From Clostridiales bacterium (GTDB taxonomy: Bacteria; Bacillota; Clostridia; Oscillospirales; Oscillospiraceae): 64,000 nt of DNA. The stretch spans positions 1 through 64,000 of the forward strand of contig DUOX01000034.1 in NCBI GenBank assembly GCA_012838665.1, given 5' to 3'. A program made the translations under genes and the position numbers. The notes beneath the pieces were generated by a model that saw only the letters and a program-made list of their open reading frames with translations, searched no databases and was not told the DNA's origin. Of the stretch, positions 1 through 64,000 are shown in pieces (position 1 is the first letter of the stretch; every line of letters starts with the position of its first letter).

Positions 1-1166
1 GTTTCGTAAAGAGGTATGTCAATAGCCATGCAGGCTTCGGCGATGTCATCCGCAGAGAAGCTCTTTGCCGACTTAAGGGCTTCAAAGAACACCATAGCGC
101 CAGCATATGTACGGATGGAATGCGCTGACCAAAGTTCCTGGTTGTATCTGCTCTTGTATTCTTCGACGTATGCCGTAAGGCCTTTGGCTGCTTTTTCATT
201 AGTCCTGGCAACAGTTATATCGGCATGGATGAGGCCGTTAATACCGTCGCCCAGAACGTTCTTGAGGTCTTGCACTGAGTTTGCGCCGCAAACCATGGCA
301 TCGGGTTGATAGTTGAGTTCCTTCATCTGCTTGAACAGCAGCAGACCGTCGGCTACATAGAAGGTGGGGGCCACGACGTTAGCGCCGGCTTGCTTCATTT
401 TGAGGATAAGTGACGACAGGTCTGTGGTTTTGCTGCTGTATCCTTCTCTCAAAACAATATTTAGGCCCAGCTTATTAGCCTCTGCTTCCATGCCGTCGGC
501 AACACTGGTTCCATATGCGCTGTCTTCATAAATAAGAGCGATTTTAAGGTCTTTGGGGTCGGTGCCCAGTTTCTCAGCTACCAGCTCGTTAATAATTTTT
601 GCCTGGCTCTCGCCGAGGTTTGAGCCTGTTATGCCGAACCTGAACAGATACTTAAAGCCGCGCTGAGTGATGTTGTCCGCCACACCGCTGTTTTCCCACC
701 AGACGGTCTGGTTCTTTTCAGCAACGGCGCTGCCGGCATAAGCTACTCCGCTGGAATATGAACCCATGATTGCATGGACTTTCTCAACGTTAATCAGGCG
801 TTCAACTTCAGCAGTAGCCGCGTCGGGTGTGGGGGCGTCCGCCTTTACAAGCTCAATTGGAATGCCATTGATTCCACCCTGCGCGTTAACCAAATCTGCA
901 GCTATTTCAACACCCTTGATTTCCTCTTGTCCGAACTTGGACAAATCACCGGTCAGCGGGTAAATAATACCCAGCCTGAAGGTTTCGCCGTCGGAGGTGC
1001 CTGTATCTGTCGGTTTCGTTTTAGTATCCGTTGTTGGTGTTTCCGCAGGTGTGGGAGTAGTCGAGGTGCCACCCTGCTTGGAACCGCCGCCACAAGCTGC
1101 CATAGTGCCAAAAAATATGCAAGTGATTAAGAGTAAGCTGATTACTAGTGTTAGTTTTTTGGACAT
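1..1166 (-). CDS. Branched-chain amino-acid-type ABC transporter substrate-binding lipoprotein (3' end cut by window)
   Basis: The minus frame is open from the window edge to an ATG at 1166. The N-terminus is a lipoprotein signal: Lys-Lys, a hydrophobic stretch, then a lipobox ending MAAC (Cys at about residue 25), followed by a Gly/Ser/Thr/Pro-rich linker. The mature part begins RLGIIYPLTGDLSKFG and continues as a type 1 periplasmic-binding fold (LivK/Peripla_BP_6 family), about 388 codons so far. It would capture a small amphipathic solute outside the membrane. Substrate is not readable from sequence; the family takes Leu/Ile/Val, amides, urea and others. I chose ATG 1166 over ATG 1172 because GAGGAG sits 8 nt before 1166 but only 2 nt before 1172. 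Permease and ATPase genes, if linked, lie beyond the window. Confidence 0.85.
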   Translation of the reverse strand, partial: MSKKLTLVISLLLITCIFFGTMAACGGGSKQGGTSTTPTPAETPTTDTKTKPTDTGTSDGETFRLGIIYPLTGDLSKFGQEEIKGVEIAADLVNAQGGINGIPIELVKADAPTPDAATAEVERLINVEKVHAIMGSYSSGVAYAGSAVAEKNQTVWWENSGVADNITQRGFKYLFRFGITGSNLGESQAKIINELVAEKLGTDPKDLKIALIYEDSAYGTSVADGMEAEANKLGLNIVLREGYSSKTTDLSSLILKMKQAGANVVAPTFYVADGLLLFKQMKELNYQPDAMVCGANSVQDLKNVLGDGINGLIHADITVARTNEKAAKGLTAYVEEYKSRYNQELWSAHSIRTYAGAMVFFEALKSAKSFSADDIAEACMAIDIPLYE

Positions 1167-1329
1167 ATTCATGCCTCCTCATCCTACTTAAGATTAAATT
1201 CTGTGGTTCTGTGCTAGAATAATTGAAACCAGCGCTCAATGATCAGAAATGGGACGCGCTAAAAAAATTAACAGCCTTATTCCTTTACCAACCTCCCTTC
1301 GACAAATTCTTACATACCTATCATAGCTA

Positions 1330-1358
1330 ATATTACTCCTAGCTAATGGGTTTGTCAA
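1330..1358 (-). promoter_or_regulatory. Sigma-A-type promoter for the substrate-binding lipoprotein gene
   Basis: On the minus strand TTGACA (1358-1353) is followed after exactly 17 nt by TAATAT (1335-1330). It points at the lipoprotein gene and leaves a leader of roughly 155 nt in which I recognise no riboswitch. The rest of the 1167-1519 gap holds AT-rich sequence and the terminator of the neighbouring operon. Confidence 0.6.
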
Positions 1359-1474
1359 GAAGTGTTAAGAAATAAACGAAAATTTTAGAACTTAAGAAAA
1401 AGGTTACAATATTTACCGGACCGTCGCCGGGAGGCGATAAGCAGGAAAGCAATATGTAATTTTGCGCAGCAAAC

Positions 1475-1517
1475 AAAAGGGGCTGCAGCAAACGAAAATT
1501 TGCTGCAGCCCCTTTTT
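1475..1517 (-). terminator. Intrinsic terminator of the trpXYZ-like operon
   Basis: Long inverted repeat: arms AAAAGGGGCTGCAGCAAA and its complement around a CGAAAA loop. It starts 3 nt past the stop of the ATPase gene, and a T-rich stretch follows the minus-strand arm. It is nearly symmetrical. Confidence 0.85.
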
Positions 1518-1519
1518 GG

Positions 1520-2293
1520 TTAGTTTCCGCACTCTATGCTGATTTCAGTGAAGATATGGAGGACATCGTTTACGGTGGTGGCTTCCTTTTCGGCACCGGC
1601 CTTTTCCAGAACAATCTGGCCTTTGTCCATCATAATGAGCCTGTTCCCGTAATCTACCGCGTAGCGCAGGTTATGGGTTACCATTATTGCGGTGAGCTTT
1701 TTCTCTTTGATTACTTTGTCCGTAAGCTCCATGATAATCTCCGCGGTTTTGGGGTCAAGGGCGGCGGTGTGTTCGTCCAGAATCAGAAAATCAATGGGGG
1801 TTAGTGTGGACATTATAAGGGCCACGGCCTGTCTTTGGCCGCCCGAGAGGGCGCCCATTTTTACTTCCAGTTTGTCTTCAAGGCCCAGGCCCAAAATGGA
1901 AAGCTGCTCACGGTAATAGTCTTTTCGGGCCTTGTTGATACATTTTCTCAGCCCAAAGGCTTTGCCCTTGTTGTCGGCCAGTGACATGTTTTCAAGCAGT
2001 GTCAGGTTAGGGCAGCTTCCCATGGCGGGGTTTTGATAAACCCGACCTATCTTTTCGTATCTTTTAAATTCCTTCATTTTGGTGATGTTTTCACCGTTAA
2101 TCAGAACCTCGCCACCCTCAACGGAAATGCTGCCGCAGATTATATTGAGAAGGGAGGTCTTTCCGCTGCCGTTGCTTCCCACAATGGCGAGAAAATCACC
2201 ATCGGCCACGGTTAGGTTAAAGCCCTGGAATATGCACATTTCCGTAATAGTGCCCGGGTTGTAAATTTTTACGATGTTTCTAAGTTCAAGCAT
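1520..2293 (-). CDS. trpZ: ABC transporter ATP-binding protein, TrpZ-like
   Basis: A 257-residue nucleotide-binding subunit. Walker A GSNGSGKT is at residues 39-46, the signature LSGGQ at 149-153, Walker B with LILDE at about 170-174, and the switch His in VTHN after it. It hydrolyses ATP on the cytoplasmic side to drive uptake through the permease encoded just upstream, whose stop it overlaps by 8 nt. It belongs to the uncharacterised-transporter ATPase group (COG1101) that travels with COG4120 permeases and COG2984 binding proteins. The Trp-type T-box ahead of the operon is the main reason to name it TrpZ. Start is ATG 2293. It is the last gene of the unit, followed at once by a terminator. 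Confidence 0.85.
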   Translation of the reverse strand: MLELRNIVKIYNPGTITEMCIFQGFNLTVADGDFLAIVGSNGSGKTSLLNIICGSISVEGGEVLINGENITKMKEFKRYEKIGRVYQNPAMGSCPNLTLLENMSLADNKGKAFGLRKCINKARKDYYREQLSILGLGLEDKLEVKMGALSGGQRQAVALIMSTLTPIDFLILDEHTAALDPKTAEIIMELTDKVIKEKKLTAIMVTHNLRYAVDYGNRLIMMDKGQIVLEKAGAEKEATTVNDVLHIFTEISIECGN

Positions 2294-3182
2294 TGCTATT
2301 CACCCCGCTTTTCTGGCGGTTTCCGATGACGAGTATAACCAGGAACAGCACGGCGGTAACGAGCTTCAGAAGATTTGCCGGCAGCCCCAGGCTAATAGCC
2401 GCCTGAATGCATGCCTTATACAGTATGCTTCCTACCATGACGGCCGTGGTGCCTTTTACAAAGCCAAGGTTTTTGAACAGGGTTGTGCCAATTATTACCG
2501 TTGCCAGGCCAAAGACTACCTGGCCGGTGCCCATGGTGCTGGAAAAGGCCCGCTGTTCGTGGCATACAACGGCGCCGGACAGGGCCACCAGGGTGTTGGC
2601 AATGACCAGCCCAAGGATTTTTACGCTCCCTTTATCCTTCGCAAGAGTAGTGACAAGTACGCTGTTGTCCCCCACGGCCCGGAGGAGCAACCCGCTTTTG
2701 GTATTGAAGTAGATATCCAGAATGAGCTTGAAAACAATGGCCAGTATTAGGGATACAATCAGTTTGCGGTATATGAGGGACATGCCGCCAAACAGGGCCA
2801 TGGTGGGAGCCGCTGTGAATATGGTGTCTGTTGCCCTGTCAATTGCCATGTTTGAGCCTGCAATCTGGAGGTTAATTGAAAACAGCCCCGTCATGGTAAT
2901 TATGCCGGCCAGCAAATCCCGTACCCCCAGTTTCACATGTATAAGGCCGGTTATAAGCCCCGCCGCGGCTCCCACCAGCATTGCCACAGGCAGGGTGAGA
3001 TAGGGGTCCAGTCCGTTTGTGAGCAAAACCGCAGTTACGGCGGCCCCCAGGGGAAAGCTGCCGTCCACCGTCAGGTCGGGAAAATCAAGGATTCTGTATG
3101 TTATATATACTCCGTATGAGAGCAAGGCGTATATGAGGCCCTGGGTTACGGTGCCTACAAGTAAATCTAGAAAATTGTTCAT
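2286..3182 (-). CDS. trpY: ABC transporter permease, TrpY-like
   Basis: A 298-residue, strongly hydrophobic protein with about eight predicted membrane segments, of the BPD_transp_2 type (relatives of LivH/LivM and RbsC). Its N-terminus runs into a segment rich in Gly, Ala and Leu, and the C-terminus ends in a short polar tail. It would form the membrane channel for the substrate delivered by the lipoprotein encoded upstream. It lies between the binding-protein gene (75 nt away, with a hairpin in the gap) and the ATPase gene (8 nt overlap). Start ATG 3182 follows GAGGG at a usable distance. The family assignment is firm; the substrate is inferred from the T-box. Confidence 0.85.
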   Translation of the reverse strand: MNNFLDLLVGTVTQGLIYALLSYGVYITYRILDFPDLTVDGSFPLGAAVTAVLLTNGLDPYLTLPVAMLVGAAAGLITGLIHVKLGVRDLLAGIITMTGLFSINLQIAGSNMAIDRATDTIFTAAPTMALFGGMSLIYRKLIVSLILAIVFKLILDIYFNTKSGLLLRAVGDNSVLVTTLAKDKGSVKILGLVIANTLVALSGAVVCHEQRAFSSTMGTGQVVFGLATVIIGTTLFKNLGFVKGTTAVMVGSILYKACIQAAISLGLPANLLKLVTAVLFLVILVIGNRQKSGVNSNA

Positions 3183-3209
3183 TCAAAGCCCTCGTTTCCT
3201 GCTGGGAAT

Positions 3210-3250
3210 GGGAGGGGCGGCAAGGCGTTTAGCCTGTGGCGCACCCTCCC
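3210..3250 (-). other. Intercistronic stem-loop between trpX and trpY
   Basis: A GC-rich inverted repeat (GGGAGGGTGCG against CGCCCCTCCC on the minus strand) lies between the binding-protein stop and the permease start. No T-tract follows, so it is unlikely to be a full terminator. Such hairpins often stabilise the upstream message so that binding protein exceeds permease; that role is inference. Confidence 0.55.
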
Positions 3251-3257
3251 GTATTTT

Positions 3258-4223
3258 TTATTGGTTTCCGGACTCAATTGCTTTTTCGGCAATTTCCGCC
3301 GGAACGTCTATACCCATTTCCGCAAGAGCAGCGGAATTGATGTAGTAGTTGAATTCGCTGATGGTTTCATAGGGCATCTCGGCAGCGGTGGCCTCGCCCC
3401 TCAGGATTTTTGCCACCATTTTCCCGGTCTGCCTGCCAAGCTCAAAGTAGTCTATGCCCGCTGCTGCCACGCAGCCGATTTTAACCTGCTCCACCTCGCT
3501 GCCGTAGACGGGTATGCCCGCCTCGTTGGTTTTCTCAAGGATGGAAGGCAGCACGCCCACCACGTTGTTGTCCGTCAGGTTGGAGAGGCAGTCCACGCCC
3601 TTAGCAATAAGGGTATCCGCGGCAAGAGTGACCTCCGACTGCTGAGTAACCCCTAGTCCCTCTATTGTGAAGCCGTATTCGGGACCTTTTTCCTGATACT
3701 CGCCTATGGCCGAAACGGAGTTGGGCTCGCTGGTGGTGTAGAGTATTCCGATTGTTTTGGCCTCAGGCTGGAGTTTGCGGATAAGCTCCAACTGGGCGTC
3801 CACCGGGAGCTTGTCGCTGGTGCCGGTGATGTTGCCTTTGTCAAGCTTTGCCTGTACGGGGTCGGTAATTGCCGTAAAGATAACGGGAATGTCCTTATCC
3901 TCGGCCGCCGCAAAACAGGCGGTGGCAGCGGGGGTTGCTATGGCACACATTAAAGCCACATTGTTGGCGGAAAAGTTTTGAGCTATCTGTGTTGCTGTGG
4001 CGTCGTCAAACCCGGCGTTCTGATACTCGATGACAAAATCCTCGTTTTCCACAAGGCCAGCATCCTTAAGACCCTGGACAAAACCCTCCCTACAGTTGTC
4101 AAGGGAGGCGTGTTCCCCGTACTGTGAAATCCCGATAACGGGGGGCTTTTTGGATTTGCCGCAGCCGGCGGCAAGGGTTAACACAATGGCAAATATGGCA
4201 ATGACGGATATTAGTCTTTTCAT
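3258..4223 (-). CDS. trpX: ABC transporter substrate-binding lipoprotein, TrpX-like
   Basis: A 321-residue protein of the ABC_sub_bind family (COG2984). The signal peptide ends in lipobox LAAGC, so the mature protein would be tethered outside the membrane. The mature part starts with VIGISQYGEHASLDNC, typical of this family, and shows the two-lobed type 1 binding-protein pattern (GFVQGLKDAG, then AIATPAATA, then TSDKLPVDAQLELI). It is first in a three-gene operon with permease and ATPase. In Firmicutes this gene set under a Trp T-box is the predicted tryptophan importer TrpXYZ; here the T-box upstream carries UGG. RBS AAGGAG lies 9 nt before the ATG. Tyrosine or another aromatic substrate remains possible. 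Confidence 0.85.
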   Translation of the reverse strand: MKRLISVIAIFAIVLTLAAGCGKSKKPPVIGISQYGEHASLDNCREGFVQGLKDAGLVENEDFVIEYQNAGFDDATATQIAQNFSANNVALMCAIATPAATACFAAAEDKDIPVIFTAITDPVQAKLDKGNITGTSDKLPVDAQLELIRKLQPEAKTIGILYTTSEPNSVSAIGEYQEKGPEYGFTIEGLGVTQQSEVTLAADTLIAKGVDCLSNLTDNNVVGVLPSILEKTNEAGIPVYGSEVEQVKIGCVAAAGIDYFELGRQTGKMVAKILRGEATAAEMPYETISEFNYYINSAALAEMGIDVPAEIAEKAIESGNQ

Positions 4224-4357
4224 ATCAATTATCTCCTTTACTTTAAATCCTTATTTTATGATTTTAATTAAAACTAATTATAGAGATGAAAGTCGCATCG
4301 CCATCGCTTTACTTTATTTATCATGGTCGGCATCTCCTTTTCGCAAAGAAGGATAAT

Positions 4358-4618
4358 AAAAAAAGCCTTATCCCAAACATGGGACAAGACTGACATCCTG
4401 CGGTACCACCCAAATTGATAATAATAATTATCCACTCATCTCCCGTACATACATACGGGTCGTGCTGGTAACGGATACGGCTCCCGTCGGCTTTTTTGCA
4501 GAAAACGCATTTGGCCGCCCTCATAAGTCCATTCGCCCCGCGCCGGATTACCGCGATTCCACCATCCGCAGCTCTCTGTGAATCGACCTTCGGGGTTACT
4601 ATTCTTAATCATCGGTTT
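4358..4618 (-). promoter_or_regulatory. T-box riboswitch with UGG (Trp) specifier, ending in a terminator
   Basis: The minus-strand leader has the T-box landmarks in order. They are the 5' stem I strand CGATGATTAAGAATAGTAACC, the AGAGAG motif (4577-4572), the distal GGTGGAA element, a specifier loop reading GAA-TGG-ACTT (TGG at 4531-4529), and the antiterminator core GGTGGTACCGC near 4410-4400. A terminator follows: CTTGTCCC/GGGATAAG and seven T's (4390-4358). Uncharged tRNA pairing with specifier and core should allow read-through into trpXYZ. One caveat: the variable core base is U (UGGU), which pairs best with discriminator A, whereas bacterial tRNA-Trp usually has G73, so a G-U pair would be needed. 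Confidence 0.9.
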
Positions 4619-4636
4619 AAGTGTTTAATTGGCATA

Positions 4637-4665
4637 ATTATAAAGATATCCGGTCGCTTTGTCAA
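4637..4665 (-). promoter_or_regulatory. Consensus sigma-A promoter for the T-box leader
   Basis: Perfect TTGACA (4665-4660), 17 nt spacer, perfect TATAAT (4642-4637) on the minus strand. The expected start near 4630 puts the T-box at the very 5' end of the transcript. A consensus promoter suits control wholly by attenuation. Confidence 0.85.
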
Positions 4666-4768
4666 GAGCGGATTTTATTATTTTCCGTCGGAATAAAAAA
4701 TGTGGTTGAGTAAATTCAAATATCATTATATCATATAGCCAACAAATATTTAGAAGCTGGAGGGTAAT

Positions 4769-5896
4769 ATGAAGGAGAAAGCTTACTTGATTATTGGCGG
4801 CATACTGATAGGCGTTATCTCCGTTACACTTGTGCTTCTTGGCAATCCGACAAACATGGGCTTCTGTATTGCATGTTTTCTCCGCGATATGGCGGGGGCA
4901 TTAAAGCTGCATTCATCCTCTGCGGTCCGGTATTTGCGCCCGGAGGTAATCGGCCTTATCCTGGGGTCAACTGTTTTATCCATTGCCCGCAGGGAATTTA
5001 GGCCCAGGGGCGGCTCCGCTCCCATTACCCGATTTGTACTGGGTTTCTGGGTTATGATTGGGGCGCTGGTGTTTTTAGGCTGCCCCCTGCGGATGATACT
5101 GCGACTGGCGGCAGGCGACCTGAATGCTGTTTTGGGACTGCTCGGGTTTATTTTCGGCATAGGCGTGGGAGTGGTTTTTCTGCAAAAGGGCTTCAGCCTT
5201 GGACGTACATATAGACAGCCTAAGCTTGAGGGAGCGGCGCTGCCTGTGGTGCAGCTGGTGCTCCTTTTTGTTCTTTTGGCAGTACCCGGAGCGTTAGCCC
5301 TCAGTGAGAGCGGCCCCGGCTCCATGCATGCCCCCGTTCTGATATCCTTAGCGGCGGGGCTTGTAGTAGGCGCCGTCGCCCAGCGTACACGTTTGTGCAT
5401 GGCAGGCGGGATTCGGGATGCCATGCTGTTTCGGGACTGGACGCTGCTCTCGGGCTTTGCGGCCATACTGGTGTCGGCTCTTGTGATGAATCTGGTTTTT
5501 GGCAAATTCAATCCGGGCTTTGACGGGCAGCCCATTGCCCATACGGACGGGCTATGGAACTTTCTGGGCATGGCCCTTGTGGGTTTCGGCTCCGTGCTTT
5601 TGGGAGGATGCCCCCTGCGGCAACTGATAATGGCCGGGGAGGGCAACAGCGATTCCGCCATTACTGTTCTGGGGTTTATTGCCGGCGCCGCCTTTGCGCA
5701 TAATTTCGGTCTTGCCTCCTCGGTGGAGGGGGCCACAACAGGCGGTAAGGCTGCCGTTGTCATAGGACTTTTGGTATGCGCCATAATTGCAGTTTACTGT
5801 ACATTTTTCAAGGGAGGGTTAAAAAGTGAAAATAGACGCCAGGGGACTGTCATGTCCGGAGCCGGTAATTCTGCTGCGCCGGGCACTGGAAAATAA
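4769..5896 (+). CDS. yedE: YedE family putative selenium transporter
   Basis: A 375-residue polytopic membrane protein of the YeeE/YedE (DUF395, sulfur-transport) family. It has the internal duplication typical of the family: the Cys-containing motifs GCPLRMIL and GGCPLRQLI sit in the two halves, each in a run of hydrophobic helices. Members next to selD are named selenium metabolism membrane protein YedE and are thought to import a selenium species; the transported form is not established. It opens a seven-gene operon that continues with yedF, selD, DUF3343, a desulfurase, yqeB and yqeC. ATG 4769 follows CTGGAGGG. Its end overlaps the yedF start by 71 nt in another frame. Confidence 0.85.
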   Translation: MKEKAYLIIGGILIGVISVTLVLLGNPTNMGFCIACFLRDMAGALKLHSSSAVRYLRPEVIGLILGSTVLSIARREFRPRGGSAPITRFVLGFWVMIGALVFLGCPLRMILRLAAGDLNAVLGLLGFIFGIGVGVVFLQKGFSLGRTYRQPKLEGAALPVVQLVLLFVLLAVPGALALSESGPGSMHAPVLISLAAGLVVGAVAQRTRLCMAGGIRDAMLFRDWTLLSGFAAILVSALVMNLVFGKFNPGFDGQPIAHTDGLWNFLGMALVGFGSVLLGGCPLRQLIMAGEGNSDSAITVLGFIAGAAFAHNFGLASSVEGATTGGKAAVVIGLLVCAIIAVYCTFFKGGLKSENRRQGTVMSGAGNSAAPGTGK

Positions 5897-6029
5897 GCCG
5901 GACATCTGCGAGATAAGCGTGGACAATGCCGCTGCCCGGGAAAACTGCGCAAGATACGCCAAATACGCGGGATATAAAACAGAGATTATTGAAAATGACG
6001 GGGGCTGGACACTGCGACTGACGAAATAA
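5826..6029 (+). CDS. yedF: Short YedF/TusA-family sulfur or selenium carrier protein
   Basis: A 67-residue protein with the TusA/SirA fold signature near the N-terminus: DARGLSCPEPV, with the single carrier Cys in CPEP. In TusA-type proteins this Cys carries persulfide; in YedF a selenium-carrying role is suspected. Full YedF proteins are close to 200 residues and add a DsrE-like domain. This one stops after the TusA domain, and selD follows 28 nt later with no sign of a remnant. GTG start at 5826 has GGGAGG 9 nt upstream, which decides the start despite the overlap with yedE. Position between yedE and selD makes a selenium role more likely than a tRNA-thiolation role. Confidence 0.8.
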   Translation: MKIDARGLSCPEPVILLRRALENKPDICEISVDNAAARENCARYAKYAGYKTEIIENDGGWTLRLTK

Positions 6030-6057
6030 TACGGCCCATTTTAAAAGAGGTGGTACC

Positions 6058-7095
6058 ATGTCGGAGCAAAAGCTTACGCGGTTTTCCACATCTGCCGGCT
6101 GCGGCGCCAAGATTGGCCCGGGAGTTCTCTCGGATATAATGAAAAGTCTGCCCGGGCTGCCTGACCCAAATCTGCTAGTGGGATACGACAGTTCCGACGA
6201 CGCCTGCGTCTATGACCTTGGTGACGACCGCTGCCTTATCCAGACCGTAGATTTTTTCCCGCCCATGGTGGATGACCCCTATGTCTACGGGCAGATTGCC
6301 GCGGCCAACGCGCTGAGCGACGTATACGCCATGGGCGGCGAGCCCAGGCTTGCCCTGAATCTGCTGTGCTTCCCCACCTGTCTTACTTTGGAGACGGTGC
6401 GGGCCATACTTGAGGGCGGGCATGACAAGGCCAGGGAGGCGGGCTGCATAATTGCGGGAGGCCATACCATTGAAGATGTGGGGCCAAAATATGGCCTGTG
6501 CGTCACGGGATTTGCAGAAAAAAACAGGGTTTTAACCAACGGCGGGGCTAAAGCCGGGGACTTGTTGGTGCTCACAAAGCCTCTGGGGACCGGCATACTC
6601 GCCACCGCCCTGAAGGCGGATTTGCTTTCCGATGCCGATTACAGGCGGCTTATAGATGTTATGACGGCTTTAAACCGCGCCCCCGGGGAGTGCATGCAGG
6701 GGCTCCGGGTCCATGCCTGTACCGATGTCACCGGATTTTCACTCATAGGTCATGCGGGGGAGATGGCCCGGAGCAGCGGGGTTGCGCTGGCCTTGGAGGC
6801 CTCGTCGCTTCCGGTGCTGGAGTCCGCAACAGAGCTGGCCAGAATGGGCATGATTCCCGCCGGTGCCTACAGAAACCGGGAGTTTATGGAGGAAAAGGCC
6901 TGCTTTTCCGATGAAATTCCCCTGTATTTATCGGACATTATGTTCGACCCCCAGACCTCCGGCGGCCTGCTTATTGCCCTGCCGGAGCGGGACGCCCGGA
7001 TACTGTTGGAAAGGCTGTCCGAGTTTACGCCCTGGGCAAGGCAAATCGGTTATGTGAAAGAGCCCGGAAAATGGGACATTGAGGTGTGCCTGTGA
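6058..7095 (+). CDS. selD: Selenide, water dikinase (selenophosphate synthetase)
   Basis: A 345-residue SelD that makes selenophosphate from selenide and ATP in the cytoplasm. The N-terminal loop reads SAGCGAKIGPG, so the essential residue is Cys-15 (E. coli Cys-17) rather than selenocysteine. The second, non-essential E. coli Cys (CGC) is Ala here. Then come the AIRS-family ATP/Mg motifs: VGYDSSDDACVY, IQTVDFFPP, IAAANALSDVYAMGG, and the C-terminal FDPQTSGGLL. ATG 6058 follows AGAGGTGG. No selA, selB or Sec tRNA gene is in the window. The partners are those of the SelD-dependent molybdenum hydroxylase trait, so selenophosphate may feed that cofactor. Other selenium uses elsewhere in the genome cannot be excluded. 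Confidence 0.95.
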   Translation: MSEQKLTRFSTSAGCGAKIGPGVLSDIMKSLPGLPDPNLLVGYDSSDDACVYDLGDDRCLIQTVDFFPPMVDDPYVYGQIAAANALSDVYAMGGEPRLALNLLCFPTCLTLETVRAILEGGHDKAREAGCIIAGGHTIEDVGPKYGLCVTGFAEKNRVLTNGGAKAGDLLVLTKPLGTGILATALKADLLSDADYRRLIDVMTALNRAPGECMQGLRVHACTDVTGFSLIGHAGEMARSSGVALALEASSLPVLESATELARMGMIPAGAYRNREFMEEKACFSDEIPLYLSDIMFDPQTSGGLLIALPERDARILLERLSEFTPWARQIGYVKEPGKWDIEVCL

Positions 7096-7340
7096 TTTAT
7101 ATTGCAACCTTCTTTTCTCACTACGGAGCAATCAACTTTAAAAGAGTTCTGGCCGCCCGGGGCATACAGGTCCAGCTTATGCCCGTACCCAGAGCCATCA
7201 GCTCCTCCTGCGGCACCTGCGCCAGATTTGAAGGGGATTTCCCGGATTTGATGTTTTTGCCCGAGGAGGATGTTGAAGGGCTGTTTGTCCGGAGGGATGA
7301 CGACTTTGAACCAGTGGAAATCCGGGGTGAGCCGATATGA
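7092..7340 (+). CDS. DUF3343 domain protein, putative Se/S carrier-like
   Basis: A small protein of about 82 residues that starts MIYIATFFSHYGAINF and contains a conserved Cys pair in SSSCGTCARF. This is the DUF3343 (putative Se/S carrier-like) family, which recurs in selenium-cofactor gene clusters, often between selD and a NifS-like desulfurase, exactly as here. A role in holding or passing selenium or sulfur through the CGTC cysteines is plausible but unproven. GTG 7092 overlaps the selD stop as GTGA; an alternative GTG at 7086 would add two residues. Its stop overlaps the next ATG as ATGA, so translation along this stretch is probably coupled. Confidence 0.75.
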   Translation: MIYIATFFSHYGAINFKRVLAARGIQVQLMPVPRAISSSCGTCARFEGDFPDLMFLPEEDVEGLFVRRDDDFEPVEIRGEPI

Positions 7341-8491
7341 TATTTATGGACAACGCCGCCGGCTCCCTGCCCAAGGCTCCAGGGGTCGGCCGGGCGATGC
7401 TGGATTTTATCAATAAAGGCTCCGGCAATATAGCCCGGGGAGGATATGACCTTGCCTATTCAGCCGCCAAACAGGTCCTTGAAGTGCGCATTGCCCTGGC
7501 GGATTTTCTTGGGGTAGACGACCCCAGAAGGATGGTTTTTACACCGGGAACCACCTGGTCGCTGAATATGGCAATTCTGGGCCTTGTCCGACCCGGAGAG
7601 AAGGTGGTGGCCACTTCCATGGAGCACAACGCCGCGGCACGGCCCCTGAAAAGCCTTGAAAAGCAGGGTGTATCGGTGGCGTATGCGCCCTGCGATAAAG
7701 AGGGCTGTACAGATATTGCCGCCCTTGACCGGCTGCTGACGCCGGAAGTGCGCTGCCTGGTTATGACCATGGCCTCCAACGTATGCGGCAGCCTTCAGCC
7801 TGTCAAGGAGGCGGGGCGGCTGTGCCGGAAGCGGGGGATATTTTTCATTGTTGATGCGGCCCAGACTGCCGGAATGGTACCCATAGATATGGGAAAATCA
7901 GGCATTGACGCCCTGGCCTTTTCCGGTCACAAGGCCCTTATGGGCCCTCAGGGTATAGGGGGCCTGGCGTTGTCGGAGGCCATAGGAAAAGAGCTTTCAC
8001 CCCTTATCACCGGCGGAACGGGGAGCCGGTCCGACAGCCTTCATATGCCCGGATTTTTTCCGGACAAGCTGGAACCGGGAACCCTGAATCTGCCGGGAAT
8101 AATGGGCCTCGGCGTGGCTGTGGATTTCGTCCGACAAAACTTTGATGAGATACAGGCCCGCCACAGGCGGCAGTGCAAGTTGATGGCGGAACTGCTGGGG
8201 GATATTCCCGGGGCAAGGCTTATAGGCCCCAAAGGCGGGAGGGGGAGAGCGGCTATCTTTTCCCTGGATTTTGAGGGGCAGGACAACGGGAGGGCTGCAT
8301 ATATCCTAGAAAAAGAATACGGGATACTTACCCGCTGCGGGCTTCACTGCGCCCCGCTGGCCCACGAGGCTTTGGGAACTGCTCCCCAGGGCACCGTGCG
8401 TTTTTCTCCCGGATTCTTTACCACATTTGAGGAAATAGAAAAAACCGCCCAGGCCGTCAGGGCGGTGGCGGGGAGAGTTGGACATGAGTAA
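7337..8491 (+). CDS. Cysteine desulfurase-like class V aminotransferase (selenium operon)
   Basis: A 384-residue PLP enzyme of the NifS/SufS/CsdA group. The PLP lysine lies in SGHKALMGPQG and the catalytic loop Cys in RCGLHCAPLAHEALGT. The N-terminal MDNAAGSLPKAPGV is the typical substrate-side start (YLDNAATS in SufS). It would remove sulfur from cysteine or selenium from selenocysteine to give an enzyme-bound per(sulf/selen)ide. Between DUF3343 and yqeB, it most likely supplies selenium for SelD or for the hydroxylase cofactor rather than Fe-S assembly; no sufB or iscU is adjacent. Start is ATG 7337 (ATGA overlap); ATG 7346 is an alternative. Confidence 0.85.
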   Translation: MIFMDNAAGSLPKAPGVGRAMLDFINKGSGNIARGGYDLAYSAAKQVLEVRIALADFLGVDDPRRMVFTPGTTWSLNMAILGLVRPGEKVVATSMEHNAAARPLKSLEKQGVSVAYAPCDKEGCTDIAALDRLLTPEVRCLVMTMASNVCGSLQPVKEAGRLCRKRGIFFIVDAAQTAGMVPIDMGKSGIDALAFSGHKALMGPQGIGGLALSEAIGKELSPLITGGTGSRSDSLHMPGFFPDKLEPGTLNLPGIMGLGVAVDFVRQNFDEIQARHRRQCKLMAELLGDIPGARLIGPKGGRGRAAIFSLDFEGQDNGRAAYILEKEYGILTRCGLHCAPLAHEALGTAPQGTVRFSPGFFTTFEEIEKTAQAVRAVAGRVGHE

Positions 8492-9281
8492 TATCGTCAT
8501 GGTGCGGGGGGCCGGAGACCTGGCCACCGGGACCATACATAAGCTGTTTAAATGCGGCTACAGGGTCCTTGCAACTGAGCAGTCTCGGCCCTCGTCCATA
8601 CGGCGCCGGGTTGCCCTGTCCGAGGCGGTATATGAGGGCAGCGCCACCGTGGAGGGAGTCACCGCCCGCCTGGCCGCAGATTTGAATGAGGCCCTCAAAA
8701 TTTTGGAAAACGGCCAGGTGCCGGTTTTGACAGACCCGGACTGCAGGCTTGTCAGGGAGCTGCGGCCGGCGGCTGTGGTAGACGCCATACTGGCAAAGCG
8801 CAATCTGGGAACTTCCATGGACATGGCCCCGGTTACCATAGCTCTGGGGCCTGGCTTTGCGGCAGGCGAGGACGTTTGCGCCGTCATAGAGACCATGAGG
8901 GGCCATAACCTGGGCCGGATAATCTGGAAAGGCAAGGCCGCGCCTAACACGGGAAAGCCGGGAGTGGTGGAGGGGCATGAAAAAGAAAGGGTAATTTACG
9001 CCCAGGTGGGTGGAAGAATAAAGATAAGGCGCGATATTGGAAGCGTTGTGGAGAAGGGCGAAATAATCGCCTATATTGACAGCGAGCCTGTCTACGCCGC
9101 CCTTACAGGCCTGATTCGGGGCATGATCCGGGAAGGCTATCCCACTGTCCCGGGCCTTAAGATTGCCGACATAGACCCCAGAAAGGAACAGATTGAAAAC
9201 TGCAGCACCATCTCCGATAAGGCCCGCTGTATTGCCGGAGGGGTCCTGGAAGCGCTAATGACCATGGGGGTACTGCCATGA
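8484..9281 (+). CDS. yqeB: EF2563 family selenium-dependent molybdenum hydroxylase system protein YqeB
   Basis: A protein of about 265 residues beginning MSNIVMVRGAGDLATGT, a Rossmann-like Gly-rich start, and later containing TSMDMAPVTIALGPGF and VVEKGEIIAYID. This is the YqeB/EF2563 family, a marker of organisms with selenium-dependent molybdenum hydroxylases such as purine hydroxylase and selenium xanthine dehydrogenase. Its biochemical step is unknown; it is presumed to act in making or inserting the labile selenium ligand at molybdenum. GGGGAG lies 6-7 nt before ATG 8484, which I prefer to TTG 8478. It overlaps the desulfurase gene by 8 nt and yqeC by 4 nt (ATGA). Confidence 0.88.
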   Translation: MSNIVMVRGAGDLATGTIHKLFKCGYRVLATEQSRPSSIRRRVALSEAVYEGSATVEGVTARLAADLNEALKILENGQVPVLTDPDCRLVRELRPAAVVDAILAKRNLGTSMDMAPVTIALGPGFAAGEDVCAVIETMRGHNLGRIIWKGKAAPNTGKPGVVEGHEKERVIYAQVGGRIKIRRDIGSVVEKGEIIAYIDSEPVYAALTGLIRGMIREGYPTVPGLKIADIDPRKEQIENCSTISDKARCIAGGVLEALMTMGVLP

Positions 9282-9991
9282 AGGTGCTAACCTGTGGCTT
9301 TTATCACGAACTGTTTGAGGGTATATCGCCCCGATGTATTGCCCTGGTGGGGGCCGGAGGTAAGACCACCACCATACACACTCTGGCCGGGGAGATGGTA
9401 TCAGCCGGAGCCAGGGTTATAATTACAACCAGCACCAAAATGTACCCCCCGGAGGACAAAAACATGCTGGCGGGCACTGTCCGGGAGGCTGCGGCAATAT
9501 TAAAGCGCCGTCCTTTGGCCTATGCGGGCGTTCATTACAATGACTTGAAGATGTCCGGACTGCCTGAACCGGAGTTTGAAAGGCTGCTGGATATTGCAGA
9601 TTGCGTGCTTGTGGAAGCGGACGGGGCCAGGAAACGGCCTCTTAAGATGACAGCCTTTTATGAGCCTGTTATACCTGCCCGGACAGACTACATTGTGGCC
9701 ATGGCCGGCCTGGACTGCATAGGGGGGTCCTTAAATAAGGTGTGCCACCGCCCGGAGCTGGCGGCGGAGGTGTTGGAAGTGGGCTTAGAGCATAAAGTCA
9801 GGCCTCAGGACGTGGCCCAGCTTCTCAGACACTGTTATATTGAAAACCCCGCTGTCCTAAATAACAGGGCCGGATTTGTAGTGCTGCTGAACAAGGCGGA
9901 TGACGCTCTCCGCAGGGCCTATGCCGAAGAAATAGCGTCATGCCTGCCCGGCGTGCGCTGCCTTGCCTCAATGCAGCGGAGGGAGAGCTAG
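9278..9991 (+). CDS. yqeC: Selenium cofactor biosynthesis protein YqeC
   Basis: A 237-residue protein with a P-loop-like segment LVGAGGKTTTIHTLA near residues 21-35, then VIITTSTKMYPPED, VLVEADGARKRPLK and a closing LLNKADD. These are hallmarks of the YqeC (putative selenium-dependent hydroxylase accessory) family. It probably binds nucleotide and helps mature the selenium-containing molybdenum hydroxylase; the reaction is unknown. It is the last gene of the selenium operon, its ATG overlapping the yqeB stop. No hydroxylase subunit gene follows in the window. The 3' flank turns abruptly AT-rich. Confidence 0.85.
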   Translation: MKVLTCGFYHELFEGISPRCIALVGAGGKTTTIHTLAGEMVSAGARVIITTSTKMYPPEDKNMLAGTVREAAAILKRRPLAYAGVHYNDLKMSGLPEPEFERLLDIADCVLVEADGARKRPLKMTAFYEPVIPARTDYIVAMAGLDCIGGSLNKVCHRPELAAEVLEVGLEHKVRPQDVAQLLRHCYIENPAVLNNRAGFVVLLNKADDALRRAYAEEIASCLPGVRCLASMQRRES

Positions 9992-10372
9992 TCAGTTTCC
10001 GATGAAAATAGCCATATCCGCTTGTGGTTACGACATACGCAATTATTGCGTTTATGTGATTAAACTGTTACATTATTTATATTTATGGCATTATTGCGTG
10101 ATAGTTGATTTGTCTTTGAATATTACGACAGTAAGCGACTTGATTTTCGAATTTTGCCTGCTCGGTCATCTCAAATGATTACATATAGTTACAGGTTTTA
10201 TACATCATCTAATTAAAGGAATACAAGTTTTGCAATACTTGGAAGTAAATATTCATAATTTACCTTGAAAAATGTATTAAGCTGATATATAATCTCAAAG
10301 GATGAATTTCATTCAGCCTTTAGATTCGTATTGGCATAGTATCATGAGTATAACACTTAGGAGGATGATGTT
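9992..10372 (+). promoter_or_regulatory. AT-rich gap with promoter and leader hairpin of the TRAP transporter operon
   Basis: A clear sigma-A promoter lies at 10265-10293: TTGAAA, 17 nt, TATAAT. Right after it, at 10297-10322, is an inverted repeat (AAAGGATGAAT, loop TTC, ATTCAGCCTTT) at or just past the expected transcription start. No T-tract follows, so it is an operator or 5'-stabilising hairpin rather than a terminator. The first part of the gap has a 58-codon open frame from ATG 10002 (starting MKIAISACG) without a well-placed RBS. I do not call it a gene. Confidence 0.6.
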
Positions 10373-11368
10373 TTGAAAAGAAAAGCCATATCCATAATTT
10401 CCCTTGTGTTGATATTAACTCTGGTTTTCAGCGCATGCGGGAAATCCGGCAGCGGCGGTGACAAGGACAGCAGCGGTGGCGGATCTTCCGTATCCCTAAA
10501 ATTTGCCACAGGCGGTACCACCGGTACATATTACGCTTTTGGCGGAATTATCTCTCAGGTTCTGCAGGATAACATAGAGGGCCTTAGCGCGACCATCCAT
10601 TCCTCTGGCGCCTCGAAGGCCAATATTTTTGAGCTTGTCGACGGAGATGCGGATATAGCTCTGGTTCAGAACGACGTGGCCCATTACGCCTATACAGGCA
10701 CCGACCTGTTTGAGGCCGACGGCGCCGAGCAAGGCTTCTCAATTGTCGCTGGCCTTTATGCCGAAGTCTGTCAGGTTGTAACCACCAAGAACATAACCTC
10801 GATTGACCAGCTTAAGGATAAGAGAGTTTCTGTAGGCGACACCGGCAGCGGTACGGAGTTTAATGCCAAGCAGATTCTCGAAGTATACGGCATTAGCTTC
10901 GACGACATTGACAAGCACAACCTCAGCTTTGGCGACAGCGCTAACGCATTGAAAGACGGGAAAATAGACGCTTTCTTCTGCGTTGCCGGAGCTCCCACCA
11001 CGGCTATCGTTGATCTGTCCACAACCAACAGCATTAATATTCTTGAGGTTGACGATGAACATGCTGCGCAGCTGAAAGAGAATTACGGCTTCTACAGCCA
11101 GTATACCATCCCCGGCGGTTCCTACAAGGGCGTTGACCAGGATGTCAAGACCGTTGCCGTAAAGGCCACTTTGGTAGCATCAAACAAGCTCAGCGAAGAT
11201 GTTATATATTCCATAACAAAGACATTGTTTGAAAAGAAGGACGATATTGCCGCCGGTCACGACAAGGGTAAGGAATTATCCGTTGAAAACGCCGTGGAAG
11301 GTTTCAGCAGCGTACCCTTCCATCCCGGCGCCGAGAAATACTATAAAGAAATAGGTGTTATTCAATAA
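10373..11368 (+). CDS. TAXI family TRAP transporter solute-binding lipoprotein
   Basis: A 331-residue extracytoplasmic binding protein. The signal peptide ends in lipobox FSACG, followed by a Gly/Ser-rich linker. The mature domain opens LKFATGGTTGTYYAFGG, the diagnostic start of the TAXI (TRAP-associated extracytoplasmic immunogenic) family, and includes VSVGDTGSGTEFNAKQ and KDGKIDAFFCVAGAP. It would deliver a carboxylate-type solute (glutamate or 2-oxoglutarate in the best-studied relatives) to the fused TRAP permease encoded two genes on. The start is TTG 10373, set by AGGAGG 8 nt upstream; no better start exists. Promoter and leader hairpin are described for the upstream gap. Confidence 0.92.
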   Translation: MKRKAISIISLVLILTLVFSACGKSGSGGDKDSSGGGSSVSLKFATGGTTGTYYAFGGIISQVLQDNIEGLSATIHSSGASKANIFELVDGDADIALVQNDVAHYAYTGTDLFEADGAEQGFSIVAGLYAEVCQVVTTKNITSIDQLKDKRVSVGDTGSGTEFNAKQILEVYGISFDDIDKHNLSFGDSANALKDGKIDAFFCVAGAPTTAIVDLSTTNSINILEVDDEHAAQLKENYGFYSQYTIPGGSYKGVDQDVKTVAVKATLVASNKLSEDVIYSITKTLFEKKDDIAAGHDKGKELSVENAVEGFSSVPFHPGAEKYYKEIGVIQ

Positions 11369-11415
11369 CCGGTCCGGGTAAAAGAATTAAAAAAGTTTTT
11401 GCAGCGGCCGCAGTA

Positions 11416-11856
11416 GTGCTACTCTCTATTGCGGCCCTGCTTACATATTTTTCGGCGTCAAGACAGACAAGCCTGATTCTGCGGAATGCAGATGGCGGAG
11501 AAATTTATGCTAAATTCCCGGTGGAAGAGAGGGAGAGGTTCTCCATTACATTTATCCATTCCGTCAATAAAACCCCCGTGACGGATGTATATGAGATACG
11601 CCGCGGAGATATTTATGTGGTTCAAACCATATATTATAGTTTTGGTGCCGGCGTGCAGACGGAAATTCAGGAGGGGCAGACCCTTACCTACGCAGAAGAC
11701 GGAGCCATGGTGGTGTCCGGCATAGACAAGCTCATATCCGGCATGATATATGTTGTAGGGAAAATATACGACCACAGTTTGGAGATAAACGGCTGCGTAT
11801 ACAGTCTTACGGAGCTTTGCGGAAAAGGAAGTCCGGTAGAATTTATCTGCAAGTGA
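11416..11856 (+). CDS. DUF1850 protein of TAXI-TRAP loci (start uncertain)
   Basis: The body matches DUF1850: FSITFIHSVNKTPVTDVYEI, then TIYYSFGAG, ending near Lys-146. DUF1850 proteins are small, membrane-anchored and sit between the TAXI binding protein and the fused permease, as here. Function is unknown. The only standard start is GTG 11416, which would leave a stub of a membrane anchor. The frame stays open upstream to the previous stop, and from ATT 11386 it would read MKKVFAAAAVV, an ideal signal-anchor start. So initiation at a rare ATT (or ATA 11365), or a mutated start codon, is likely. No strong RBS favours any choice. Confidence 0.75.
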   Translation: MLLSIAALLTYFSASRQTSLILRNADGGEIYAKFPVEERERFSITFIHSVNKTPVTDVYEIRRGDIYVVQTIYYSFGAGVQTEIQEGQTLTYAEDGAMVVSGIDKLISGMIYVVGKIYDHSLEINGCVYSLTELCGKGSPVEFICK

Positions 11857-11963
11857 AATGCCCGGACTTGCTTCGGAACGGGAGTGCAGAGATTATGAGT
11901 GCTGCCTCTCGGTTTGACATTTGGTATGGGTTGTTGTTTTGGCCCCATAAGGAGTGAAACCTA

Positions 11964-13973
11964 TTGCCTTTTATAAAAAAGAAGAAAACGGACATTGAAC
12001 CGTCCGAAAATATATCTGATACGAAAACTAATGAGGAAAACGAAGCAATCAACAGCTCCGTCGGCACCATGGAAGATGTCCAGGCCATGATGGAGAAGTA
12101 TGACAGGGAATCCAACACCCGTATATTTGAAGGCGTTCCCAAGAAGGTCATGCGCTGGTTTTTGGTTGGTTTTTCCCTTTTCAGCGTATACATGAACCTT
12201 ATTGCCATGTGGGATGAGCGCACCCGCAGAGCATCCTTTGTGGGGCTGCTTATACTAATGGCCTTTTCCCTTTACCCTGCCCGGAAGCAGACCAGAGAGC
12301 AGAAACGCGTCAATTATATCCCATGGTATGATTGTGTCATGGGCATTCTGGGCTGTGCCAGCTTTTTTTATTTTGTTGTCAACGTAGAGCGCATTGTCCA
12401 GGCCGCCGGACGTTTGAACAACTTTGACGTGGTTGTGGGCGTTATCGGCATAATTTTGCTCCTTGAGGCATGCCGCAGGGTGACCGGCCTGCCCATAGTC
12501 ATAGTCGCTTCGGGCTTTATTATTTATTCCCTGTTTGCGGATATCACACTAAAAAAGATTGTCTATAACCTCTTTTATACAACCGAGGGAGTTATCGGAA
12601 CCCCCATTGGTGTATGCTCTACCTTCATTGTGCTTTTCATAATCTTTGGCGCATTTTTGGAAAAGACGGGTATTGCAGACTTTTTCATACAGGCGGCAAA
12701 CGCTCTGGTAGGCGCTGCCAGGGGCGGCCCTGCCAAGGTGGCCGTTATAGCCAGTGCTCTTGAGGGCATGGTTTCCGGCTCCTCTGTGGCCAACACTGTG
12801 GGAAGCGGAAGTGTCACTATCCCAATGATGAAGCGCACTGGCTACAAGGGCGAATTTGCCGGGGCGGTTGAAGCTGCCGCCTCGACGGGAGGGCAGATAA
12901 TGCCCCCCATTATGGGCGCCGCCGCCTTCCTTATGGCTGAGATGGTGGGCGTTCCCTATGCAACTGTTGCGGTGAAGGCCATACTTCCTGCGGTGCTGTA
13001 CTTTACCGGCATCTTCCTTATGGTCCATTTGGAGGCCAAAAAGGAGGGGCTGAGAGGCCTAAAAAAAGAGGAACTTCCGAATTTCTGGAAGCTGTTTACC
13101 CAAAAAGGCTATCTGCTGCTGCCCCTTATTCTGCTCATAGTAATGCTTGCCACCAACTGGAAAACCATGGCTACCTGCGCCATGGTGGCCACTGCCGCCT
13201 CAATTGTGGTCAGCATGTTCCGCAAGGAGACCAGGCTTACACCATCCGCTTTTGCCGATGCCCTTGAAAATGCCGCCAGGAACACCATCGGCGTTGGCGT
13301 GGCCTGCGCCACAGCCGGAATCATCGCAGGCGTGGTCACCATGACCGGCCTGGGTCAGGTGCTTATTACCGGGGTTGTAAAATTGGCAGGCAACCATATG
13401 CTTATTGCACTGTTCCTTACCATGATCGCCTGCATAATCCTGGGCATGGGCGTGCCCACAACAGCCAACTATGTAATCATGGCAACAACCTGCGCTCCAA
13501 TTCTCACAAGTATGGGTGTACCCCCTATTGCGGCACATATGTTCGTGTTCTATTTCGGCATTGTTGCAGACATCACGCCACCCGTTGCACTGGCCGCCTA
13601 TGCGGGCGCTGCCATAGCCAAGTCACACCCCATGAAGACAGGAGTTAATGCGACACGACTGGCTATTGCCGCCTTTATCGTGCCGTATATTTTCGTTCTG
13701 AACCCCTCAATGCTGTTTATTGACACTACGCCTCTTCAGGTAATTCAGATATTCATAACCTCAATTATCGGTATGTTTGGCTTGTCTGTCGCTTTAGAAG
13801 GATACATGTTCCTGCCCGTGAAATGGTGGCAGAGGATACCTGCGGCCGTCGCCGGACTGCTTCTGATTGAACCCAGCCTTTTGACGGACCTTATCGGCAT
13901 TGCCATCTTCGCCTTCCTAATTATCACTCAGGTCGTACAAAGCAAAAGCGTAGCCTCTACGGGTTCAGTTTAA
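11964..13973 (+). CDS. TRAP transporter fused permease (4TM/12TM, DctQ-DctM type)
   Basis: A 669-residue integral membrane protein. A charged cytoplasmic N-terminus of about 60 residues precedes the small-subunit-like helices (about residues 70-180) and then the large DctM-like domain. That domain has the family segments GSGSVTIPMMKRTGYKG, AAASTGGQIMPPIMGAAAF and MGVPTTANYVIMA. It uses the Na+ or proton gradient to import the ligand brought by the TAXI protein. Start TTG 11964 has AAGGAG at 11949-11954. A 107-nt gap without a terminator separates it from DUF1850. The gene is followed by a strong hairpin. The N-terminal soluble extension is acidic and is not part of the transport fold. Confidence 0.92.
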   Translation: MPFIKKKKTDIEPSENISDTKTNEENEAINSSVGTMEDVQAMMEKYDRESNTRIFEGVPKKVMRWFLVGFSLFSVYMNLIAMWDERTRRASFVGLLILMAFSLYPARKQTREQKRVNYIPWYDCVMGILGCASFFYFVVNVERIVQAAGRLNNFDVVVGVIGIILLLEACRRVTGLPIVIVASGFIIYSLFADITLKKIVYNLFYTTEGVIGTPIGVCSTFIVLFIIFGAFLEKTGIADFFIQAANALVGAARGGPAKVAVIASALEGMVSGSSVANTVGSGSVTIPMMKRTGYKGEFAGAVEAAASTGGQIMPPIMGAAAFLMAEMVGVPYATVAVKAILPAVLYFTGIFLMVHLEAKKEGLRGLKKEELPNFWKLFTQKGYLLLPLILLIVMLATNWKTMATCAMVATAASIVVSMFRKETRLTPSAFADALENAARNTIGVGVACATAGIIAGVVTMTGLGQVLITGVVKLAGNHMLIALFLTMIACIILGMGVPTTANYVIMATTCAPILTSMGVPPIAAHMFVFYFGIVADITPPVALAAYAGAAIAKSHPMKTGVNATRLAIAAFIVPYIFVLNPSMLFIDTTPLQVIQIFITSIIGMFGLSVALEGYMFLPVKWWQRIPAAVAGLLLIEPSLLTDLIGIAIFAFLIITQVVQSKSVASTGSV

Positions 13974-13986
13974 AGAAAATGACGAA

Positions 13987-14016
13987 AGCTCCTCACTTCC
14001 GGAGAAGTGGGGAGCT
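13987..14016. terminator. Bidirectional hairpin between TRAP permease and kinase genes
   Basis: Arms AGCTCCTCACTT and AAGTGGGGAGCT around CCGGAG. The two convergent genes end on either side, so it may serve both. T-tracts are short on both strands. Confidence 0.7.
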
Positions 14017-14018
14017 TA

Positions 14019-14579
14019 TTACATGCCTGAAAGCACAATATCCGCCCGGCTTTCAATGTCGAAAACCCTGAAGTATTCATCCTCCAGAGGTATCCATAGA
14101 TTCAAAAACGTTTCTATTTTTTCGCTTTCGCGCCGTTTCAGCCGCTCAAGGCGGCTTTCCCAGGGGGCGGTCAGGAAGACATGCAGGTCATACATATCCC
14201 ATAAATCCGGATGCAGGCAATATGCGCCCTCCACAACGTTCAAACGCTTTTTCGGCATGGTTACGGGAGCCAGTAGAGACATTGTGGCGCAGGAAAAAGG
14301 CTGGAAGGTTACTGCCTTTCCCGCCCGGAGAGGCTCCAGGACCTGCGCCAGCAGCCTTTTCCTGTCGAGGTTCCCACCCGGTTCCTTCAACCTTGCCTCA
14401 GTTCGCTGCTCCGGACGCAGGAAGAAATCGTCGGCATGAAATACGTTGCAGTCCAGCATCTGCGACAGCCTTATGGCCAGAGTGGTCTTGCCGGAGCAGC
14501 AGCTGCCGTCAATGCCTATGATAATAGGGCCAGTCTTTTCCGTGAGCAGGACCTGTATTCTTTCAACAAGGGTATTCAT
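14019..14579 (-). CDS. Uridine kinase-like P-loop small-molecule kinase, substrate unknown
   Basis: A 186-residue P-loop kinase. Walker A is GIDGSCCSGKTT (residues 23-34), followed by the substrate-side motif VFHADDFFL and a later NVVEGAYCLHPDL. That order is typical of the uridine kinase/phosphoribulokinase/CoaA superfamily. It is shorter than true uridine kinases (about 210 residues). It forms a two-gene unit with an ECF-type vitamin S component 4 nt upstream, suggesting import followed by trapping as a phosphate ester. Family relatives phosphorylate nucleosides, pantothenate and nicotinamide riboside; I cannot choose between these. ATG 14579 has no strong RBS and probably relies on coupling. 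Confidence 0.75.
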   Translation of the reverse strand: MNTLVERIQVLLTEKTGPIIIGIDGSCCSGKTTLAIRLSQMLDCNVFHADDFFLRPEQRTEARLKEPGGNLDRKRLLAQVLEPLRAGKAVTFQPFSCATMSLLAPVTMPKKRLNVVEGAYCLHPDLWDMYDLHVFLTAPWESRLERLKRRESEKIETFLNLWIPLEDEYFRVFDIESRADIVLSGM

Positions 14580-14583
14580 GGTG

Positions 14584-15117
14584 TCATATCAGCCTTGCCT
14601 TGCGGAAAACCGCAACCAGCAAGGGGATGAGTAGAAGCTGGGCAACAATGCCGGGCAGGGCCGTCAGGAAAGCGCCGGACAGGAAAAGGGCAAAGGAGAA
14701 CTCCGTGCCCCAAAGGGTCATAATGAATCGAACAAAACCCCAGACAAGCCTGCCCGCCAGCATGGCTGCTATGAGGGCTATGTAGGTGCCGGCAAAATTT
14801 TGCGGCAGCCATTTCTTGAGAGTGCCTGTTACAAAACCGTAGGTGGCCAGCTCAAAGGCCATGGATACGGCTATCCACATGGGCGGCATGGAAAACAGCG
14901 CGCTGCGGAGAAGGGGGAGTATAAAGCCCACGACCGGACCCCAGCCGGCGCCGCAGACAAAGCCGCAGAGCAGCACCGGCAGGTGCATGGGCAGCAGCAT
15001 ATTGCCTATGAGGGGTATGCCTCCCGTGATAAAGGGGAGCACAAGACCCAGGGCCATAAAAAGGGCCGATAGGATTAGATATTTCACCGGATGATGCGCC
15101 GCTAAATTTTTTTTCAT
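14584..15117 (-). CDS. ECF transporter S component, ligand unknown
   Basis: A 177-residue hydrophobic protein with about five to six membrane segments, of the ECF S-component superfamily (Pfam ECF_trnsprt). The region GGIPLIGNMLLPMHLPVLLC followed by FVCGAGWGPVVGF is characteristic. S components bind one vitamin or small cofactor precursor and dock on a shared EcfA-A'-T module, which is not in this window. Its partner here is a uridine-kinase-like enzyme directly downstream. ATG 15117 follows GAGAGG with an 8-nt gap. I do not recognise the sequence as RibU, ThiT, BioY or FolT specifically, so the ligand is left open. Confidence 0.8.
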   Translation of the reverse strand: MKKNLAAHHPVKYLILSALFMALGLVLPFITGGIPLIGNMLLPMHLPVLLCGFVCGAGWGPVVGFILPLLRSALFSMPPMWIAVSMAFELATYGFVTGTLKKWLPQNFAGTYIALIAAMLAGRLVWGFVRFIMTLWGTEFSFALFLSGAFLTALPGIVAQLLLIPLLVAVFRKARLI

Positions 15118-15332
15118 ACTTTTCCTCTCCGCTATTCTAAGATGGCAGACTAAAGGCTTTTAGGCCCCGCAAAGCCGTGGCCTGTGATGAGAATGTTTGA
15201 CTTCCGGCAGCTTAGTTTTATTAGTCCGGGAGCGTCTTACCGCGACAGCATGTACATAAATCCGGTTCTACGCATACTTTCAGCTTTAAAAATTTTTATT
15301 TCAAATATTGTTGCATAAAAAGTTTGAATATG
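15118..15332 (-). other. Structured leader upstream of the ECF S-component gene (no known riboswitch recognised)
   Basis: The 215-nt stretch before the ECF gene has two good minus-strand hairpins. One pairs GACGCTCCCGG with CCGGAAGTC around an A/T-rich loop (about 15198-15232). The other is AGGCCACGGC-TTT-GCGGGGCCT (about 15161-15183), about 45-65 nt before the ATG. Such a leader fits vitamin-sensing control, but I could not fit TPP, FMN, THF, cobalamin or preQ1 consensus to it. No gene is seen here. Confidence 0.4.
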
Positions 15333-15380
15333 CAAAAGAAAAAAGTATGGTAGCCGTTTGAAAGCTATCATACCATACGA
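15333..15380 (-). terminator. Intrinsic terminator of the M14 peptidase gene
   Basis: On the minus strand GTATGGTATGATAGC pairs with GCTACCATAC around a short loop and is followed by TTTTTTCTTTT. It lies about 70 nt past the peptidase stop. Confidence 0.85.
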
Positions 15381-15450
15381 AAAAGCATTTTTCCATACTG
15401 CGATTCATGCTATTATTTAATGTTTTTCGGGAATCTTATTTTTTAGGGTT

Positions 15451-16746
15451 TCAAACCAAAGGGCCGCCGGGAGTCAGAATCGCAGCCAATGTCAAAATGC
15501 CAATATTTTCATTATAAATGCTGTCAAACTGGCTGATAGGCAACGGGTTTACTCCCCTGCCGGCCTCTATGGTATAGCCGGGCCTGTTAAAGTCCTGTAT
15601 GAACCAGTCCTTGTAACCGGCAAAGCCGGAGCCGTAAGGAGTTTCCTCCAGAGCATAGCCGCTGGCCTCGGACAGCCTTCGGCCGATTTCTTCACTTCCT
15701 GCCGGGTTGTAATCCAGGAATTTCCAGTAAATCACCCCGCCTTGAGTGTGATAAGCCAGAATAAGGGCCGGGTCAATCTCCAGTGTAAAATCGTATATCG
15801 CAAGGCTTTCGGGAGCTACTAGGGGTCCCGAGCCCACATAGTCCCTCGGGCCGGGGCGGGTAAAGCCCTCGGCAAATTTGATTTGCCTGGCCTGCTCCCA
15901 GCCGGCGGGATACTGGAGGTTTGTATCCACGCCCCGGATATTTGCTTTCCAGCCCGAGGGGAAGGGAATATCCGGATAGTTCCGAGACAGGGCCCTGGCA
16001 GATTCAAAGTATGTACCACTGTCCAGCTCCCCGGTGACCAGGTCGATACCGTCAGGGTTTACCGCCGGAGCAATATAAATGGTAGAGGCGTTAAAAATAT
16101 CCTGGGCGGGAATATTATAGATATTGCCCCCGGAAACGTAGGCTTTGGCGAAATCCTCCAAAAATTTCAAAAGCAGCGGTGTGGTAATCCATTCGTTGGC
16201 GTGGTGGGAGGCGTTGTAAAACACCCGGTTGCTGCCGGAGCCGGTTGATATGTAATACAGCGGCCTGCCCATGACGCTGCGGCCCATTTCTCCCACATTT
16301 AAAAAGGGATATCTGGCCGACAGACCCCGGACTATGTAGCCTATTAGAGTGCTGCTGTAATTGATGTTTGTGGGAACTACGTCAAAGCCCAGGGGGATGA
16401 CTACGATTCTGCCGACGCTTAGACTTAAGGGGTCGATTCCGGGGTTTGCCGTTTCAATTGCCCTGACGGTGCTGCCATACTGCAGGGCCAGGTGGTAAAG
16501 TGTGTCGCCTCTCCTTATGGTATGTGTGACATAGCCCGTGTACCATGGCATTAGGGTCCTGTGGGTCAGGGGGCCTACAATCCCGTCAGGGACAAGGCCC
16601 ATGTCTCTTTGAAAATTCTGGACTGCCGCTAAAGTCCGGCCTCCGAAAACTCCGTCTATTGGGCCGGGATTATAACCGGCCCGTGTCAATGCCAGTTGAA
16701 GAAGCTCTACCAGGGGACCTCGAGAGCCGAATCTTAAAATTTTCAT
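15451..16746 (-). CDS. M14 zinc carboxypeptidase with peptidoglycan-binding and LysM domains (gamma-D-glutamyl-diamino acid endopeptidase I type)
   Basis: About 431 residues with three modules. A PG_binding_1 domain covers residues 1-60 (FGSRGPLVELLQLALTRAGY, DGVFGGRTLAAVQNFQ). One LysM covers 70-115 (HTIRRGDTLYHLALQYGS). The rest is an M14 peptidase with zinc ligands HHANEW (His and Glu), HTQGG late, and the catalytic Glu in YTIEAGRG. This is the ENP1 layout, which cuts gamma-D-Glu-diaminopimelate bonds in cortex or wall peptide and is common in spore formers. There is no signal peptide, which suits mother-cell or lysis-linked release. I chose ATG 16746, preceded by GGGAGG, over the upstream 16797 start. 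Monocistronic with its own terminator. Confidence 0.88.
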   Translation of the reverse strand: MKILRFGSRGPLVELLQLALTRAGYNPGPIDGVFGGRTLAAVQNFQRDMGLVPDGIVGPLTHRTLMPWYTGYVTHTIRRGDTLYHLALQYGSTVRAIETANPGIDPLSLSVGRIVVIPLGFDVVPTNINYSSTLIGYIVRGLSARYPFLNVGEMGRSVMGRPLYYISTGSGSNRVFYNASHHANEWITTPLLLKFLEDFAKAYVSGGNIYNIPAQDIFNASTIYIAPAVNPDGIDLVTGELDSGTYFESARALSRNYPDIPFPSGWKANIRGVDTNLQYPAGWEQARQIKFAEGFTRPGPRDYVGSGPLVAPESLAIYDFTLEIDPALILAYHTQGGVIYWKFLDYNPAGSEEIGRRLSEASGYALEETPYGSGFAGYKDWFIQDFNRPGYTIEAGRGVNPLPISQFDSIYNENIGILTLAAILTPGGPLV

Positions 16747-16907
16747 GGTCAAATTTTCCTCCCGATTATCTTCTCCATATATTCTATGGCGTTTCATCGC
16801 AAAAGGTAAATCAGAAATAAATTAACGGCACTATTTTTGCCCGCAAGTTGACATACTGAAAATGCGATAAGTTTTTTCGCAAGAAAAGAGAAGGGGAAAA
16901 GGATGGA

Positions 16908-17963
16908 ATGCTGAAGACAAAGAAAAATATGGCAAGAAGATGTGCCGTTTTGGCAATAATTTTAATAGGCTGCTGTCTGACTCCCGGAATAGAAGCTTTG
17001 GCAACGGAGATAACGGAGCTGGTGCCGATGGGCTGCACGGTAGGGATAGAGATGAAAATGGACGGCGTGCTGGTGGTGGGACTTTCCAATCTTGAGACGG
17101 AAAACGGCCCTTTCTCACCGGCGGGAAACGCGGGCATCATGCCTGGGGATTTGCTGGTGCGGCTTGGAAATTGTGAAATCCGCTCAGCCCAGGAATTTAT
17201 TGATGCGGCTTCGAAACTGACGGGGGAAGAGGTCGCGGTTACGGTGCGCAGGGGAGAAAGAATAATACAGTATTCGGTTAAGCCGCTACCCACGGAAGAC
17301 GGCGCTTACCAGCTTGGATTGTGGCTGAGGGACAGTGTGTCGGGAATCGGAACCGTTACATTCTATGACCCGAAGTCGGGGCTGTATGGGGCGCTGGGTC
17401 ACAGTATAACTGATGCGGATACAGGAGTTATTATGCCTCTGGGAAGCGGATGCATTATAGGCTCCACGGTGGTGGATGTGCGGAAAGGCTGCAGCGGCGC
17501 GCCGGGAGAGCTTTGCGGACATTTTGATAAAAACAAGAACTGGGGAAATATTCTTAAAAACACGCCTAACGGCATATTTGGGATAATGATGGGCGGAGCC
17601 TTTGATGTACAGCAAAAAGCCATACCTGTTGCAAAGGAAGAAGAAGTAAAGCTTGGAGCTGCCACGATACTTGCCAATGTCTCCGGTACGCAGGTTGAGG
17701 AATATGCCGTGGAAATAACCAGAATCTACAGGAGCAACAATTCCGGAAAGAGCATGATGCTTACCGTAACAGACCCTAAACTGCTGGAAAGAACAGGCGG
17801 GATAGTTAAAGGGATGAGCGGAAGCCCCATAATCCAAAACGGAAAGCTCATAGGAGCCGTAACCCATGTTTTGGTAAATAATCCCGACAGGGGTTATGGA
17901 ATCTCTATAGAACGCATGCTGGAAGCAGCCGGCGGAAATAAAATATCAAATAAGGCCGCTTAG
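16908..17963 (+). CDS. spoIVB: SpoIVB peptidase
   Basis: A 351-residue S55-family serine peptidase. The N-terminal membrane anchor (residues 9-30) leads to a PDZ domain (about 45-125, with NAGIMPGDLLVRLG), then the peptidase domain with catalytic His in GALGHSITD (His-165) and Ser in KGMSGSPIIQNG (about 304). In sporulation it is secreted from the forespore and cleaves SpoIVFA, releasing SpoIVFB to activate sigma-K. Spo0A is encoded 168 nt downstream, the conserved Firmicute arrangement. ATG 16908 overlaps a weak purine-rich RBS (GGGGAAAAGG). It is a little shorter than the B. subtilis protein. Confidence 0.95.
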   Translation: MLKTKKNMARRCAVLAIILIGCCLTPGIEALATEITELVPMGCTVGIEMKMDGVLVVGLSNLETENGPFSPAGNAGIMPGDLLVRLGNCEIRSAQEFIDAASKLTGEEVAVTVRRGERIIQYSVKPLPTEDGAYQLGLWLRDSVSGIGTVTFYDPKSGLYGALGHSITDADTGVIMPLGSGCIIGSTVVDVRKGCSGAPGELCGHFDKNKNWGNILKNTPNGIFGIMMGGAFDVQQKAIPVAKEEEVKLGAATILANVSGTQVEEYAVEITRIYRSNNSGKSMMLTVTDPKLLERTGGIVKGMSGSPIIQNGKLIGAVTHVLVNNPDRGYGISIERMLEAAGGNKISNKAA

Positions 17964-17967
17964 GGAA

Positions 17968-17977
17968 TTTTGTCGAA
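17968..17977 (+). promoter_or_regulatory. Candidate 0A box (Spo0A binding site)
   Basis: TTTTGTCGAA, an exact match to the TTTTGTCRAA 0A-box pattern, 4 nt past the spoIVB stop and about 154 nt before the spo0A ATG. It lies upstream of the terminator that separates the genes. Confidence 0.55.
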
Positions 17978-17996
17978 GCGTGTCTAATTATGTAAA

Positions 17997-18027
17997 CAAA
18001 AAGCTGTAAATTTTCTACAGCTTTTTG
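17997..18027 (+). terminator. Intrinsic terminator between spoIVB and spo0A
   Basis: AAAAAGCTGTA and TACAGCTTTTT around AATTTTC, then TTG. It should separate forespore spoIVB transcripts from spo0A. Confidence 0.85.
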
Positions 18028-18130
18028 TTGCAATAAAGTACAAGCTGTGATAAATTAGTAACACTTAGGCGGTTTTTATGCAAAAAAAATACAAGGCTGG
18101 CCGTGAATTGTAATATTTGGAGGTTGGATT

Positions 18131-18919
18131 ATGGAAACCAAAATACGCGTTCTCATTGCAGATTCCGGCGAAGATTTTCGGGTTCTTCTGGCAGACATGC
18201 TCTCAGATGAAGGGGACATTGAGGTGGTTGGAACTGCCGGAGATGGTATTGAGGCTTTGGCTATGCTTGCAGAGCACAAGCCCGATGTTCTCCTTATCGA
18301 TTTAGTACTCACCAAACTTGACGGCCTTAGCGTCCTTGGCAAAATGCAGGAGACAGGCGCGAATCCAGCTATTATTGTTATTTCCGGCTTTTTCAATGAA
18401 CACGTTGTTTCCAGGTGTTCCGAGCTGGGAGCGTTTTACTTCATGCCGAAGCCCTGCGATATTCCGGCTCTGATAGCTCGAATACGTCAGGTTCGCGGCA
18501 CTTCAAGAAGCCTGGAGCCTGTACCACATCAGGGAATGGCTATACAGAGACGGCAGGAACAGAGCCTGGAGGCGGTAGTAACTGAAGTTATACATGAGAT
18601 TGGAGTTCCTGCCCACATAAAGGGTTATCAATACCTTCGGGAGGCCATAATCCTCACCATTAACGATATGGAGGTCATTAATGCGGTCACCAAGGTACTT
18701 TACCCTGCTGTCGCCAAAAAATTTGGCACCACTCCTTCCAGGGTGGAAAGAGCTATACGTCATGCCATAGAGGTGGCATGGGACAGAGGAGACCTGGAGA
18801 CCCTTCAAAAGTTCTTTGGCTATACCGTATCTAACATAAAAGGAAAACCAACGAATTCAGAATTTATCGCCATGATCGCGGATTGCCTGAGCCTGCGCCG
18901 CAAAGCCGCCGAAATATAG
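18131..18919 (+). CDS. spo0A: Sporulation master regulator Spo0A
   Basis: A 262-residue response regulator. The receiver domain occupies residues 1-125 with phospho-Asp-57 ([12 protein letters not shown]), switch residue in VISGF and Lys in MPKP. The C-terminal sigma-interacting DNA-binding domain includes [16 protein letters not shown] and [17 protein letters not shown], nearly invariant in Spo0A. It commits cells to sporulation by binding 0A boxes. One oddity is that the first beta strand ends IADSGED, where most Spo0A proteins have two adjacent Asp residues that help hold Mg2+; the second is Ser here. ATG 18131 follows TTGGAGG. Its own transcription unit is flanked by terminators. Confidence 0.96.
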
Positions 18920-18941
18920 ACCGCTTATGGCGTATAATAAC

Positions 18942-18988
18942 GTCCTTCCCGGAAGTTTGCCTTATGCGCACCCCGGAAAGGACTTTTT
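18942..18988 (+). terminator. Intrinsic terminator of spo0A
   Basis: GTCCTTCCCGG pairs with CCGGAAAGGAC across a 20-nt loop and is followed by five T's. Confidence 0.8.
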
Positions 18989-19150
18989 CATTTAAATTGT
19001 TGAATTTCTTTCCGTTTTTCTTTTAAATTTAGGTAAAGCATGCGTATTGACACAACTGTTTTTACGATTTAAATTGAAGTACAATACCAACAAATCTCTT
19101 ACAAAGCCGGATTAGGAAAGCGGGAGAAATAAAATTAGGGTGTGATAAAA

Positions 19151-20464
19151 ATGTTTTATATGTACGACCGCGAAACGGAGACCATGCCGAGGGAACAACT
19201 GCGCAGGCTGCAGGGAGAGAGACTTCGGAATGTGGTGAGAAGGGTCTATGAAAACGTGCTCATGTACAGGCAGCGGTTCACGGAGATGGGGCTGGCCCCT
19301 GAGGATATCCGCTCCATTGATGACATTGCCAAACTGCCTTTTACATACAAGCAGGATCTGCGGGACAACTACCCCTACGGGCTTTTTGCGGCGCCAATGA
19401 GAGAGGTGGTAAGGCTGCATGCCTCCTCCGGCACCACGGGCAAGCAGACCGTCGTGGGATATACCAAAAAGGACCTGGACATCTGGGGCCAGGTCATGGC
19501 GAGAACCCTGGGCGCAGGGGGCGTTACCAGGGATGATATAGGCCATATCAGCTACGGCTACGGCCTGTTTACCGGCGGAATGGGAGGAAATCTGGGCTCC
19601 GAGACCATAGGCTGTGCCACCATTCCTGCCTCCACGGGGAACACAAGCAGGCAGGTGACCATTCTGATAGACTTCAAGCCTACCTTCCTGCTCTGCACGC
19701 CCTCCTATGCCCTTACCATTGCGGAGTATATGGAGGACAACAAAATTCCAGTAGAGAGCCTGAGCCTTAAGGCGGGCTTTTTCGGGGCGGAGCCCTGGAG
19801 CGAGAGCATGCGCCGGGAAATTGAAAGCAGGTTAAATCTCAGAGCCTATGACATTTACGGCCTGTCCGAGATTATAGGCCCCGGCGTGGCCTACGAATGC
19901 CAGTGCCAGAAGGGGCTGCATGTAAACGAGGACCATTTCTATCTTGAAATTATAGACCCGGATACTGGCCGGCTGCTGCCGGACGGGCAGGAGGGAGAGA
20001 TAGTTTTCACCTGCCTGACCAAAGAGGCCCTGCCCCTTATACGCTACCGCACCCGCGACGTGGGCCGAAAGGTTGTTGAGCCCTGCCAGTGCGGCAGGAC
20101 CAGTGTCCGGATGGAGAAACCCGCCGGACGCACGGACGACATGCTTATCATCCGGGGCGTGAATGTGTTTCCCTCCCAGATTGAAAGCGTTTTGCTCGGC
20201 CTTGACGGCATAGCCCCCTTCTTCCAGATGATTGTTGAACGGGAGGGGAACCTTGACAAGCTCACCGTCCTTGTGGAACTAACCGAGGAAAACTTTACCG
20301 ACGAGGTGCGCAAGCTGCAGGAGATGTCCGCCGTGGTGCAGAATGCCATAGAGTCCGTTTTGGGCATAAGAGTCAAGGTGCGCCTTGCGGGTCCAAAGAG
20401 CATACAGCGCTTTGAGGGCAAGGCGGCCCGGGTCATAGATTTGCGCAAGGAACAAATAAAATAG
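19151..20464 (+). CDS. Phenylacetate--CoA ligase family protein (PaaK-like)
   Basis: About 437 residues, ANL-superfamily acyl-CoA ligase of the PaaK type. The phosphate loop is HASSGTTGKQTVVGYT, the adenylate motif YGLSEIIGPG and the hinge RYRTRD; the C-terminal domain has GRTDDMLIIRGVNVFPSQ, the PaaK signature. It would activate an aryl acid (phenylacetate, indoleacetate or similar) to its CoA thioester via an acyl-AMP. In anaerobes the gene is often beside an ACT protein and indolepyruvate oxidoreductase, pointing to aromatic amino-acid breakdown; only the ACT partner is present here. ATG 19151 is preferred over GTG 19142 from the position of AGGG. A TTGACA at 19047 may be its -35 element. 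Confidence 0.88.
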   Translation: MFYMYDRETETMPREQLRRLQGERLRNVVRRVYENVLMYRQRFTEMGLAPEDIRSIDDIAKLPFTYKQDLRDNYPYGLFAAPMREVVRLHASSGTTGKQTVVGYTKKDLDIWGQVMARTLGAGGVTRDDIGHISYGYGLFTGGMGGNLGSETIGCATIPASTGNTSRQVTILIDFKPTFLLCTPSYALTIAEYMEDNKIPVESLSLKAGFFGAEPWSESMRREIESRLNLRAYDIYGLSEIIGPGVAYECQCQKGLHVNEDHFYLEIIDPDTGRLLPDGQEGEIVFTCLTKEALPLIRYRTRDVGRKVVEPCQCGRTSVRMEKPAGRTDDMLIIRGVNVFPSQIESVLLGLDGIAPFFQMIVEREGNLDKLTVLVELTEENFTDEVRKLQEMSAVVQNAIESVLGIRVKVRLAGPKSIQRFEGKAARVIDLRKEQIK

Positions 20465-20477
20465 GGGGGTAGGCGAA

Positions 20478-20906
20478 ATGTTCATAAAGCAGATTTCAAT
20501 TTTTGTGGAGAACCGTGGCGGCGCCATCATGGAGGTAACGGCGGCCCTCAAAGCAGCAAACATAAACATTCGGGCCCTTTGTATTGCCGATACGCAGGAT
20601 TTCGGCATAGTGCGCCTGATTGTGGATAAAACCGAGGCCGCCATCAAAGCCCTGCGGGCCCAGGACATGACGGTGGTGGAGACAGACGTTCTGGCCCTGT
20701 CCGTGGAGGATACCCCCGGTGCATTCCATGTGGCTCTGGAGGCCCTGTATGAGGGGGCTGTTATGATAGAATACTGCTATGCCTTTGTCGCCCCGGTGGG
20801 AGGAGGAGCCACTATCATACTCAGATGCCGGGAGCAGGAAGCCGCGGCAAAGCTGCTTACAGAGCGGGGACTCAAGCTCTTATCCCAGGAAGAAGTCAGC
20901 TGCTGA
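20478..20906 (+). CDS. Tandem ACT-domain protein
   Basis: A 142-residue cytoplasmic protein made of two ACT domains: residues 1-70 (QISIFVENRGGAIMEVTAAL, AANINIRALCIADT) and 72-140 (VLALSVEDTPGAFHVALEAL, MIEYCYAFV). ACT domains bind amino acids and usually regulate a neighbour. The family sits directly after PaaK-type ligases in many clostridia, here 13 nt downstream behind AGGGGGG. It may sense the aromatic amino acid or product of that route; this is inference. No catalytic or DNA-binding domain is present. Confidence 0.85.
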   Translation: MFIKQISIFVENRGGAIMEVTAALKAANINIRALCIADTQDFGIVRLIVDKTEAAIKALRAQDMTVVETDVLALSVEDTPGAFHVALEALYEGAVMIEYCYAFVAPVGGGATIILRCREQEAAAKLLTERGLKLLSQEEVSC

Positions 20907-20936
20907 CCGGATTCGGAACAGTATCAGCCAAAATAG

Positions 20937-20985
20937 ACTGCACCTGCCCGCGGGGATAATTCCCAAAGGGCAGGTGCAGTTTTTT
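20937..20985. terminator. Strong terminator between ACT and carboxypeptidase genes
   Basis: ACTGCACCTGCCC pairs with GGGCAGGTGCAGT, followed by TTTTT on the plus strand. The genes converge here, so it may act both ways. Confidence 0.88.
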
Positions 20986-21003
20986 AACGGCGCGTTTATT
21001 AAA

Positions 21004-22575
21004 TCAGCGCCTGAAGAATTCTTCGAAGTAGTCCCGCTCGGCGGCTTTATCGGGCTTATCGCCGGAATTATCGGGCTGCTTTAAGTCGTCTACGAGTTCC
21101 GAGAAACTGCGTCCATTCCTGTTAATCTTTTGAAAGGTTTCAGCGGGCTGCCCGTTGTTCCGGGACAGGGAGCCGGCAGTTACGCTGCTTCTTAAGGCTT
21201 CGGATTCCGCCCTGGCCCTGTCCCTGGCCAGTCTGGCCGCCTCTAAGGAGCGCAGGTGGCGCTTGCGCAGGATTCTGTAGCGGATAACTAGGGCGATATA
21301 TCCGCAGAAGAGCAGGACCAGCGCCCAGAAGATAAGTTTTACATAGGTGTTGTCCATTACTTTTGCGATTTCGGATTTGATATAGAAGGTCTTTGACAGC
21401 GACACGGAGGTAGCGGCAACAAGGTGGGTCGAACCGATAACCCTGCCATCCTTTAATACTTTTATTTCTCCCAGTATGCTGCCGGCCTCCACGGGCGCCT
21501 TAAGGGGGGTGCCGTCATGCTGGCTGTATATGACTATTTCCCTCTGTAGGGTATCCATGTCCATGTCGTTCGGCAGCAGGTGCGTAATGGTCCTTTGGGG
21601 CCGGAGTCCCACGGAGTCTGCATCGCTGCCCATTTCAAGGGGTACTTCGGCTATAAGCTCGTTGGATTTCAAAACATCCTGATAGCTAAAGTTGGAAAAC
21701 GCCCATTCGTACAGGTTTATAGTGTCCAAAAAATTGCCAAAGTCAAATAAGCCGCCCCCCTTGTCCGTTGCGACGCCTCCCATAACAACGCACAGAAGAT
21801 GGATGTCATCCTTTGAGGCGGTGGAGATGAGACAGTAACCGGCATTTGAAGTGTAGCCGGTCTTGACTCCCCGGGCATGCTCGTAATAATAACCGGTGTA
21901 GTAGGAATCCTTGTTTATCAGCCCGTTGGTATTGGAAAGGGTCCGCGGATTAGAAACATTTGTGGCGGGTATTTCTTTAACTGCGGTGTTGCAAATATCC
22001 ATGAATAGTGAATGGCTGATTGCCGCCTGGGCGATAAGGCACATGTCCCGGGCGGTTGTGTAGTGATTGTCGTCGTGAAGCCCGTGGGCGTTACTGAAAT
22101 GCGTATCCTTGCATCCCAGCTCTTTTGCCCGGGCGTTCATCATATCGATAAAATTGGGGATTGTACCGCCTATGTACTCGGCTATTACATTGCAGGCCTC
22201 GTTTGCTGAAGCTACCATGGCGCAATACATAAGGTTTTCCAGACTCATGGTTTCTCCGGGAACTATGCCGGCGCTGCTGCCATCCTCAATAAGGTTGTAG
22301 CCTATATTCTCCGAGGCTGTGACCTCGTCGTAGAGGGTGACCTGCCCGGACTCGCAGGCCTCCACAGCCAGAAGTACTGTCATAATTTTCGTCAGACTGG
22401 CGGGATATGCCCGGTCATCCGGGTTTTTTGAATAAATTACATCCCCTGTCTCGGTCTCCAGAAGTATTACGGCGTTTGCCCCCACAGCGGGGTCCTCAAG
22501 AGCGGAAGCCTCAGGGGAAAGAGGAGAAAACAATAAGACAAAAATTATTGCGATGATAAACTTAAATTTTTTCAT
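21004..22575 (-). CDS. D-alanyl-D-alanine carboxypeptidase (DacF-type)
   Basis: A 523-residue S11 peptidase that trims the terminal D-Ala of peptidoglycan stem peptides. A signal peptide (first ~26 residues, ending EASA) precedes the catalytic domain with SLTK (Ser nucleophile, near residue 61), the SxN motif in SANEAC, and KTG in GVKTGYTSNAGY. A C-terminal beta domain follows (about 300-390), then a membrane helix near 400-425 with Arg/Lys after it. The cytoplasmic tail of about 90 residues is charged and extends well beyond ordinary DacF proteins, ending DYFEEFFRR. An internal helix rather than a C-terminal amphipathic anchor makes this a type I membrane protein. Confidence 0.9.
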   Translation of the reverse strand: MKKFKFIIAIIFVLLFSPLSPEASALEDPAVGANAVILLETETGDVIYSKNPDDRAYPASLTKIMTVLLAVEACESGQVTLYDEVTASENIGYNLIEDGSSAGIVPGETMSLENLMYCAMVASANEACNVIAEYIGGTIPNFIDMMNARAKELGCKDTHFSNAHGLHDDNHYTTARDMCLIAQAAISHSLFMDICNTAVKEIPATNVSNPRTLSNTNGLINKDSYYTGYYYEHARGVKTGYTSNAGYCLISTASKDDIHLLCVVMGGVATDKGGGLFDFGNFLDTINLYEWAFSNFSYQDVLKSNELIAEVPLEMGSDADSVGLRPQRTITHLLPNDMDMDTLQREIVIYSQHDGTPLKAPVEAGSILGEIKVLKDGRVIGSTHLVAATSVSLSKTFYIKSEIAKVMDNTYVKLIFWALVLLFCGYIALVIRYRILRKRHLRSLEAARLARDRARAESEALRSSVTAGSLSRNNGQPAETFQKINRNGRSFSELVDDLKQPDNSGDKPDKAAERDYFEEFFRR

Positions 22576-22700
22576 GTTAATCTCCGAAATAATATGTTAT
22601 TATGTAGCAAACGGCTTGGCTTATTGCGACTTTAATTATACGTTTACAAAGAAAGAAAAGCAACAGTAAATTGCTTTGCGGGATAATAGGGGTTGGGGAA

Positions 22701-23117
22701 TTGAAGCTGAATACTGTCGAAAAGTGTGCCATAATGCTCACTATAATTTTTATAGTTCTGCTGCTGGGATACCACTTTGGACGGGAGAGTTCGGAGGCTC
22801 CTTTTACGGTTATAACCGAAAGGAAGGCGGATAGGGCGGAGGTCCTTAAGGGCGGGGATGCGCCATCCGTCTCTCCTTCCGTTTCTCCTGAGGCCACCGG
22901 GAAAGACTCTTCCAAGCCCGACGGGACGAAGATGAACATTAACACTGCCACTGCTGAGGAGCTTTGTAGCCTCCCAGGCATTGGCGAAGTTCTGGCGGAG
23001 AGAATCGTTGAATACAGACGCGAAAACGGGGATTTTGAGTTTATAGAAGATATTATGGAAGTTAAAGGCATAGGTGAAGGGATATTTGCAAAGATACGGG
23101 ACCACATAACTTGTTAG
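22701..23117 (+). CDS. Helix-hairpin-helix protein, ComEA-like
   Basis: About 138 residues: one N-terminal membrane helix (AIMLTIIFIVLLLGYHFG), a Ser/Pro-rich linker, and a C-terminal double helix-hairpin-helix domain (MNINTATAEELCSLPGIG, RIVEYRRENGDF, EVKGIGEGIFAKI). ComEA-family proteins bind incoming double-stranded DNA at the membrane in competence. This one is smaller, and no comEC is adjacent, so DNA uptake is not proven. TTG 22701 is chosen as start because GGGG runs precede it; TTG 22671 would add ten non-conserved residues. It is followed after 12 nt by a response regulator gene. Confidence 0.75.
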   Translation: MKLNTVEKCAIMLTIIFIVLLLGYHFGRESSEAPFTVITERKADRAEVLKGGDAPSVSPSVSPEATGKDSSKPDGTKMNINTATAEELCSLPGIGEVLAERIVEYRRENGDFEFIEDIMEVKGIGEGIFAKIRDHITC

Positions 23118-23129
23118 GGGGAAAAGTAT

Positions 23130-23816
23130 ATGAAGATTCTGGTCGTGGACGACGAAAAACTGCTGGTCAAAGGGATAAAGTTCAATCTTGAGAGCGAGGG
23201 CTATCAGGTGGACGCCTGTTATGACGGAGAGGCGGCAGTGGAAATGGCCAAGACGGGTGAATATGACCTTATTGTTCTGGACCTGATGATGCCCAAGTTG
23301 GATGGGCTTAACGCCTGTATGAAAATAAGGGAGTTTTCAAACGTGCCCATCATTATGCTTACAGCCCGCAGTGAGGACACGGATAAGCTCCTCGGCTTTG
23401 AATACGGTGCCGACGACTACCTTACCAAGCCTTTTAACATACTGGAGCTGAAAGCCAGAATCAGGGCCCTGTTGCGCAGATCCATTTTACAAAGCGCCTC
23501 TGAAAACAGCGGCAGGATAACCCGGGGATATATCACCATAGATACCGAGCGGCGCAGCGCCGAAAAGGACGGGGAGCCTGTGGAGCTTACTGTTAAGGAA
23601 TTTGATTTGATTGAGCTTCTGATGAAAAATCCCGGAAAGGTCTACAGCAGGGAAAACCTGCTTAATATGGTCTGGGGATTTGATTACCAGGGGGACATAC
23701 GCACAGTGGATGTCCATATTCGCAGGCTCAGGGAGAAGATGGAGAAAAATCCTGCTCAGCCCGAATGTATAATAACAAAATGGGGTATAGGGTATTATTT
23801 TGCTGAAAAAGACTGA
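23130..23816 (+). CDS. OmpR-family response regulator
   Basis: A 228-residue regulator. The receiver domain has the acidic pair in VVDDEK, phospho-Asp-53 (VLDLMMPKLDG) and the Lys in LTKPFN. The C-terminal winged helix (about 130-226) has VELTVKEFDLIELLM and NMVWGFDYQGDIRTVDVHIRRLR. It is the partner of the histidine kinase encoded 75 nt downstream. The WalR/PhoP subgroup is the closest match by eye. The good RBS GGGGGAAAAG precedes the ATG. The kinase is followed by a GerMN lipoprotein that could be a target or sensor accessory, as YycH/I are for WalRK. Confidence 0.92.
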   Translation: MKILVVDDEKLLVKGIKFNLESEGYQVDACYDGEAAVEMAKTGEYDLIVLDLMMPKLDGLNACMKIREFSNVPIIMLTARSEDTDKLLGFEYGADDYLTKPFNILELKARIRALLRRSILQSASENSGRITRGYITIDTERRSAEKDGEPVELTVKEFDLIELLMKNPGKVYSRENLLNMVWGFDYQGDIRTVDVHIRRLREKMEKNPAQPECIITKWGIGYYFAEKD

Positions 23817-23891
23817 TATCGGATAAGACAACGGATTGTTGGATGAGAGTTTTTTCATCCCTATGTCCCGAATTTGGAGCTGGAGCTGGAG

Positions 23892-25334
23892 ATGGATAAA
23901 ACCATTAATAATAAACCGAAAATCAAATACAGCGTTCGGCTGAAATTCGTCACCACCTTTTTTGCGTTTATCGCGCTGCTTCTGATTCTTCTGAACACCT
24001 ATCCCTTGATGGTATCCCGTGATTTGGTGTTTACCTCCAAACAGAAAACCCTGCAAAGCCAGGCGATGGTTATTTCCTCCTCTCTCTCTGCCCTGGAAAC
24101 CCTGACGGTGGGGGACGTGGAGAAGGTTATGGAGCTGTTGGATATAATGCCCCTTACACGGGTTATCGTCACCGACAATACGGGGAAGGTGCTCTACGAT
24201 ACTTCCAATGTGGACACGGCCGTCGGCAGGTACGCGCTGTTTTCGGAGATAAGCCGCGCCTTATCCGGGGATGTGGTATTCTTTTCCAGATTTGCCGACG
24301 GAGCCTTTATGAGCCGGACGGCAATGCCCGTGGTGAGCCACAGCACCATTATCGGCAGTATTTACCTGTACGAATACGATAAACAGCAGGGTGAAATCAT
24401 CATCGGCATACAGAGCAGACTGGGCAGCATTTCATTTGTCGTCAGTGCCCTGTCGCTTCTGCTTGTATTATTCTTAACTAACGCGCTGACCCGCCGCATT
24501 ACGGAAATAGTCCGGGCGGTACGCATAGTGAGCGAGGGAGAATACAGCTATAGGATGCCGGTAAAGGGCAACGACGAGCTGGCGGAGCTGAGCTGGGAGT
24601 TCAATGCCCTGACGGACCGGCTGGAAAACACGGAGGAGCTGAGGCGCCGTTTTGTTTCCGATGCTTCCCATGAGCTCAAAACCCCGCTGGCCGCCATCCG
24701 GCTGCTGGGGGACAGCATAGTCCAGAGCGACAATATGGATGAGGATACCATGAGGGAATTTGTGGCGGACATAGGCAACGAGGCGGAGAGGCTGCGGCGC
24801 ATTACCGAAAAGCTGCTTGCGCTTACCCGCCTGGACGAGGGAAAGCAGGCTGAACGAAGTGCCGTTGACGTGAAGAAAGTAGTGGAGAGTACCATGCACC
24901 TGTTGGCTCCCCTGGCGGAAAAGTGGAACGTAAAGCTGGAGAAAAATCTCAGCGACAACTGTTTTATTTACGCCGCCGAGGACGACATTTATCAGGTCGT
25001 CTTTAATCTTGCGGAAAACGGAATCAAATACAACCTGCCCGGAGGCACTGTCCGCATTCTGCTGTACACCGCTGAGGATAAGGTATTTCTCATTGTGGAC
25101 GATACGGGCATAGGCATACCGGAGGAGGACAGGCCCTATGTTTTTTCCCGCTTTTACAGAGTGGATAAGGCCCGCTCACGGGAAGCCGGGGGCAGCGGCC
25201 TTGGACTCAGCATAGTGCACGATGCCGTAAGGTTTCATGGAGGCACGGTGGAGATCCAGTCCAGGGAAGCCGGCGGTACCCGATTCAGGGTCTGCTTTCC
25301 CCTGTATAAACCCGGAGAGGAGCAGGAAAAATGA
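23892..25334 (+). CDS. Membrane sensor histidine kinase (HAMP, HisKA, HATPase)
   Basis: About 480 residues. Membrane helices lie near 18-40 and 178-200, with an extracellular sensor region of about 135 residues between (no named domain recognised; TDNTGKVLYDTS is PAS/Cache-like). A HAMP domain follows at about 200-255. The phospho-acceptor His is in DASHELKTPLAAIR. The ATPase domain has N box NLAENGIKYN, G1 DDTGIGIPEED, F box FSRFYRVD and G2 GGSGLGLSI. It phosphorylates the regulator encoded upstream. ATG 23892 is preferred because GGAG repeats precede it; TTG 23874 would prepend LELELE. It overlaps the next gene by ATGA. Confidence 0.92.
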   Translation: MDKTINNKPKIKYSVRLKFVTTFFAFIALLLILLNTYPLMVSRDLVFTSKQKTLQSQAMVISSSLSALETLTVGDVEKVMELLDIMPLTRVIVTDNTGKVLYDTSNVDTAVGRYALFSEISRALSGDVVFFSRFADGAFMSRTAMPVVSHSTIIGSIYLYEYDKQQGEIIIGIQSRLGSISFVVSALSLLLVLFLTNALTRRITEIVRAVRIVSEGEYSYRMPVKGNDELAELSWEFNALTDRLENTEELRRRFVSDASHELKTPLAAIRLLGDSIVQSDNMDEDTMREFVADIGNEAERLRRITEKLLALTRLDEGKQAERSAVDVKKVVESTMHLLAPLAEKWNVKLEKNLSDNCFIYAAEDDIYQVVFNLAENGIKYNLPGGTVRILLYTAEDKVFLIVDDTGIGIPEEDRPYVFSRFYRVDKARSREAGGSGLGLSIVHDAVRFHGGTVEIQSREAGGTRFRVCFPLYKPGEEQEK

Positions 25335-26659
25335 AAAGGACAATTACTGCTCTCATAATAATTGTTGCGACGCTTCTTGCTGCCTGCGCTTCCCATAGCG
25401 GCGAAAAGGGCGTAGCCGGGGTGGAGGTTCAGGTATACCGTGTGGTTACCGGGAGCCTGAGAAATGACGGGGAGCTTATCAGGGCCGAGAAGGTGGTCAT
25501 ACCCAGCGGTTCAGACCGGCTCCACGCCGCAATGAAAGCGCTGGAAGAGCCCCCAAAAGACCCGGATTTGGAGCGCAGCCTGCCTCAAAAGCTGAAGATA
25601 CTCTCCTACTCCCTGGAAAGCGGGCAACTGTCCCTGGAGATGAGCCGGGAGTATCTCAGCCTGCAGGGCATAGACAAGACTGTTGTGGACTACTGCATTA
25701 CTCTGACCCTCTGCGATTTGGAGGAGGTGGAGGCCGTCTCGCTGTACGTGGACGGGCAGGCGAAGAATGTCGGCATGACGGCGGATGATGTGCTGCTTTA
25801 CGATACGGAGAGAAACCCCTATGAAAAGCAAATACGCCTGTATTTTGCGGACCGGGAGGGCAGGTACCTCCTGTCGGAGTACCACAATCTCACCATGACC
25901 GAGGATGCCAATCTGGAGCGCTACGTAATAGAGGAGCTTTTGCGGGGGCCGAATGACGAGAATAAGCTCTCCCTAATACCGCAGGATACGGAAATGCTGT
26001 GGGTCTATACTGAGGACGGCCTATGCACAGTGAATTTTTCCTACCACCTGTACCAAGACAGGCCGGATACCGTAATACGAGAGCGGCTGACCATATATTC
26101 AATTGTAAATTCTCTTACCTCCCTGTCCGGTGTGGACGAGGTAAAGATTCTTATTGACGGCAAGACGGTGGACACCTATCACAGCATGTCCCTGGCAGAG
26201 CCCCTTGACCGCAACGAGACGGTCATAGGACCCGTTGCCGACGCAAAGGGAGAAGTGGATATTAACCTCTATATGGCTCTGCCCGATGGCAAGCACATTG
26301 CCGCCATACCCCACATAGTCATGCGGGATGGATACCTGAACATGGAGATGACGGCAATCCAGGCCCTTATTCATGGAGAACCGGAACCGGGCTATATAAA
26401 GCTTTTTTTCGAAACAGACAAAGTTCTCTCGGCGGAGACCAAAGACAATGTGTGCACCGTGGTGCTGACGGAAGACTTTTTCACAAGCCGGGAGGATGAA
26501 GAATCCGTAATGCTGGCTGTGGAAGCTCTTGTGGCAACACTTACGGATCTGAACGGGGTGAAGGCCGTACGCCTGAAAATAAATGAACAGCCGGCAAAAT
26601 TCCAAAACCTGTATTTCTATGCGCCCCTGACAAAAAATTCCGAAATAATTATGAAATAA
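25331..26659 (+). CDS. GerMN-domain lipoprotein with three repeats
   Basis: A 442-residue lipoprotein (lipobox LAACA near residue 20). Three GerMN-like modules follow at roughly 35-145, 150-285 and 290-440. Each has the pattern of a basic/acidic strand start, an ALEEPPKD- or ELLRGPND-type helix turn, and a final VEAVSLYVDG-, VDEVKILIDG- or VKAVRLKINE-type strand. GerMN is named from B. subtilis GerM, a sporulation and germination protein, and also occurs in LpqB and other wall proteins. Cotranslation with the kinase (ATGA) suggests an outer-face partner or modulator of that signalling pair, comparable to LpqB with MtrAB; that parallel is inference. Confidence 0.82.
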   Translation: MKRTITALIIIVATLLAACASHSGEKGVAGVEVQVYRVVTGSLRNDGELIRAEKVVIPSGSDRLHAAMKALEEPPKDPDLERSLPQKLKILSYSLESGQLSLEMSREYLSLQGIDKTVVDYCITLTLCDLEEVEAVSLYVDGQAKNVGMTADDVLLYDTERNPYEKQIRLYFADREGRYLLSEYHNLTMTEDANLERYVIEELLRGPNDENKLSLIPQDTEMLWVYTEDGLCTVNFSYHLYQDRPDTVIRERLTIYSIVNSLTSLSGVDEVKILIDGKTVDTYHSMSLAEPLDRNETVIGPVADAKGEVDINLYMALPDGKHIAAIPHIVMRDGYLNMEMTAIQALIHGEPEPGYIKLFFETDKVLSAETKDNVCTVVLTEDFFTSREDEESVMLAVEALVATLTDLNGVKAVRLKINEQPAKFQNLYFYAPLTKNSEIIMK

Positions 26660-26724
26660 ACCCCATAAGGGTCGTTTAATAAACCCAGGGTTAACTGCAC
26701 CCTGTATGAAAGGACTGGTTTTCC

Positions 26725-28008
26725 ATGGCAAAACTCGGAACCAAATGTGTGCATGCGGGTTATAGCCCTTCTAACGGCGAGCCCCGGCAGATACCTATAA
26801 TTCAGAGTACCACATTTAAATACAGAAGCGGCGAGGACATGGCCAGGCTCTTTGATTTGGAGGCCTCCGGCTTTTTCTATACAAGGCTGCAAAACCCCAC
26901 CAGTGAGCATGTGGCGGCCAAGATATGCGCCCTTGAAGGGGGTACGGCGGCAATGCTCACCTCCTCGGGACAGGCGGCCGCCTTTATGGCTATCTTTAAC
27001 ATCTGCTCCTGTGGAGACCATGTAGTGTCCTCTTCCAACATATACGGCGGGACCTATAATCTGTTTGCCGTCACCATGAAGCGCATGGGTATAGATTTTA
27101 CTTTTGTTTCGCCGGACTGCAGCGACGAAGAGCTTGAGGCAGCCTTCCGGGAGAATACCAAGGCCGTTTTCGGGGAGACAATAGCCAATCCTGCCCTCAC
27201 CGTTTTGGATATTGAGCGCTTTGCAAAGGCCGCCCACAGCCACGGCGTGCCCCTGATAATAGACAACACCTTTGCAACACCCGTCAACTGCCGTCCTCTG
27301 GAATGGGGAGCGGATATTGTGATTCATTCCACCTCGAAATATATGGACGGCCATGCCGCCGCCCTGGGCGGGGCCATAATTGACGGGGGAAAATTCGACT
27401 GGATGGCCCATGCCTCAAAATTCCCCGGCCTCACCACGCCGGACCCCAGTTATCACGGTCTGGTGTACGCCGATAGGTTCGGCAGGGAGGGGGCCTTTAT
27501 AACCAAGTGCACGGTCCAGTTAATGCGGGACTTCGGCTGTACTCCTTCCCCACAAAATAGTTTCCTTTTAAACCTTGGTCTTGAAACCCTCCATCTCCGC
27601 ATGGAGCGGCATTGCAAAAACGCCCTGGCCCTGGCCGAGTATTTGGAGGGGCACGAGAGGGTTTCATGGGTCAACTACCCGTCCCTGCCCCGAAACAGCA
27701 GCTATGAACTGGCGAAAAAATACCTCCCCAACGGCTCCTGCGGGGTTGTCTCTTTTGGTCTCAAAGGCGGTAGGGCCGCCGCCGGGAACTTTATGACTGG
27801 CCTGAAACTTGCCTCCATTGTGACCCATGTAGCCGATGCCCGCACCTGTGTTCTACACCCGGCAAGCACCACTCACCGGCAACTGAGTGACGGCGAGCTT
27901 GCCGCTGCGGGAGTAGGGCCGGATATGATTCGTTTTTCCGTAGGCATAGAGGATGCCTCCGACATTATTGAAGATGTGGAGCAGGCCCTTGCTCAGGTGG
28001 AGCCATGA
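26725..28008 (+). CDS. metY: O-acetylhomoserine sulfhydrylase / aminocarboxypropyltransferase
   Basis: A 427-residue PLP enzyme of the Cys/Met metabolism family that joins O-acetylhomoserine with sulfide to give homocysteine. The PLP lysine is in STSKYMDGHAAALGG (about residue 208), preceded by the NTFATPVNCRPLEWGAD segment. The starting GTKCVHAGYSPSNGEPRQIP and the long form (over 420 residues) fit MetY rather than MetB/MetC. AAGGA precedes ATG 26725. I see no SAM riboswitch or T-box in the 65-nt upstream gap, so control may come from the preceding operon. The downstream yqeG gene overlaps its stop by 4 nt. Confidence 0.92.
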   Translation: MAKLGTKCVHAGYSPSNGEPRQIPIIQSTTFKYRSGEDMARLFDLEASGFFYTRLQNPTSEHVAAKICALEGGTAAMLTSSGQAAAFMAIFNICSCGDHVVSSSNIYGGTYNLFAVTMKRMGIDFTFVSPDCSDEELEAAFRENTKAVFGETIANPALTVLDIERFAKAAHSHGVPLIIDNTFATPVNCRPLEWGADIVIHSTSKYMDGHAAALGGAIIDGGKFDWMAHASKFPGLTTPDPSYHGLVYADRFGREGAFITKCTVQLMRDFGCTPSPQNSFLLNLGLETLHLRMERHCKNALALAEYLEGHERVSWVNYPSLPRNSSYELAKKYLPNGSCGVVSFGLKGGRAAAGNFMTGLKLASIVTHVADARTCVLHPASTTHRQLSDGELAAAGVGPDMIRFSVGIEDASDIIEDVEQALAQVEP

Positions 28009-28526
28009 AATTTTGGCCGGTTCCGCACCTGATGGTGGACAGCATATATGACGTCAGCGCCGAAACGCTTAAAGATTTTGGCGTTTTACTGCTGTTTATT
28101 GATGTTGACAACACCATTGCACCATATTCGGACAATAAGGTTTATCCCCGGTTGTCGGAATGGATTGAAGGCTTCAGGAAAAAAGGCATTGAGCCTTACA
28201 TCCTCTCCAACAACAGGGGACAGCGGCCCAAAATCTTTGCAAAGGCTCTAAGCGTAGGTTATGTGGGAAAGGCTCGGAAACCCTCTACCAAAACTCTAAA
28301 GCGTGTGCTGGAGGAGAAGGGGGTTCCGCGGGAGAGGGCGGCCATTATCGGCGACCAGATATATACTGACGTGCTATGCGCCAGGCTGGCGGGGATGTTT
28401 TCGGTGTTGGTGCGCCCGTTAAGCCTGAAAAACCCTCTTTTGGCGGCCAGATACGGCCTTGAGATGCCTTTCAGGATTATATACAAACTCCGGCAACGAC
28501 GGAGTAAACGCAAGCAAACCCCATGA
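28005..28526 (+). CDS. yqeG: YqeG family HAD-type phosphatase
   Basis: A 173-residue HAD IIIA phosphatase. Motif I is FIDVDNTIAPY, motif II SNNRG, Lys in KARKPSTKTL and motif IV GDQIYTDVLCARLAG. Relatives include the mitochondrial PGP phosphatase Gep4/PTPMT1-like group, so phosphatidylglycerophosphate could be the substrate, but bacterial YqeG is not well characterised. It begins ATGA on the metY stop. The C-terminal tail is Arg/Lys-rich (KLRQRRSKRKQ). Confidence 0.88.
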   Translation: MKFWPVPHLMVDSIYDVSAETLKDFGVLLLFIDVDNTIAPYSDNKVYPRLSEWIEGFRKKGIEPYILSNNRGQRPKIFAKALSVGYVGKARKPSTKTLKRVLEEKGVPRERAAIIGDQIYTDVLCARLAGMFSVLVRPLSLKNPLLAARYGLEMPFRIIYKLRQRRSKRKQTP

Positions 28527-28565
28527 GAAATAGCGCTGTATCTGTTTTTCAGTTGAGGTAGTAAA

Positions 28566-29633
28566 ATGTCGAACATAAAAAAGATACGAAACGAAATGTC
28601 CAATGCGGAAATTGACGCTCTGCTCCTTATTTCTCCGGTAAACCGCCTGTATGCCACAGGCTTTCACAGCTCCAACGGCGCTGTGGTTATCACAAAGGAC
28701 TGGGCATTCTTCATCACGGATTCGCGCTACATTGAGGCGGCGGAAAAAACGGTTCGGGACGCCGAAGTCTTTCTTTCCCATACAGAAAAGCGGATAATCC
28801 ACTGGATACGGGAAATTGTCACCAACTGCGGAATCAAGGCTCTGGGTGCGGAAGAGGACAGCCTCAGCTACTCGGAATATTTAAATCTTGAAAAAAAGCT
28901 CGATATGAAACTGATACCATCCCAGTCCATACTAAAACGGCTTCGCGCCAGTAAGAGCCGGCAGGAACTGGAGAATATAAAGGCCGCACAGGCCATAGCG
29001 GAGCGGGCCTTTGAGGATGTTCTGGGAATAATAAAGCCCGGTCTCACCGAGCGAGAGGTTGCCGCGGAGCTGACCTACCGTATGCTGAAATACGGCGGGG
29101 AGGGCAACTCCTTTGACCCCATTGTGGTTGCGGGCAGAAAAAGCAGCATGCCCCATGGCGTTCCCGGTGACGAGGTGATACAAAAAGGCGATTTCGTGAC
29201 CATGGATTTTGGCTGCGTAAAGAACGGCTATTGCACCGATATGACCCGGACTGTGGCTGTGGGCAGCGCATGCGATGATATGCGCCGGGTGTATGAAGTG
29301 GTGCTGGCGGCCCAGGAAGCGGGCATATCTGCCGCAAGGGCAGGTGTATCCGGCGAAGAAATAGACTCTGCCGCCCGGAAGGTTATAGAGGAGGCGGGGT
29401 ATGGCAAATATTTCGGCCACGGCTTTGGGCACAGCCTGGGCCTGGAAGTCCACGAGAGCCCCAACGCCGCCCCGGGCGCCAAAAGGGAGATGCCGGAGGG
29501 AGCTGTCATATCCGCGGAACCGGGCATATACATACCCGGAAAATTCGGGGTAAGAATAGAGGATGTACTGTATCTGACAGAGCGGGGGGCGGAAAATATA
29601 ACAAAAACCGCCAAAGAATTGCTGATACTTTAA
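28566..29633 (+). CDS. M24 family aminopeptidase (Xaa-Pro peptidase)
   Basis: A 355-residue cytoplasmic metallopeptidase. The N-terminal creatinase-like domain (1-125; LISPVNRLYATGFHSSNGA) precedes a pita-bread catalytic domain with the metal ligands DFGCVKNGYCTDMTRT (two Asp), HGFGHSLG (His), EPGIYIPG (Glu) and GVRIEDVL (Glu). It removes N-terminal residues ahead of proline. The gene sits directly before efp, an order common in Firmicutes and apt since EF-P handles polyproline synthesis. ATG 28566 follows TTGAGGTAG. Confidence 0.92.
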   Translation: MSNIKKIRNEMSNAEIDALLLISPVNRLYATGFHSSNGAVVITKDWAFFITDSRYIEAAEKTVRDAEVFLSHTEKRIIHWIREIVTNCGIKALGAEEDSLSYSEYLNLEKKLDMKLIPSQSILKRLRASKSRQELENIKAAQAIAERAFEDVLGIIKPGLTEREVAAELTYRMLKYGGEGNSFDPIVVAGRKSSMPHGVPGDEVIQKGDFVTMDFGCVKNGYCTDMTRTVAVGSACDDMRRVYEVVLAAQEAGISAARAGVSGEEIDSAARKVIEEAGYGKYFGHGFGHSLGLEVHESPNAAPGAKREMPEGAVISAEPGIYIPGKFGVRIEDVLYLTERGAENITKTAKELLIL

Positions 29634-29640
29634 AAGTTTC

Positions 29641-29669
29641 TTGCCAAAACAGGTATGATAGTGTAAAAT
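29641..29669 (+). promoter_or_regulatory. Sigma-A-type promoter before efp
   Basis: TTGCCA, 17 nt, TAAAAT, 45 nt upstream of the efp ATG and just past the peptidase stop. Confidence 0.55.
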
Positions 29670-29713
29670 TATTTGCCAATACATTCGATTTTTAACATAG
29701 GAGGACACCTATT

Positions 29714-30277
29714 ATGATTTTTGCAGGAGATTTCAAAAACGGCGTAACCTTTGAATTGGACGGGCAGGTTATGCAGGTTGTGGAGTTTCAGCACGTTAAG
29801 CCCGGAAAAGGCGCTGCCTTTGTACGGACCAAAATGAAAAACGTTATTACAGGCGCAATAGTGGAGACCTCTTTCAGCCCCACCGAAAAATTTGAAACTG
29901 CCCATATTGACCGCAAGAACATGGAATACAGCTATAACGACGGCGATCTCTATTATTTTATGGATCCGGATACCTATGAACTTGTTCCTATTGACAAGAG
30001 CATTCTCGGAGACAACTTCCGTTTTGTAAAAGAAAACATGGTGTGCATCATCAGCTCATACAAAGGTAAGGTTTTTGCCGTTGACCCTCCCACCTTTGTA
30101 GAGCTTGAGATTACGGAGACCGAGCCTGGCTTTGCCGGCAACACTGCCACCAACGCCACCAAGCCTGCTACCCTTGAAACGGGCGCACAAGTCAAGGTGC
30201 CTCTGTTTATTAACACCGGCGAGCGCATCCGCATAGATACCCGTACAGGCGAATATATTGAGAGGGCAAAAGGTTAA
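29714..30277 (+). CDS. efp: Elongation factor P
   Basis: A 187-residue EF-P with the three beta-barrel domains. The modifiable loop in domain I reads [13 protein letters not shown], with the Lys between Gly residues that can be modified in other bacteria. Domain III ends [17 protein letters not shown], typical of the family. It binds between P and E sites and relieves ribosome stalling at consecutive prolines. GGAGG lies 8-10 nt upstream of ATG 29714. No modification gene (epmA, earP, ymfI) is adjacent. Confidence 0.97.
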
Positions 30278-30319
30278 AACTATTTGAATTGAACATAATA
30301 CGAAAGAGGAGGCGTTATC

Positions 30320-30766
30320 ATGACCATATCTGAAAAAGTAGCTTATCTAAAGGGATTGGCCGAGGGGATGGAACTTGATACCGAAACCAAAGAGGGAAAG
30401 CTGTTTTCCACAATCATCGATATTCTGGAGGATTTGGCTTTGGATATTGAGGATTTGGAGGAAAATGCGCTGGATCTGGGCGAGGAAATTGACGAGATTA
30501 GCGACGACCTGGCGGAAGTTGAGGACATCGTATACGGCGAGTATGACGACGACTATGACGACTGTTGCTGTGACCATGACGATGATGAGCCTATTTTCTT
30601 TGAAGTCTGCTGTCCTGCCTGCGAGAATGAAATAACTATAGATGAAGACGTTCTGGAACTGGGAGCCATCAAATGCCCCAACTGCGGGGAAACCCTCGAG
30701 TTCGACCTTGACTCCGAATACGAGTGCGAATACGAAGACGACGAAGAAGATGAGGACGAGGAATAG
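30320..30766 (+). CDS. CD1247-type acidic zinc-ribbon protein
   Basis: A 148-residue, very acidic protein. The N-terminal 60 residues (MTISEKVAYLKGLAEGMELD, then a Leu/Asp/Glu coiled-coil-like stretch) match the CD1247 N-terminal domain found in clostridia. A His/Cys/Asp cluster follows (DDCCCDHDDD, near 90-100), then a zinc ribbon with CCPACENE and CPNCGE, and a Glu/Asp tail. Function is unknown; the ribbon suggests metal binding and the anionic coil a protein-protein role. It lies 42 nt after efp behind GAGGAGG, a frequent pairing. The metal-rich middle segment is unusual for its size. Confidence 0.8.
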   Translation: MTISEKVAYLKGLAEGMELDTETKEGKLFSTIIDILEDLALDIEDLEENALDLGEEIDEISDDLAEVEDIVYGEYDDDYDDCCCDHDDDEPIFFEVCCPACENEITIDEDVLELGAIKCPNCGETLEFDLDSEYECEYEDDEEDEDEE

Positions 30767-30775
30767 CAAATAAAT

Positions 30776-30842
30776 GAGAGCTGCCGCATTGCGGCAGCTC
30801 TCACCCGTCATATAAGGCCGCCACTTAAAGTGGCGGCCTTAT
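30776..30842. terminator. Two hairpins between convergent genes
   Basis: First hairpin 30776-30802: GAGAGCTGCCGC around AATT to its complement. Second 30812-30842: ATAAGGCCGCCAC, loop TTAAA, perfect complement. Each likely ends one of the converging units. Confidence 0.75.
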
Positions 30843-30845
30843 CCG

Positions 30846-31466
30846 TTATTTTCTAATTTGGTTCATAACCTTTGCGTAGATTTGGTCCGCCATGGCGCAG
30901 TATTTCGTAAGCATCTCATCGGCCTCCGCCTCCACGGTGAACGCATATGCTCTGTCTGTCATAAACTTGGTGTTGATAAAGACATTAAAGCTGGCGCCCT
31001 GGAGAGCGGCCTTGCAGCAAACCACGCCAACTCCTACGTCGGATATTGCCAAAGCGCTGCCCTTATCCGCCAGCTCCTCATGGAGCTCGATGGTCTTGCA
31101 GGCCGTGCGCATTATTTTTAGAGGGACGGAACAGGCAAGCCTCAGAGCGTCTTCCATAATCTGCGCCCTGGACGGATCGTCTTTGGGTATGCCATATGCC
31201 CGGGACAAAGGCTCAAACGCAGCGGCGTCCTCATCAATAAGACGCAGGAGCTCCAGCCGAATTTCCTCGGCCTTGCCAAGAATTGCGTATATTTCGCCCT
31301 CAACGTCGGCATATTTTTTCTTGCCTACGGTGAGGTTTCCTACCATGCTTACAAGGGCGACACCCACAGCTCCAACAAGGGCGGAGGCACCACCGCCGCC
31401 CGGCACTGCAGATTTTGAGGCAAGGGCCTCGGTAAATTTCTTTGAATTAAGCTCGACAAACGACAT
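30846..31466 (-). CDS. Cyclodeaminase/cyclohydrolase family protein
   Basis: A 206-residue, all-helical protein of the formiminotransferase-cyclodeaminase C-terminal family (FTCD_C). Typical segments are SAVPGGGGASALVGAVGVAL near the N-terminus, a VGKKKY- and EAEEIR-like acidic helix, and SDVGVGVVCCKAALQGASFN. Members act as 5-formimino-THF cyclodeaminase or methenyl-THF cyclohydrolase in one-carbon metabolism. The partner genes that would tell which (glutamate formiminotransferase, fhs, folD) are absent. AAAGGAGGT precedes ATG 31466. Monocistronic. Confidence 0.85.
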   Translation of the reverse strand: MSFVELNSKKFTEALASKSAVPGGGGASALVGAVGVALVSMVGNLTVGKKKYADVEGEIYAILGKAEEIRLELLRLIDEDAAAFEPLSRAYGIPKDDPSRAQIMEDALRLACSVPLKIMRTACKTIELHEELADKGSALAISDVGVGVVCCKAALQGASFNVFINTKFMTDRAYAFTVEAEADEMLTKYCAMADQIYAKVMNQIRK

Positions 31467-31694
31467 ATTGTACCTCCTTTATTGTTTTGCGGATGACTGC
31501 CCAATTATTTGCGCTGTTGAGACAGGTGCCCGGCATGCCATCTGACTTAACCGTATAATAGTTATGTGAGTGTAAGTATACTCCAAAAGAATGGTTGACG
31601 CAAGCATATATTTGGGTTAAAATCTAAAAATTAACAAGCAATTTTTTATAGGGATCATTGCAAATAATAAAAACAAAGGACGGGGATTAGAGCT

Positions 31695-31958
31695 ATGAAA
31701 GAATTAACCATGTTTTATTTTAGGGGCTGTCCCTTTTGCGAAAGGGCGCTCAAATGGCATGAAGAGATTTTTCAGGAGCATCCGGAGTATAAACAGGTGC
31801 CGTTAAAAATGATAGACGAAAAGAAGGAACCTGCAATTGCGGCCGAGTACGATTATTATTACGTACCTACCTACTACATTGGAAAGGGGAAACTCCACGA
31901 AGGAGTCAAGGAAAAAGAACTTATTGAAGAATGTTTCCGCAGGGCATATAACTGTTAG
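31695..31958 (+). CDS. Glutaredoxin-like protein
   Basis: An 87-residue thioredoxin-fold protein with the redox motif CPFC at residues 12-15 (FRGCPFCERALKWHEE) and the cis-proline in YVPTYYIGKG. It is the size of a glutaredoxin and should reduce disulfides or hold a cofactor in the cytoplasm. Many such clostridial proteins use thioredoxin reductase rather than glutathione. GGGGATTAG precedes ATG 31695. It forms its own unit, ending in a terminator. Confidence 0.85.
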   Translation: MKELTMFYFRGCPFCERALKWHEEIFQEHPEYKQVPLKMIDEKKEPAIAAEYDYYYVPTYYIGKGKLHEGVKEKELIEECFRRAYNC

Positions 31959-31997
31959 GCATCGGACGGAAGGATTCAGCTTTGCACAGGGATTGAG

Positions 31998-32034
31998 ACA
32001 GGCTGTGAGTCTTGTGGCTTGCAGCCTGTTTTTT
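31998..32034 (+). terminator. Intrinsic terminator of the glutaredoxin gene
   Basis: ACAGGCTG and CAGCCTGT around a 16-nt loop, followed by TTTTT. Confidence 0.8.
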
Positions 32035-32125
32035 GGATTTCATAGCGTAAAGAAGACGAAATATAAAAGTTTTCTATTATAATTCTTCTATTATGCTGCT
32101 TTGCCGCAGATTTAATAAATACGAC

Positions 32126-32154
32126 TTTAAAAAAAGTTTTTTATAGGGTATAAT
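32126..32154 (+). promoter_or_regulatory. Possible promoter of apgM
   Basis: A perfect TATAAT at 32149 with a weak TTTAAA 17 nt upstream, 87 nt before the phosphoglycerate mutase ATG. The remaining 32035-32240 gap is AT-rich with no other feature seen. Confidence 0.4.
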
Positions 32155-32240
32155 ACCTGTAATTCTCTAAAAAATTTATCCCTATATGTTTCATTTAAAT
32201 AGAAAAAACGATAGATAAAACAGGAAGGGCAGACTTAGAT

Positions 32241-33467
32241 ATGAAATATATACTTGTTATCGGAGACGGGATGGCGGATAATCCTTTAGCGGCTCTTAAC
32301 GGCAAAACCCCTCTGGAACATGCCAGCATTCCCACCATAGACAGGCTTGCCGCTCAAGGCATATTAGGTAATGTTAGAAACTGCCCTGTCGAGTTCCAGC
32401 CGGGAAGCGACGTTGCCATTATGTCTATTTTCGGTTGTTCCCCTAATAAATATTACTCCGGTCGCGCTCCTTTGGAAGCGGCTGCCCAGGGGATTTTCCT
32501 TAACCCGGGAGATGCGGCGTTCCGCTGCAACAACATAACGATTTCGGAAGACGGGGACTTTATGGACAAAACCATATTGTCCCACAGCGCCGGTGGAATC
32601 GGCGGGCAGGAGGCAATGGAGCTTGTAAACTGGCTGTTTGCTCATCCGGAATTCTCCCGGTTGGCTGAAAAGGCAGGCATGAAAATATATCCCGCAAAGT
32701 CCTATCGGCATATTGTAGTGATGAAATCTACGGATATCAGAGGGCTGCAGCTGATACCTCCCCACGACCATATTAACGAAAGGGTCGGGGACAATCTGCC
32801 CGCGGGCAATCCCGTTGGGGATGTGCTTACCGAGATCATGGCCAAAGCCAATGAGCTTTTGGAGCATCACCCGATAAATGAAGAGCGCAAGGCAAAGGGA
32901 AAACTGCCCGCCAACTCCATATGGTTCTGGGCTGAGGGAACCGCCGCGGAGCTGCCGAACTTTAAGGAGCAATACGGCCGCGCCGGCGCCGTTATCAGTG
33001 CCGTTCCCCTCTGCCACGGCATAGCCGGCCTGATCGGGCTTGATGTAATACATATACCCGGCGCGACAGGCGAGCTTGAAACTAACTATGAAGGCAAGGT
33101 GCAGGGCGCTCTGGACGCATTGAAGGACCATGATTTTGTCGCCGTTCACCTGGAGGGCCCGGACGAGTGTACTCATAATGGAGATTTAAAAGGAAAACTC
33201 CAGGCCATCGAATGGCTGGACAGCCGGGTTGTGGCCCCTCTTTTGCGGGGGCTGGAGGAGGCGGGGGAGGATTTACGCATGCTCATACTCTCGGACCATA
33301 AGACATTAACCGAATCGCTTCTGCATGACGGGGATCCTGTGCCTTTCCTTATCTATGACAGCCGCATCCGGAAGGGCAGCGGCTTGCCCTACACAGAAAA
33401 GAACGGTGAAAAAGGAATGTGCCTGCAGGCCGGCACCGACCTTATGCCATTGCTGTTCGAATTATAA
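32241..33467 (+). CDS. apgM: Cofactor-independent phosphoglycerate mutase, archaeal (ApgM) type
   Basis: A 408-residue alkaline-phosphatase-superfamily enzyme that interconverts 2- and 3-phosphoglycerate without 2,3-bisphosphoglycerate. Metal-site motifs are VIGDGMADNP at the N-terminus, PGSDVAIMSIFG with the phosphorylated Ser (near residue 57), EGPDECTHNG (Asp, Glu, His), and LSDHKT near the C-terminus. The length and pattern fit ApgM rather than the 510-residue GpmI. AGGAAGGGC precedes ATG 32241. ispE follows 25 nt later, so the two are probably cotranscribed. Confidence 0.92.
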   Translation: MKYILVIGDGMADNPLAALNGKTPLEHASIPTIDRLAAQGILGNVRNCPVEFQPGSDVAIMSIFGCSPNKYYSGRAPLEAAAQGIFLNPGDAAFRCNNITISEDGDFMDKTILSHSAGGIGGQEAMELVNWLFAHPEFSRLAEKAGMKIYPAKSYRHIVVMKSTDIRGLQLIPPHDHINERVGDNLPAGNPVGDVLTEIMAKANELLEHHPINEERKAKGKLPANSIWFWAEGTAAELPNFKEQYGRAGAVISAVPLCHGIAGLIGLDVIHIPGATGELETNYEGKVQGALDALKDHDFVAVHLEGPDECTHNGDLKGKLQAIEWLDSRVVAPLLRGLEEAGEDLRMLILSDHKTLTESLLHDGDPVPFLIYDSRIRKGSGLPYTEKNGEKGMCLQAGTDLMPLLFEL

Positions 33468-33492
33468 GTCCGCATTTGGGGACCGGAATTGG

Positions 33493-34371
33493 ATGCTTAT
33501 GGAAATTCTAACACATGCCTATGCAAAACTGAATCTGTCCCTTGATGTGCTGGACAGGATGGATAATGGCTATCACAGCATGAAAACCATTATGCAAAGC
33601 GTTCAGCTGTGTGATGACATATTAATTAAACTCACCAATGACGGCGCTGTAAAGGCCCAGTCCAATCTGCCCTACCTTCCTAATGACGAACGGAACATTG
33701 CGGTAAAGGCCGCCAAAGCCTTTTTTGCCGAAACGGGCATGACAGGTGCAGGGGCAAACATCCGCGTTTTTAAGCGTATACCCGTGGGTTCGGGATTAGG
33801 AGGCGGCTCCAGTGACGGGGCGGCTGTGTTGAGGGGGTTAAACACTCTCACCGGCGCAGGTTTAAGCCGCAGGCAGCTTGAGAAAATTGCCGAAAAACTT
33901 GGTTCCGATGTTCCCTTTTGCGTAGCCGGAGGAACGGTATTTGCTGAAGGAAGAGGCGATATCTTAACTGATTTGCCCCCCATGCCGGATTGTCACATAG
34001 TAATCTGCAAACCGCCGTTCTCTATTTCAACGCCGGAGGTTTTTGAAAGGTACGATTGTTGCAAAACCCGCTGCCGGCCCGATACGGACGGACTGGTGCA
34101 GGCTCTGGAAAAGGGGGATTTGCGGGGGGTGGCGGTCCGCATGTATAATGTTTTTGAAGACGTAATGCCCCGCCAGTATGAGGATATTCATCTGGTCAAG
34201 AACCAGATTCTGAATTACAATGCCCTTGGCGTAACAATGAGCGGTACGGGTTCTGCCGTTTTTGGAGTTTTTGAAAACTATGAAAAAGCCAGGGAAGCCT
34301 ATCAGACGCTAAAGACGGAATATCCGGATTGTTTTTTGACAAAACCAGTAAATCGCCTTAAAGTTGTTTAA
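33493..34371 (+). CDS. ispE: 4-diphosphocytidyl-2-C-methyl-D-erythritol kinase
   Basis: About 292 residues, GHMP kinase superfamily, fourth enzyme of the MEP isoprenoid route. The N-terminal HAYAKLNLSLDVLDRMDNGY is diagnostic. The ATP loop is PVGSGLGGGSSDGAAVLRG (about 95-113), and the C-terminal motif is VTMSGTGSAVFGVF. It phosphorylates CDP-methylerythritol. The open frame extends far into apgM, so the start must be ATG 33493 or ATG 33499; I list the first, though neither has a textbook RBS. Its stop is followed 6 nt later by a hairpin. Confidence 0.92.
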   Translation: MLMEILTHAYAKLNLSLDVLDRMDNGYHSMKTIMQSVQLCDDILIKLTNDGAVKAQSNLPYLPNDERNIAVKAAKAFFAETGMTGAGANIRVFKRIPVGSGLGGGSSDGAAVLRGLNTLTGAGLSRRQLEKIAEKLGSDVPFCVAGGTVFAEGRGDILTDLPPMPDCHIVICKPPFSISTPEVFERYDCCKTRCRPDTDGLVQALEKGDLRGVAVRMYNVFEDVMPRQYEDIHLVKNQILNYNALGVTMSGTGSAVFGVFENYEKAREAYQTLKTEYPDCFLTKPVNRLKVV

Positions 34372-34377
34372 AAAGTG

Positions 34378-34428
34378 AAAATACCGTCCATACTATGACC
34401 AGGAGTTACATAGTAAGGCGGTATTTTT
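34378..34428 (+). terminator. Hairpin ending at the spoIIR start codon
   Basis: AAAATACCG pairs with CGGTATTTT and ACTATG with CATAGT inside it, followed by TTTTT and the spoIIR GTG 1-2 nt later. It looks like the ispE terminator, yet it occupies the whole leader of spoIIR. Confidence 0.75.
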
Positions 34429-34429
34429 A

Positions 34430-35065
34430 GTGAAATCACACGTTTATAAAAACAATAAAATCAGGAAATGGGAGCTTGCCCTGCTTTTGGCTTTATGTAT
34501 TTCCCTGTGCGCCGGTATGTGGGCGCAAAGGGAGCAGCATGAATTGGCAGGCAAAATGATTAGGCTCCATGTAATCGCATCTTCAAATTCCCAAGAAGAC
34601 CAGGCTTTGAAGCTGGAGGTTAGAAATCAGGTAATATCGGCTCTGGAGCCTGTCCTTGAAGGCAGGGACAATGTAATAGACGCGAGAGCAACAATTAAGC
34701 AGTTTTTGCCGGAGCTTGAGGCTGCCACAAAGCAGTTCCTTGAAAGCCGCGGCAGGGATTGCGATGTATCCGTGACGCTTGGCCGTGAATACTATCCCAC
34801 CCGGGTGTATGAAGGCTTTTCCCTGCCGGCAGGCGAATATGACTCTCTCCGGGTTATATTGGGGGAGGGTAAGGGGGAAAACTGGTGGTGTGTGGTCTTT
34901 CCGCCCCTTTGCTTTTCTGTGGCCCAGGTGGAAGCGGCGGAAATAAGCGGCCTGGATTTGGACGATATTTCCCTAATAACCGAAGAAAATGAAGGCTATA
35001 TACTAAAGTTTAAGATTATCGAGCTCTGGGGCATCCTAATGGGCAAACTAAAAGGAATTAAATAA
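34430..35065 (+). CDS. spoIIR: Stage II sporulation protein R
   Basis: A 211-residue secreted signalling protein, made in the forespore and needed for SpoIIGA to process pro-sigma-E in the mother cell. After a short basic start comes a membrane/signal helix (WELALLLALCISLCAGM), then the family motifs IRLHVIASSNSQEDQALKL, LEAATKQFLESRGRD and EGKGENWWCVVFPPLCF. The start is GTG 34430; the frame upstream is closed by a TGA at 34376 and holds no other start. No clear RBS is visible because the bases before GTG are the arm and T-tract of a hairpin. I could not identify a sigma-F promoter with confidence. Confidence 0.93.
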   Translation: MKSHVYKNNKIRKWELALLLALCISLCAGMWAQREQHELAGKMIRLHVIASSNSQEDQALKLEVRNQVISALEPVLEGRDNVIDARATIKQFLPELEAATKQFLESRGRDCDVSVTLGREYYPTRVYEGFSLPAGEYDSLRVILGEGKGENWWCVVFPPLCFSVAQVEAAEISGLDLDDISLITEENEGYILKFKIIELWGILMGKLKGIK

Positions 35066-35066
35066 A

Positions 35067-35825
35067 CTATTCCCTTTTTAGAGTCGCTTCCCCGGAAAAA
35101 ATGGTTACGATACTGCCGTTTTCCTTTTGTACAAGGAGGGCGGCATTTTCGTTTATTCCCACAGCAATTCCTTCGACCGGAGCGCCGTCTGCAGTGGCAA
35201 GGACTTTTTTCCCGATGGTGGCGCAGTTCATTCTATATCTTTGGATTAGCCGCGCTTTATTGCGATAGGCGCCGGCAAAGATTTGATATATTTGTTTAAT
35301 TACCTCCGCCGCCAAAAGTTCAGGCTCAGGAGAAAAACCGCAGGCCTCCCTGAGCGTGGTAGCCTCCGTAAGCTCCGGGGGCAGGGGGTTGTCCAAGTTT
35401 ATGCCTATGCCCGTTACGATAAAATAACCGTCGCCGTTAAAAGCGGCCTCTGTTAATATGCCGCAGAACTTCTTATTATTCAGAAGAAGGTCATTGGGCC
35501 ACTTAATTTCCACTTTTATGTTGCATAATTTCTGCACAACGTCGCAAATTGCTAATGCGGCCATCGCCGTTAAATGCAGTGATTGTTCCAACGGCCTGTC
35601 CGGCCTGTAACTAAGGCTTAGATACAGGCCCCCTCTTTGGGAGTCAAAACTGCGGCCGAGCCTTCCTCTTCCGGCGGTTTGGCTTCTGGCTATGATAACC
35701 CAATCTTTGCCGTCCGTTGCCCGGGATTTTACTTCATCGTTTGTGGAGCCCACCTCGTCCAAAACAATGATGGACAGGCTCTTTGAAAGGCCTCCGCAAT
35801 AATTTACAATCTTAGTCTGGTCCAT
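35067..35825 (-). CDS. birA: Biotin--[acetyl-CoA-carboxylase] ligase, non-regulatory
   Basis: A 252-residue biotin protein ligase that makes biotinyl-AMP and transfers biotin to carboxylase carrier domains. The biotin-binding loop is AGRGRLGRSFDSQRGGLYLS, the catalytic segment KWPNDLLLNNKKFCGILTEA, and the C-terminal SH3-like domain includes GINENAALLV. The N-terminal HTH of E. coli BirA is absent, so it should not repress transcription. The stop is 2 nt past the spoIIR stop on the opposite strand. ATG 35825 follows GGGGTTTTT, a weak RBS. Confidence 0.92.
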   Translation of the reverse strand: MDQTKIVNYCGGLSKSLSIIVLDEVGSTNDEVKSRATDGKDWVIIARSQTAGRGRLGRSFDSQRGGLYLSLSYRPDRPLEQSLHLTAMAALAICDVVQKLCNIKVEIKWPNDLLLNNKKFCGILTEAAFNGDGYFIVTGIGINLDNPLPPELTEATTLREACGFSPEPELLAAEVIKQIYQIFAGAYRNKARLIQRYRMNCATIGKKVLATADGAPVEGIAVGINENAALLVQKENGSIVTIFSGEATLKRE

Positions 35826-35959
35826 AAAAACCCCTCACTCCGGTTAGAATAGCATCTATATTATAGCATGCAATCGGTATATTAACAGAGTTTTATGGCA
35901 TTTATAACAGATGAAGTTTTTTATAACAATGTTTGACTATTCCCGTAAAAAGTAATGTC

Positions 35960-35989
35960 TTGACACAAGTTAAAGGTGGATGATAATAT
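35960..35989 (+). promoter_or_regulatory. Sigma-A promoter for the Mn2+ riboswitch transcript
   Basis: TTGACA (35960), 18-nt spacer, TAATAT (35984-35989), about 10-20 nt ahead of the riboswitch aptamer. The 35826-35959 stretch before it shows no feature. Confidence 0.7.
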
Positions 35990-36002
35990 ATATTTGCTAT
36001 TC

Positions 36003-36127
36003 TTTTCCGTGGGGGAGTAGTCAGCGGGTATATCCGTGACAAGTCAACATCATGGCAGATTATTGCCTGGCTTGTATTAAATGACCAGACTCATGGATAG
36101 GCCTTGGTCTATCCATGAGTTTTTTTA
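36003..36127 (+). promoter_or_regulatory. yybP-ykoY (Mn2+) riboswitch with terminator
   Basis: The leader carries the yybP-ykoY core: GGGGGAGTAG (36010-36020), GACAAGTCAACATCATGGC (from about 36038), then GCCTGGCTTGT. A terminator follows at 36089-36127 with perfect arms ACTCATGGATAG and CTATCCATGAGT around GCCTTGGT, then seven T's. Mn2+ binding by this class generally prevents termination and turns on export genes. It lies between a promoter and the P-type ATPase start, 70 nt away. Confidence 0.88.
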
Positions 36128-36197
36128 ATGTTGCGGGAAAAGCCGTGTTTGGCCATAAATACGCCATATAAATATAACCTTCAGAAAGGGGCAAAGT

Positions 36198-38834
36198 ATG
36201 AAGCACTACACCGAAAGTATTGATGCCGTCCTTAAGGCCACAAAGAGCAGCCGGCAGGGACTGACATCAGCGGAGGCAGAGCGGCGCTTAGCGGAAAGCG
36301 GCAAGAACAAGCTGGCAGAGCCGAAGAAGGATTCTTTGCTTAAGAAACTGCTTGCTCAAATGGCGGACCCCATGATAATCATACTTATCGTGGCTGCGGC
36401 CATTTCCGGCGTAACCTCGGTAATACAAGATGAAGGTATTTTCGAGGCAATAATTATTCTTGCGGTTGTGATTATAAACGCTGTTTTGGGCGTTTATCAA
36501 GAGAACAAGGCGGAGCATGCCATTGAGGCGCTTCAGGAAATGTCGGCGGCAACAAGCCGCGTCCTGCGGGACGGCCGCATTAAGACAATCCGCAGCGAGG
36601 ACCTTGTGGTGGGAGACATTGTTCTTCTGGAGGCCGGCGACGCCGTTCCGGCAGACGGGCGTATAATCGAAAGCATTAACCTGTCCGTTGAGGAAGCCGC
36701 CCTTACGGGTGAAAGCGTGCCCGTAAACAAGTTTATAGACATCATGAAACTGAAAAACAGCAGCGATGTGCCCCTGGGCGACAGGGCAAACATGGTTTAC
36801 ATGGGCAGCACCGTTGTTTACGGCCGCGGAAAGGTCGTTATAACCGCTACCGGCATGGATACGGAGATGGGCAAAATTGCCGACGCACTTTCACAGGCCC
36901 AGGAAGGCCAGACTCCCCTGCAGATTAAGCTTGCCGAGCTGAGCAAGATTCTGACTTATCTGGTCCTCGGCATATGCGTTGTAATCTTTGTTGTCGGTGT
37001 CCTTCGTGAGGGAAGATTTACTTTCGACAGTTTGCTCAACAGCTTTATGATTGCCGTCAGCCTGGCAGTTGCCGCCATACCTGAAGGTTTGGCTATGGTC
37101 GTAACGGTTGTCCTGTCAATGGGCGTTACAAATATGAGCAAGCGGAATGCTATTATCCGCCGGCTAACGGCCGTTGAAACCCTGGGCTGCGCCCAGATTA
37201 TCTGCTCTGACAAAACCGGCACTCTTACCCAGAACAAGATGACCGTTGTGGACCATTATTCTTCCAACGAAAAGCTTCTGGCCGAAGCCATGGCTCTTTG
37301 CTGCGACGCAGACTTTGACGCGGAGGGCAAAGTAGTCGGCGAGCCGACGGAGGCTGCGCTGGTAAACTACGCTTACAGCCTTGGCCTTCATAAGGACGAC
37401 CTGAAGAAAAAAGCCCCCAGAATCGGGGAAGCCCCCTTTGACAGCAGCAGAAAAATGATGAGCACCGTCCACAGGACTCAAAGGGGCATAGTCCAGTACA
37501 CAAAGGGCGCGCCCGATGAGGTTTTGAAGAAATGTACTCATTACCTGCGTGGCGGCCAGATATTGCCTATTAACGATGCCGTTAAGGAAGAAATTCTTAA
37601 AGCCAATAAGGAAATGGCCAACAGGGCTCTTCGGGTTCTCATGGCTACAATGCGCATCCATGAAACCGAGCCCGCAGATTACAGTGCCGAAACCCTTGAG
37701 CAAAACCTCTGCTTTATTGGCCTGACTGGCATGATTGACCCTGTCCGCCCCGAAGTAAAGGACGCGATAGAAGAGTGCCGCACCGCCGGCATCCGTCCCA
37801 TTATGATTACCGGTGACCACATAGACACGGCCCGTGCCATTGCCAAGGAGCTCGGCATTCTCAACAGAGATAACGAGGCCATTACAGGCTCTCAGCTCAA
37901 CGAGCTGAGCGACGAGGAGTTTGAGCAGGTATTCCAGGAAATCAATGTTTACGCGCGAGTCCAGCCGGAGCATAAGGTCCGTATTGTCAAAGCGTGGCGC
38001 AAGGCAGGCTTTGTCACTGCAATGACCGGCGATGGCGTTAACGACGCCCCCAGCATTAAATCCGCGGACATTGGCGTGGGCATGGGCATTACCGGAACCG
38101 ACGTTACCAAGAATGTGGCGGATATGGTTCTGGCCGACGACAACTTTGCCACAATAGTGGGCGCGGTTGAGGAAGGCAGGCGTATTTACGCCAACATCCG
38201 CAAGTCAATCCAGTTCCTCCTTGGCTCAAACATGAGCGAGGTAATCTGCATCTTTGGCGCAACCCTAATGGGATTTACAATTCTGGGCCCCGTTCACCTG
38301 CTGTGGATTAACCTGATCACCGACTGTTTTCCTGCCCTTGCGCTGGGAACGGAAAAAGCGGAAGATGACATTATGAAGCGCAAGCCCCGTGACCCCAAGG
38401 CCGGAATTTTCGCCGAGGGCATGGGCGTGGATGTGGCGTATCAGGGTGTCATGGTTGCCGTTCTTACCTTTATAGCCTTCTTCGTAGGACACTATATTGA
38501 AACCGGCGTTTGGGAGGCGACCAACAGTATTGACGGCACCACAATGGCATTCCTTACAATGAACATGGCGGAGATATTCCACAGTTTTAACATGCGCTCG
38601 CAGCGCGGGAGCATACTCAATATCAAGACAAGAAATCCCATCCTGAGCGTTGGCGCCCTGGCAAGCCTGGCCCTCACCTCCGCGGTCATATATATACCCT
38701 TCCTTTCCAAAGCTTTTGGCCTGGCGCACATCAATGCTTTTGAGTTTGTAGTCGCGCTGCTCCTTGCGGCTTGCGTAATTCCCATTGTTGAAGTGGTTAA
38801 GCTCATACAGAGAAAAGCGGCCAAGGCAGAGTAA
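36198..38834 (+). CDS. P2A-type cation-transporting ATPase, probable Mn2+ (or Ca2+) exporter
   Basis: An 878-residue P-type ATPase. There is an N-terminal cation-ATPase domain, helix pairs M1-M2 near 55-100, the actuator loop with LTGESVPVNK, and M4 with AAIPEGLAMVVTVVLSMG (the PEGL metal site). The phosphorylation motif is SDKTGTLTQNK and the hinge TGDGVNDAPSIKSADIG; C-terminal helices M5-M10 include NLITDCFPALALG. It is P2A (Ca2+/Mn2+, PMR1/SERCA-like) by the M4 and M6 residues. The Mn2+ riboswitch upstream argues for manganese efflux, as for YoaB-type ATPases. GAAAGGGG precedes the ATG. Single gene with terminator. Confidence 0.93.
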   Translation: MKHYTESIDAVLKATKSSRQGLTSAEAERRLAESGKNKLAEPKKDSLLKKLLAQMADPMIIILIVAAAISGVTSVIQDEGIFEAIIILAVVIINAVLGVYQENKAEHAIEALQEMSAATSRVLRDGRIKTIRSEDLVVGDIVLLEAGDAVPADGRIIESINLSVEEAALTGESVPVNKFIDIMKLKNSSDVPLGDRANMVYMGSTVVYGRGKVVITATGMDTEMGKIADALSQAQEGQTPLQIKLAELSKILTYLVLGICVVIFVVGVLREGRFTFDSLLNSFMIAVSLAVAAIPEGLAMVVTVVLSMGVTNMSKRNAIIRRLTAVETLGCAQIICSDKTGTLTQNKMTVVDHYSSNEKLLAEAMALCCDADFDAEGKVVGEPTEAALVNYAYSLGLHKDDLKKKAPRIGEAPFDSSRKMMSTVHRTQRGIVQYTKGAPDEVLKKCTHYLRGGQILPINDAVKEEILKANKEMANRALRVLMATMRIHETEPADYSAETLEQNLCFIGLTGMIDPVRPEVKDAIEECRTAGIRPIMITGDHIDTARAIAKELGILNRDNEAITGSQLNELSDEEFEQVFQEINVYARVQPEHKVRIVKAWRKAGFVTAMTGDGVNDAPSIKSADIGVGMGITGTDVTKNVADMVLADDNFATIVGAVEEGRRIYANIRKSIQFLLGSNMSEVICIFGATLMGFTILGPVHLLWINLITDCFPALALGTEKAEDDIMKRKPRDPKAGIFAEGMGVDVAYQGVMVAVLTFIAFFVGHYIETGVWEATNSIDGTTMAFLTMNMAEIFHSFNMRSQRGSILNIKTRNPILSVGALASLALTSAVIYIPFLSKAFGLAHINAFEFVVALLLAACVIPIVEVVKLIQRKAAKAE

Positions 38835-38848
38835 AATCAAAAAGGAGC

Positions 38849-38882
38849 AAAACAGCACCGTTTCATGACGGTGCTGTTTTTT
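38849..38882. terminator. Bidirectional terminator
   Basis: AAAACAGCACCGT, loop TTCATG, ACGGTGCTGTTTT, with T's on both strands between convergent genes. Confidence 0.85.
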
Positions 38883-39438
38883 ATTTGTTTCTGATAGTCA
38901 GGTCGGATTTGATGAATTTTCGGCTCAGTTTATACACCGCAAGGGCGACCAATGCCCCCAGGACCGCTCCGGCCAGCACGTCGGTGGGATAGTGTACCCT
39001 AACGTAAATCCGGCTTAGGGCGATGAGAGAGGCGGGCAGGAAGGCCCACGCGCCCCCCTGTTTCCGGAAGGCAAGGAAGACTGCCGTTGCGGAGGCAAAG
39101 CTGGAGCAGGCATGCCCCGAAGGAAAGCTGTAGGAGCTTAAAGGTTTAACCAGTATTTCCAGTTCTTCTATGGTGGAATAGGGGCGCGGCCTTGCGACAA
39201 TATCCTTTATGACCAGGTTACAGATAACGGCCGCAATTAGGAGGGAAAGGGCAAGGTCAAGGCCGCCTCTCCTCGTTTTGTTGAAAAGCAGCAGAATTAC
39301 AGCCGTAATTATCCAGATGGTTCCCCCGTCGCCCAGAAAGCTCATTGCCCTGAAAAAGAAATCCAGAACTCCGATGCGAAGATTATTTTGAATAAACAGG
39401 AGGATAGCGCTATCCACAGATTGAATTGTTTCCAGCAT
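38881..39438 (-). CDS. PAP2-family membrane phosphatase
   Basis: A 185-residue membrane protein with the three PAP2 motifs: KDIVARPRPYS (about 88-98), SFPSGHACSSFA (about 118-129) and SRIYVRVHYPTDVLAGA (about 151-167). About five membrane helices. Substrates in the family are undecaprenyl pyrophosphate or phosphatidylglycerophosphate. It is the last gene of a minus operon with a hexapeptide-repeat protein, a nucleoside kinase, hemZ and a nuclease. ATG 39438 lacks a strong RBS (TAAACTGTC before it). Which lipid phosphate it cleaves cannot be told from sequence. Confidence 0.88.
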   Translation of the reverse strand: MLETIQSVDSAILLFIQNNLRIGVLDFFFRAMSFLGDGGTIWIITAVILLLFNKTRRGGLDLALSLLIAAVICNLVIKDIVARPRPYSTIEELEILVKPLSSYSFPSGHACSSFASATAVFLAFRKQGGAWAFLPASLIALSRIYVRVHYPTDVLAGAVLGALVALAVYKLSRKFIKSDLTIRNK

Positions 39439-39449
39439 GACAGTTTACC

Positions 39450-40163
39450 TCAGGGCTTCAGCTCTATTATTTCGTTTTCTTCCATAACAACGGAGCGCTC
39501 ATGATAAACGCGTTTGCAGGCGGGAATAAAGCCCCGGACATTTGTCAGGGGATATATCCACGTATTGGGCCCGATATGGGTGCCGGGCTGGGTCACAGCA
39601 TTTGCCCCCAGCCTTGAGTTGTCCCCCAGGATACAGCCGAAAAAGCTGTCCCCCAAGTCGATTTTTTCGCCCTTTACCTTTATTGTGGCGTTGGTCTGGT
39701 CGAATTTTCGGTTTGCGGTGATTACGCCGCTGCCGATTCTGGCGCTAGCGCCCAGAACACAGTCGCCGGCAAAGGCAAGGCTGGCCACTTTTGAACCGCC
39801 GAACATGACGCAGCGTTTGACCTCACTGCCATGGCCCACGGAGCAGCCGTCCGCGATAATTGTATTGGGACGGATAACTGCCCCGGGCATAATCTCGCAG
39901 TTTCTGCCTATATATGCGGGGCCTATTATGGTGACGTCGTTATATATGACCGTGCCTTCTCCGATGTAGTAGTTGCCGTGGAGGTTGGGACTATTGCCCC
40001 GGACCTCACCGTGGTTTTCCCTCACGTCGGGCTCAACCAGCAGTTTTTTCAGGTAGGTTATTGCCCGGGCAAGAATCTCATAGGTTTCGGTAATGCCATC
40101 GAAAAAATCCGGAAAAGGGAAGCGCTCCGGTTTTTTAAAATAATATTCAATTTTTGTGGACAT
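39450..40163 (-). CDS. Left-handed beta-helix (GlmU C-terminal-like) acyl/nucleotidyl-transferase homologue
   Basis: A 237-residue protein made mostly of hexapeptide repeats from about residue 65 onward (YYIGEGTVIYNDVTIIGPAY, then NCEIMPGAVIRPNTIIADG, and so on), as in the C-terminal half of GlmU. The N-terminal 60 residues (FKKPERFPFPDFFDGITETY, VEPDVRENHGEVRG) resemble those of clostridial proteins annotated as UDP-N-acetylglucosamine pyrophosphorylase-related. The nucleotidyltransferase domain itself is absent, so it is at most an acetyltransferase or a binding scaffold. GGAGGAATAAAA precedes ATG 40163. It sits between the PAP2 gene and the kinase gene. Confidence 0.8.
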   Translation of the reverse strand: MSTKIEYYFKKPERFPFPDFFDGITETYEILARAITYLKKLLVEPDVRENHGEVRGNSPNLHGNYYIGEGTVIYNDVTIIGPAYIGRNCEIMPGAVIRPNTIIADGCSVGHGSEVKRCVMFGGSKVASLAFAGDCVLGASARIGSGVITANRKFDQTNATIKVKGEKIDLGDSFFGCILGDNSRLGANAVTQPGTHIGPNTWIYPLTNVRGFIPACKRVYHERSVVMEENEIIELKP

Positions 40164-40196
40164 TTTTATTCCTCCAGAATTAAAGGATGCATAAAA

Positions 40197-41132
40197 TTAA
40201 TATTCGTATATGCCCCCGCCGATAAACTCGCGAAGCAGGGAATCGGGGAGCAACAGCGAGGGGTCAATGCTCTCGAAAAGCTCAAAGGCGGGAATGATGC
40301 CGCGGAGCTTCTCGTAACGCTCAATGCCTTCGGGTATGGTTTCAAACAGCTCCTTCGCCATGTCTTTCAAAACGCACACCTCATAAGGGAAAGAGGAGTC
40401 AAACATAAGATCAGCCTTATCCGTGTAGGGCGAGATGTAGTTTTTCTCGCCCCTGCGGACATTTGCCCAGAGTTTTAAAGTGTATTCCGGTATGGAGCCG
40501 CGGAAAAGGTGGTCACGGACGGTACGACGCACAAGGCGCATCCAGGTTCCCTTAAAGACAACGTTTTCACCGTCCACAACATTTGAGCGGGCGCTTATAT
40601 ACAGTTTAAAAGCCTCCGGATGGGTGTCGGTGATTTCGTCATTCAGGGCGTGTATGCCCTCAAAAATGGCAATGTCGTCTTTTCCCAGGCGCAGGGATTT
40701 GGAAGGTTCGATAATCCGCATCTGCCTGGAAAACTCGTATTTGGGCACATAAATGCGCTTTCCCTGGCTCAGGAGGTCAAAATGCTCGTTGAGAAGGTCC
40801 ATGTCAAGGCATTTGGGGGACTCCAAATCCAGCTCGCCCTCGGGAGTCCGGGGGCCGGAACCGTCGGGAAAGGAGCGGAAATAGTTGTCCATGGCTATAC
40901 TGTGGGTTTTTATCCCTCTGCGGCCAAGCTCCTCCTCGATTTTCATGGCCGTAGTGGTCTTTCCGCTGCCGGAAGGGCCCGAAAGGAGCACAATGGGGCT
41001 CTGCTTCCGGTTTTCGATTATCATATCGGCAGCCTTTACGATTTTCTGGTGGTATATGGCGTCACATTCTTCAATAAAACCTTTGGGGTCGGTTTTTGCC
41101 CTGTGGTTTATTTCGCTAAGATTGTAGGCCAT
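40197..41132 (-). CDS. Uridine kinase-type nucleoside kinase (short form)
   Basis: About 311 residues with Walker A LLSGPSGSGKTTTAMKIEEE (about 49-62), substrate motifs IAMDNYFRSFPDGSGPRTPE and DIAIFEGIHALND, and a lid with RTVRDHLFRG. This is the URK/PRK kinase domain of the clostridial nucleoside kinase group. Longer relatives of about 550 residues carry TGS and ThrRS-like domains in front; this protein has only about 45 extra residues there. The substrate is probably a nucleoside but is not proven. I chose ATG 41132 because AGGAG lies 7 nt before it; ATG 41135 is adjacent. It overlaps the hemZ end by 17 nt. Confidence 0.85.
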   Translation of the reverse strand: MAYNLSEINHRAKTDPKGFIEECDAIYHQKIVKAADMIIENRKQSPIVLLSGPSGSGKTTTAMKIEEELGRRGIKTHSIAMDNYFRSFPDGSGPRTPEGELDLESPKCLDMDLLNEHFDLLSQGKRIYVPKYEFSRQMRIIEPSKSLRLGKDDIAIFEGIHALNDEITDTHPEAFKLYISARSNVVDGENVVFKGTWMRLVRRTVRDHLFRGSIPEYTLKLWANVRRGEKNYISPYTDKADLMFDSSFPYEVCVLKDMAKELFETIPEGIERYEKLRGIIPAFELFESIDPSLLLPDSLLREFIGGGIYEY

Positions 41133-42591
41133 CATAAAACTCCTTTATCTTTATCTTATCAGATATTACTTTATCTATATTGCTGATATATTCGTAGGAA
41201 TACTTGGGTGCAAAAATTCTCTCTATTCTTCCGGTGCCGGTAACCAGCTTGGTTGAGGCGCCGCCGCCCATTGAAATTATACTGCACAGCTCTTCCATTA
41301 TACATATGTTGTATAGGTTTTCAAACCCCGATTTGGCCCAGCCCACGTTCTCAAAACCCCCGGAGATGAACTTCTGACGGTAGAGGTAATAGGGGGCATA
41401 ACCGGCGGACTGCAGCTTTTCCTGAGCGCATTTCAGCATAACGCCCACATCTTCCGCCGGGGGCAGGGCGGCGCCCTCCAGCATTATTCTTGACCCTTTT
41501 TTCAGGGAGAGGGTGTGGACGGTGATGTTTTCGGGGGACAGGCCCAGGACCCGGTCAAGGCTGCGCCCGAAACCCTCCGGAGTATCCCCCGGGAGCCCGG
41601 CAATGAGGTCCATGTTCACCGTAAGAGCCGAAAACATCCGCACCTTCTCAAGGGCCTTTACAATATCGGCGGCGGTGTGCCTTCTGCCTATGGCCTCCAG
41701 GACGGAGTCCTCCATGGTCTGGGGATTGACGCTCACCCGGTTTACCCCGTGGCGGCAGATGACCTCCAGCTTTTCCTTCGTGATGGTGTCGGGCCGCCCC
41801 GCCTCAACGGTATAATCCCTCAGGGCGGACAGGTCAAAGGCCTTCGCCAGTTTGGCGCAGAGCTCGTCCAGTTGCCGCGCCGAGAGGGTGGTGGGGGTTC
41901 CTCCTCCAATATAGACGGAAATTACCCTCAGCCCAAGCTCTCTGACGACCTTTGCCGTGGCCTCAATGTCCTTGTAAAGGGCTTCGAGAAAGGGGGAAAT
42001 AAGCTTCATGCTTTTCTCCACCGCAAGGCTGACAAAGCTGCAGTAGGCGCAGCGGGAGGGGCAGAAGGGTATGCCTATATAAAGGCAGATATCTTTCGGC
42101 GTGAGGCCCTCCTTTACACGAATCCCCGCCCTGGCCGTTTCCAGGCACAGGAGGGCCTTTTCCCTGGATACGTCGTATTCCCGGGAAAACCTGGACAGGG
42201 CCGCCGCCTCGGACATGCCCTTCTCCAGATAGGCAGTAACTATTTTGCCGGGGCGTATTCCCGTCAGGGCGCCCCAGACGGGTTTTGGAATACCGGCTTG
42301 CATTCCCGCCCTGTAGAAGGACAGCTTTATTATACGCTGGAGCAGGCGGTTTTCCGTCAGATTATCGGTAAGGGCGGCCCGCGAAATCCGGGCAGAGCCT
42401 GAATGAACCCTGCCGCCCAGATGGAGCCGGCAGACAGCGGTGACGTAAGTTTTTCCCCTGTGGAGGCTGATTTCCGCCCTCTCGCCCTGAGGGGGGCCGC
42501 CGGGATATTCCGGCCTCTCTTTCGGGAACAGGGTCAGCAGTATCTGCTCCACCGCGTAGCGATAATCGTGTCCTTTTAAATAGAGTTTCAT
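41116..42591 (-). CDS. hemZ: Coproporphyrinogen dehydrogenase HemZ
   Basis: A 491-residue radical SAM enzyme. An N-terminal extension of about 155 residues precedes the cluster motif CPSRCAYC (the CxxxCxxC triad), then the SAM-binding YIGGGTPT and the HemN-like segment EAGRPDTITKEKLEVICRHG. HemZ is the Firmicute HemN paralogue linked to anaerobic conversion of coproporphyrinogen to protoporphyrinogen, though some members may act otherwise. No other heme genes are near. ATG 42591 has only GGTG as an RBS, 6 nt past the stop of the upstream gene, so coupling is likely. Confidence 0.88.
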   Translation of the reverse strand: MKLYLKGHDYRYAVEQILLTLFPKERPEYPGGPPQGERAEISLHRGKTYVTAVCRLHLGGRVHSGSARISRAALTDNLTENRLLQRIIKLSFYRAGMQAGIPKPVWGALTGIRPGKIVTAYLEKGMSEAAALSRFSREYDVSREKALLCLETARAGIRVKEGLTPKDICLYIGIPFCPSRCAYCSFVSLAVEKSMKLISPFLEALYKDIEATAKVVRELGLRVISVYIGGGTPTTLSARQLDELCAKLAKAFDLSALRDYTVEAGRPDTITKEKLEVICRHGVNRVSVNPQTMEDSVLEAIGRRHTAADIVKALEKVRMFSALTVNMDLIAGLPGDTPEGFGRSLDRVLGLSPENITVHTLSLKKGSRIMLEGAALPPAEDVGVMLKCAQEKLQSAGYAPYYLYRQKFISGGFENVGWAKSGFENLYNICIMEELCSIISMGGGASTKLVTGTGRIERIFAPKYSYEYISNIDKVISDKIKIKEFYDGLQS

Positions 42592-42597
42592 AAAAAA

Positions 42598-44193
42598 TCA
42601 CCGCTGCCAGGCGTCGGAAAGATGATCCAACTGCTTGGCAAATTTTATCAGTTCTTTGTTCGCCATGCCCTCGCAGGAGTAAATCACGGACATAATCCGC
42701 TCTCCGGCTGCCACCAGCCGCTCAAAGGCGGTGGGCGTCTTGGGTTTAACAGTCTTTCTGATGGGTATGCCCTCGGTAATCGTAATGGGTCTTCCCAGGA
42801 TGAGGTCAAAGCTGGTGCCGCTGTAGGGGGCAAAGGCTATGTAGTTATGTTCCTTTTCCAATGTGTTGACAAATATATCGCAGACCTCGTCCTGGCAGTG
42901 ATTTACGAATACCATTTTCGGTCTTTTCTCAAATCCCGCCAGCCAGTTGATAAGCCCAATCTTGTCCGCATGGCCACTGATTCCCGGCAGGGCGGCGATT
43001 TCCGCATTTACGGCTATGGTTTCCCCGAAGAGCTTAACGCTCTTTGCGCCGTCGTATATGATGCGGCCCAGAGTGCCTGCCGCCTGATATCCCACAAAAA
43101 GGATAAGGCTTTCCGGCCGCCAGAGATTGTGCTTTAAGTGGTGGCGTATGCGCCCTGCCTCGCACATGCCGCTGGCGGAGATAATCACCTTGGGGGTGGT
43201 GTCAACGTTGATGGCCTTGGATTCCTCTGAGGAAACGGAGATTTTCAATCCGGGGAATACCAGTGGATTTATACCCTTGAGCAGGAGGTCTGTGGTCTCC
43301 TTATCAAAATAGTGGGGGCCGGTTTGCTGGAAAATGGAGGTGGCCTCTATGGCCAGGGGGCTGTCCACATATACGGGGAAGTTACCATGGCCCCGTATCA
43401 AGCCCTTTTCTTTGATTTCCCGGATGAAGTACAGTATTTCCTGCGTGCGCCCTACGGCAAAGGAGGGGATGACAACGTTGCCGCCCCTGTCCAGGGCGCG
43501 CTGAATAAAGCCGGCCAGGGCGCCGATATAGTCCGGCCTTTCGCCGTGCAGGCGATCACCATAAGTGCCCTCAATAACCACATAGTCGGCGTCCGGAATT
43601 ATTTGCGGGTCCCGGATTATCGGCTGGTCGATGTTACCGACATCGCCGCTGAAAACAATTTTCTTAGTCTCGCCGCCCTCGGTGAGCCAGACCTCAATGC
43701 AGGCAGAGCCCAAAAGGTGCCCGATGTCCCGGAAACGGATTTCCACCCCCTCGGCTACTTTAATCATCTTATTGTAGGGGTAGGGGCGAAAGCATTTTAA
43801 GGCGCCTTCCACGTCTTCCATGGTATAAACAGGCTGATATTCTCCCGCGCCGGAACGTTTGGATTTCCGGTTGCGCCATTCTGCCTCGGACATCTGGATA
43901 TGGGCGCTGTCGCGGAGCATAATGCTGCATAAATTGTATGTGACTTCCGTAGAATATATGGTCCCTTTGAACCCGTTTTTATATAACAGGGGTATATTTC
44001 CAGAGTGGTCGATGTGGGCATGGGTGAGGAGAACGAAGTCTATAATCCCAGGGTCCACCGGCAGGGGCTGGTTTTCAAAAATGTCCTTGCCCTGCTCCAT
44101 GCCAAAGTCCACAAGGCCGTATTTTCCGCCCCCCTCAATAAGCGTACAGCTTCCCGTGACCTCGTGAGCCGCACCCAGGAATGTAAGTTTCAT
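42598..44193 (-). CDS. MBL-fold/beta-CASP RNA-processing hydrolase
   Basis: About 531 residues of the CPSF-73/RNase J-like superfamily. The metallo-beta-lactamase motif LLTHAHIDHSGNIPLL (HxHxDH, near residue 53) is followed by further ligands in RDIGHLLGS and FSGDVG. A beta-CASP insert has FAVGRTQEIL, and an RMMBL-like end has LPGISGHADKIGLINWL. Such proteins act as zinc-dependent endo- or exonucleases, probably on RNA. A C-terminal extension of about 60 residues (MANKELIKFAKQLDHL) is unassigned. ATG 44193 with GGGGG 9-13 nt upstream is preferred to GTG 44211. First gene of a five-gene minus operon. Confidence 0.88.
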   Translation of the reverse strand: MKLTFLGAAHEVTGSCTLIEGGGKYGLVDFGMEQGKDIFENQPLPVDPGIIDFVLLTHAHIDHSGNIPLLYKNGFKGTIYSTEVTYNLCSIMLRDSAHIQMSEAEWRNRKSKRSGAGEYQPVYTMEDVEGALKCFRPYPYNKMIKVAEGVEIRFRDIGHLLGSACIEVWLTEGGETKKIVFSGDVGNIDQPIIRDPQIIPDADYVVIEGTYGDRLHGERPDYIGALAGFIQRALDRGGNVVIPSFAVGRTQEILYFIREIKEKGLIRGHGNFPVYVDSPLAIEATSIFQQTGPHYFDKETTDLLLKGINPLVFPGLKISVSSEESKAINVDTTPKVIISASGMCEAGRIRHHLKHNLWRPESLILFVGYQAAGTLGRIIYDGAKSVKLFGETIAVNAEIAALPGISGHADKIGLINWLAGFEKRPKMVFVNHCQDEVCDIFVNTLEKEHNYIAFAPYSGTSFDLILGRPITITEGIPIRKTVKPKTPTAFERLVAAGERIMSVIYSCEGMANKELIKFAKQLDHLSDAWQR

Positions 44194-44267
44194 ATTCGTT
44201 TCCCCCGTCACAATTTATGTTTTTTTATTCTCATAGTATAGCATAGAATACCACAATTGGACAACGA

Positions 44268-44310
44268 TAAAAAAACCGCAGCCTTTTTTGAAAGAAGTCG
44301 CGGTTTTTTT
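44268..44310. terminator. Terminator with T-tracts on both strands
   Basis: AAAAAAACCGC and GCGGTTTTTTT around a 21-nt loop. It lies 16 nt beyond the holin-like stop on the minus strand; the divergent T-runs allow action in both directions. Confidence 0.75.
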
Positions 44311-44325
44311 GGCATTAGGCGCAGG

Positions 44326-44502
44326 TTATTCTCTTTCCATTTGGGTTCCGAAATAGAAGGAGATAACCATTAAAACCACATTTGTCACGTTGTCGGGGGA
44401 GATGCTGCCTTTGATTGCCAGGATCGAAAATACGGTTATGAGCGCAAGGGTAACAAGTGTTTTGACCTTAACCAGAGCGGCAAGATTGTTTATTATCTTC
44501 AT
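44326..44502 (-). CDS. Small holin-like membrane protein
   Basis: A 58-residue protein, MKIINNLAALVKVKTLVTL at the start and ISFYFGTQMERE at the end, with two hydrophobic segments (about 13-30 and 40-52) joined by the polar turn KGSISPDNV. Size and layout resemble small phage-type holins. Its ATG overlaps the amidase stop (ATGA) and AGGAGG lies inside the amidase end, so the two are translationally coupled. Together they look like a lysis pair: the membrane protein lets the amidase reach the wall. It could instead be a small membrane protein for a signal-less amidase. No phage structural genes are nearby. Confidence 0.7.
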   Translation of the reverse strand: MKIINNLAALVKVKTLVTLALITVFSILAIKGSISPDNVTNVVLMVISFYFGTQMERE

Positions 44503-45125
44503 GTGTCCTCCTTAAAAAGTCCGTTTCTGTCGCATATAACAAGTATTCTGACCATGTCATGGGACAGGTCCAAATCGTTTCCCGTGCCTATGAGACTGCC
44601 GTTTCCTATGAGTTTTTCCACAGTGGGCCTGGCCCATTGCGGAACCTCCTCCACAGTCTTATATCGCTGTTCATTGGGCTCAACAGGCTGCGCTGGCGAG
44701 GTGATATATTCGAAAGGAAAGTTTTTTCCCGGACAGGCAGTGGCGTTTAAGTCCTTATGCCCCAATACTGTGAGGCTCGGATACCTTTTCAGGATATCGG
44801 ATACCAGCCGCCGGCCCGAATCCATCTGGACCCGGGGCATTTCCTCCGTTTCAAAATTACCCTCGAAACATATGCCTATAGAGTTGTTGTTATAGTCGGC
44901 GGTGTGGCCGCCAATCCAGTTTTCAGGGCGGCCCCGGTAAACGCTCCCGTCTTTGCGCACGTAATAATGATAGGCGATTCCCGCCCAGGCCCGGGCGAGG
45001 TGCCAGTTGTGAACATCCATGGGGCTTGCCGAACTCGCGGCCGCATGATGCAGAATAAGATATGAGGTTCTGGTTCTGTTGCCGGGGTTGAACGCCCAGT
45101 TATAGTCGGGCTCCAATATAGTCAT
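44499..45125 (-). CDS. N-acetylmuramoyl-L-alanine amidase (PGRP type)
   Basis: A 208-residue Amidase_2/PGRP-type zinc amidase that cuts the bond between muramic acid and the stem peptide. Zinc-site motifs are LILHHAAASSASP (His), WIGGHTADYNNNSIGICFEG, and LGHKDLNATACPG (His, Cys). A C-terminal segment (VPQWARPTVEKLIGNGSLIG) is a small helical repeat often seen after phage-derived amidases. There is no signal peptide, in keeping with dependence on the coupled holin-like protein. Start ATG 45125 has AGGAGGG 6 nt upstream. Confidence 0.9.
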   Translation of the reverse strand: MTILEPDYNWAFNPGNRTRTSYLILHHAAASSASPMDVHNWHLARAWAGIAYHYYVRKDGSVYRGRPENWIGGHTADYNNNSIGICFEGNFETEEMPRVQMDSGRRLVSDILKRYPSLTVLGHKDLNATACPGKNFPFEYITSPAQPVEPNEQRYKTVEEVPQWARPTVEKLIGNGSLIGTGNDLDLSHDMVRILVICDRNGLFKEDT

Positions 45126-45235
45126 AAAATCCCTCCTACACCCTTAGCCCGCAACAGGGGCTGTTTTGCACCATTATATGCAACAAAAATTCCTCAGGGG
45201 ATACTGGACTTCTTTAATAGGAAATGGACAGTGGT

Positions 45236-45274
45236 CAAAAAAGGAGCGGGCACCCATAGGGCAGCCTGCTCCTT
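45236..45274 (-). terminator. Terminator after the small gene at 45.3 kb
   Basis: On the minus strand AGGAGC pairs with GCTCCT across a loop with an inner GGCTGCCC/GGGTGCC stem, then six T's. Confidence 0.7.
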
Positions 45275-45296
45275 ACAATATCGCTCCTTGTCAACA

Positions 45297-45557
45297 TTAT
45301 GATTTCCTAATTTTGTTTAACAGATAACGGGCTTCTTCGGCACGGTCTTTGTGTATTATGTACTGTTGTTGCAACGGATCTATTCCGGCGGTGTTGATAA
45401 CGAAGGGACTGCCCCTCATTATGGTATTTCTCCCTAATCTTCCGCGGATTGAGTGGAATTTTTCTTTTATGGGTATATTCTCGCTGACCAGTGCGTTCTT
45501 CACGCGCAAATGCTCATCAAAAGAAAAGCAGCTGTGAATTTCAACCTATGAAAACAA
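45297..45557 (-). pseudogene. Small conserved-type protein with an in-frame amber codon near its start
   Basis: The open part encodes about 82 residues (HSCFSFDEHLRVKNALVSEN, then RGSPFVINTAGID and YIIHKDRAEEARYLLNKIRK). The layout resembles small clostridial proteins of the DUF2007-like signal-transducer type; that family call is tentative. The only start with a good ribosome site is TTG 45557 (AGGAG 9 nt upstream), but its frame reads TTG-TTT-TCA-TAG at 45548-45546 before continuing open. Either the gene carries an early nonsense mutation, or it starts at the poorly served TTG 45509 as a 70-residue protein. Function unknown. Confidence 0.5.
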
Positions 45558-45649
45558 AGAATCACTCTCCTTGAAAAAAGTAATTGTTCCGCTGATAAAA
45601 CAATTAAGAACGCCGAATTGTTGCGGTTTTTTCTTTTTCGCTTTAGCCG

Positions 45650-47161
45650 CTAAATCCCCAGATTTTCCAGCTCATTTATAATTTCCAGCTGGCGCTCGTA
45701 GAACAGCAAATCCTGATTATGGGCGAAGTATTCCTCGGAACCGTAGCGGCTGATAAAGCGGGAGGCGTATTGGTTGATGGTCAGTTCCGTTTCCAGAATA
45801 ATCATCTCCTGACTCTTGCCGAAGGTGCCGTCGCAGAAGAGATAAAGGTTCCTCATTTTGTCCCTGACGGTTTTGACCTGCTCCTTTAGCTCGGCCACAC
45901 GGCGGTCGAAGTCCGCCTTGATTTTTGAGAAAGCCTCCTTGCCGTATTCGGCACCGCTAGCGGCAAACAGTGCCTTATACTCCTCCAATACGCCGGACAC
46001 GCGGGTTAAAACATGCAGCCTGTCCAATGACAGGGTGGAGGCCCTCTTGCCCGTCTCAATCACCGCGTTGTTCCGGGAAATCTGTTCATTGAGAGCGATT
46101 ACCGCGTCGGCGACGTCATCGGTCAGCGCCTGACGGACATTTTTGAGCAGGGGAATCAGAGCGGAAATAACGTCTTCCTCCATGCAAACCCGCTTTAAAT
46201 GTACTGTCATTTCATCCAGAAGCAGGCCCAGCAAACTCAGGCGCTCGTCGAACTTTGCCTTCTTAGCGCGGGTCTTGATGTCAACGTCGGCATCGCCGTC
46301 CAAAATCCTTTCCACCTGGTAATCGGAGCGGTACTTGTTAAACAGGTCGTAATAAATAGCAAAATCCTTGGCGATTTCGGGGTTTTGAATATACTGCATC
46401 ACCAGATTCTCGGTGACGGGAAAGCCCCGGCGCTCATAAATTCGGATGACGGAGGACAGGTCTGTCCAGCCCCGGGCGGTTGCAAAGGTTTTGCCCTCCA
46501 AAGTGGACTCTATCTTGTAAAAGTTAGTCCTTTTAATGTCCAGATATGTGATAATGGCGGGACAGACGCCGGCGTTTACGGCATATTCCTTCCAGGCGTC
46601 GTAATCCGGCTCAATATCAATGCGCTTTAAACGGTCCCATGTGACAATATCGAACTCGCGCACGGAGTTGTTGTACTCGGGAGGGTTGCCTGCCGTGACC
46701 ACAATCCAGCCGTCGGGCACACGATGCCGCCCAAAGACCTTATATTGCAGGAATTGGAGCATGGCCGGCGCGAGAGTTTCCGAAACGCAGTTGATTTCAT
46801 CCAGAAAAAGAATGCCCTCCTTCAATCCGGTGTCCTGAATCATGTCATAGACGGAGGCAATTATTTCGCTCATGGTGTACTCGGTTACGCTGTATTCCCT
46901 CCCCCCGTAATTCTTCCGCATGATATAGGGCAGGCCGAGGGCGCTTTGCCGCGTATGGTGGCCCATGGAATAGCTGACAAGTCCCACACCAAGCTCCTGG
47001 GCGATCTGCTCCATAATGGTGGTTTTTCCAATACCCGGCGGTCCCACCAGAAAGATCGGCCTCTGCTTTTCAATGGGAATTTCATACTCGTCAAATTCAT
47101 TTTTGGTGAAGTATGCGAAAATGGCGTTTCGTATTTCTTCCTTTGCATCTTTAATGTTCAT
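45650..47161 (-). CDS. MoxR-type AAA+ ATPase
   Basis: A 503-residue AAA+ protein. Walker A is VGPPGIGKTT (residues 39-48), Walker B ILFLDEINCV (117-126) and sensor 1 VVTAGNPPEYNNSVREFD (155-172), the pattern of MoxR/YeaC-like ATPases. A helical C-terminal half (about 290-500, coiled-coil stretch at RRVAELKEQVKTVRDKM) is unusually long for MoxR. MoxR proteins act as chaperones with VWA partners; here a VWA-like protein is encoded two genes upstream with an LRR protein between. RBS GGAGGAACACAGT precedes ATG 47161. Last gene of the three-gene unit. Confidence 0.85.
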   Translation of the reverse strand: MNIKDAKEEIRNAIFAYFTKNEFDEYEIPIEKQRPIFLVGPPGIGKTTIMEQIAQELGVGLVSYSMGHHTRQSALGLPYIMRKNYGGREYSVTEYTMSEIIASVYDMIQDTGLKEGILFLDEINCVSETLAPAMLQFLQYKVFGRHRVPDGWIVVTAGNPPEYNNSVREFDIVTWDRLKRIDIEPDYDAWKEYAVNAGVCPAIITYLDIKRTNFYKIESTLEGKTFATARGWTDLSSVIRIYERRGFPVTENLVMQYIQNPEIAKDFAIYYDLFNKYRSDYQVERILDGDADVDIKTRAKKAKFDERLSLLGLLLDEMTVHLKRVCMEEDVISALIPLLKNVRQALTDDVADAVIALNEQISRNNAVIETGKRASTLSLDRLHVLTRVSGVLEEYKALFAASGAEYGKEAFSKIKADFDRRVAELKEQVKTVRDKMRNLYLFCDGTFGKSQEMIILETELTINQYASRFISRYGSEEYFAHNQDLLFYERQLEIINELENLGI

Positions 47162-47188
47162 ACTGTGTTCCTCCGCTTATCTTTCCGG

Positions 47189-48721
47189 TTACAGCGATAA
47201 ATCAAACTGCTCGAACCGTAAATCAATCATTTGGTCCGGATTCTTTGGAGAAAAAGTCTCCTTCTGGTAATCCAGTAGCGCGGCGGATGCCGCAGTGTAT
47301 CCCCCGGCGGAAGCTATGGCCAGTAAGTTTTCTATATCGTTCATCTTAATCATCCGATGGTCGGTCATCCAGCGGAGAAATTCCATATCCGTCATCATTT
47401 CCCTGTGGAACAAATCCAAATGATTGCGGATATACTCCATGTAACCTTCCCTAATCCGGGTTTCAACCATGATTCCGTCTATATCAGCCCGGATAAAGCC
47501 GATTGCGGCGTAGCGCCTGCCCATATTTGAACGGATGTCGGAAACATCCCTTGTGGTTATAAATGGAATGGTGGTATGATCGGCGCTCCTGCACTCAGGG
47601 TCGTGGGGGTTGACAAACCAGCGCAGGTCATGGGACATGCCCTGCGGCAGCTTAATCCACAACAGGGCGCTGCATTTATGAAAGGCTCCTGCGCCAATAT
47701 GCTTAACATTGTCCGGAATTGCCATGCTGGTCAGCCTGTTACAGCCTTCAAATACCGCCTCTCCCAGCTCCGTCAGGCTTCCGGGTAAATCAAGCTGCGT
47801 GATTTTTCCGCAGCGGCTGAAGGCTCTGTCTCCCGTGCGCTGCAAACCCTCCGGGAAAGTAATCTCCTCCAGGTTATTTGCGCAGGCGAAGGCCTCAAAG
47901 TCGATTTCCGTGACCGTTTTGGGAACTGTAACTCTTGTCAACCCGTTGGGGCAGTAGACCAGCCGCGCTCCGTCCCTGCTGCAGAGCAGCCCGTCTATTT
48001 CGCGATAATTCTCATTGCCCGGCGCCACATGAATTCGCACCAGATTATAACATTCCAGAAAAGCGCCTTTGTCAACTTCCGTCACCGTCTCCGACAGGGT
48101 TACATCCGTAAGTTTCGCGCAGCCGTAGAACACGCCTCTTTCAAGAGTCTCCACCCCCTGTGGAATGGTGACATGAGTCAGGCTCTGGCATCTGGAAAAG
48201 GCGCTGCGCTCCATTTTCTTCAGACCTCTGGCTACCGGCAGCCGGGTCAGGCCGCAGTCGAAAAATGAAAACTCGCCTATGCTGGTTACGCTGTCGGGCA
48301 GAGCCAGTTCCGCCAAACTCCGGCAGGAGGCAAAGGCGCTGCGGTTTATGCGCACAAGTCCCTCAGGCAGGGTTAAATCGCGTAGGCTTTGACAGCCGGA
48401 GAATGCGTTTTCTTCAATTTCAGTAAGCCCTTTAAGCAACGACAGGCTGCTTAGCTCTCTGCAGCCGTAAAAGGCGCTGCCGCCGATTTTCTTCATAGTT
48501 TTGGGGAATTTCACCTTTGACAGCCTTCCACAGCCGTAAAAGGCCTCCGTGCCGATTTCCTCCAGACTTTCGGGCAATTCCAGTTCAATCAAAGTCATGC
48601 ATCCGGCGAAGGCCCGCTGGCCGATTGCGGCAACCCCTTCCGGAACCGCCACAAGACCGCCGTCCCCCTTATATTTCAATAAGACGTTTTTTTCAATCAG
48701 AAAATCATTGTTGTTTATCAT
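47189..48721 (-). CDS. BspA-type leucine-rich repeat protein
   Basis: About 510 residues. Residues 25-385 hold about 13 tandem BspA-type repeats of roughly 23 residues, each with a consensus such as LTEIEENAFSGCQSLRDLTL (xF-x-x-C, then L-x-x-L-x-L-P). One repeat is replaced by an insert (ENYREIDGLLCSRDGARLVY). The C-terminal 120 residues are a separate helical domain (YMEYIRNHLDLFHREMMTDM). There is no signal peptide or anchor, so unlike most BspA proteins it is probably cytoplasmic and a recognition or scaffold partner of the ATPase. ATG 48721 is preferred to ATG 48733; it overlaps the upstream gene by 17 nt. Confidence 0.85.
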   Translation of the reverse strand: MINNNDFLIEKNVLLKYKGDGGLVAVPEGVAAIGQRAFAGCMTLIELELPESLEEIGTEAFYGCGRLSKVKFPKTMKKIGGSAFYGCRELSSLSLLKGLTEIEENAFSGCQSLRDLTLPEGLVRINRSAFASCRSLAELALPDSVTSIGEFSFFDCGLTRLPVARGLKKMERSAFSRCQSLTHVTIPQGVETLERGVFYGCAKLTDVTLSETVTEVDKGAFLECYNLVRIHVAPGNENYREIDGLLCSRDGARLVYCPNGLTRVTVPKTVTEIDFEAFACANNLEEITFPEGLQRTGDRAFSRCGKITQLDLPGSLTELGEAVFEGCNRLTSMAIPDNVKHIGAGAFHKCSALLWIKLPQGMSHDLRWFVNPHDPECRSADHTTIPFITTRDVSDIRSNMGRRYAAIGFIRADIDGIMVETRIREGYMEYIRNHLDLFHREMMTDMEFLRWMTDHRMIKMNDIENLLAIASAGGYTAASAALLDYQKETFSPKNPDQMIDLRFEQFDLSL

Positions 48722-50012
48722 AATCAATCTCATCCCTTTGCAGCACTATACGAATTGCCCACGGGGGCACATCAGGCTTGCCGTAATCGTCATTTACAAA
48801 AACAAACACCGCATCGTAATTGGGCTTTGCCCGCGGAAACGCGCCCGCTCCATCGGTCAGATAGATTAAGCCCCTGAGATTGCGAAACTCGCCCCTTTGC
48901 AGCATCCCATCCGCATGGATAAAAGCCGGCCTGAAATCAGTTTCGTCCCTGATTTTCAAGCGCTGCAGGAGAGTTTCCAATTCCGTCTCATCCCGAATAT
49001 GTACATATTCCGCGTTCGCACCGTCGCACAGTAGAAAATGCAGGCGGACTTGCGATTTGGGGCTGTCAGTGGCACGCAAAACTTCATAGGTTTTTCTTAT
49101 AAACCCCCGTACCTCTTTCAGGGAGAGCAATCCCGAAAACTGCAGGGCAACAACAAATTCGCGGATATTTTTTATATCCCTGTATTCCAGTGGCTCAATC
49201 AGCGGCATGTTTTCATATAACCGCATGCCATAGGTATAGAAAATATAATCAAACTCATCCGGATTGGTCCTCATCGGTTCGCCCCGGGTGGCGAATTTCC
49301 GCAAAAAACCGGCGTAGTCATAGGTTTCCCTGTTGACCTCCCGCAGGTTCTGCATAATGGCCTCCGCCTTGTCTCCCTGCCGCCGGGCGAAAGTCTCCAT
49401 GTCAACCTGCATTCGCCTGGCAATCTCTTGCCAATCTTCCAGACCGGTCCGCTGGGTCTGGATTGTCTCCCCGTTTTCATACCACAGGTCATGTCCGTCG
49501 GCAAAAAAAAGCCGTCTCCATGTTTCGTATTCGGTCTCTCCCAACGGATGCGTGAGCAGCCAGCGGTATATTTTTCCCGCAGTCAGCATGCCGGCCTGTC
49601 TTTTCAGTTTTTCTGTTATATCCCGCTGTTTTTGTTCCCTTTCCACAGTTACGGCCATCAGCTTGAGCTGGGAAATGGCATGCTCCAGCGCAATATCACA
49701 GGACAAATCCCAAAGTTTTCGGTCCACATCCTTATTGTGATACATATGCTGGAAAACGCAGTGGAGGACAAGATGAAGATACTCCCGTGCAGCCAACGTG
49801 CGCTCGTCTCGATAGCCGCGCAGAACATGGAGAGTATCGTAGTACATGGCCTGCCCGTCGGTGGCAAGTCCGATATTCTCCCTAAACTCAGGCATAAACT
49901 GGCTCAAAGCCACGTCCAGAAACCGCAGGTTGACCAAAAGGGTATTGCGTGCCAGGGTCAGCACGTCCAAAGCCAATGCGTCGGCCTTATTTTTTGCTTG
50001 GGGTTCATTCAT
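48705..50012 (-). CDS. DUF2201/VWA-like protein with degenerate metal sites
   Basis: About 435 residues. The N-terminal part aligns by eye with the DUF2201 putative metallopeptidase domain: the usual HExxH is HLVLH (residues ~81-85) so the catalytic Glu is Leu, followed by KLWDLSCDIALEHAI. The C-terminal part has the VWA-like end LLCDGANAEY, ETDFRPAFIHADG and LRGLIYLTDGAGAFP. Where the MIDAS DxSxS is expected it reads QFSGLLS. Both sites therefore look inactive, suggesting an adaptor for the MoxR ATPase. GGGAG lies 8 nt before ATG 50012. A TATAAT at 50052-50047 with a poor -35 may be the promoter. First gene of the unit. Confidence 0.75.
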   Translation of the reverse strand: MNEPQAKNKADALALDVLTLARNTLLVNLRFLDVALSQFMPEFRENIGLATDGQAMYYDTLHVLRGYRDERTLAAREYLHLVLHCVFQHMYHNKDVDRKLWDLSCDIALEHAISQLKLMAVTVEREQKQRDITEKLKRQAGMLTAGKIYRWLLTHPLGETEYETWRRLFFADGHDLWYENGETIQTQRTGLEDWQEIARRMQVDMETFARRQGDKAEAIMQNLREVNRETYDYAGFLRKFATRGEPMRTNPDEFDYIFYTYGMRLYENMPLIEPLEYRDIKNIREFVVALQFSGLLSLKEVRGFIRKTYEVLRATDSPKSQVRLHFLLCDGANAEYVHIRDETELETLLQRLKIRDETDFRPAFIHADGMLQRGEFRNLRGLIYLTDGAGAFPRAKPNYDAVFVFVNDDYGKPDVPPWAIRIVLQRDEIDYDKQQ

Positions 50013-50118
50013 TAGGCATACTCCCATTTGGTGGAATTTAAGACTTATTATAACATAAAAGGCGAAATTTGTATGATAAAATATTTTGTTAATTGAAATA
50101 ATTGCAGGATTATGAAAT

Positions 50119-50142
50119 AATCCCGCAGCTGGCTGCGGGATT
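50119..50142 (-). terminator. Hairpin after the MBL-fold hydrolase gene
   Basis: Perfect AATCCCGCAGC/GCTGCGGGATT repeat with a two-base loop, followed by ATTTC on the minus strand. It ends the long opp-hydrolase unit. Confidence 0.7.
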
Positions 50143-50175
50143 CTACAGGCCTTGTCTTTAGGGTAGGGGGCGGAC

Positions 50176-51066
50176 TTATTCCTGTAGCCTGTTACAGTCG
50201 TATACGATTCCTACGCCGCCAAATTCCAAGCCATAAAGCTTGCCCTTGGGCGTGTCTTTGCCGGCGCCGCCGTCACCGGGGCGGGGCATTCTCCGGTCAT
50301 AGACCAGCTCGCCGTTGGGGCCGGGGGGCAAATCCCTGCGTTTCATCGGCACGGGCTCGAAAGGCTCGCCGTAATTTCCCTTTAAGATTTCCTTAGCACA
50401 GGCGTAGTACCTGTCCAGATAATCCGCATCCAATTCGCCGCCGCCGGCAAACATGCAGTCAAACTCATGGCGATGGGCCATAAGCTTTTCCAGATAGCCG
50501 TGGAATACGGGCAGCGGCACCTTCAGGACCTTGCCCATGGGCATAAGCTCGTCGCCAATGAATAAAATCCGCTCCTTGCGATCCAGAATTGCTATACCAT
50601 CGGGAGTATGGTCGCCAATCCAGAAAAATTCCAGCGTCCGGCTGCCCAAATCATATGTGTCGCCATCGAAAACTGCCACGAATTCATAATCCCGAGGGAA
50701 ATGTATTCCCTCAAAGCTGGCATAGGGGATGGTGGCGTAATCAAAGGCGTGAGGGTGCATATAGGCCTTTTCAAAGTAGGAGTTGTTGGCGGTGTGGTCA
50801 AAGTGATGGTGGGTGTTGATAACGTTCCGAACCGGCCTGTCGGTCAGGGTCTGCAGGAATTCACGAATATTGCCCGCGCCGTAGCCGGTGTCAATGGCCA
50901 CCGCCTCCTTATCACCCGCCACCAGATAGGAAAAATCGCCTGAGGACAGTATTTTCCAGGTGTTTGGAGCTATTTCCTCCGCCTGGAAGAAAGGCTCGTC
51001 CATGGGTGAATACGTTCCGTCCGGGTTTAGGATTAGAATATCACGCTTGCAGGAAAAATCTATCAC
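50176..51066 (-). CDS. MBL-fold metallo-hydrolase
   Basis: A 296-residue metallo-beta-lactamase-fold enzyme with the zinc motif NTHHHFDHTANN (HxHxDH, near residue 85), a later ligand in WIGDHTPDG, and Asp in LFIGDELMPMG. It resembles lactonase/glyoxalase-type hydrolases. No signal peptide. It is the last gene of a run that starts with an oligopeptide-type ABC transporter and includes a ceramidase-like protein and an alpha/beta hydrolase, so it may act on an imported ester, lactone or amide. GTG 51066 with AGAGGATG about 9 nt upstream is the best start. The Pro/Gly-rich C-terminus (DLPPGPNGELVYDRRMPRPG) is unusual for the fold. Confidence 0.82.
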   Translation of the reverse strand: MIDFSCKRDILILNPDGTYSPMDEPFFQAEEIAPNTWKILSSGDFSYLVAGDKEAVAIDTGYGAGNIREFLQTLTDRPVRNVINTHHHFDHTANNSYFEKAYMHPHAFDYATIPYASFEGIHFPRDYEFVAVFDGDTYDLGSRTLEFFWIGDHTPDGIAILDRKERILFIGDELMPMGKVLKVPLPVFHGYLEKLMAHRHEFDCMFAGGGELDADYLDRYYACAKEILKGNYGEPFEPVPMKRRDLPPGPNGELVYDRRMPRPGDGGAGKDTPKGKLYGLEFGGVGIVYDCNRLQE

Positions 51067-51116
51067 AATCTTTCATCCTCTTCATTTTCATGATTCCAAA
51101 AGCTTTCACCAATAAT

Positions 51117-52406
51117 TTAACCTTGCTTCATGCGGTTGAGGACTTTCACCGCCTCTTCCACCCAGGCCTCTGCCGCGCCGGGCATCAGCATGGAGCTTTG
51201 GGCTTCCCAGGTGAAATTATCATAAGCCTCCCGGTGAGGCATGTACTTCTGACCGCCGTTGACCATGGACACAATCAAAGTATGTTCATAGGGGGATGCC
51301 GCCTGCAACTGCGCCTCGGTGGGCGCATTGATTTCCGGCCTTAAGGCCACAAGCGCCACATCCCCGATGGCTATTGCGGAAACATCCACCCGCACGGTCC
51401 CCTGGGGGGCATATTCAGCCTCAATTGCAGGCGCCATCCTGTTGCGCGCCTTTCCCGCCCATTGGATAAAGCCGCCGTCCAGCTTTATCTCCGGAGCGAT
51501 CCGGTCGCAGATCAGGTTTTTCAGGACAGGCTCCAGGTCCCGGGCCATCTGCCTGCCCAGGCGGTCCACGATTTCAAGGCCTTTTTCCACTCCTAGGTCG
51601 ACTTTGCGGACGGTGCCGTCGGCTTCCACCACATCGTACCAGGCCTGTTCCAGGGGCGCTTGGTCTCCGGCGGCGCTCATGGCGAACATGCATGGGGCGC
51701 CCAGCTTTTCTTCAAGAAGCCTGCATACCAATCCGGGCACATCGGAGGAAACAAGACGGTTATTCACATCCATTTCAGAGTTGTCAATGGCGCAGGGCTT
51801 AAGGCCATGACTGATTAACGCGGCAATGGGAACCCCTTCCATGCTGTCAAAGCGGAGAACGGTGGCAGTATGGTTGGAGGGGCCTTCAGGGTTGAAGCCA
51901 ATCCACCAGCCGTGGGGCGTGGGTACGTCACGGTTAATATTTACGCCGCAGTAGCCAGTGCCAACGCCCATTTTAGCCTGGCAAAAAATGTCCGCCGCGT
52001 CCCGGGCAGCCTTGGCGACGGCGTTCATCACCGCATCGTTGAAAAGGGCCAGTTTCCGCTCCAAATCCCTCTTTACTTCCTCGCTTATCTCCAAAGGCAC
52101 GCCGCCCACGCCGACAGGAGCATGGGGCGCATGGGGAGTTGTTATGGCATGGGTGACATGCACCCAGATGTTTTCCGGTTTCGTGCCCGTTATCTCACCG
52201 ATGGTTTTTTGGATTGCCTCTATACAGTCATGGGGCAGCATAACCATTTCAAGACAGGCAATGGCCACCTTCTCCCCGCACTCCAGCAGCAGGATTCTTG
52301 CCATGGGGTCATCATGGACGCCCCGGAAGCCCTCCAAAGGGAACAGGTCCGGCCCGAACTGTATGGGTGCGGCACCTGCGCCTGCAAACAACCGGCTCGT
52401 TTTCAT
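51117..52406 (-). CDS. Neutral/alkaline ceramidase N-terminal domain-like protein
   Basis: About 429 residues. The start FAGAGAAPIQF and FRGVHDDPMARILLLECG, then WVHVTHAITTPHAPHAPVG, follow the layout of the neutral ceramidase N-terminal domain, where the His-rich segment binds zinc. Further conserved-looking parts are ISHGLKPCAIDNSEMDVN, FAMSAAGDQAPLEQ and LRPEINAPTEAQL. It lacks a signal peptide and the ceramidase C-terminal domain, so it is probably an intracellular amidase-like enzyme of unknown substrate. It lies between a membrane protein gene and the MBL hydrolase gene. ATG 52406 has AAGGAG 8 nt upstream. Confidence 0.7.
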   Translation of the reverse strand: MKTSRLFAGAGAAPIQFGPDLFPLEGFRGVHDDPMARILLLECGEKVAIACLEMVMLPHDCIEAIQKTIGEITGTKPENIWVHVTHAITTPHAPHAPVGVGGVPLEISEEVKRDLERKLALFNDAVMNAVAKAARDAADIFCQAKMGVGTGYCGVNINRDVPTPHGWWIGFNPEGPSNHTATVLRFDSMEGVPIAALISHGLKPCAIDNSEMDVNNRLVSSDVPGLVCRLLEEKLGAPCMFAMSAAGDQAPLEQAWYDVVEADGTVRKVDLGVEKGLEIVDRLGRQMARDLEPVLKNLICDRIAPEIKLDGGFIQWAGKARNRMAPAIEAEYAPQGTVRVDVSAIAIGDVALVALRPEINAPTEAQLQAASPYEHTLIVSMVNGGQKYMPHREAYDNFTWEAQSSMLMPGAAEAWVEEAVKVLNRMKQG

Positions 52407-52503
52407 GGACAACTCTCCTTATGGTCAGGTTTCATATTCGGCGGCGCTTTTGCCTTGCTTATATCACAAGTCCCGCACTCAGTTTCGTGTGCGGGTGAGC
52501 TTT

Positions 52504-53187
52504 TTACCTGATTTGATACGCTTCTCCCTCAGGAAGTATGGTATCATTGGGGATTTCCGAATAAGGCACCTTACGCTCTACAAAAAATATACTTCCGGAA
52601 CAGACAGCGGAAATTAAAACCCCCGCGGCATAAAGGAGGCTGTGTCCGACCTCCCGGCCGGTCATAAGCGATAAGACTGCCAGCGAAGCTGCGGTTAAGG
52701 CCTGCGCGATGCCGGTGGCCAAGGAAACGTACTTTATCCGTCTAGTGCTGGAAGCGTGGTCCCACAGGGTCATCTTTTTGGGAACGGTGACATACTGAAC
52801 GCATGCCGCCGCCAGTAAAAACAGGAGAATTATGGACGGCATTCCCGGGAGGGCGACCACCCAGTGGCGGGTCCCCGGCACGTCCTGAACCATGGGCACA
52901 ATATAGAGCGCCGCGGACAAAACAGTCAGCAAAACATACAGCAAACGCAGCAGCCAGTATTTTCTTACAGAAAGGCCGCTGACAATCCAGGGCTTTGTGT
53001 AGTAACGCTCAATTCTGATGCGGCCCTTTTCGTCTTTTCTTTGAATTTCGGTATAGCCCCTGAAATAGTTATGATAATTCCTGTTGCGGGCTATGCTGGT
53101 ATCCAGCTCGGGCAGGCGGGATTCTTCCCCGGTTTTACCGCGAACACGATAAATATCGGTGATATCATGCTTTTTTCGGAAAGCCAT
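52504..53187 (-). CDS. Membrane protein of unknown function
   Basis: About 227 residues. A polar N-terminal region of 70 residues (RKKHDITDIYRVRGKTGEES, NYHNYFRGYTEIQRKDEKGR) is followed by about four to five membrane helices (YWLLRLLYVLLTVLSAALYI; SIILLFLLAAACVQYV; LSLMTGREV; LLYAAGVLISAVCSGSIFFV). I do not recognise a family. It starts 5 nt after the alpha/beta hydrolase stop with GAGG 10 nt before ATG 53187, and the ceramidase-like gene follows after about 100 nt. It may anchor or assist the hydrolases around it, but nothing in the sequence proves that. Confidence 0.7.
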   Translation of the reverse strand: MAFRKKHDITDIYRVRGKTGEESRLPELDTSIARNRNYHNYFRGYTEIQRKDEKGRIRIERYYTKPWIVSGLSVRKYWLLRLLYVLLTVLSAALYIVPMVQDVPGTRHWVVALPGMPSIILLFLLAAACVQYVTVPKKMTLWDHASSTRRIKYVSLATGIAQALTAASLAVLSLMTGREVGHSLLYAAGVLISAVCSGSIFFVERKVPYSEIPNDTILPEGEAYQIR

Positions 53188-53192
53188 GTTTA

Positions 53193-54386
53193 TTACCTCA
53201 GTCGCTGGGTAAACAGCCATTCCTTCAAACCCACCACGGGATATACCACCGGCCATGTATGGATATGGTTATTGCCGGGGTTGTCCTCTGCCCCCTCGGG
53301 AAGGACGGAAGAATCCACAAACACGGTGTATCGGACATTAGCATTGTCCTTCATTGCCTCACGAGCCAGTTCGGTCAGTATATCGGCTCCGGCACTGCCG
53401 ACCCAGCGGTAACGGGCCACTACCGCTCCGTTTGCCTCCAAAGCCTCGGTTACGGCGTTCATACCGGGGAAAGCTTTGGCATCCTTCTCAGATACCAGAA
53501 TCCAGAACTTGTTCCGGCTGCAATACTGACCCATCCGTACAGGATCCCACTGGCCCGCCACCAGCAGGGAGGCGGCAAAATAGTCGGGATACAGGATGTT
53601 CAGCTCACAGGAGGCCATGCAGCCCATGGACTGGCCTGTGGCATAGATACGGTTCTTGTCAATAGGATTGCTGTCGGCAACGAAATCCACCATTTTCTTG
53701 ATATCGAATATCTCCTTTGAGCAGGTGAAATCATCGTTGGTCAGGTGAATATGCCGGTCAATCTGGGGCGCCAGAATAAAGCAGGGGTGTTTCTCCTGCC
53801 AGGAAGGCTCCGCAAAGCCGATGGCCCCATAGCCTTGGGACAGGGTGATTTTAGGGTCGGGCCCGCAGGGACCCGCGTCATGAATGAACAGGACCAGAGG
53901 GTATAGCCTGCCGGGCTCCAGATTCCTGGGTGTATAGAGGTTGTAGGGGATGCCGTTAAACTCGAACTGGGCAAAATCCTCCACAATGGGCTCTATGGCT
54001 CTATTGGACACATGAATTGCCCCGTCTGGGGCAATCACGCCGCCGTCGGCTGCCCCGATAGGCTCTTTCTGCGTCACGGTTATCTGTACCGGACGGCGCG
54101 CCGCAGGGGGCAAATCACGGGGAGGGCCGCCCGCCTTTTCGCCGGGCTTGAGTTTTCTTGGAGGCGGCTTGGGAATCAGGCCCGCCGCTTCCTCCCGGGG
54201 GTTTAAGAATATGGTAACGGTGTCTCCGTCCACCTCTATTCCGGTAATTGTGCGGTCTGCCACATGAAAAGCGGCGGCCGGCACATTGGCATTAAGCCGG
54301 CAGTCATATGTAACCAATGCCCTGTCTATTTTTTGTCCATCCGGATAGTTGCCGGTGACGGCAGTCACGTTTATAATCCTGGCCAT
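53193..54386 (-). CDS. Alpha/beta hydrolase with N-terminal beta domain (esterase/peptidase-like)
   Basis: A 397-residue protein. Residues 1-135 form an extra, probably beta-rich domain with a Pro/Lys-rich loop (IPKPPPRKLKPGEKAGGP). The hydrolase domain then shows YNLYTPRNLEPGRLYPLVLF, the nucleophile elbow GQSMGCMAS (Ser near residue 255) and a late His in NNHIHTWPVVYP. It resembles PHB-depolymerase/prolyl-oligopeptidase-like esterases. There is no signal peptide, so it should act on imported material. It is the first gene after oppF (17 nt away) and so is probably part of the transporter operon. ATG 54386 follows AGGTGCATT. Confidence 0.8.
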   Translation of the reverse strand: MARIINVTAVTGNYPDGQKIDRALVTYDCRLNANVPAAAFHVADRTITGIEVDGDTVTIFLNPREEAAGLIPKPPPRKLKPGEKAGGPPRDLPPAARRPVQITVTQKEPIGAADGGVIAPDGAIHVSNRAIEPIVEDFAQFEFNGIPYNLYTPRNLEPGRLYPLVLFIHDAGPCGPDPKITLSQGYGAIGFAEPSWQEKHPCFILAPQIDRHIHLTNDDFTCSKEIFDIKKMVDFVADSNPIDKNRIYATGQSMGCMASCELNILYPDYFAASLLVAGQWDPVRMGQYCSRNKFWILVSEKDAKAFPGMNAVTEALEANGAVVARYRWVGSAGADILTELAREAMKDNANVRYTVFVDSSVLPEGAEDNPGNNHIHTWPVVYPVVGLKEWLFTQRLR

Positions 54387-54403
54387 AATGCACCTGCCTT
54401 TAC

Positions 54404-55351
54404 TTAGTTAATTTCCCTTACCCGGCAGCAGGACACAAAGTGGCCGGGCTCCACTTCCTCAAGCTGCTGGGGCTCATGACAGCAATCGCAGGCATAAAGA
54501 CAGCGGGGGGCAAAGCGGCAGCCGGGTTTGGGATTTATGGCCGAAGTAATCTCGCCCTTGAGCTGAACGCGACGCATGGGCTTGCTGAAATCAATTGAGG
54601 GAATGGCGGACAGCAGCGCCTTGGTGTATGGATGCAACGGCTGGTCAAACAGTTTTTTGGTTGGCGCCGTTTCCACCAACTGGCCAAGGTACATTACGCA
54701 AATCTCGTCGGAAATATGGCGCACCACGGACAGGTCGTGGGTTACGAACATATAGGTCAGGCCAAATCTCTCCTGAAGGTCCATGAGCAGGTTCAACACC
54801 TGAGCCTGAATGGACACATCCAGAGCGGAAACAGGCTCGTCGCACATAATAAAATCAGGCCTCAAAGCCAGAGCGCGGGCAATGCCCACACGCTGACGGC
54901 GGCCTCCGTCCATCTCGTGGGGGTAGGCCATGCGGAGGCGGTCTTCAATACCCACCAAATCCATTAATTCTTCGGTGCGCTGGGAAATCTCCGCCCTAGT
55001 AAAACGGCGGGCCTCCTCCAGCGGTTCGCGTATGGTCTCATCCACGCAAAAGCGGGGATTTAGCGAGGAATAGGGGTCCTGAAAGACTATGCTCATCTTT
55101 TCCCGCAGGCGGCGAAGCTCCCTGCCCTTTGCGTGTGTAATGTCCTCGCCGTCCAAAAGAACCTGACCGTCCGTGGCGTCCAGCAGGCGTATGATGGTAC
55201 GTCCCAAAGTGGACTTGCCGCAGCCGGACTCTCCCACGACGCCCATGGTGTGGCCCCTCTCGATTTTGAAAGACACGTCGTCCACGGCATGATTGGTGCC
55301 GGAGGCAACTTCAAAATATTTTTTAAGATGTCTGACTTCTACTAATGCCAT
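54404..55351 (-). CDS. oppF: Oligopeptide-type ABC transporter ATP-binding protein (OppF/DppF-like)
   Basis: A 315-residue ATPase. Walker A is [21 protein letters not shown]-loop [11 protein letters not shown]; Walker [22 protein letters not shown]-terminal oligo_HPY domain with GCRFAPRC and Cys residues, which may hold an Fe-S cluster in this family. The signature is [16 protein letters not shown] instead of the usual LSGGQ; the DGGRR variant is found in a subgroup of OppF proteins and is not a sign of decay. It pairs with OppD to power uptake. It overlaps oppD by 29 nt (minus an uncertain start). Confidence 0.92.
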
Positions 55352-56330
55352 GATGCACGCTCTCCTTCCGGAACAATATGCAGCGCACGAAATGTCCAGG
55401 AGTAACCTCGATCATTTCGGGAGTCTGGCCAACCGTACAGTCCTCGAAGGCGTGAGGACAGCGGGGATTGAAACTGCATCCTTCAGGCAGATTGGTAGGG
55501 TCAGGGGGCAGGCCAAGAATGGGGCTTAGACGCTTTGAGTCGTCATTCAGCTTGGGGAGGGCGCCAAACAACCCAATGGTGTAGGGATGAAGGGGATTAT
55601 TGAAGATTTCTTCTTTGGTGCCGCTTTCCACAATCTGGCCGGCGTAAATAACCGCCACCCTGTCGCAGGTTTGCGCAACGACCCCCAGGTCGTGGGTAAT
55701 GAGAATCATGGAAGTGTTCATCTTTTGTTTCAGGTTTATCATCATTTCCAGAACCTGAGCCTGTATGGTAACGTCCAGGGCGGTGGTAGGCTCGTCAGCC
55801 AGGATCAGCTCCGGGTTGCAGGCCAGCGCCATGGCTATCACCACCCGCTGTTTCATGCCGCCGGAGAACTGATGGGGATATTCCATGTAGCGCATGGCGG
55901 GAATTCCCACCATTTCCAGCATGGAGGCCGCCCGTTTCATTGCTTCTTTATTGCTGATATCGTTGTGCTGCAGGATAACCTCCGCAATCTGATTGCCCAC
56001 AGTCATGGTAGGATTTAATGCGGTCATTGGGTCCTGGAATATCATAGCGATTTTGTTGCCGCGGACCTCCAGCATTTCCCTGGCAGGCAAATCAAACAGA
56101 TTGACGTCGTTGAGCCAAACCTCGCCGCAGGTGACCTTGGCGGGTGGATCGGGCAGTATACGCAGAATCGCTTTTGAGATGGTGGTCTTTCCCGCGCCGG
56201 TTTCACCGACCAGCCCCAGAGTTTCGCCCTTTTTAAGCTCAATGTCCACCCCGTTGACTGCCCTGACTATTTGGCCTCCGGAGGTGTACTGTACGTGCAG
56301 GTTTTTTATTGTCAGTAAAGTTTCGTTCAA
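55323..56330 (-). CDS. oppD: Oligopeptide-type ABC transporter ATP-binding protein (OppD/DppD-like)
   Basis: About 335 residues. Walker A GLVGETGAGKTTISKAILRI; Q-loop FQDPMTALNPTMTVG; signature HQFSGGMKQRVVIAMALACN; Walker B LILADEPTTALDVTIQAQVL; C-terminal oligo_HPY domain with NPRCPHAFEDC. It forms the heterodimeric motor with OppF. The start is TTG 56330, with AAGGGGG 8 nt upstream; GTG 56339 would lie inside the RBS. It begins 14 nt after oppC stops. The final residues ([16 protein letters not shown]) run past the start of the oppF frame. Confidence 0.92.
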   Translation of the reverse strand: MNETLLTIKNLHVQYTSGGQIVRAVNGVDIELKKGETLGLVGETGAGKTTISKAILRILPDPPAKVTCGEVWLNDVNLFDLPAREMLEVRGNKIAMIFQDPMTALNPTMTVGNQIAEVILQHNDISNKEAMKRAASMLEMVGIPAMRYMEYPHQFSGGMKQRVVIAMALACNPELILADEPTTALDVTIQAQVLEMMINLKQKMNTSMILITHDLGVVAQTCDRVAVIYAGQIVESGTKEEIFNNPLHPYTIGLFGALPKLNDDSKRLSPILGLPPDPTNLPEGCSFNPRCPHAFEDCTVGQTPEMIEVTPGHFVRCILFRKESVHHGISRSQTS

Positions 56331-56344
56331 TGCCCGCACCCCCT

Positions 56345-57232
56345 TTAGTCCTTCAGCTTGGGATCCATGGCGTCACGCAGCCCGTCGCCGAAAAGGTTGA
56401 ACGCCAATACCACAAGCATGATAACAAAGCCGGGAATCAGAATCATATGGGGGTGGTCCAAAAAGTATCCGCGGGCGTTGGCGCACATGGCGCCCCACTC
56501 GGGAGTGGAGGGGGGTACGCCAAGACCGATAAAGGACAGGCCCGATGCCTGCATTATGGTGTGCCCGATGTTGCCGGCAGTACCCACAATCTTAAAGGAA
56601 ATAATATTGGGCATCATGTGCTTGAAAATAACTTTCATCTTGGAACAGTTCATAGCTTTGGCCGCTTCCAGATACTCCAATTCACGTTCCCTCAGCACCA
56701 GGGCGCGGGTGTTGCGTATAGAGCCGGGAATATTGCCGGCGGTCATGGCCAGAATGGTGTTAAAGAAGCTGGAACCCAACGCCGTAGCAATAAGAATGGC
56801 CAGCAGCATGGCGGGAATTGAAGACCAAATGTCGCATATGCGCATGGCAATATTGTCCACCTCTTTGCCGGCATAGCCGACGATGCAGCCAAAGAATGTG
56901 CCCAAAACCAGGCCGATTGCCGCGGCGATTACGCCCAGGCTTAAAGAATAACGTCCGCCATGCAGAATTCGGCTGAGTATATCACGGCCCAGATTGTCGC
57001 AGCCCAGGAGATGCTGTGCGTTGGGCCTGGCATAGAGGTTCGCATAATCCATATGGTTGGGGTCGTAGGGAGCCAGCAATGGAGCAAAGATGGACGCAAG
57101 CGTAATTAAAACAAGGATTGCAATTCCCAACATGGCCGTGGGATTGTGAAGCAGGCGTCTGAAGACCTGCTTTCCCATGCTTTCTTTCTTTCTCCTTTTT
57201 ACAGGAGCTTTCACAGCGGCAGCTTCCGTCAT
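56345..57232 (-). CDS. oppC: Oligopeptide-type ABC transporter permease (OppC/DppC-like)
   Basis: A 295-residue membrane protein. A Lys/Arg-rich N-terminus (APVKRRKKESMGKQVFRRLL) precedes OppC_N and six membrane helices. The EAA loop, which docks on the ATPases, is REREYLEAAKAMNCSKMKVI-like (EYLEAAKAMNCSKMKVIFKH). The end YFLDHPHMILIPGFVIMLVVLAFNL and LRDAMDPKLKD is typical of DppC. It overlaps the oppB stop (ATGA type, 4 nt) and GGAGG lies 9 nt before its ATG 57232. With OppB it forms the channel. Confidence 0.92.
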   Translation of the reverse strand: MTEAAAVKAPVKRRKKESMGKQVFRRLLHNPTAMLGIAILVLITLASIFAPLLAPYDPNHMDYANLYARPNAQHLLGCDNLGRDILSRILHGGRYSLSLGVIAAAIGLVLGTFFGCIVGYAGKEVDNIAMRICDIWSSIPAMLLAILIATALGSSFFNTILAMTAGNIPGSIRNTRALVLRERELEYLEAAKAMNCSKMKVIFKHMMPNIISFKIVGTAGNIGHTIMQASGLSFIGLGVPPSTPEWGAMCANARGYFLDHPHMILIPGFVIMLVVLAFNLFGDGLRDAMDPKLKD

Positions 57233-58191
57233 TTCGCCTTACCTCCACTCTTTGCAGCATAGTTTACATACTGGGCCTTAATTCGGGGATCAAGGAAAGC
57301 GTAAACCAGGTCCACCACCAGCATGACAAAGGCGGAGAATACAGCCAGAATCAGCACGCAGCCGCGGACCACCGGATAGTCACGGGCATTGATACCGTAT
57401 AGCATGTACAACCCAACCCCGGGGAAAGAAAACACGGTCTCAATAACCACGGAGCCGCCTACTATCATGGACAGATGCATGCCCAGGTCGCTGATAACGG
57501 GAATCAGAGCGTTGGGCAGCATGTGCCTGTAAATAACCTTACGCTCTTCCAGTCCCTTGGCCCGGGCAGTGGTCACAAAGTCCGCGCGAATTGTCTCCAG
57601 CACCGAAGCGCGGGTATGGCGGGCAATTTGGGCTATGCCTGACAGGGAAGCGGCCAGAACCGGTATAATCCAGTGTTTCCATGTCGCGATCCCAAAAGGC
57701 GGCAGCAGATTCAGTTCCAGCGCAAACACGACCACCAGCACCAGCGCAAAAAAGAACTGAGGCATGGAACTGAAGACCATCGCAAAAACCAGAAGTCCCC
57801 GGTCAATAACGGAGTTTCTATGGTTGGCCGCCAGAATGCCCAACGGTATACCAATCACCATGTTCAGCACAAGGGAAAAGGCTCCCAGCAAAAAGGTGCG
57901 GGGCAGACGGATGGCAAATTCTTCGATTACGGGAACTTTAAACGAATAGGATATGCCAAAATCCAAACGCAGAAAGGTGTCACGCATAAAGCGGCCCATT
58001 TGTACCAGAAACGGGTCATTGAGGCCCAAGAGTTCTCTGTAAGCTTCCAGGTCCGCAGCGGTGGCCTCGGAACCCAGGGCGATTTGAGCCGGGTCGCCGG
58101 GCACGAACCACAGGACAGTGAAAATCAGCAGCGCCACGCAGACCACTATCACAACCATCCACAGCAAACGTTTAACAATATATCTCCACAT
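57229..58191 (-). CDS. oppB: Oligopeptide-type ABC transporter permease (OppB/DppB-like)
   Basis: About 320 residues. The N-terminus MWRYIVKRLLWMVVIVVCVA is the classic first helix of OppB/DppB, followed by FTVLWFVPGDPAQIALG, the EAA loop DFVTTARAKGLEERKVIYRH, and the C-terminal YPVVRGCVLILAVFSAFVML and DPRIK. Six membrane helices. ATG 58191 with AGAGG 8 nt upstream is chosen over ATG 58209, whose extra residues are not conserved in type. It follows the binding-protein gene after a 100-nt gap that contains a strong hairpin. Confidence 0.92.
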   Translation of the reverse strand: MWRYIVKRLLWMVVIVVCVALLIFTVLWFVPGDPAQIALGSEATAADLEAYRELLGLNDPFLVQMGRFMRDTFLRLDFGISYSFKVPVIEEFAIRLPRTFLLGAFSLVLNMVIGIPLGILAANHRNSVIDRGLLVFAMVFSSMPQFFFALVLVVVFALELNLLPPFGIATWKHWIIPVLAASLSGIAQIARHTRASVLETIRADFVTTARAKGLEERKVIYRHMLPNALIPVISDLGMHLSMIVGGSVVIETVFSFPGVGLYMLYGINARDYPVVRGCVLILAVFSAFVMLVVDLVYAFLDPRIKAQYVNYAAKSGGKAK

Positions 58192-58256
58192 ATTTAAACC
58201 TCTTTTCAAAGGCGGGTTGTTAAGTTAAATTCTCCGGCAACAGCCGTTTTAAATGA

Positions 58257-58289
58257 GCGGCGTCACCCATGAGGGGGGGGTGACGCCGC
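58257..58289 (-). other. Intercistronic hairpin between oppA-like and oppB genes
   Basis: Twelve-base perfect arms GCGGCGTCACCC/GGGTGACGCCGC around a G/C-rich loop with a run of eight G's on the plus strand (58273-58280). No T-tract follows. It probably protects the binding-protein message and lowers downstream expression. Confidence 0.65.
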
Positions 58290-58312
58290 AAGTAGCATTC
58301 TGGCTATTTGAT

Positions 58313-59995
58313 TTATGCCTTTGGAGCAGCATAAGTAGAGGCGCCGGTCAGCGGAGTCAGCTTGTCACCTCTGACATAATATGTCATATCCTCGGGGAGG
58401 ATATCATGTGCATTGCTGGTGTACAGGCCCATAGCATAGGCGTTCTCCACGCAGTGCTCCCACCAGGCTTTCATATTCTCGGGGGTGTGGCCATCTTCGG
58501 ATATGCAAAGATTCAGCAGGTCTTCCCACTCATCATCTATCAGGTGATACATGGTACGGTCGCCGGTGGGTGTGTTGCCGTAGCTGAACCCATGCTGCCA
58601 GACGGTGACGTTGTAGTCGCCGGCCATCATGCCCACCATGATATCCCAGCCGGCGGGATCAGCCAACAACGCGTTCGCAGAGGGGTCATCCAAAATTTTG
58701 GCTTCCACGTTAATGCCCTGGGCAAGCAGCATACCTTCAATGACGTTGGTTGCGTCAGTCAGGCTGTTGGTGCTCAGCAGAATAACCTTTTCACCCTTAT
58801 AACCGGCTTTTTCCAGATAACCCTTAACGACATCGGGATCAACGGAGGTGCGGGTATTGTAATTGTCCATGGATTTGTAATCTACCCAATCAAAGTCGGA
58901 GTAGTAAGCGGACGCATAAGAATAGATGCGGGTATCGGTGCCGCCCAGAGCTGCCACAAGGGCATCCTGGTCAATGGCATTGAATACCGCCAGGCGCATG
59001 TTTATATCGCCCATGATGCTCTGATCGCTGCAGTTGGGAGCAAGGTTGAACACAAACTTCTGAGGATAGGTGAACACATTGAATCTATCGGCAAACTCGC
59101 CGCCGTCCAAGAAGGGTTCGATATCCTTGGCGGACATTACAGCGGCAAAGTCGATTTCGCCGGTTTTAAGGCCAATTACTTTCTGAGAAGCTTCGTCAAT
59201 GAACTTGTAGACGATAGTCTCGACATTAGCCTGCTGCTCCTGACGGCGCAGCTCCTTGTTGGTCTGCCAGTAGTCCTCGTTCCGCTCCAGAATCAGCTCG
59301 GAACCGGAGGTGTAGGATTTAAACTTGTAGGGACCGGTGCCAATCATTTCATTGGCCAGGGCGGAAGCGCTTTCCTTATGAGACTCCTCGTTGACGATGA
59401 AGCAACGGCAGAGGATATTCAGAAGCTGGCCCACATTTGTCTGGTCTTGAGCAAAGGTAAACACAACGGTGGTGTCGTCCTCCGCCTCAACGTTGAGCAG
59501 ATTATCCTTCCAGCCGGAGGTGGACTCGTTGTTCAGCTGATACATATAGGAATATGCCACGTCATGAGCGGTTACAGGACGACCCTTGTGGTCCTTTATG
59601 TAGTCGTAAATCTTGACGGTATACACGCCGGTGCCCTTTTCGTGGTCACATCCGGGCATGAAATTGCCATTATAAGTGGCGTCAGCCAGCAGGGGGTACA
59701 TTTCGCCATTGGCATCGCACTCGTAGAGCATCTCATATACTTCGTAGTTGCCCGGAGTGCTGTTTCTGGTGCCCCAGGGGGACAGGCTTGTAACGGAGTT
59801 CCATGCAAGAACCACTCTATCCCTGGTATAGGTCTCTTCCTGTTCGGGACCTTCCTGCATTTCTTTTTGAATATCCTGTTCGCCAAGTTTTTCAGAAAGA
59901 TTGGATGTAGGCTCGGGCTCTTTTGAATCCCCGCCGCAGGCCGCCAAAGCAAACACCATACAGAGGGCTAACAAAAGCGCAAGATACTTTTTCAT
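58313..59995 (-). CDS. Family 5 extracellular solute-binding lipoprotein (OppA/DppA-like)
   Basis: About 560 residues. A lipoprotein signal (lipobox FALAACGGD, Cys near 22) and an acidic linker (EPEPTSNLSEKLGEQDIQKE) are followed by SBP_bac_5: LAWNSVTSLSPWGTRNSTPG, VAYSYMYQLNNEST, GTGPYKFKSYTSGSELILER, DINMRLAVFNAIDQDALVAA. It captures peptides or other amide or glycoside ligands outside the membrane for the Opp permease. Ligand not readable. ATG 59995 has GGGG 8-11 nt upstream; the 60013 start is further from any RBS. The gap before it (60014-60193) holds GTTAA/CTTAA repeats at 60090, 60101 and 60121, possible binding sites for the two-component regulator upstream. Confidence 0.92.
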   Translation of the reverse strand: MKKYLALLLALCMVFALAACGGDSKEPEPTSNLSEKLGEQDIQKEMQEGPEQEETYTRDRVVLAWNSVTSLSPWGTRNSTPGNYEVYEMLYECDANGEMYPLLADATYNGNFMPGCDHEKGTGVYTVKIYDYIKDHKGRPVTAHDVAYSYMYQLNNESTSGWKDNLLNVEAEDDTTVVFTFAQDQTNVGQLLNILCRCFIVNEESHKESASALANEMIGTGPYKFKSYTSGSELILERNEDYWQTNKELRRQEQQANVETIVYKFIDEASQKVIGLKTGEIDFAAVMSAKDIEPFLDGGEFADRFNVFTYPQKFVFNLAPNCSDQSIMGDINMRLAVFNAIDQDALVAALGGTDTRIYSYASAYYSDFDWVDYKSMDNYNTRTSVDPDVVKGYLEKAGYKGEKVILLSTNSLTDATNVIEGMLLAQGINVEAKILDDPSANALLADPAGWDIMVGMMAGDYNVTVWQHGFSYGNTPTGDRTMYHLIDDEWEDLLNLCISEDGHTPENMKAWWEHCVENAYAMGLYTSNAHDILPEDMTYYVRGDKLTPLTGASTYAAPKA

Positions 59996-60193
59996 TCTGT
60001 TTCCCCTTTCCATAAAGTTTTAGGTAATAATACCTTGCATATTTTACCATAGCCCCCGGAATGGTTTGTTATAGAAATGTAATACAAATGTTAATGTTTA
60101 CTTAACCGGTGTATTTTCATCTTAATTCTCTCGTGCATTTTGCTGAAATTCTAGTTTTTCGCCGGGTTGAAACATACCGCGAAATACTGTCAA

Positions 60194-61453
60194 TTATAGT
60201 TTAAACCCAACCGTAAAGAAAAAAGATGTGCCGGCGCCGTATGTGCTTTCCACCCACAGCTTCTCCTTAAGCCCTCTGGCAATTTCGTAGGCAATGGCCA
60301 GGCCCAGTCCGCTGCCCAAAGAATTATGGGCAACATCAGCCTTATAGAAGCGCTCAAAGATACGGTCCATATCCTCCGGCCGAATTCCCGGCCCGTTGTC
60401 CCTGATGCAGAATGTTACCGCTTTGCTGTTAATCTGATTTGAAACCCATATTGAGCCGCCCGTAGCGGTGAACTTCACCGCATTGTCCATCAGAGTACAC
60501 ATCATGGTAATGAGTTTTTCCTCATCAGTATAAAGAGTCGGGATATTTTCCAGTTTCAGCCCGGATACGTCAAGATTAATTCCCAAATCACCGCAAAGCA
60601 TCATATAACGGTCAATAATGGGGGGGATGATGCCATCGGCATGTGTGGGGACTTTGTTAAACTGCGCCCTGTTGCTTTGCAGACGGGATAGTTCCAGAAT
60701 ATCCAGCACCAGCTTTTCCAGCCGCTCCGATTCCGTCATAATCCTGCCGTAATATGTATGCTGCATTGAAAGCTCAGTAACCATGCCGTCGTGCAAAACC
60801 TCGGCAATTGCCCGGATGGAGGCAATGGGCGTTTTAAGCTCATGGCTGACGTTGGCAATCAAATCGCGGCGCATACGATTCAATTCTCGCTCCTTCCTGA
60901 CAGTAAAGACAACAAAAAAGGTGCCAACCAGATACAGAATCATGTACAAAGCCACATAGGTAATCATGGTGACTTCCAAGTCTGTCATGTTATACAGGAC
61001 AATAGAAATAAATTTATGGCCGCCTGAGCTTTCCACCACGGTCCCGGCTACAATTCCGAACCCTCTTCTGGAATCGCCCGTGCGCTTTTCCAGCTGGAAA
61101 AAGGAAGGAACATATAATTGTCCCTTCTCCAAAACCCTGGGAACATAAGAACTAATGGCGTCCCACTGTTTTTTGTGGAGGAAAGTTGATTCATGTTTTA
61201 TCAAATGATTGCGCTCGTTGAACATCCAGTATTCCGAACCATAGAGCAAAACCAGATCCATCTGACCAAATGACAGAACCTCAACGCCCTTGGCGTATGA
61301 GATTTCCAACAGATGTTCTTTATTTTTATAAAATGAAATGCTCCAAATGGCATAGCACCCCAGTACTATACCCCCTATGAAGCCTAATACCAGGCCAATA
61401 ATCACAAATCGTTTCCTTAAAACAGAAACACGGTTTTTTCCTTTTCTACTCAT
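60194..61453 (-). CDS. Membrane sensor histidine kinase upstream of the opp operon
   Basis: About 419 residues. Helices near 16-40 and 170-192 flank an extracellular sensor region of about 130 residues, with no named domain recognised. Then come the HisKA domain with ANVSHELKTPIASIRAIAEV (His near 208) and HATPase with DNAVKFTATGGSI (N box), IRDNGPGIRPEDM (G1), IFERFYKAD and GSGLGLAIAYE (G2). HAMP is short or absent, as in ResE/PhoR-like kinases of Firmicutes. ATG 61453 overlaps the regulator stop, with GGGGAACGTC ahead of it. It should phosphorylate the regulator just upstream, which is frameshifted in this sequence. Confidence 0.9.
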   Translation of the reverse strand: MSRKGKNRVSVLRKRFVIIGLVLGFIGGIVLGCYAIWSISFYKNKEHLLEISYAKGVEVLSFGQMDLVLLYGSEYWMFNERNHLIKHESTFLHKKQWDAISSYVPRVLEKGQLYVPSFFQLEKRTGDSRRGFGIVAGTVVESSGGHKFISIVLYNMTDLEVTMITYVALYMILYLVGTFFVVFTVRKERELNRMRRDLIANVSHELKTPIASIRAIAEVLHDGMVTELSMQHTYYGRIMTESERLEKLVLDILELSRLQSNRAQFNKVPTHADGIIPPIIDRYMMLCGDLGINLDVSGLKLENIPTLYTDEEKLITMMCTLMDNAVKFTATGGSIWVSNQINSKAVTFCIRDNGPGIRPEDMDRIFERFYKADVAHNSLGSGLGLAIAYEIARGLKEKLWVESTYGAGTSFFFTVGFKL

Positions 61454-62133
61454 GACGTTCCCCGACAGTATATCCAACTCCGTAAATACTGCGGAAAGTA
61501 ACCCCTGCCAGGCGCTCCGGAATTTTTGCCCTCAATTTGGCCATCAGAGTATCTACGGTTCGCGTGTCGCCGTAGTAATCATAACCCCATACGGCGTTTA
61601 GGATTTGCTCGCGAGTAACCACCACGCCGGCGTACTCCACCATAAAAGCGAGGAGCTCAAATTCCCGGGGCGTCAGCTTAACCGGACTATCTCCTATATA
61701 CACCTCGTAAGACTTGGGATAAATTCGAAGATTGCCCAGTTCAAGGATCTTGTTTTCCTCCAAAAGCTGGGTCCTGCGCAAAACGGTTTTTACGCGGGTG
61801 GCCACTTCCTTGGGAGAAAACGGCTTGGTCACATAGTCGTCAGCGCCAAAATTAAAGCCGGCAATGCGGTCGGATTCCTCCGCCTTGGCGCTGAGAATGA
61901 TAATAGGTATGTTGCTTTTCCTGCGAATCTGACGGCATACGTCCTCACCGGGCAGTTTTGGCATCATCATATCCAAAATAAGTAAATCTACCCGTTGCTG
62001 ATTGATAATATCAAGGGCCTCCATACCGTCATAGGCAGACAGCACCCTCATATCCAGCCTTCTCAAGATACAGCATCAGCGTTTGATGTACGTCTTTGCA
62101 GTCATCACAAATAAGTACAGTAGTTTTGCGCAT
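61446..62133 (-). pseudogene. OmpR-family response regulator interrupted by a one-base frameshift
   Basis: From ATG 62133 (GGGAGG 7-8 nt upstream) the frame reads MRKTTVLICDDCKDVHQ through YLEKAGYE, a normal receiver start with the acidic pair. It then runs into a stop at TGA. The remainder is open in the next frame: VLSAYDGMEALDI, phospho-Asp in LLILDMMMPKL, Lys in VTKPFS, and a winged helix with VKLTPREFELLAF and WGYDYYGDTRTVDTLMAK. The frames join exactly if one G is removed from the GGG at 62047-62045. The mended protein would be 228 residues, normal for the family. It is either a true inactivating or switching mutation or a sequence error. Internal starts would lack the acidic pocket. 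Confidence 0.85.
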
Positions 62134-62306
62134 AAGGCACCTCCCAAGAATGCTAATTGGTTTCCTCCGATTAATTTATTACATCAATAACCCATTTGAG
62201 GTTCATTCTACCAATTCTTGAAATTTTTCGTAAGTAATTATATTTAATTTTGCAAAAAAATACAAGCAGTGTTTGTCAAGCAGTTTTTTACCGGACCGCA
62301 AAACGG

Positions 62307-62346
62307 AAAACCGCCTCGGGACTATCAATAGCCTCGAGGCGGTTTT
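62307..62346 (-). terminator. Intrinsic terminator of cysS
   Basis: AAAACCGCCTCG and CGAGGCGGTTTT around a 16-nt loop, 84 nt past the cysS stop. The rest of 62134-62429 shows only AT-rich sequence, including the upstream region of the response regulator. Confidence 0.8.
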
Positions 62347-62429
62347 GAAATCAGAAAAACGTTTGAACGTAGAATAAGTTTTTAATTAAAAATCATTAAA
62401 TTGAATAATGAACAATTCCGGAATCCCGG

Positions 62430-63839
62430 TTATTTTGTTTGGAAAACGACTTTTACACCCTGCGGGGTGTCTTCTAAAACTATGCCCCGGGCTTTCAGCT
62501 CGTCGCGGATGCGGTCCGCCTCCGCCCAGTTTTTTGCCTTTCTGGCGGCCTGGCGCTTTTCTATGAGTTCCTGGATTTCCGGGTCTATATCGTCTTTTTC
62601 GCCGCCGAAGGGGATTCCCAGAACGCCGGACAGCTCCATGAAAATGTCCAGACAGCGCCGGGCCAGGGCCTTTGAGGGGGCGTTGGCGGAGCTTACGGCG
62701 CTGTTTATCTCCCTTACCAGCTCGAAAACAACCGAAATGGCGTCGGCGGTGTTAAAATCGTCGTCCATTGCCTCGATAAATCGCTGGCGGTATTTGTCCA
62801 GGCCGGAGACAAATTCCTCCTCCGCCGGGGAAAGACCGCTGTCGCCGCCGTTTTCAATGAAGAATTCCAGATTAGCCTTGGCGTTGCGCAGGCGCTCAAG
62901 GGCGGACTTTGCCTGCTCCAGAACCTCGCCCGAATAATTCAGTGGGCTGCGGTAGTGGCTCATGAGCATGAACATGCGAATGGCGTCATAGCCATAGGCT
63001 TCGGCGGCCTCGCGAACCGTAAAAAAGTTATTGAGGGATTTGGACATCTTCTTGTTGTCTATGCTGATAAAGCCGTTGTGCATCCAGTAGTTCACAAACT
63101 TTTTTCCTGTTGCCGCCTCAGACTGGGCAATTTCGTTTTCATGGTGGGGGAAGGCCAGGTCCTGACCGCCGCAGTGTATGTCTATGGTGTCGCCCAGATA
63201 GCGGCAGCTCATGGCGGAGCACTCGATATGCCAGCCGGGGCGGCCTTTGCCCCAGGGACTGTCCCAGGAGGGCTCGCCGGGTTTTGCCGCCTTCCACAGG
63301 GCAAAGTCCACAGCGCATTCCTTGCAATCGGAGACGTCCACACGGGCGCCGGCCTGAAGCTCACTCAGAGGCTGGTGGCAAAGCTGCCCGTAATCCTCAA
63401 ATTTGGAGGCCCGGAAGTATACATCCCCATCGACCTCATAGGCAAAGCCCTTTTCCATCAATGTTTGTATAAGCTTTACGATTTCCCCTATGTTTTCCGT
63501 AGCTTTGGGATGAATAGTGGCGTCCCTCACTCCCAAACCGTGGGCGTCTACAAAATACTCTTTGATATACTTTTCCGCCACCTCCGAGGAGGAAATGCCC
63601 TCCTCAGAGGCTCGATTGATTATCTTGTCGTCCACGTCAGTAAAGTTCTGGACAAAGGTGACCTCATAGCCCCGGTATTCAAAATAGCGCCGGAGTACGT
63701 CAAACATGATGATGGGGCGGGCGTTTCCCACATGGATATAATTATAAACTGTGGGGCCGCAGGCATACATTCTCACTTTTCCAGGCTCAATTGGGACAAA
63801 TTCCTCTTTCTGCATGGACAGAGTATTAAAAATCTTCAT
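62430..63839 (-). CDS. cysS: Cysteinyl-tRNA synthetase
   Basis: A 469-residue class I synthetase that charges tRNA-Cys. The HIGH-type motif is in [20 protein letters not shown] (IHVGNARP), the zinc-binding CPTVY-like Cys at [13 protein letters not shown], then [29 protein letters not shown] zinc ligands (Cys, His, Glu) and KMSKS in [13 protein letters not shown] (near residue 265). The C-terminal anticodon-recognition helical domain ends [12 protein letters not shown] 63839 overlaps the upstream cysE-like stop (ATGA), and AAGGAG lies 9 nt before it. The cysE-cysS pair couples cysteine synthesis and use, as in B. subtilis. Confidence 0.96.
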
Positions 63840-64000
63840 TTATCATTCTCCTTAGTAATGCAACTTTCAAGCAGCTCAAGCTGTTCGCGGAGGGCAGCCA
63901 GTTCCACTGCAATAGGGTCTGTGACATGGATTTGGTCAACCTCGGAAACGTAGTCCACTTTTTCGCCGGCTATGCGCACCACCCGGGCAGGTACGCCCAC
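63836..64000 (-). CDS. cysE: Serine O-acetyltransferase-like protein (3' end only)
   Basis: The 54 residues in the window start [20 protein letters not shown] and end in an acidic, Glu/Leu-rich helix. The segment VGVPAR at the end of a hexapeptide-repeat domain is the CysE C-terminal signature, where CysK also docks in other species. CysE acetylates serine as the first step of cysteine synthesis. It overlaps cysS by 4 nt (ATGA), the common Firmicute cysE-cysS order. The remaining protein lies outside the window, so other hexapeptide acetyltransferases cannot be fully excluded. Confidence 0.75.

Follow-up and report, generated by a model that had tools for sequence, protein, structure and literature searches.

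A conserved MoxR, VWA and LRR gene unit in Clostridia with a shared helical module and, in one clade, a degenerate VWA metal site

Two kinds of described system come close to the one reported here. The first is the NorQ/NorD pair of a MoxR ATPase and a VWA protein, for which one account describes a finger of the VWA protein that enters the MoxR pore and a C-terminus that contacts the ATPase, and in which MIDAS and linker are proposed to act together (PMC13036017). NorD variants with the MIDAS substitutions T534V and D562N keep NorQ binding and leave cNOR inactive, according to the accessible sections of PMC9976466, and loss of the MIDAS need therefore not uncouple the motor. The second kind comprises the MoxR-vWA ternary systems (VMAP, iSTAND, FtsH and beta-propeller), to which iSTAND2 and TERNS3 were added as further third components (PMC8195603, in the portion available). 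Some vWA domains of the FtsH and beta-propeller ternary systems are described, in part of PMC7159879, as having no MIDAS aspartates.

Here, we analysed a clostridial locus within a stretch of 64,000 nucleotides, which we refer to as the window. Judged from the open reading frames of the window, three genes follow each other on the minus strand in the order VWA-like, LRR and MoxR: a gene for a VWA-like (DUF2201-type) protein (48705..50012; the longest ORF starts at 50027 and codes for 440 aa), a gene for an LRR protein, the third component (47189..48733; 514 aa, or 510 aa from 48721), and a gene for a MoxR-type AAA+ ATPase (45650..47161; 503 aa). Taken from the longest-ORF starts 50027 and 48733, the first two genes overlap by 29 nt. 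The internal starts at 50012 and 48721 reduce this overlap to 17 nt and have, as judged by eye, the better purine-rich sites upstream; start 50012 also agrees with the start of most homologues in our alignment (A1). The LRR and MoxR genes are 27 nt apart, and the tight spacing of a 17-nt overlap and a 27-nt gap, as first read from the sequence alone, is thus reproduced with the internal starts. By eye, two ORFs with HxHxDH motifs that look like metallo-beta-lactamase folds (42598-44211 and 50176-51066) flank the region, and a peptidoglycan amidase-like ORF (44499-45125) lies immediately downstream of the unit.

The unit shares with NorQ/NorD the MoxR ATPase and the VWA protein, but differs from it by a linked third gene, the module-bearing LRR gene, by a DUF2201_N-like N-terminal domain with invariant histidines and by the degenerate MIDAS of the window protein. 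With the ternary systems it shares the set of MoxR, vWA and third component, and the window VWA protein resembles some of their FtsH and beta-propeller vWA domains in its defective MIDAS. It differs from them in that its third components carry LRRs, DUF6273, ankyrin repeats or DUF4132 with a helical module and show no effector domain, and in that it occurs in Clostridia, whereas the known ones are found mainly in multicellular bacteria as far as the available parts of their descriptions go. By Pfam, no beta-propeller family was found on the window VWA protein, and LRR families only on the window third protein, which is the extent of the comparison with the VMAP, iSTAND and TERNS3 third components. 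No description of a MoxR-VWA-LRR unit was found in searches of a library of open-access papers, and in PMC7159879 the term 'LRR' occurs a single time, in the reference list.

The ATPase has an intact Walker A (GPPGIGKT, 47021..47044, minus strand) and Walker B (ILFLDEI, 46793..46813, minus strand); among its relatives, the Walker A pattern is present in 137/138 and the Walker B pattern in 138/138 sequences. Pfam assigns the protein to AAA/AAA_5. The AAA_5 (dynein-related) score of 38.3 bits, which is above the cut-off, and the presence of midasin among the PDB matches point to the MoxR clade and its predicted helix-2 insert, and the bpMoxR profile PF20030 stays below its cut-off (22.5 versus 27 bits).

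A VWA fold had been proposed for the 440-residue protein, and it is backed by a structure model with a mean pLDDT of 90.2, whose top Foldseek match in the PDB is the VWA domain of NorD bound to NorQ (9qh6_G, E 8e-5). The endpoints of a structural match to NorD (model residues 237-437 to NorD 391-628, with the NorD finger at 403-448) would place the conserved segment in front of the VWA domain, residues 248-286 (49170..49286, minus strand), where NorD has its finger. This segment has the highest mean conservation among the parts compared (0.72), followed by the C-terminal motif (0.69), the VWA domain (0.66), the N-terminal part (0.52) and the middle (0.47), and by analogy with the NorD finger, as far as the available part of PMC13036017 describes it, it is a candidate for insertion into the MoxR pore.

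Most aligned relatives of the VWA-like protein match the DUF2201 family, with PF13203 found in 70 and PF09967 in 65 of the 74. The window protein stands apart from this family in that its sole Pfam match, DUF2201_N (PF13203), is sub-threshold (15.8 versus a cut-off of 23.2 bits) and in that it has neither the HExxH glutamate nor a MIDAS. HExxH is the motif expected of a DUF2201 putative metallopeptidase. The strings HLVLH and QFSGL, which the sequence-only reading had reported in place of HExxH and the MIDAS, are indeed present, and an intact HExxH or MIDAS was not seen at any other position of the alignment. The conclusion that both metal sites are lost stands for the MIDAS and fails for the N-terminal site. 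In HLVLHCVFQH (49746..49775, minus strand), the histidines H85, H89 and H94 are kept and may bind metal, and they are identical in 171/171 aligned locus sequences, as are the candidate ligands D111 (codon 49695-49697) and D177; H179 of the D177-x-H179 pair (49491..49499, minus strand) is found in 170, and E115 is kept in 95% of these sequences (counts include the window and were made without deduplication). The second position of HExxH is a glutamate in 2 of 234 sequences and another residue in 232, so that the missing glutamate is a feature of the family and not a loss in the window gene. The N-terminal metal site is thus likely kept, with the catalytic glutamate missing, which would make the domain a putative metal binder rather than a peptidase. 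It had also been suggested that the VWA protein is a dead scaffold, a view at odds with the invariant ligand set and with the conservation of the segment before the VWA domain and of the C-terminus, the putative parts for coupling to MoxR.

The loss of the MIDAS has a different history. The motif DxSxS-T-D is degenerate in the window protein, where QFSGL (residues 296-300; 49128..49142, minus strand) replaces DxSxS and T363 and D392 are retained. Among 234 sequences, the pattern D-x-[ST]-x-S is present in 182 and fails in 52. In a quick maximum-likelihood tree of 165 sequences (189 taken from the 234, then filtered at 90% identity), 49 failing sequences form one side of a single branch with an SH-aLRT of 100 and the other 116 all have the pattern; the branch is also recovered after removal of the MIDAS columns. 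MIDAS degeneration is hence a real clade trait, confined to the window's own clade among the sequences examined. Most of the 49 members retain the first MIDAS aspartate (DLCGL, DLSGL), unlike the window, where it is gone too, and one member (P0048) has DTTET at this position and may still work. The linker is shorter in the clade too: the stretch W182-W199 has a median length of 13 residues versus 41 outside and is shorter than 25 residues in 41/49 versus 23/116 sequences, and the G-x-G-G-T loop is changed as well. Owing to the single origin of the clade, these losses do not count as independent events. The shortening of the linker agrees with, and does not prove, the joint action of MIDAS and linker proposed in the available part of PMC13036017. 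Since its origin the clade has diverged into many lineages with the N-terminal ligands retained, and in the window's branch the VWA protein persists despite a degraded metal-adhesion motif. Genomic context in the clade comes from two records, that of the window and L052 (the same as L112); in the latter, the VWA gene is followed by an LRR-module gene and the contig ends 779 bases further on.

A protein search with the VWA-like protein gave 4178 relatives among 7998 scored candidates, of which 120 were listed. A genome scan gave 581 loci; we used the best 80, ranked by their similarity to the window, and these are mostly labelled as uncultured Clostridia of animal guts, with cultured Pseudoflavonifractor or Flavonifractor in a few cases. 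Extra stretches, picked by any VWA match, came from family and order genome samples. With profiles built in this analysis and loci of 95% identity dropped, 155 VWA loci remained. At 80 of these loci at least 6 kb were available on each side (the window, with 5973 bases on one side, is outside this full-flank set). A same-strand MoxR gene no more than 6 kb away was found at 73/80, a module or LRR gene at 69/80 and both at 63/80, which bears out the proposal of a conserved three-gene unit; for the subset from the genome samples the values are 48/52, 44/52 and 41/52. The 20 control stretches, drawn from genomes in these samples, contained no VWA, MoxR, LRR or module match and one match each to DUF6273 and DUF4132. 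Linkage of the three genes across Clostridia is therefore far above chance. Within 8 kb, VWA and MoxR occur together at 131/155 loci, with one to six third components at 105 of them and none at 26. The commonest orders are third-VWA-MoxR (48), VWA-MoxR (24), VWA-MoxR-third (17) and VWA-third-MoxR (14), while MoxR lies on the strand of the VWA gene in 131/131 and the third component in 191/196 cases; gene order varies, strand hardly. Two loci on a more distant branch (L213, L214) have MoxR-first VWA pairs, that is in reversed order, and no third component.

The VWA gene is patchily distributed, being present in 31/200 and 68/400 same-family, 45/394 same-order and 9/329 same-phylum genomes (own genome included). 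Of the 200 genomes sampled from the family, 24 have VWA together with the module, 7 have VWA only, 3 the module only and 166 neither (Fisher p 1e-21, a co-occurrence that is not fully independent because the module profile includes rows from some of those genomes). The two scans were taken as covering the same 200 genomes, as identifiers and totals agree where listed. The three module-only genomes have module matches of E 1e-5 to 3e-4, and 36/40 module matches lie on a VWA contig. In the phylum sample (n=329), the module is present in 5 genomes, 4 of them with the VWA gene within ~6 kb (own genome counted). These data bear on a hitchhiker scenario for the LRR gene, in which a mobile gene of the BspA type would sit at the locus by chance. 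BspA-type genes are common in relatives, and LRR_5 matches were found in 30/30 other VWA-carrying genomes searched (1 to 57 apiece, including away from the unit), so that LRRs as such are not specific. Nevertheless, the linkage and one-strand arrangement of VWA, MoxR and third component, the co-occurrence of module and VWA across genomes, and the finding that a search of the 98%-complete genome gave no LRR_5 gene besides that of the window make a chance position very improbable.

What marks the third component is an ~85-residue helical module and not the LRR. In the window, the LRR protein had been described as cytoplasmic-looking with about 13 repeats, and this holds: it matches LRR_5 (E=6.5e-82, Pfam), its BspA-type region (47636..48658, minus strand) contains 13 repeat motifs by LRR_5 match and motif count, and a simple Kyte-Doolittle scan gave no hydrophobic N-terminus. 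It thus shares the LRR_5 repeat with secreted BspA-type LRR proteins but differs from them by the lack of such an N-terminus and by fusion to the module, which spans residues 410-492 by profile (47258..47506, minus strand). The modelled C-terminal domain (residues 385-514; 47192-47581, minus strand) is all helical with a mean pLDDT of 90.8, and a clear structural match to this model was not found. An iterated module profile matched 119 ORFs at 63/81 loci. The module may precede, interrupt or follow the LRRs, and also occurs in LRR-less proteins; a hydrophobic N-terminus is predicted in 2/207 module proteins. Of the module proteins, 184 are distinct; LRRs occur in 170 of them, DUF4132 in 15 and DUF6273 in 4 (overlapping), and 8 have none of these, one of which bears ankyrin repeats. 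Module matches within DUF4132 proteins are often partial; such proteins lie near some loci (for example L251:9918-14201, L049:3763-5832 and L031:10787-12307), suggesting that DUF4132 is linked to MoxR-VWA systems. A Leptospira LRR protein with WGR and DUF4132 has been described (PMC11674859). DUF6273 proteins adjoin MoxR-VWA genes at five loci (L063:9333-10838, L075:11001-12770, L059:4423-5709, L073:5736-8384 and L011:6520-9597); four contain the module, two also have LRRs, one of the latter also DUF4132, and the L059 protein has DUF6273 alone and no module. In the available part of PMC10743442, DUF6273 is described as resembling C-type lectin domains and as a DGR target in phages. At L023, L024, L033, L034 and L042, 3-5 tandem module-LRR genes, with the module preceding the LRRs, lie behind a single VWA gene.

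These swaps among LRR, DUF6273 (C-type-lectin-like), ankyrin and DUF4132 fit the earlier suggestion that the LRR gives specificity. They can also be read differently, with the LRR/module proteins as clients that act elsewhere and MoxR-VWA as their dedicated assembly or maturation chaperone, comparable to NorQD for cNOR. MoxR-vWA pairs mostly mature one encoded partner, as far as the accessible parts of PMC9976466 and PMC3893208 go, and a partner fold that varies around a common single module is what a chaperone handle would look like. On the other hand, 2 to 6 third components per MoxR-VWA pair, found at 23/131 loci, fit adaptors at least equally, and no obvious enzyme domain was found in the third components scanned; we regard the client reading as rather unlikely.

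A role in conflict had been put forward as well, and would here mean a defence system of the MoxR-vWA ternary type with the LRR as an invader sensor. Known ternary systems, whose third component is variable, are interpreted as conflict systems in the portions of PMC7159879 and PMC8195603 available, the occurrence in 68/400 family and 45/394 order genomes is patchy, and LRR and C-lectin-like DUF6273, the phage DGR target of PMC10743442 (available part), are receptor-type folds. However, no effector domain was found by Pfam on the 3 window proteins, 74 VWA relatives or 20 third-component or neighbouring proteins. PADLOC matched 132/262 flank ORFs (28 loci) and 127/258 control ORFs (20 stretches), raw counts that give no clear enrichment. 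The models matched number 22 on flanks versus 10 in controls, with generic ones shared (mad3 7 versus 5, mad8 4 versus 3), and the excess on flanks is made up of models that count one or two members each, several of which share a name. The flanking genes are ordinary by Pfam, and the window proteins themselves give only weak P-loop PADLOC matches. Mean identity is 64% for the LRR part, 62% for the module, 79% for VWA and 82% for MoxR (52 of 80 closest pairs); the LRR part has thus diverged about as far as the module and does not stand out as variable. A conflict role is so far unsupported by these data, and we consider it unlikely.

We propose, with a probability of roughly one in two, that the unit is a NorQ/NorD-like, ATP-driven remodelling machine whose recognition adaptor can be exchanged, which is the best reading of the data. 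In this reading, the MoxR, VWA and LRR products would form a complex in which the LRR protein selects the client and the VWA protein couples it to the MoxR ring by putting its putative finger into the pore, in the way described for NorD and NorQ. The helical module may serve as the docking handle, and LRRs, DUF6273, ankyrin repeats or DUF4132 as interchangeable recognition parts. The clade of the window would have abandoned the MIDAS contact along with most of the low-complexity linker, and client contact there would rest on module and LRR. One might speculate further, and this bolder version is less likely than not, that commensal Clostridia have a cytoplasmic, ATP-driven pattern-recognition machine in which one MoxR-VWA motor serves LRR or C-lectin-like receptors that are interchangeable and in some cases tandem, by way of a common helical docking module, much as in the logic of AAA+ adaptors or of NLR-type proteins, and that one lineage has been rebuilt on a pseudo-VWA with the LRR arm replacing the metal-dependent client contact.

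MoxR-VWA motors are widespread, but little is known of the way in which they find clients. In this family, the recognition domain is swapped while a short module and the motor are retained, which makes the docking contact directly testable, and the MIDAS-degenerate clade provides a natural experiment on the roles of MIDAS and linker in MoxR-VWA motors.
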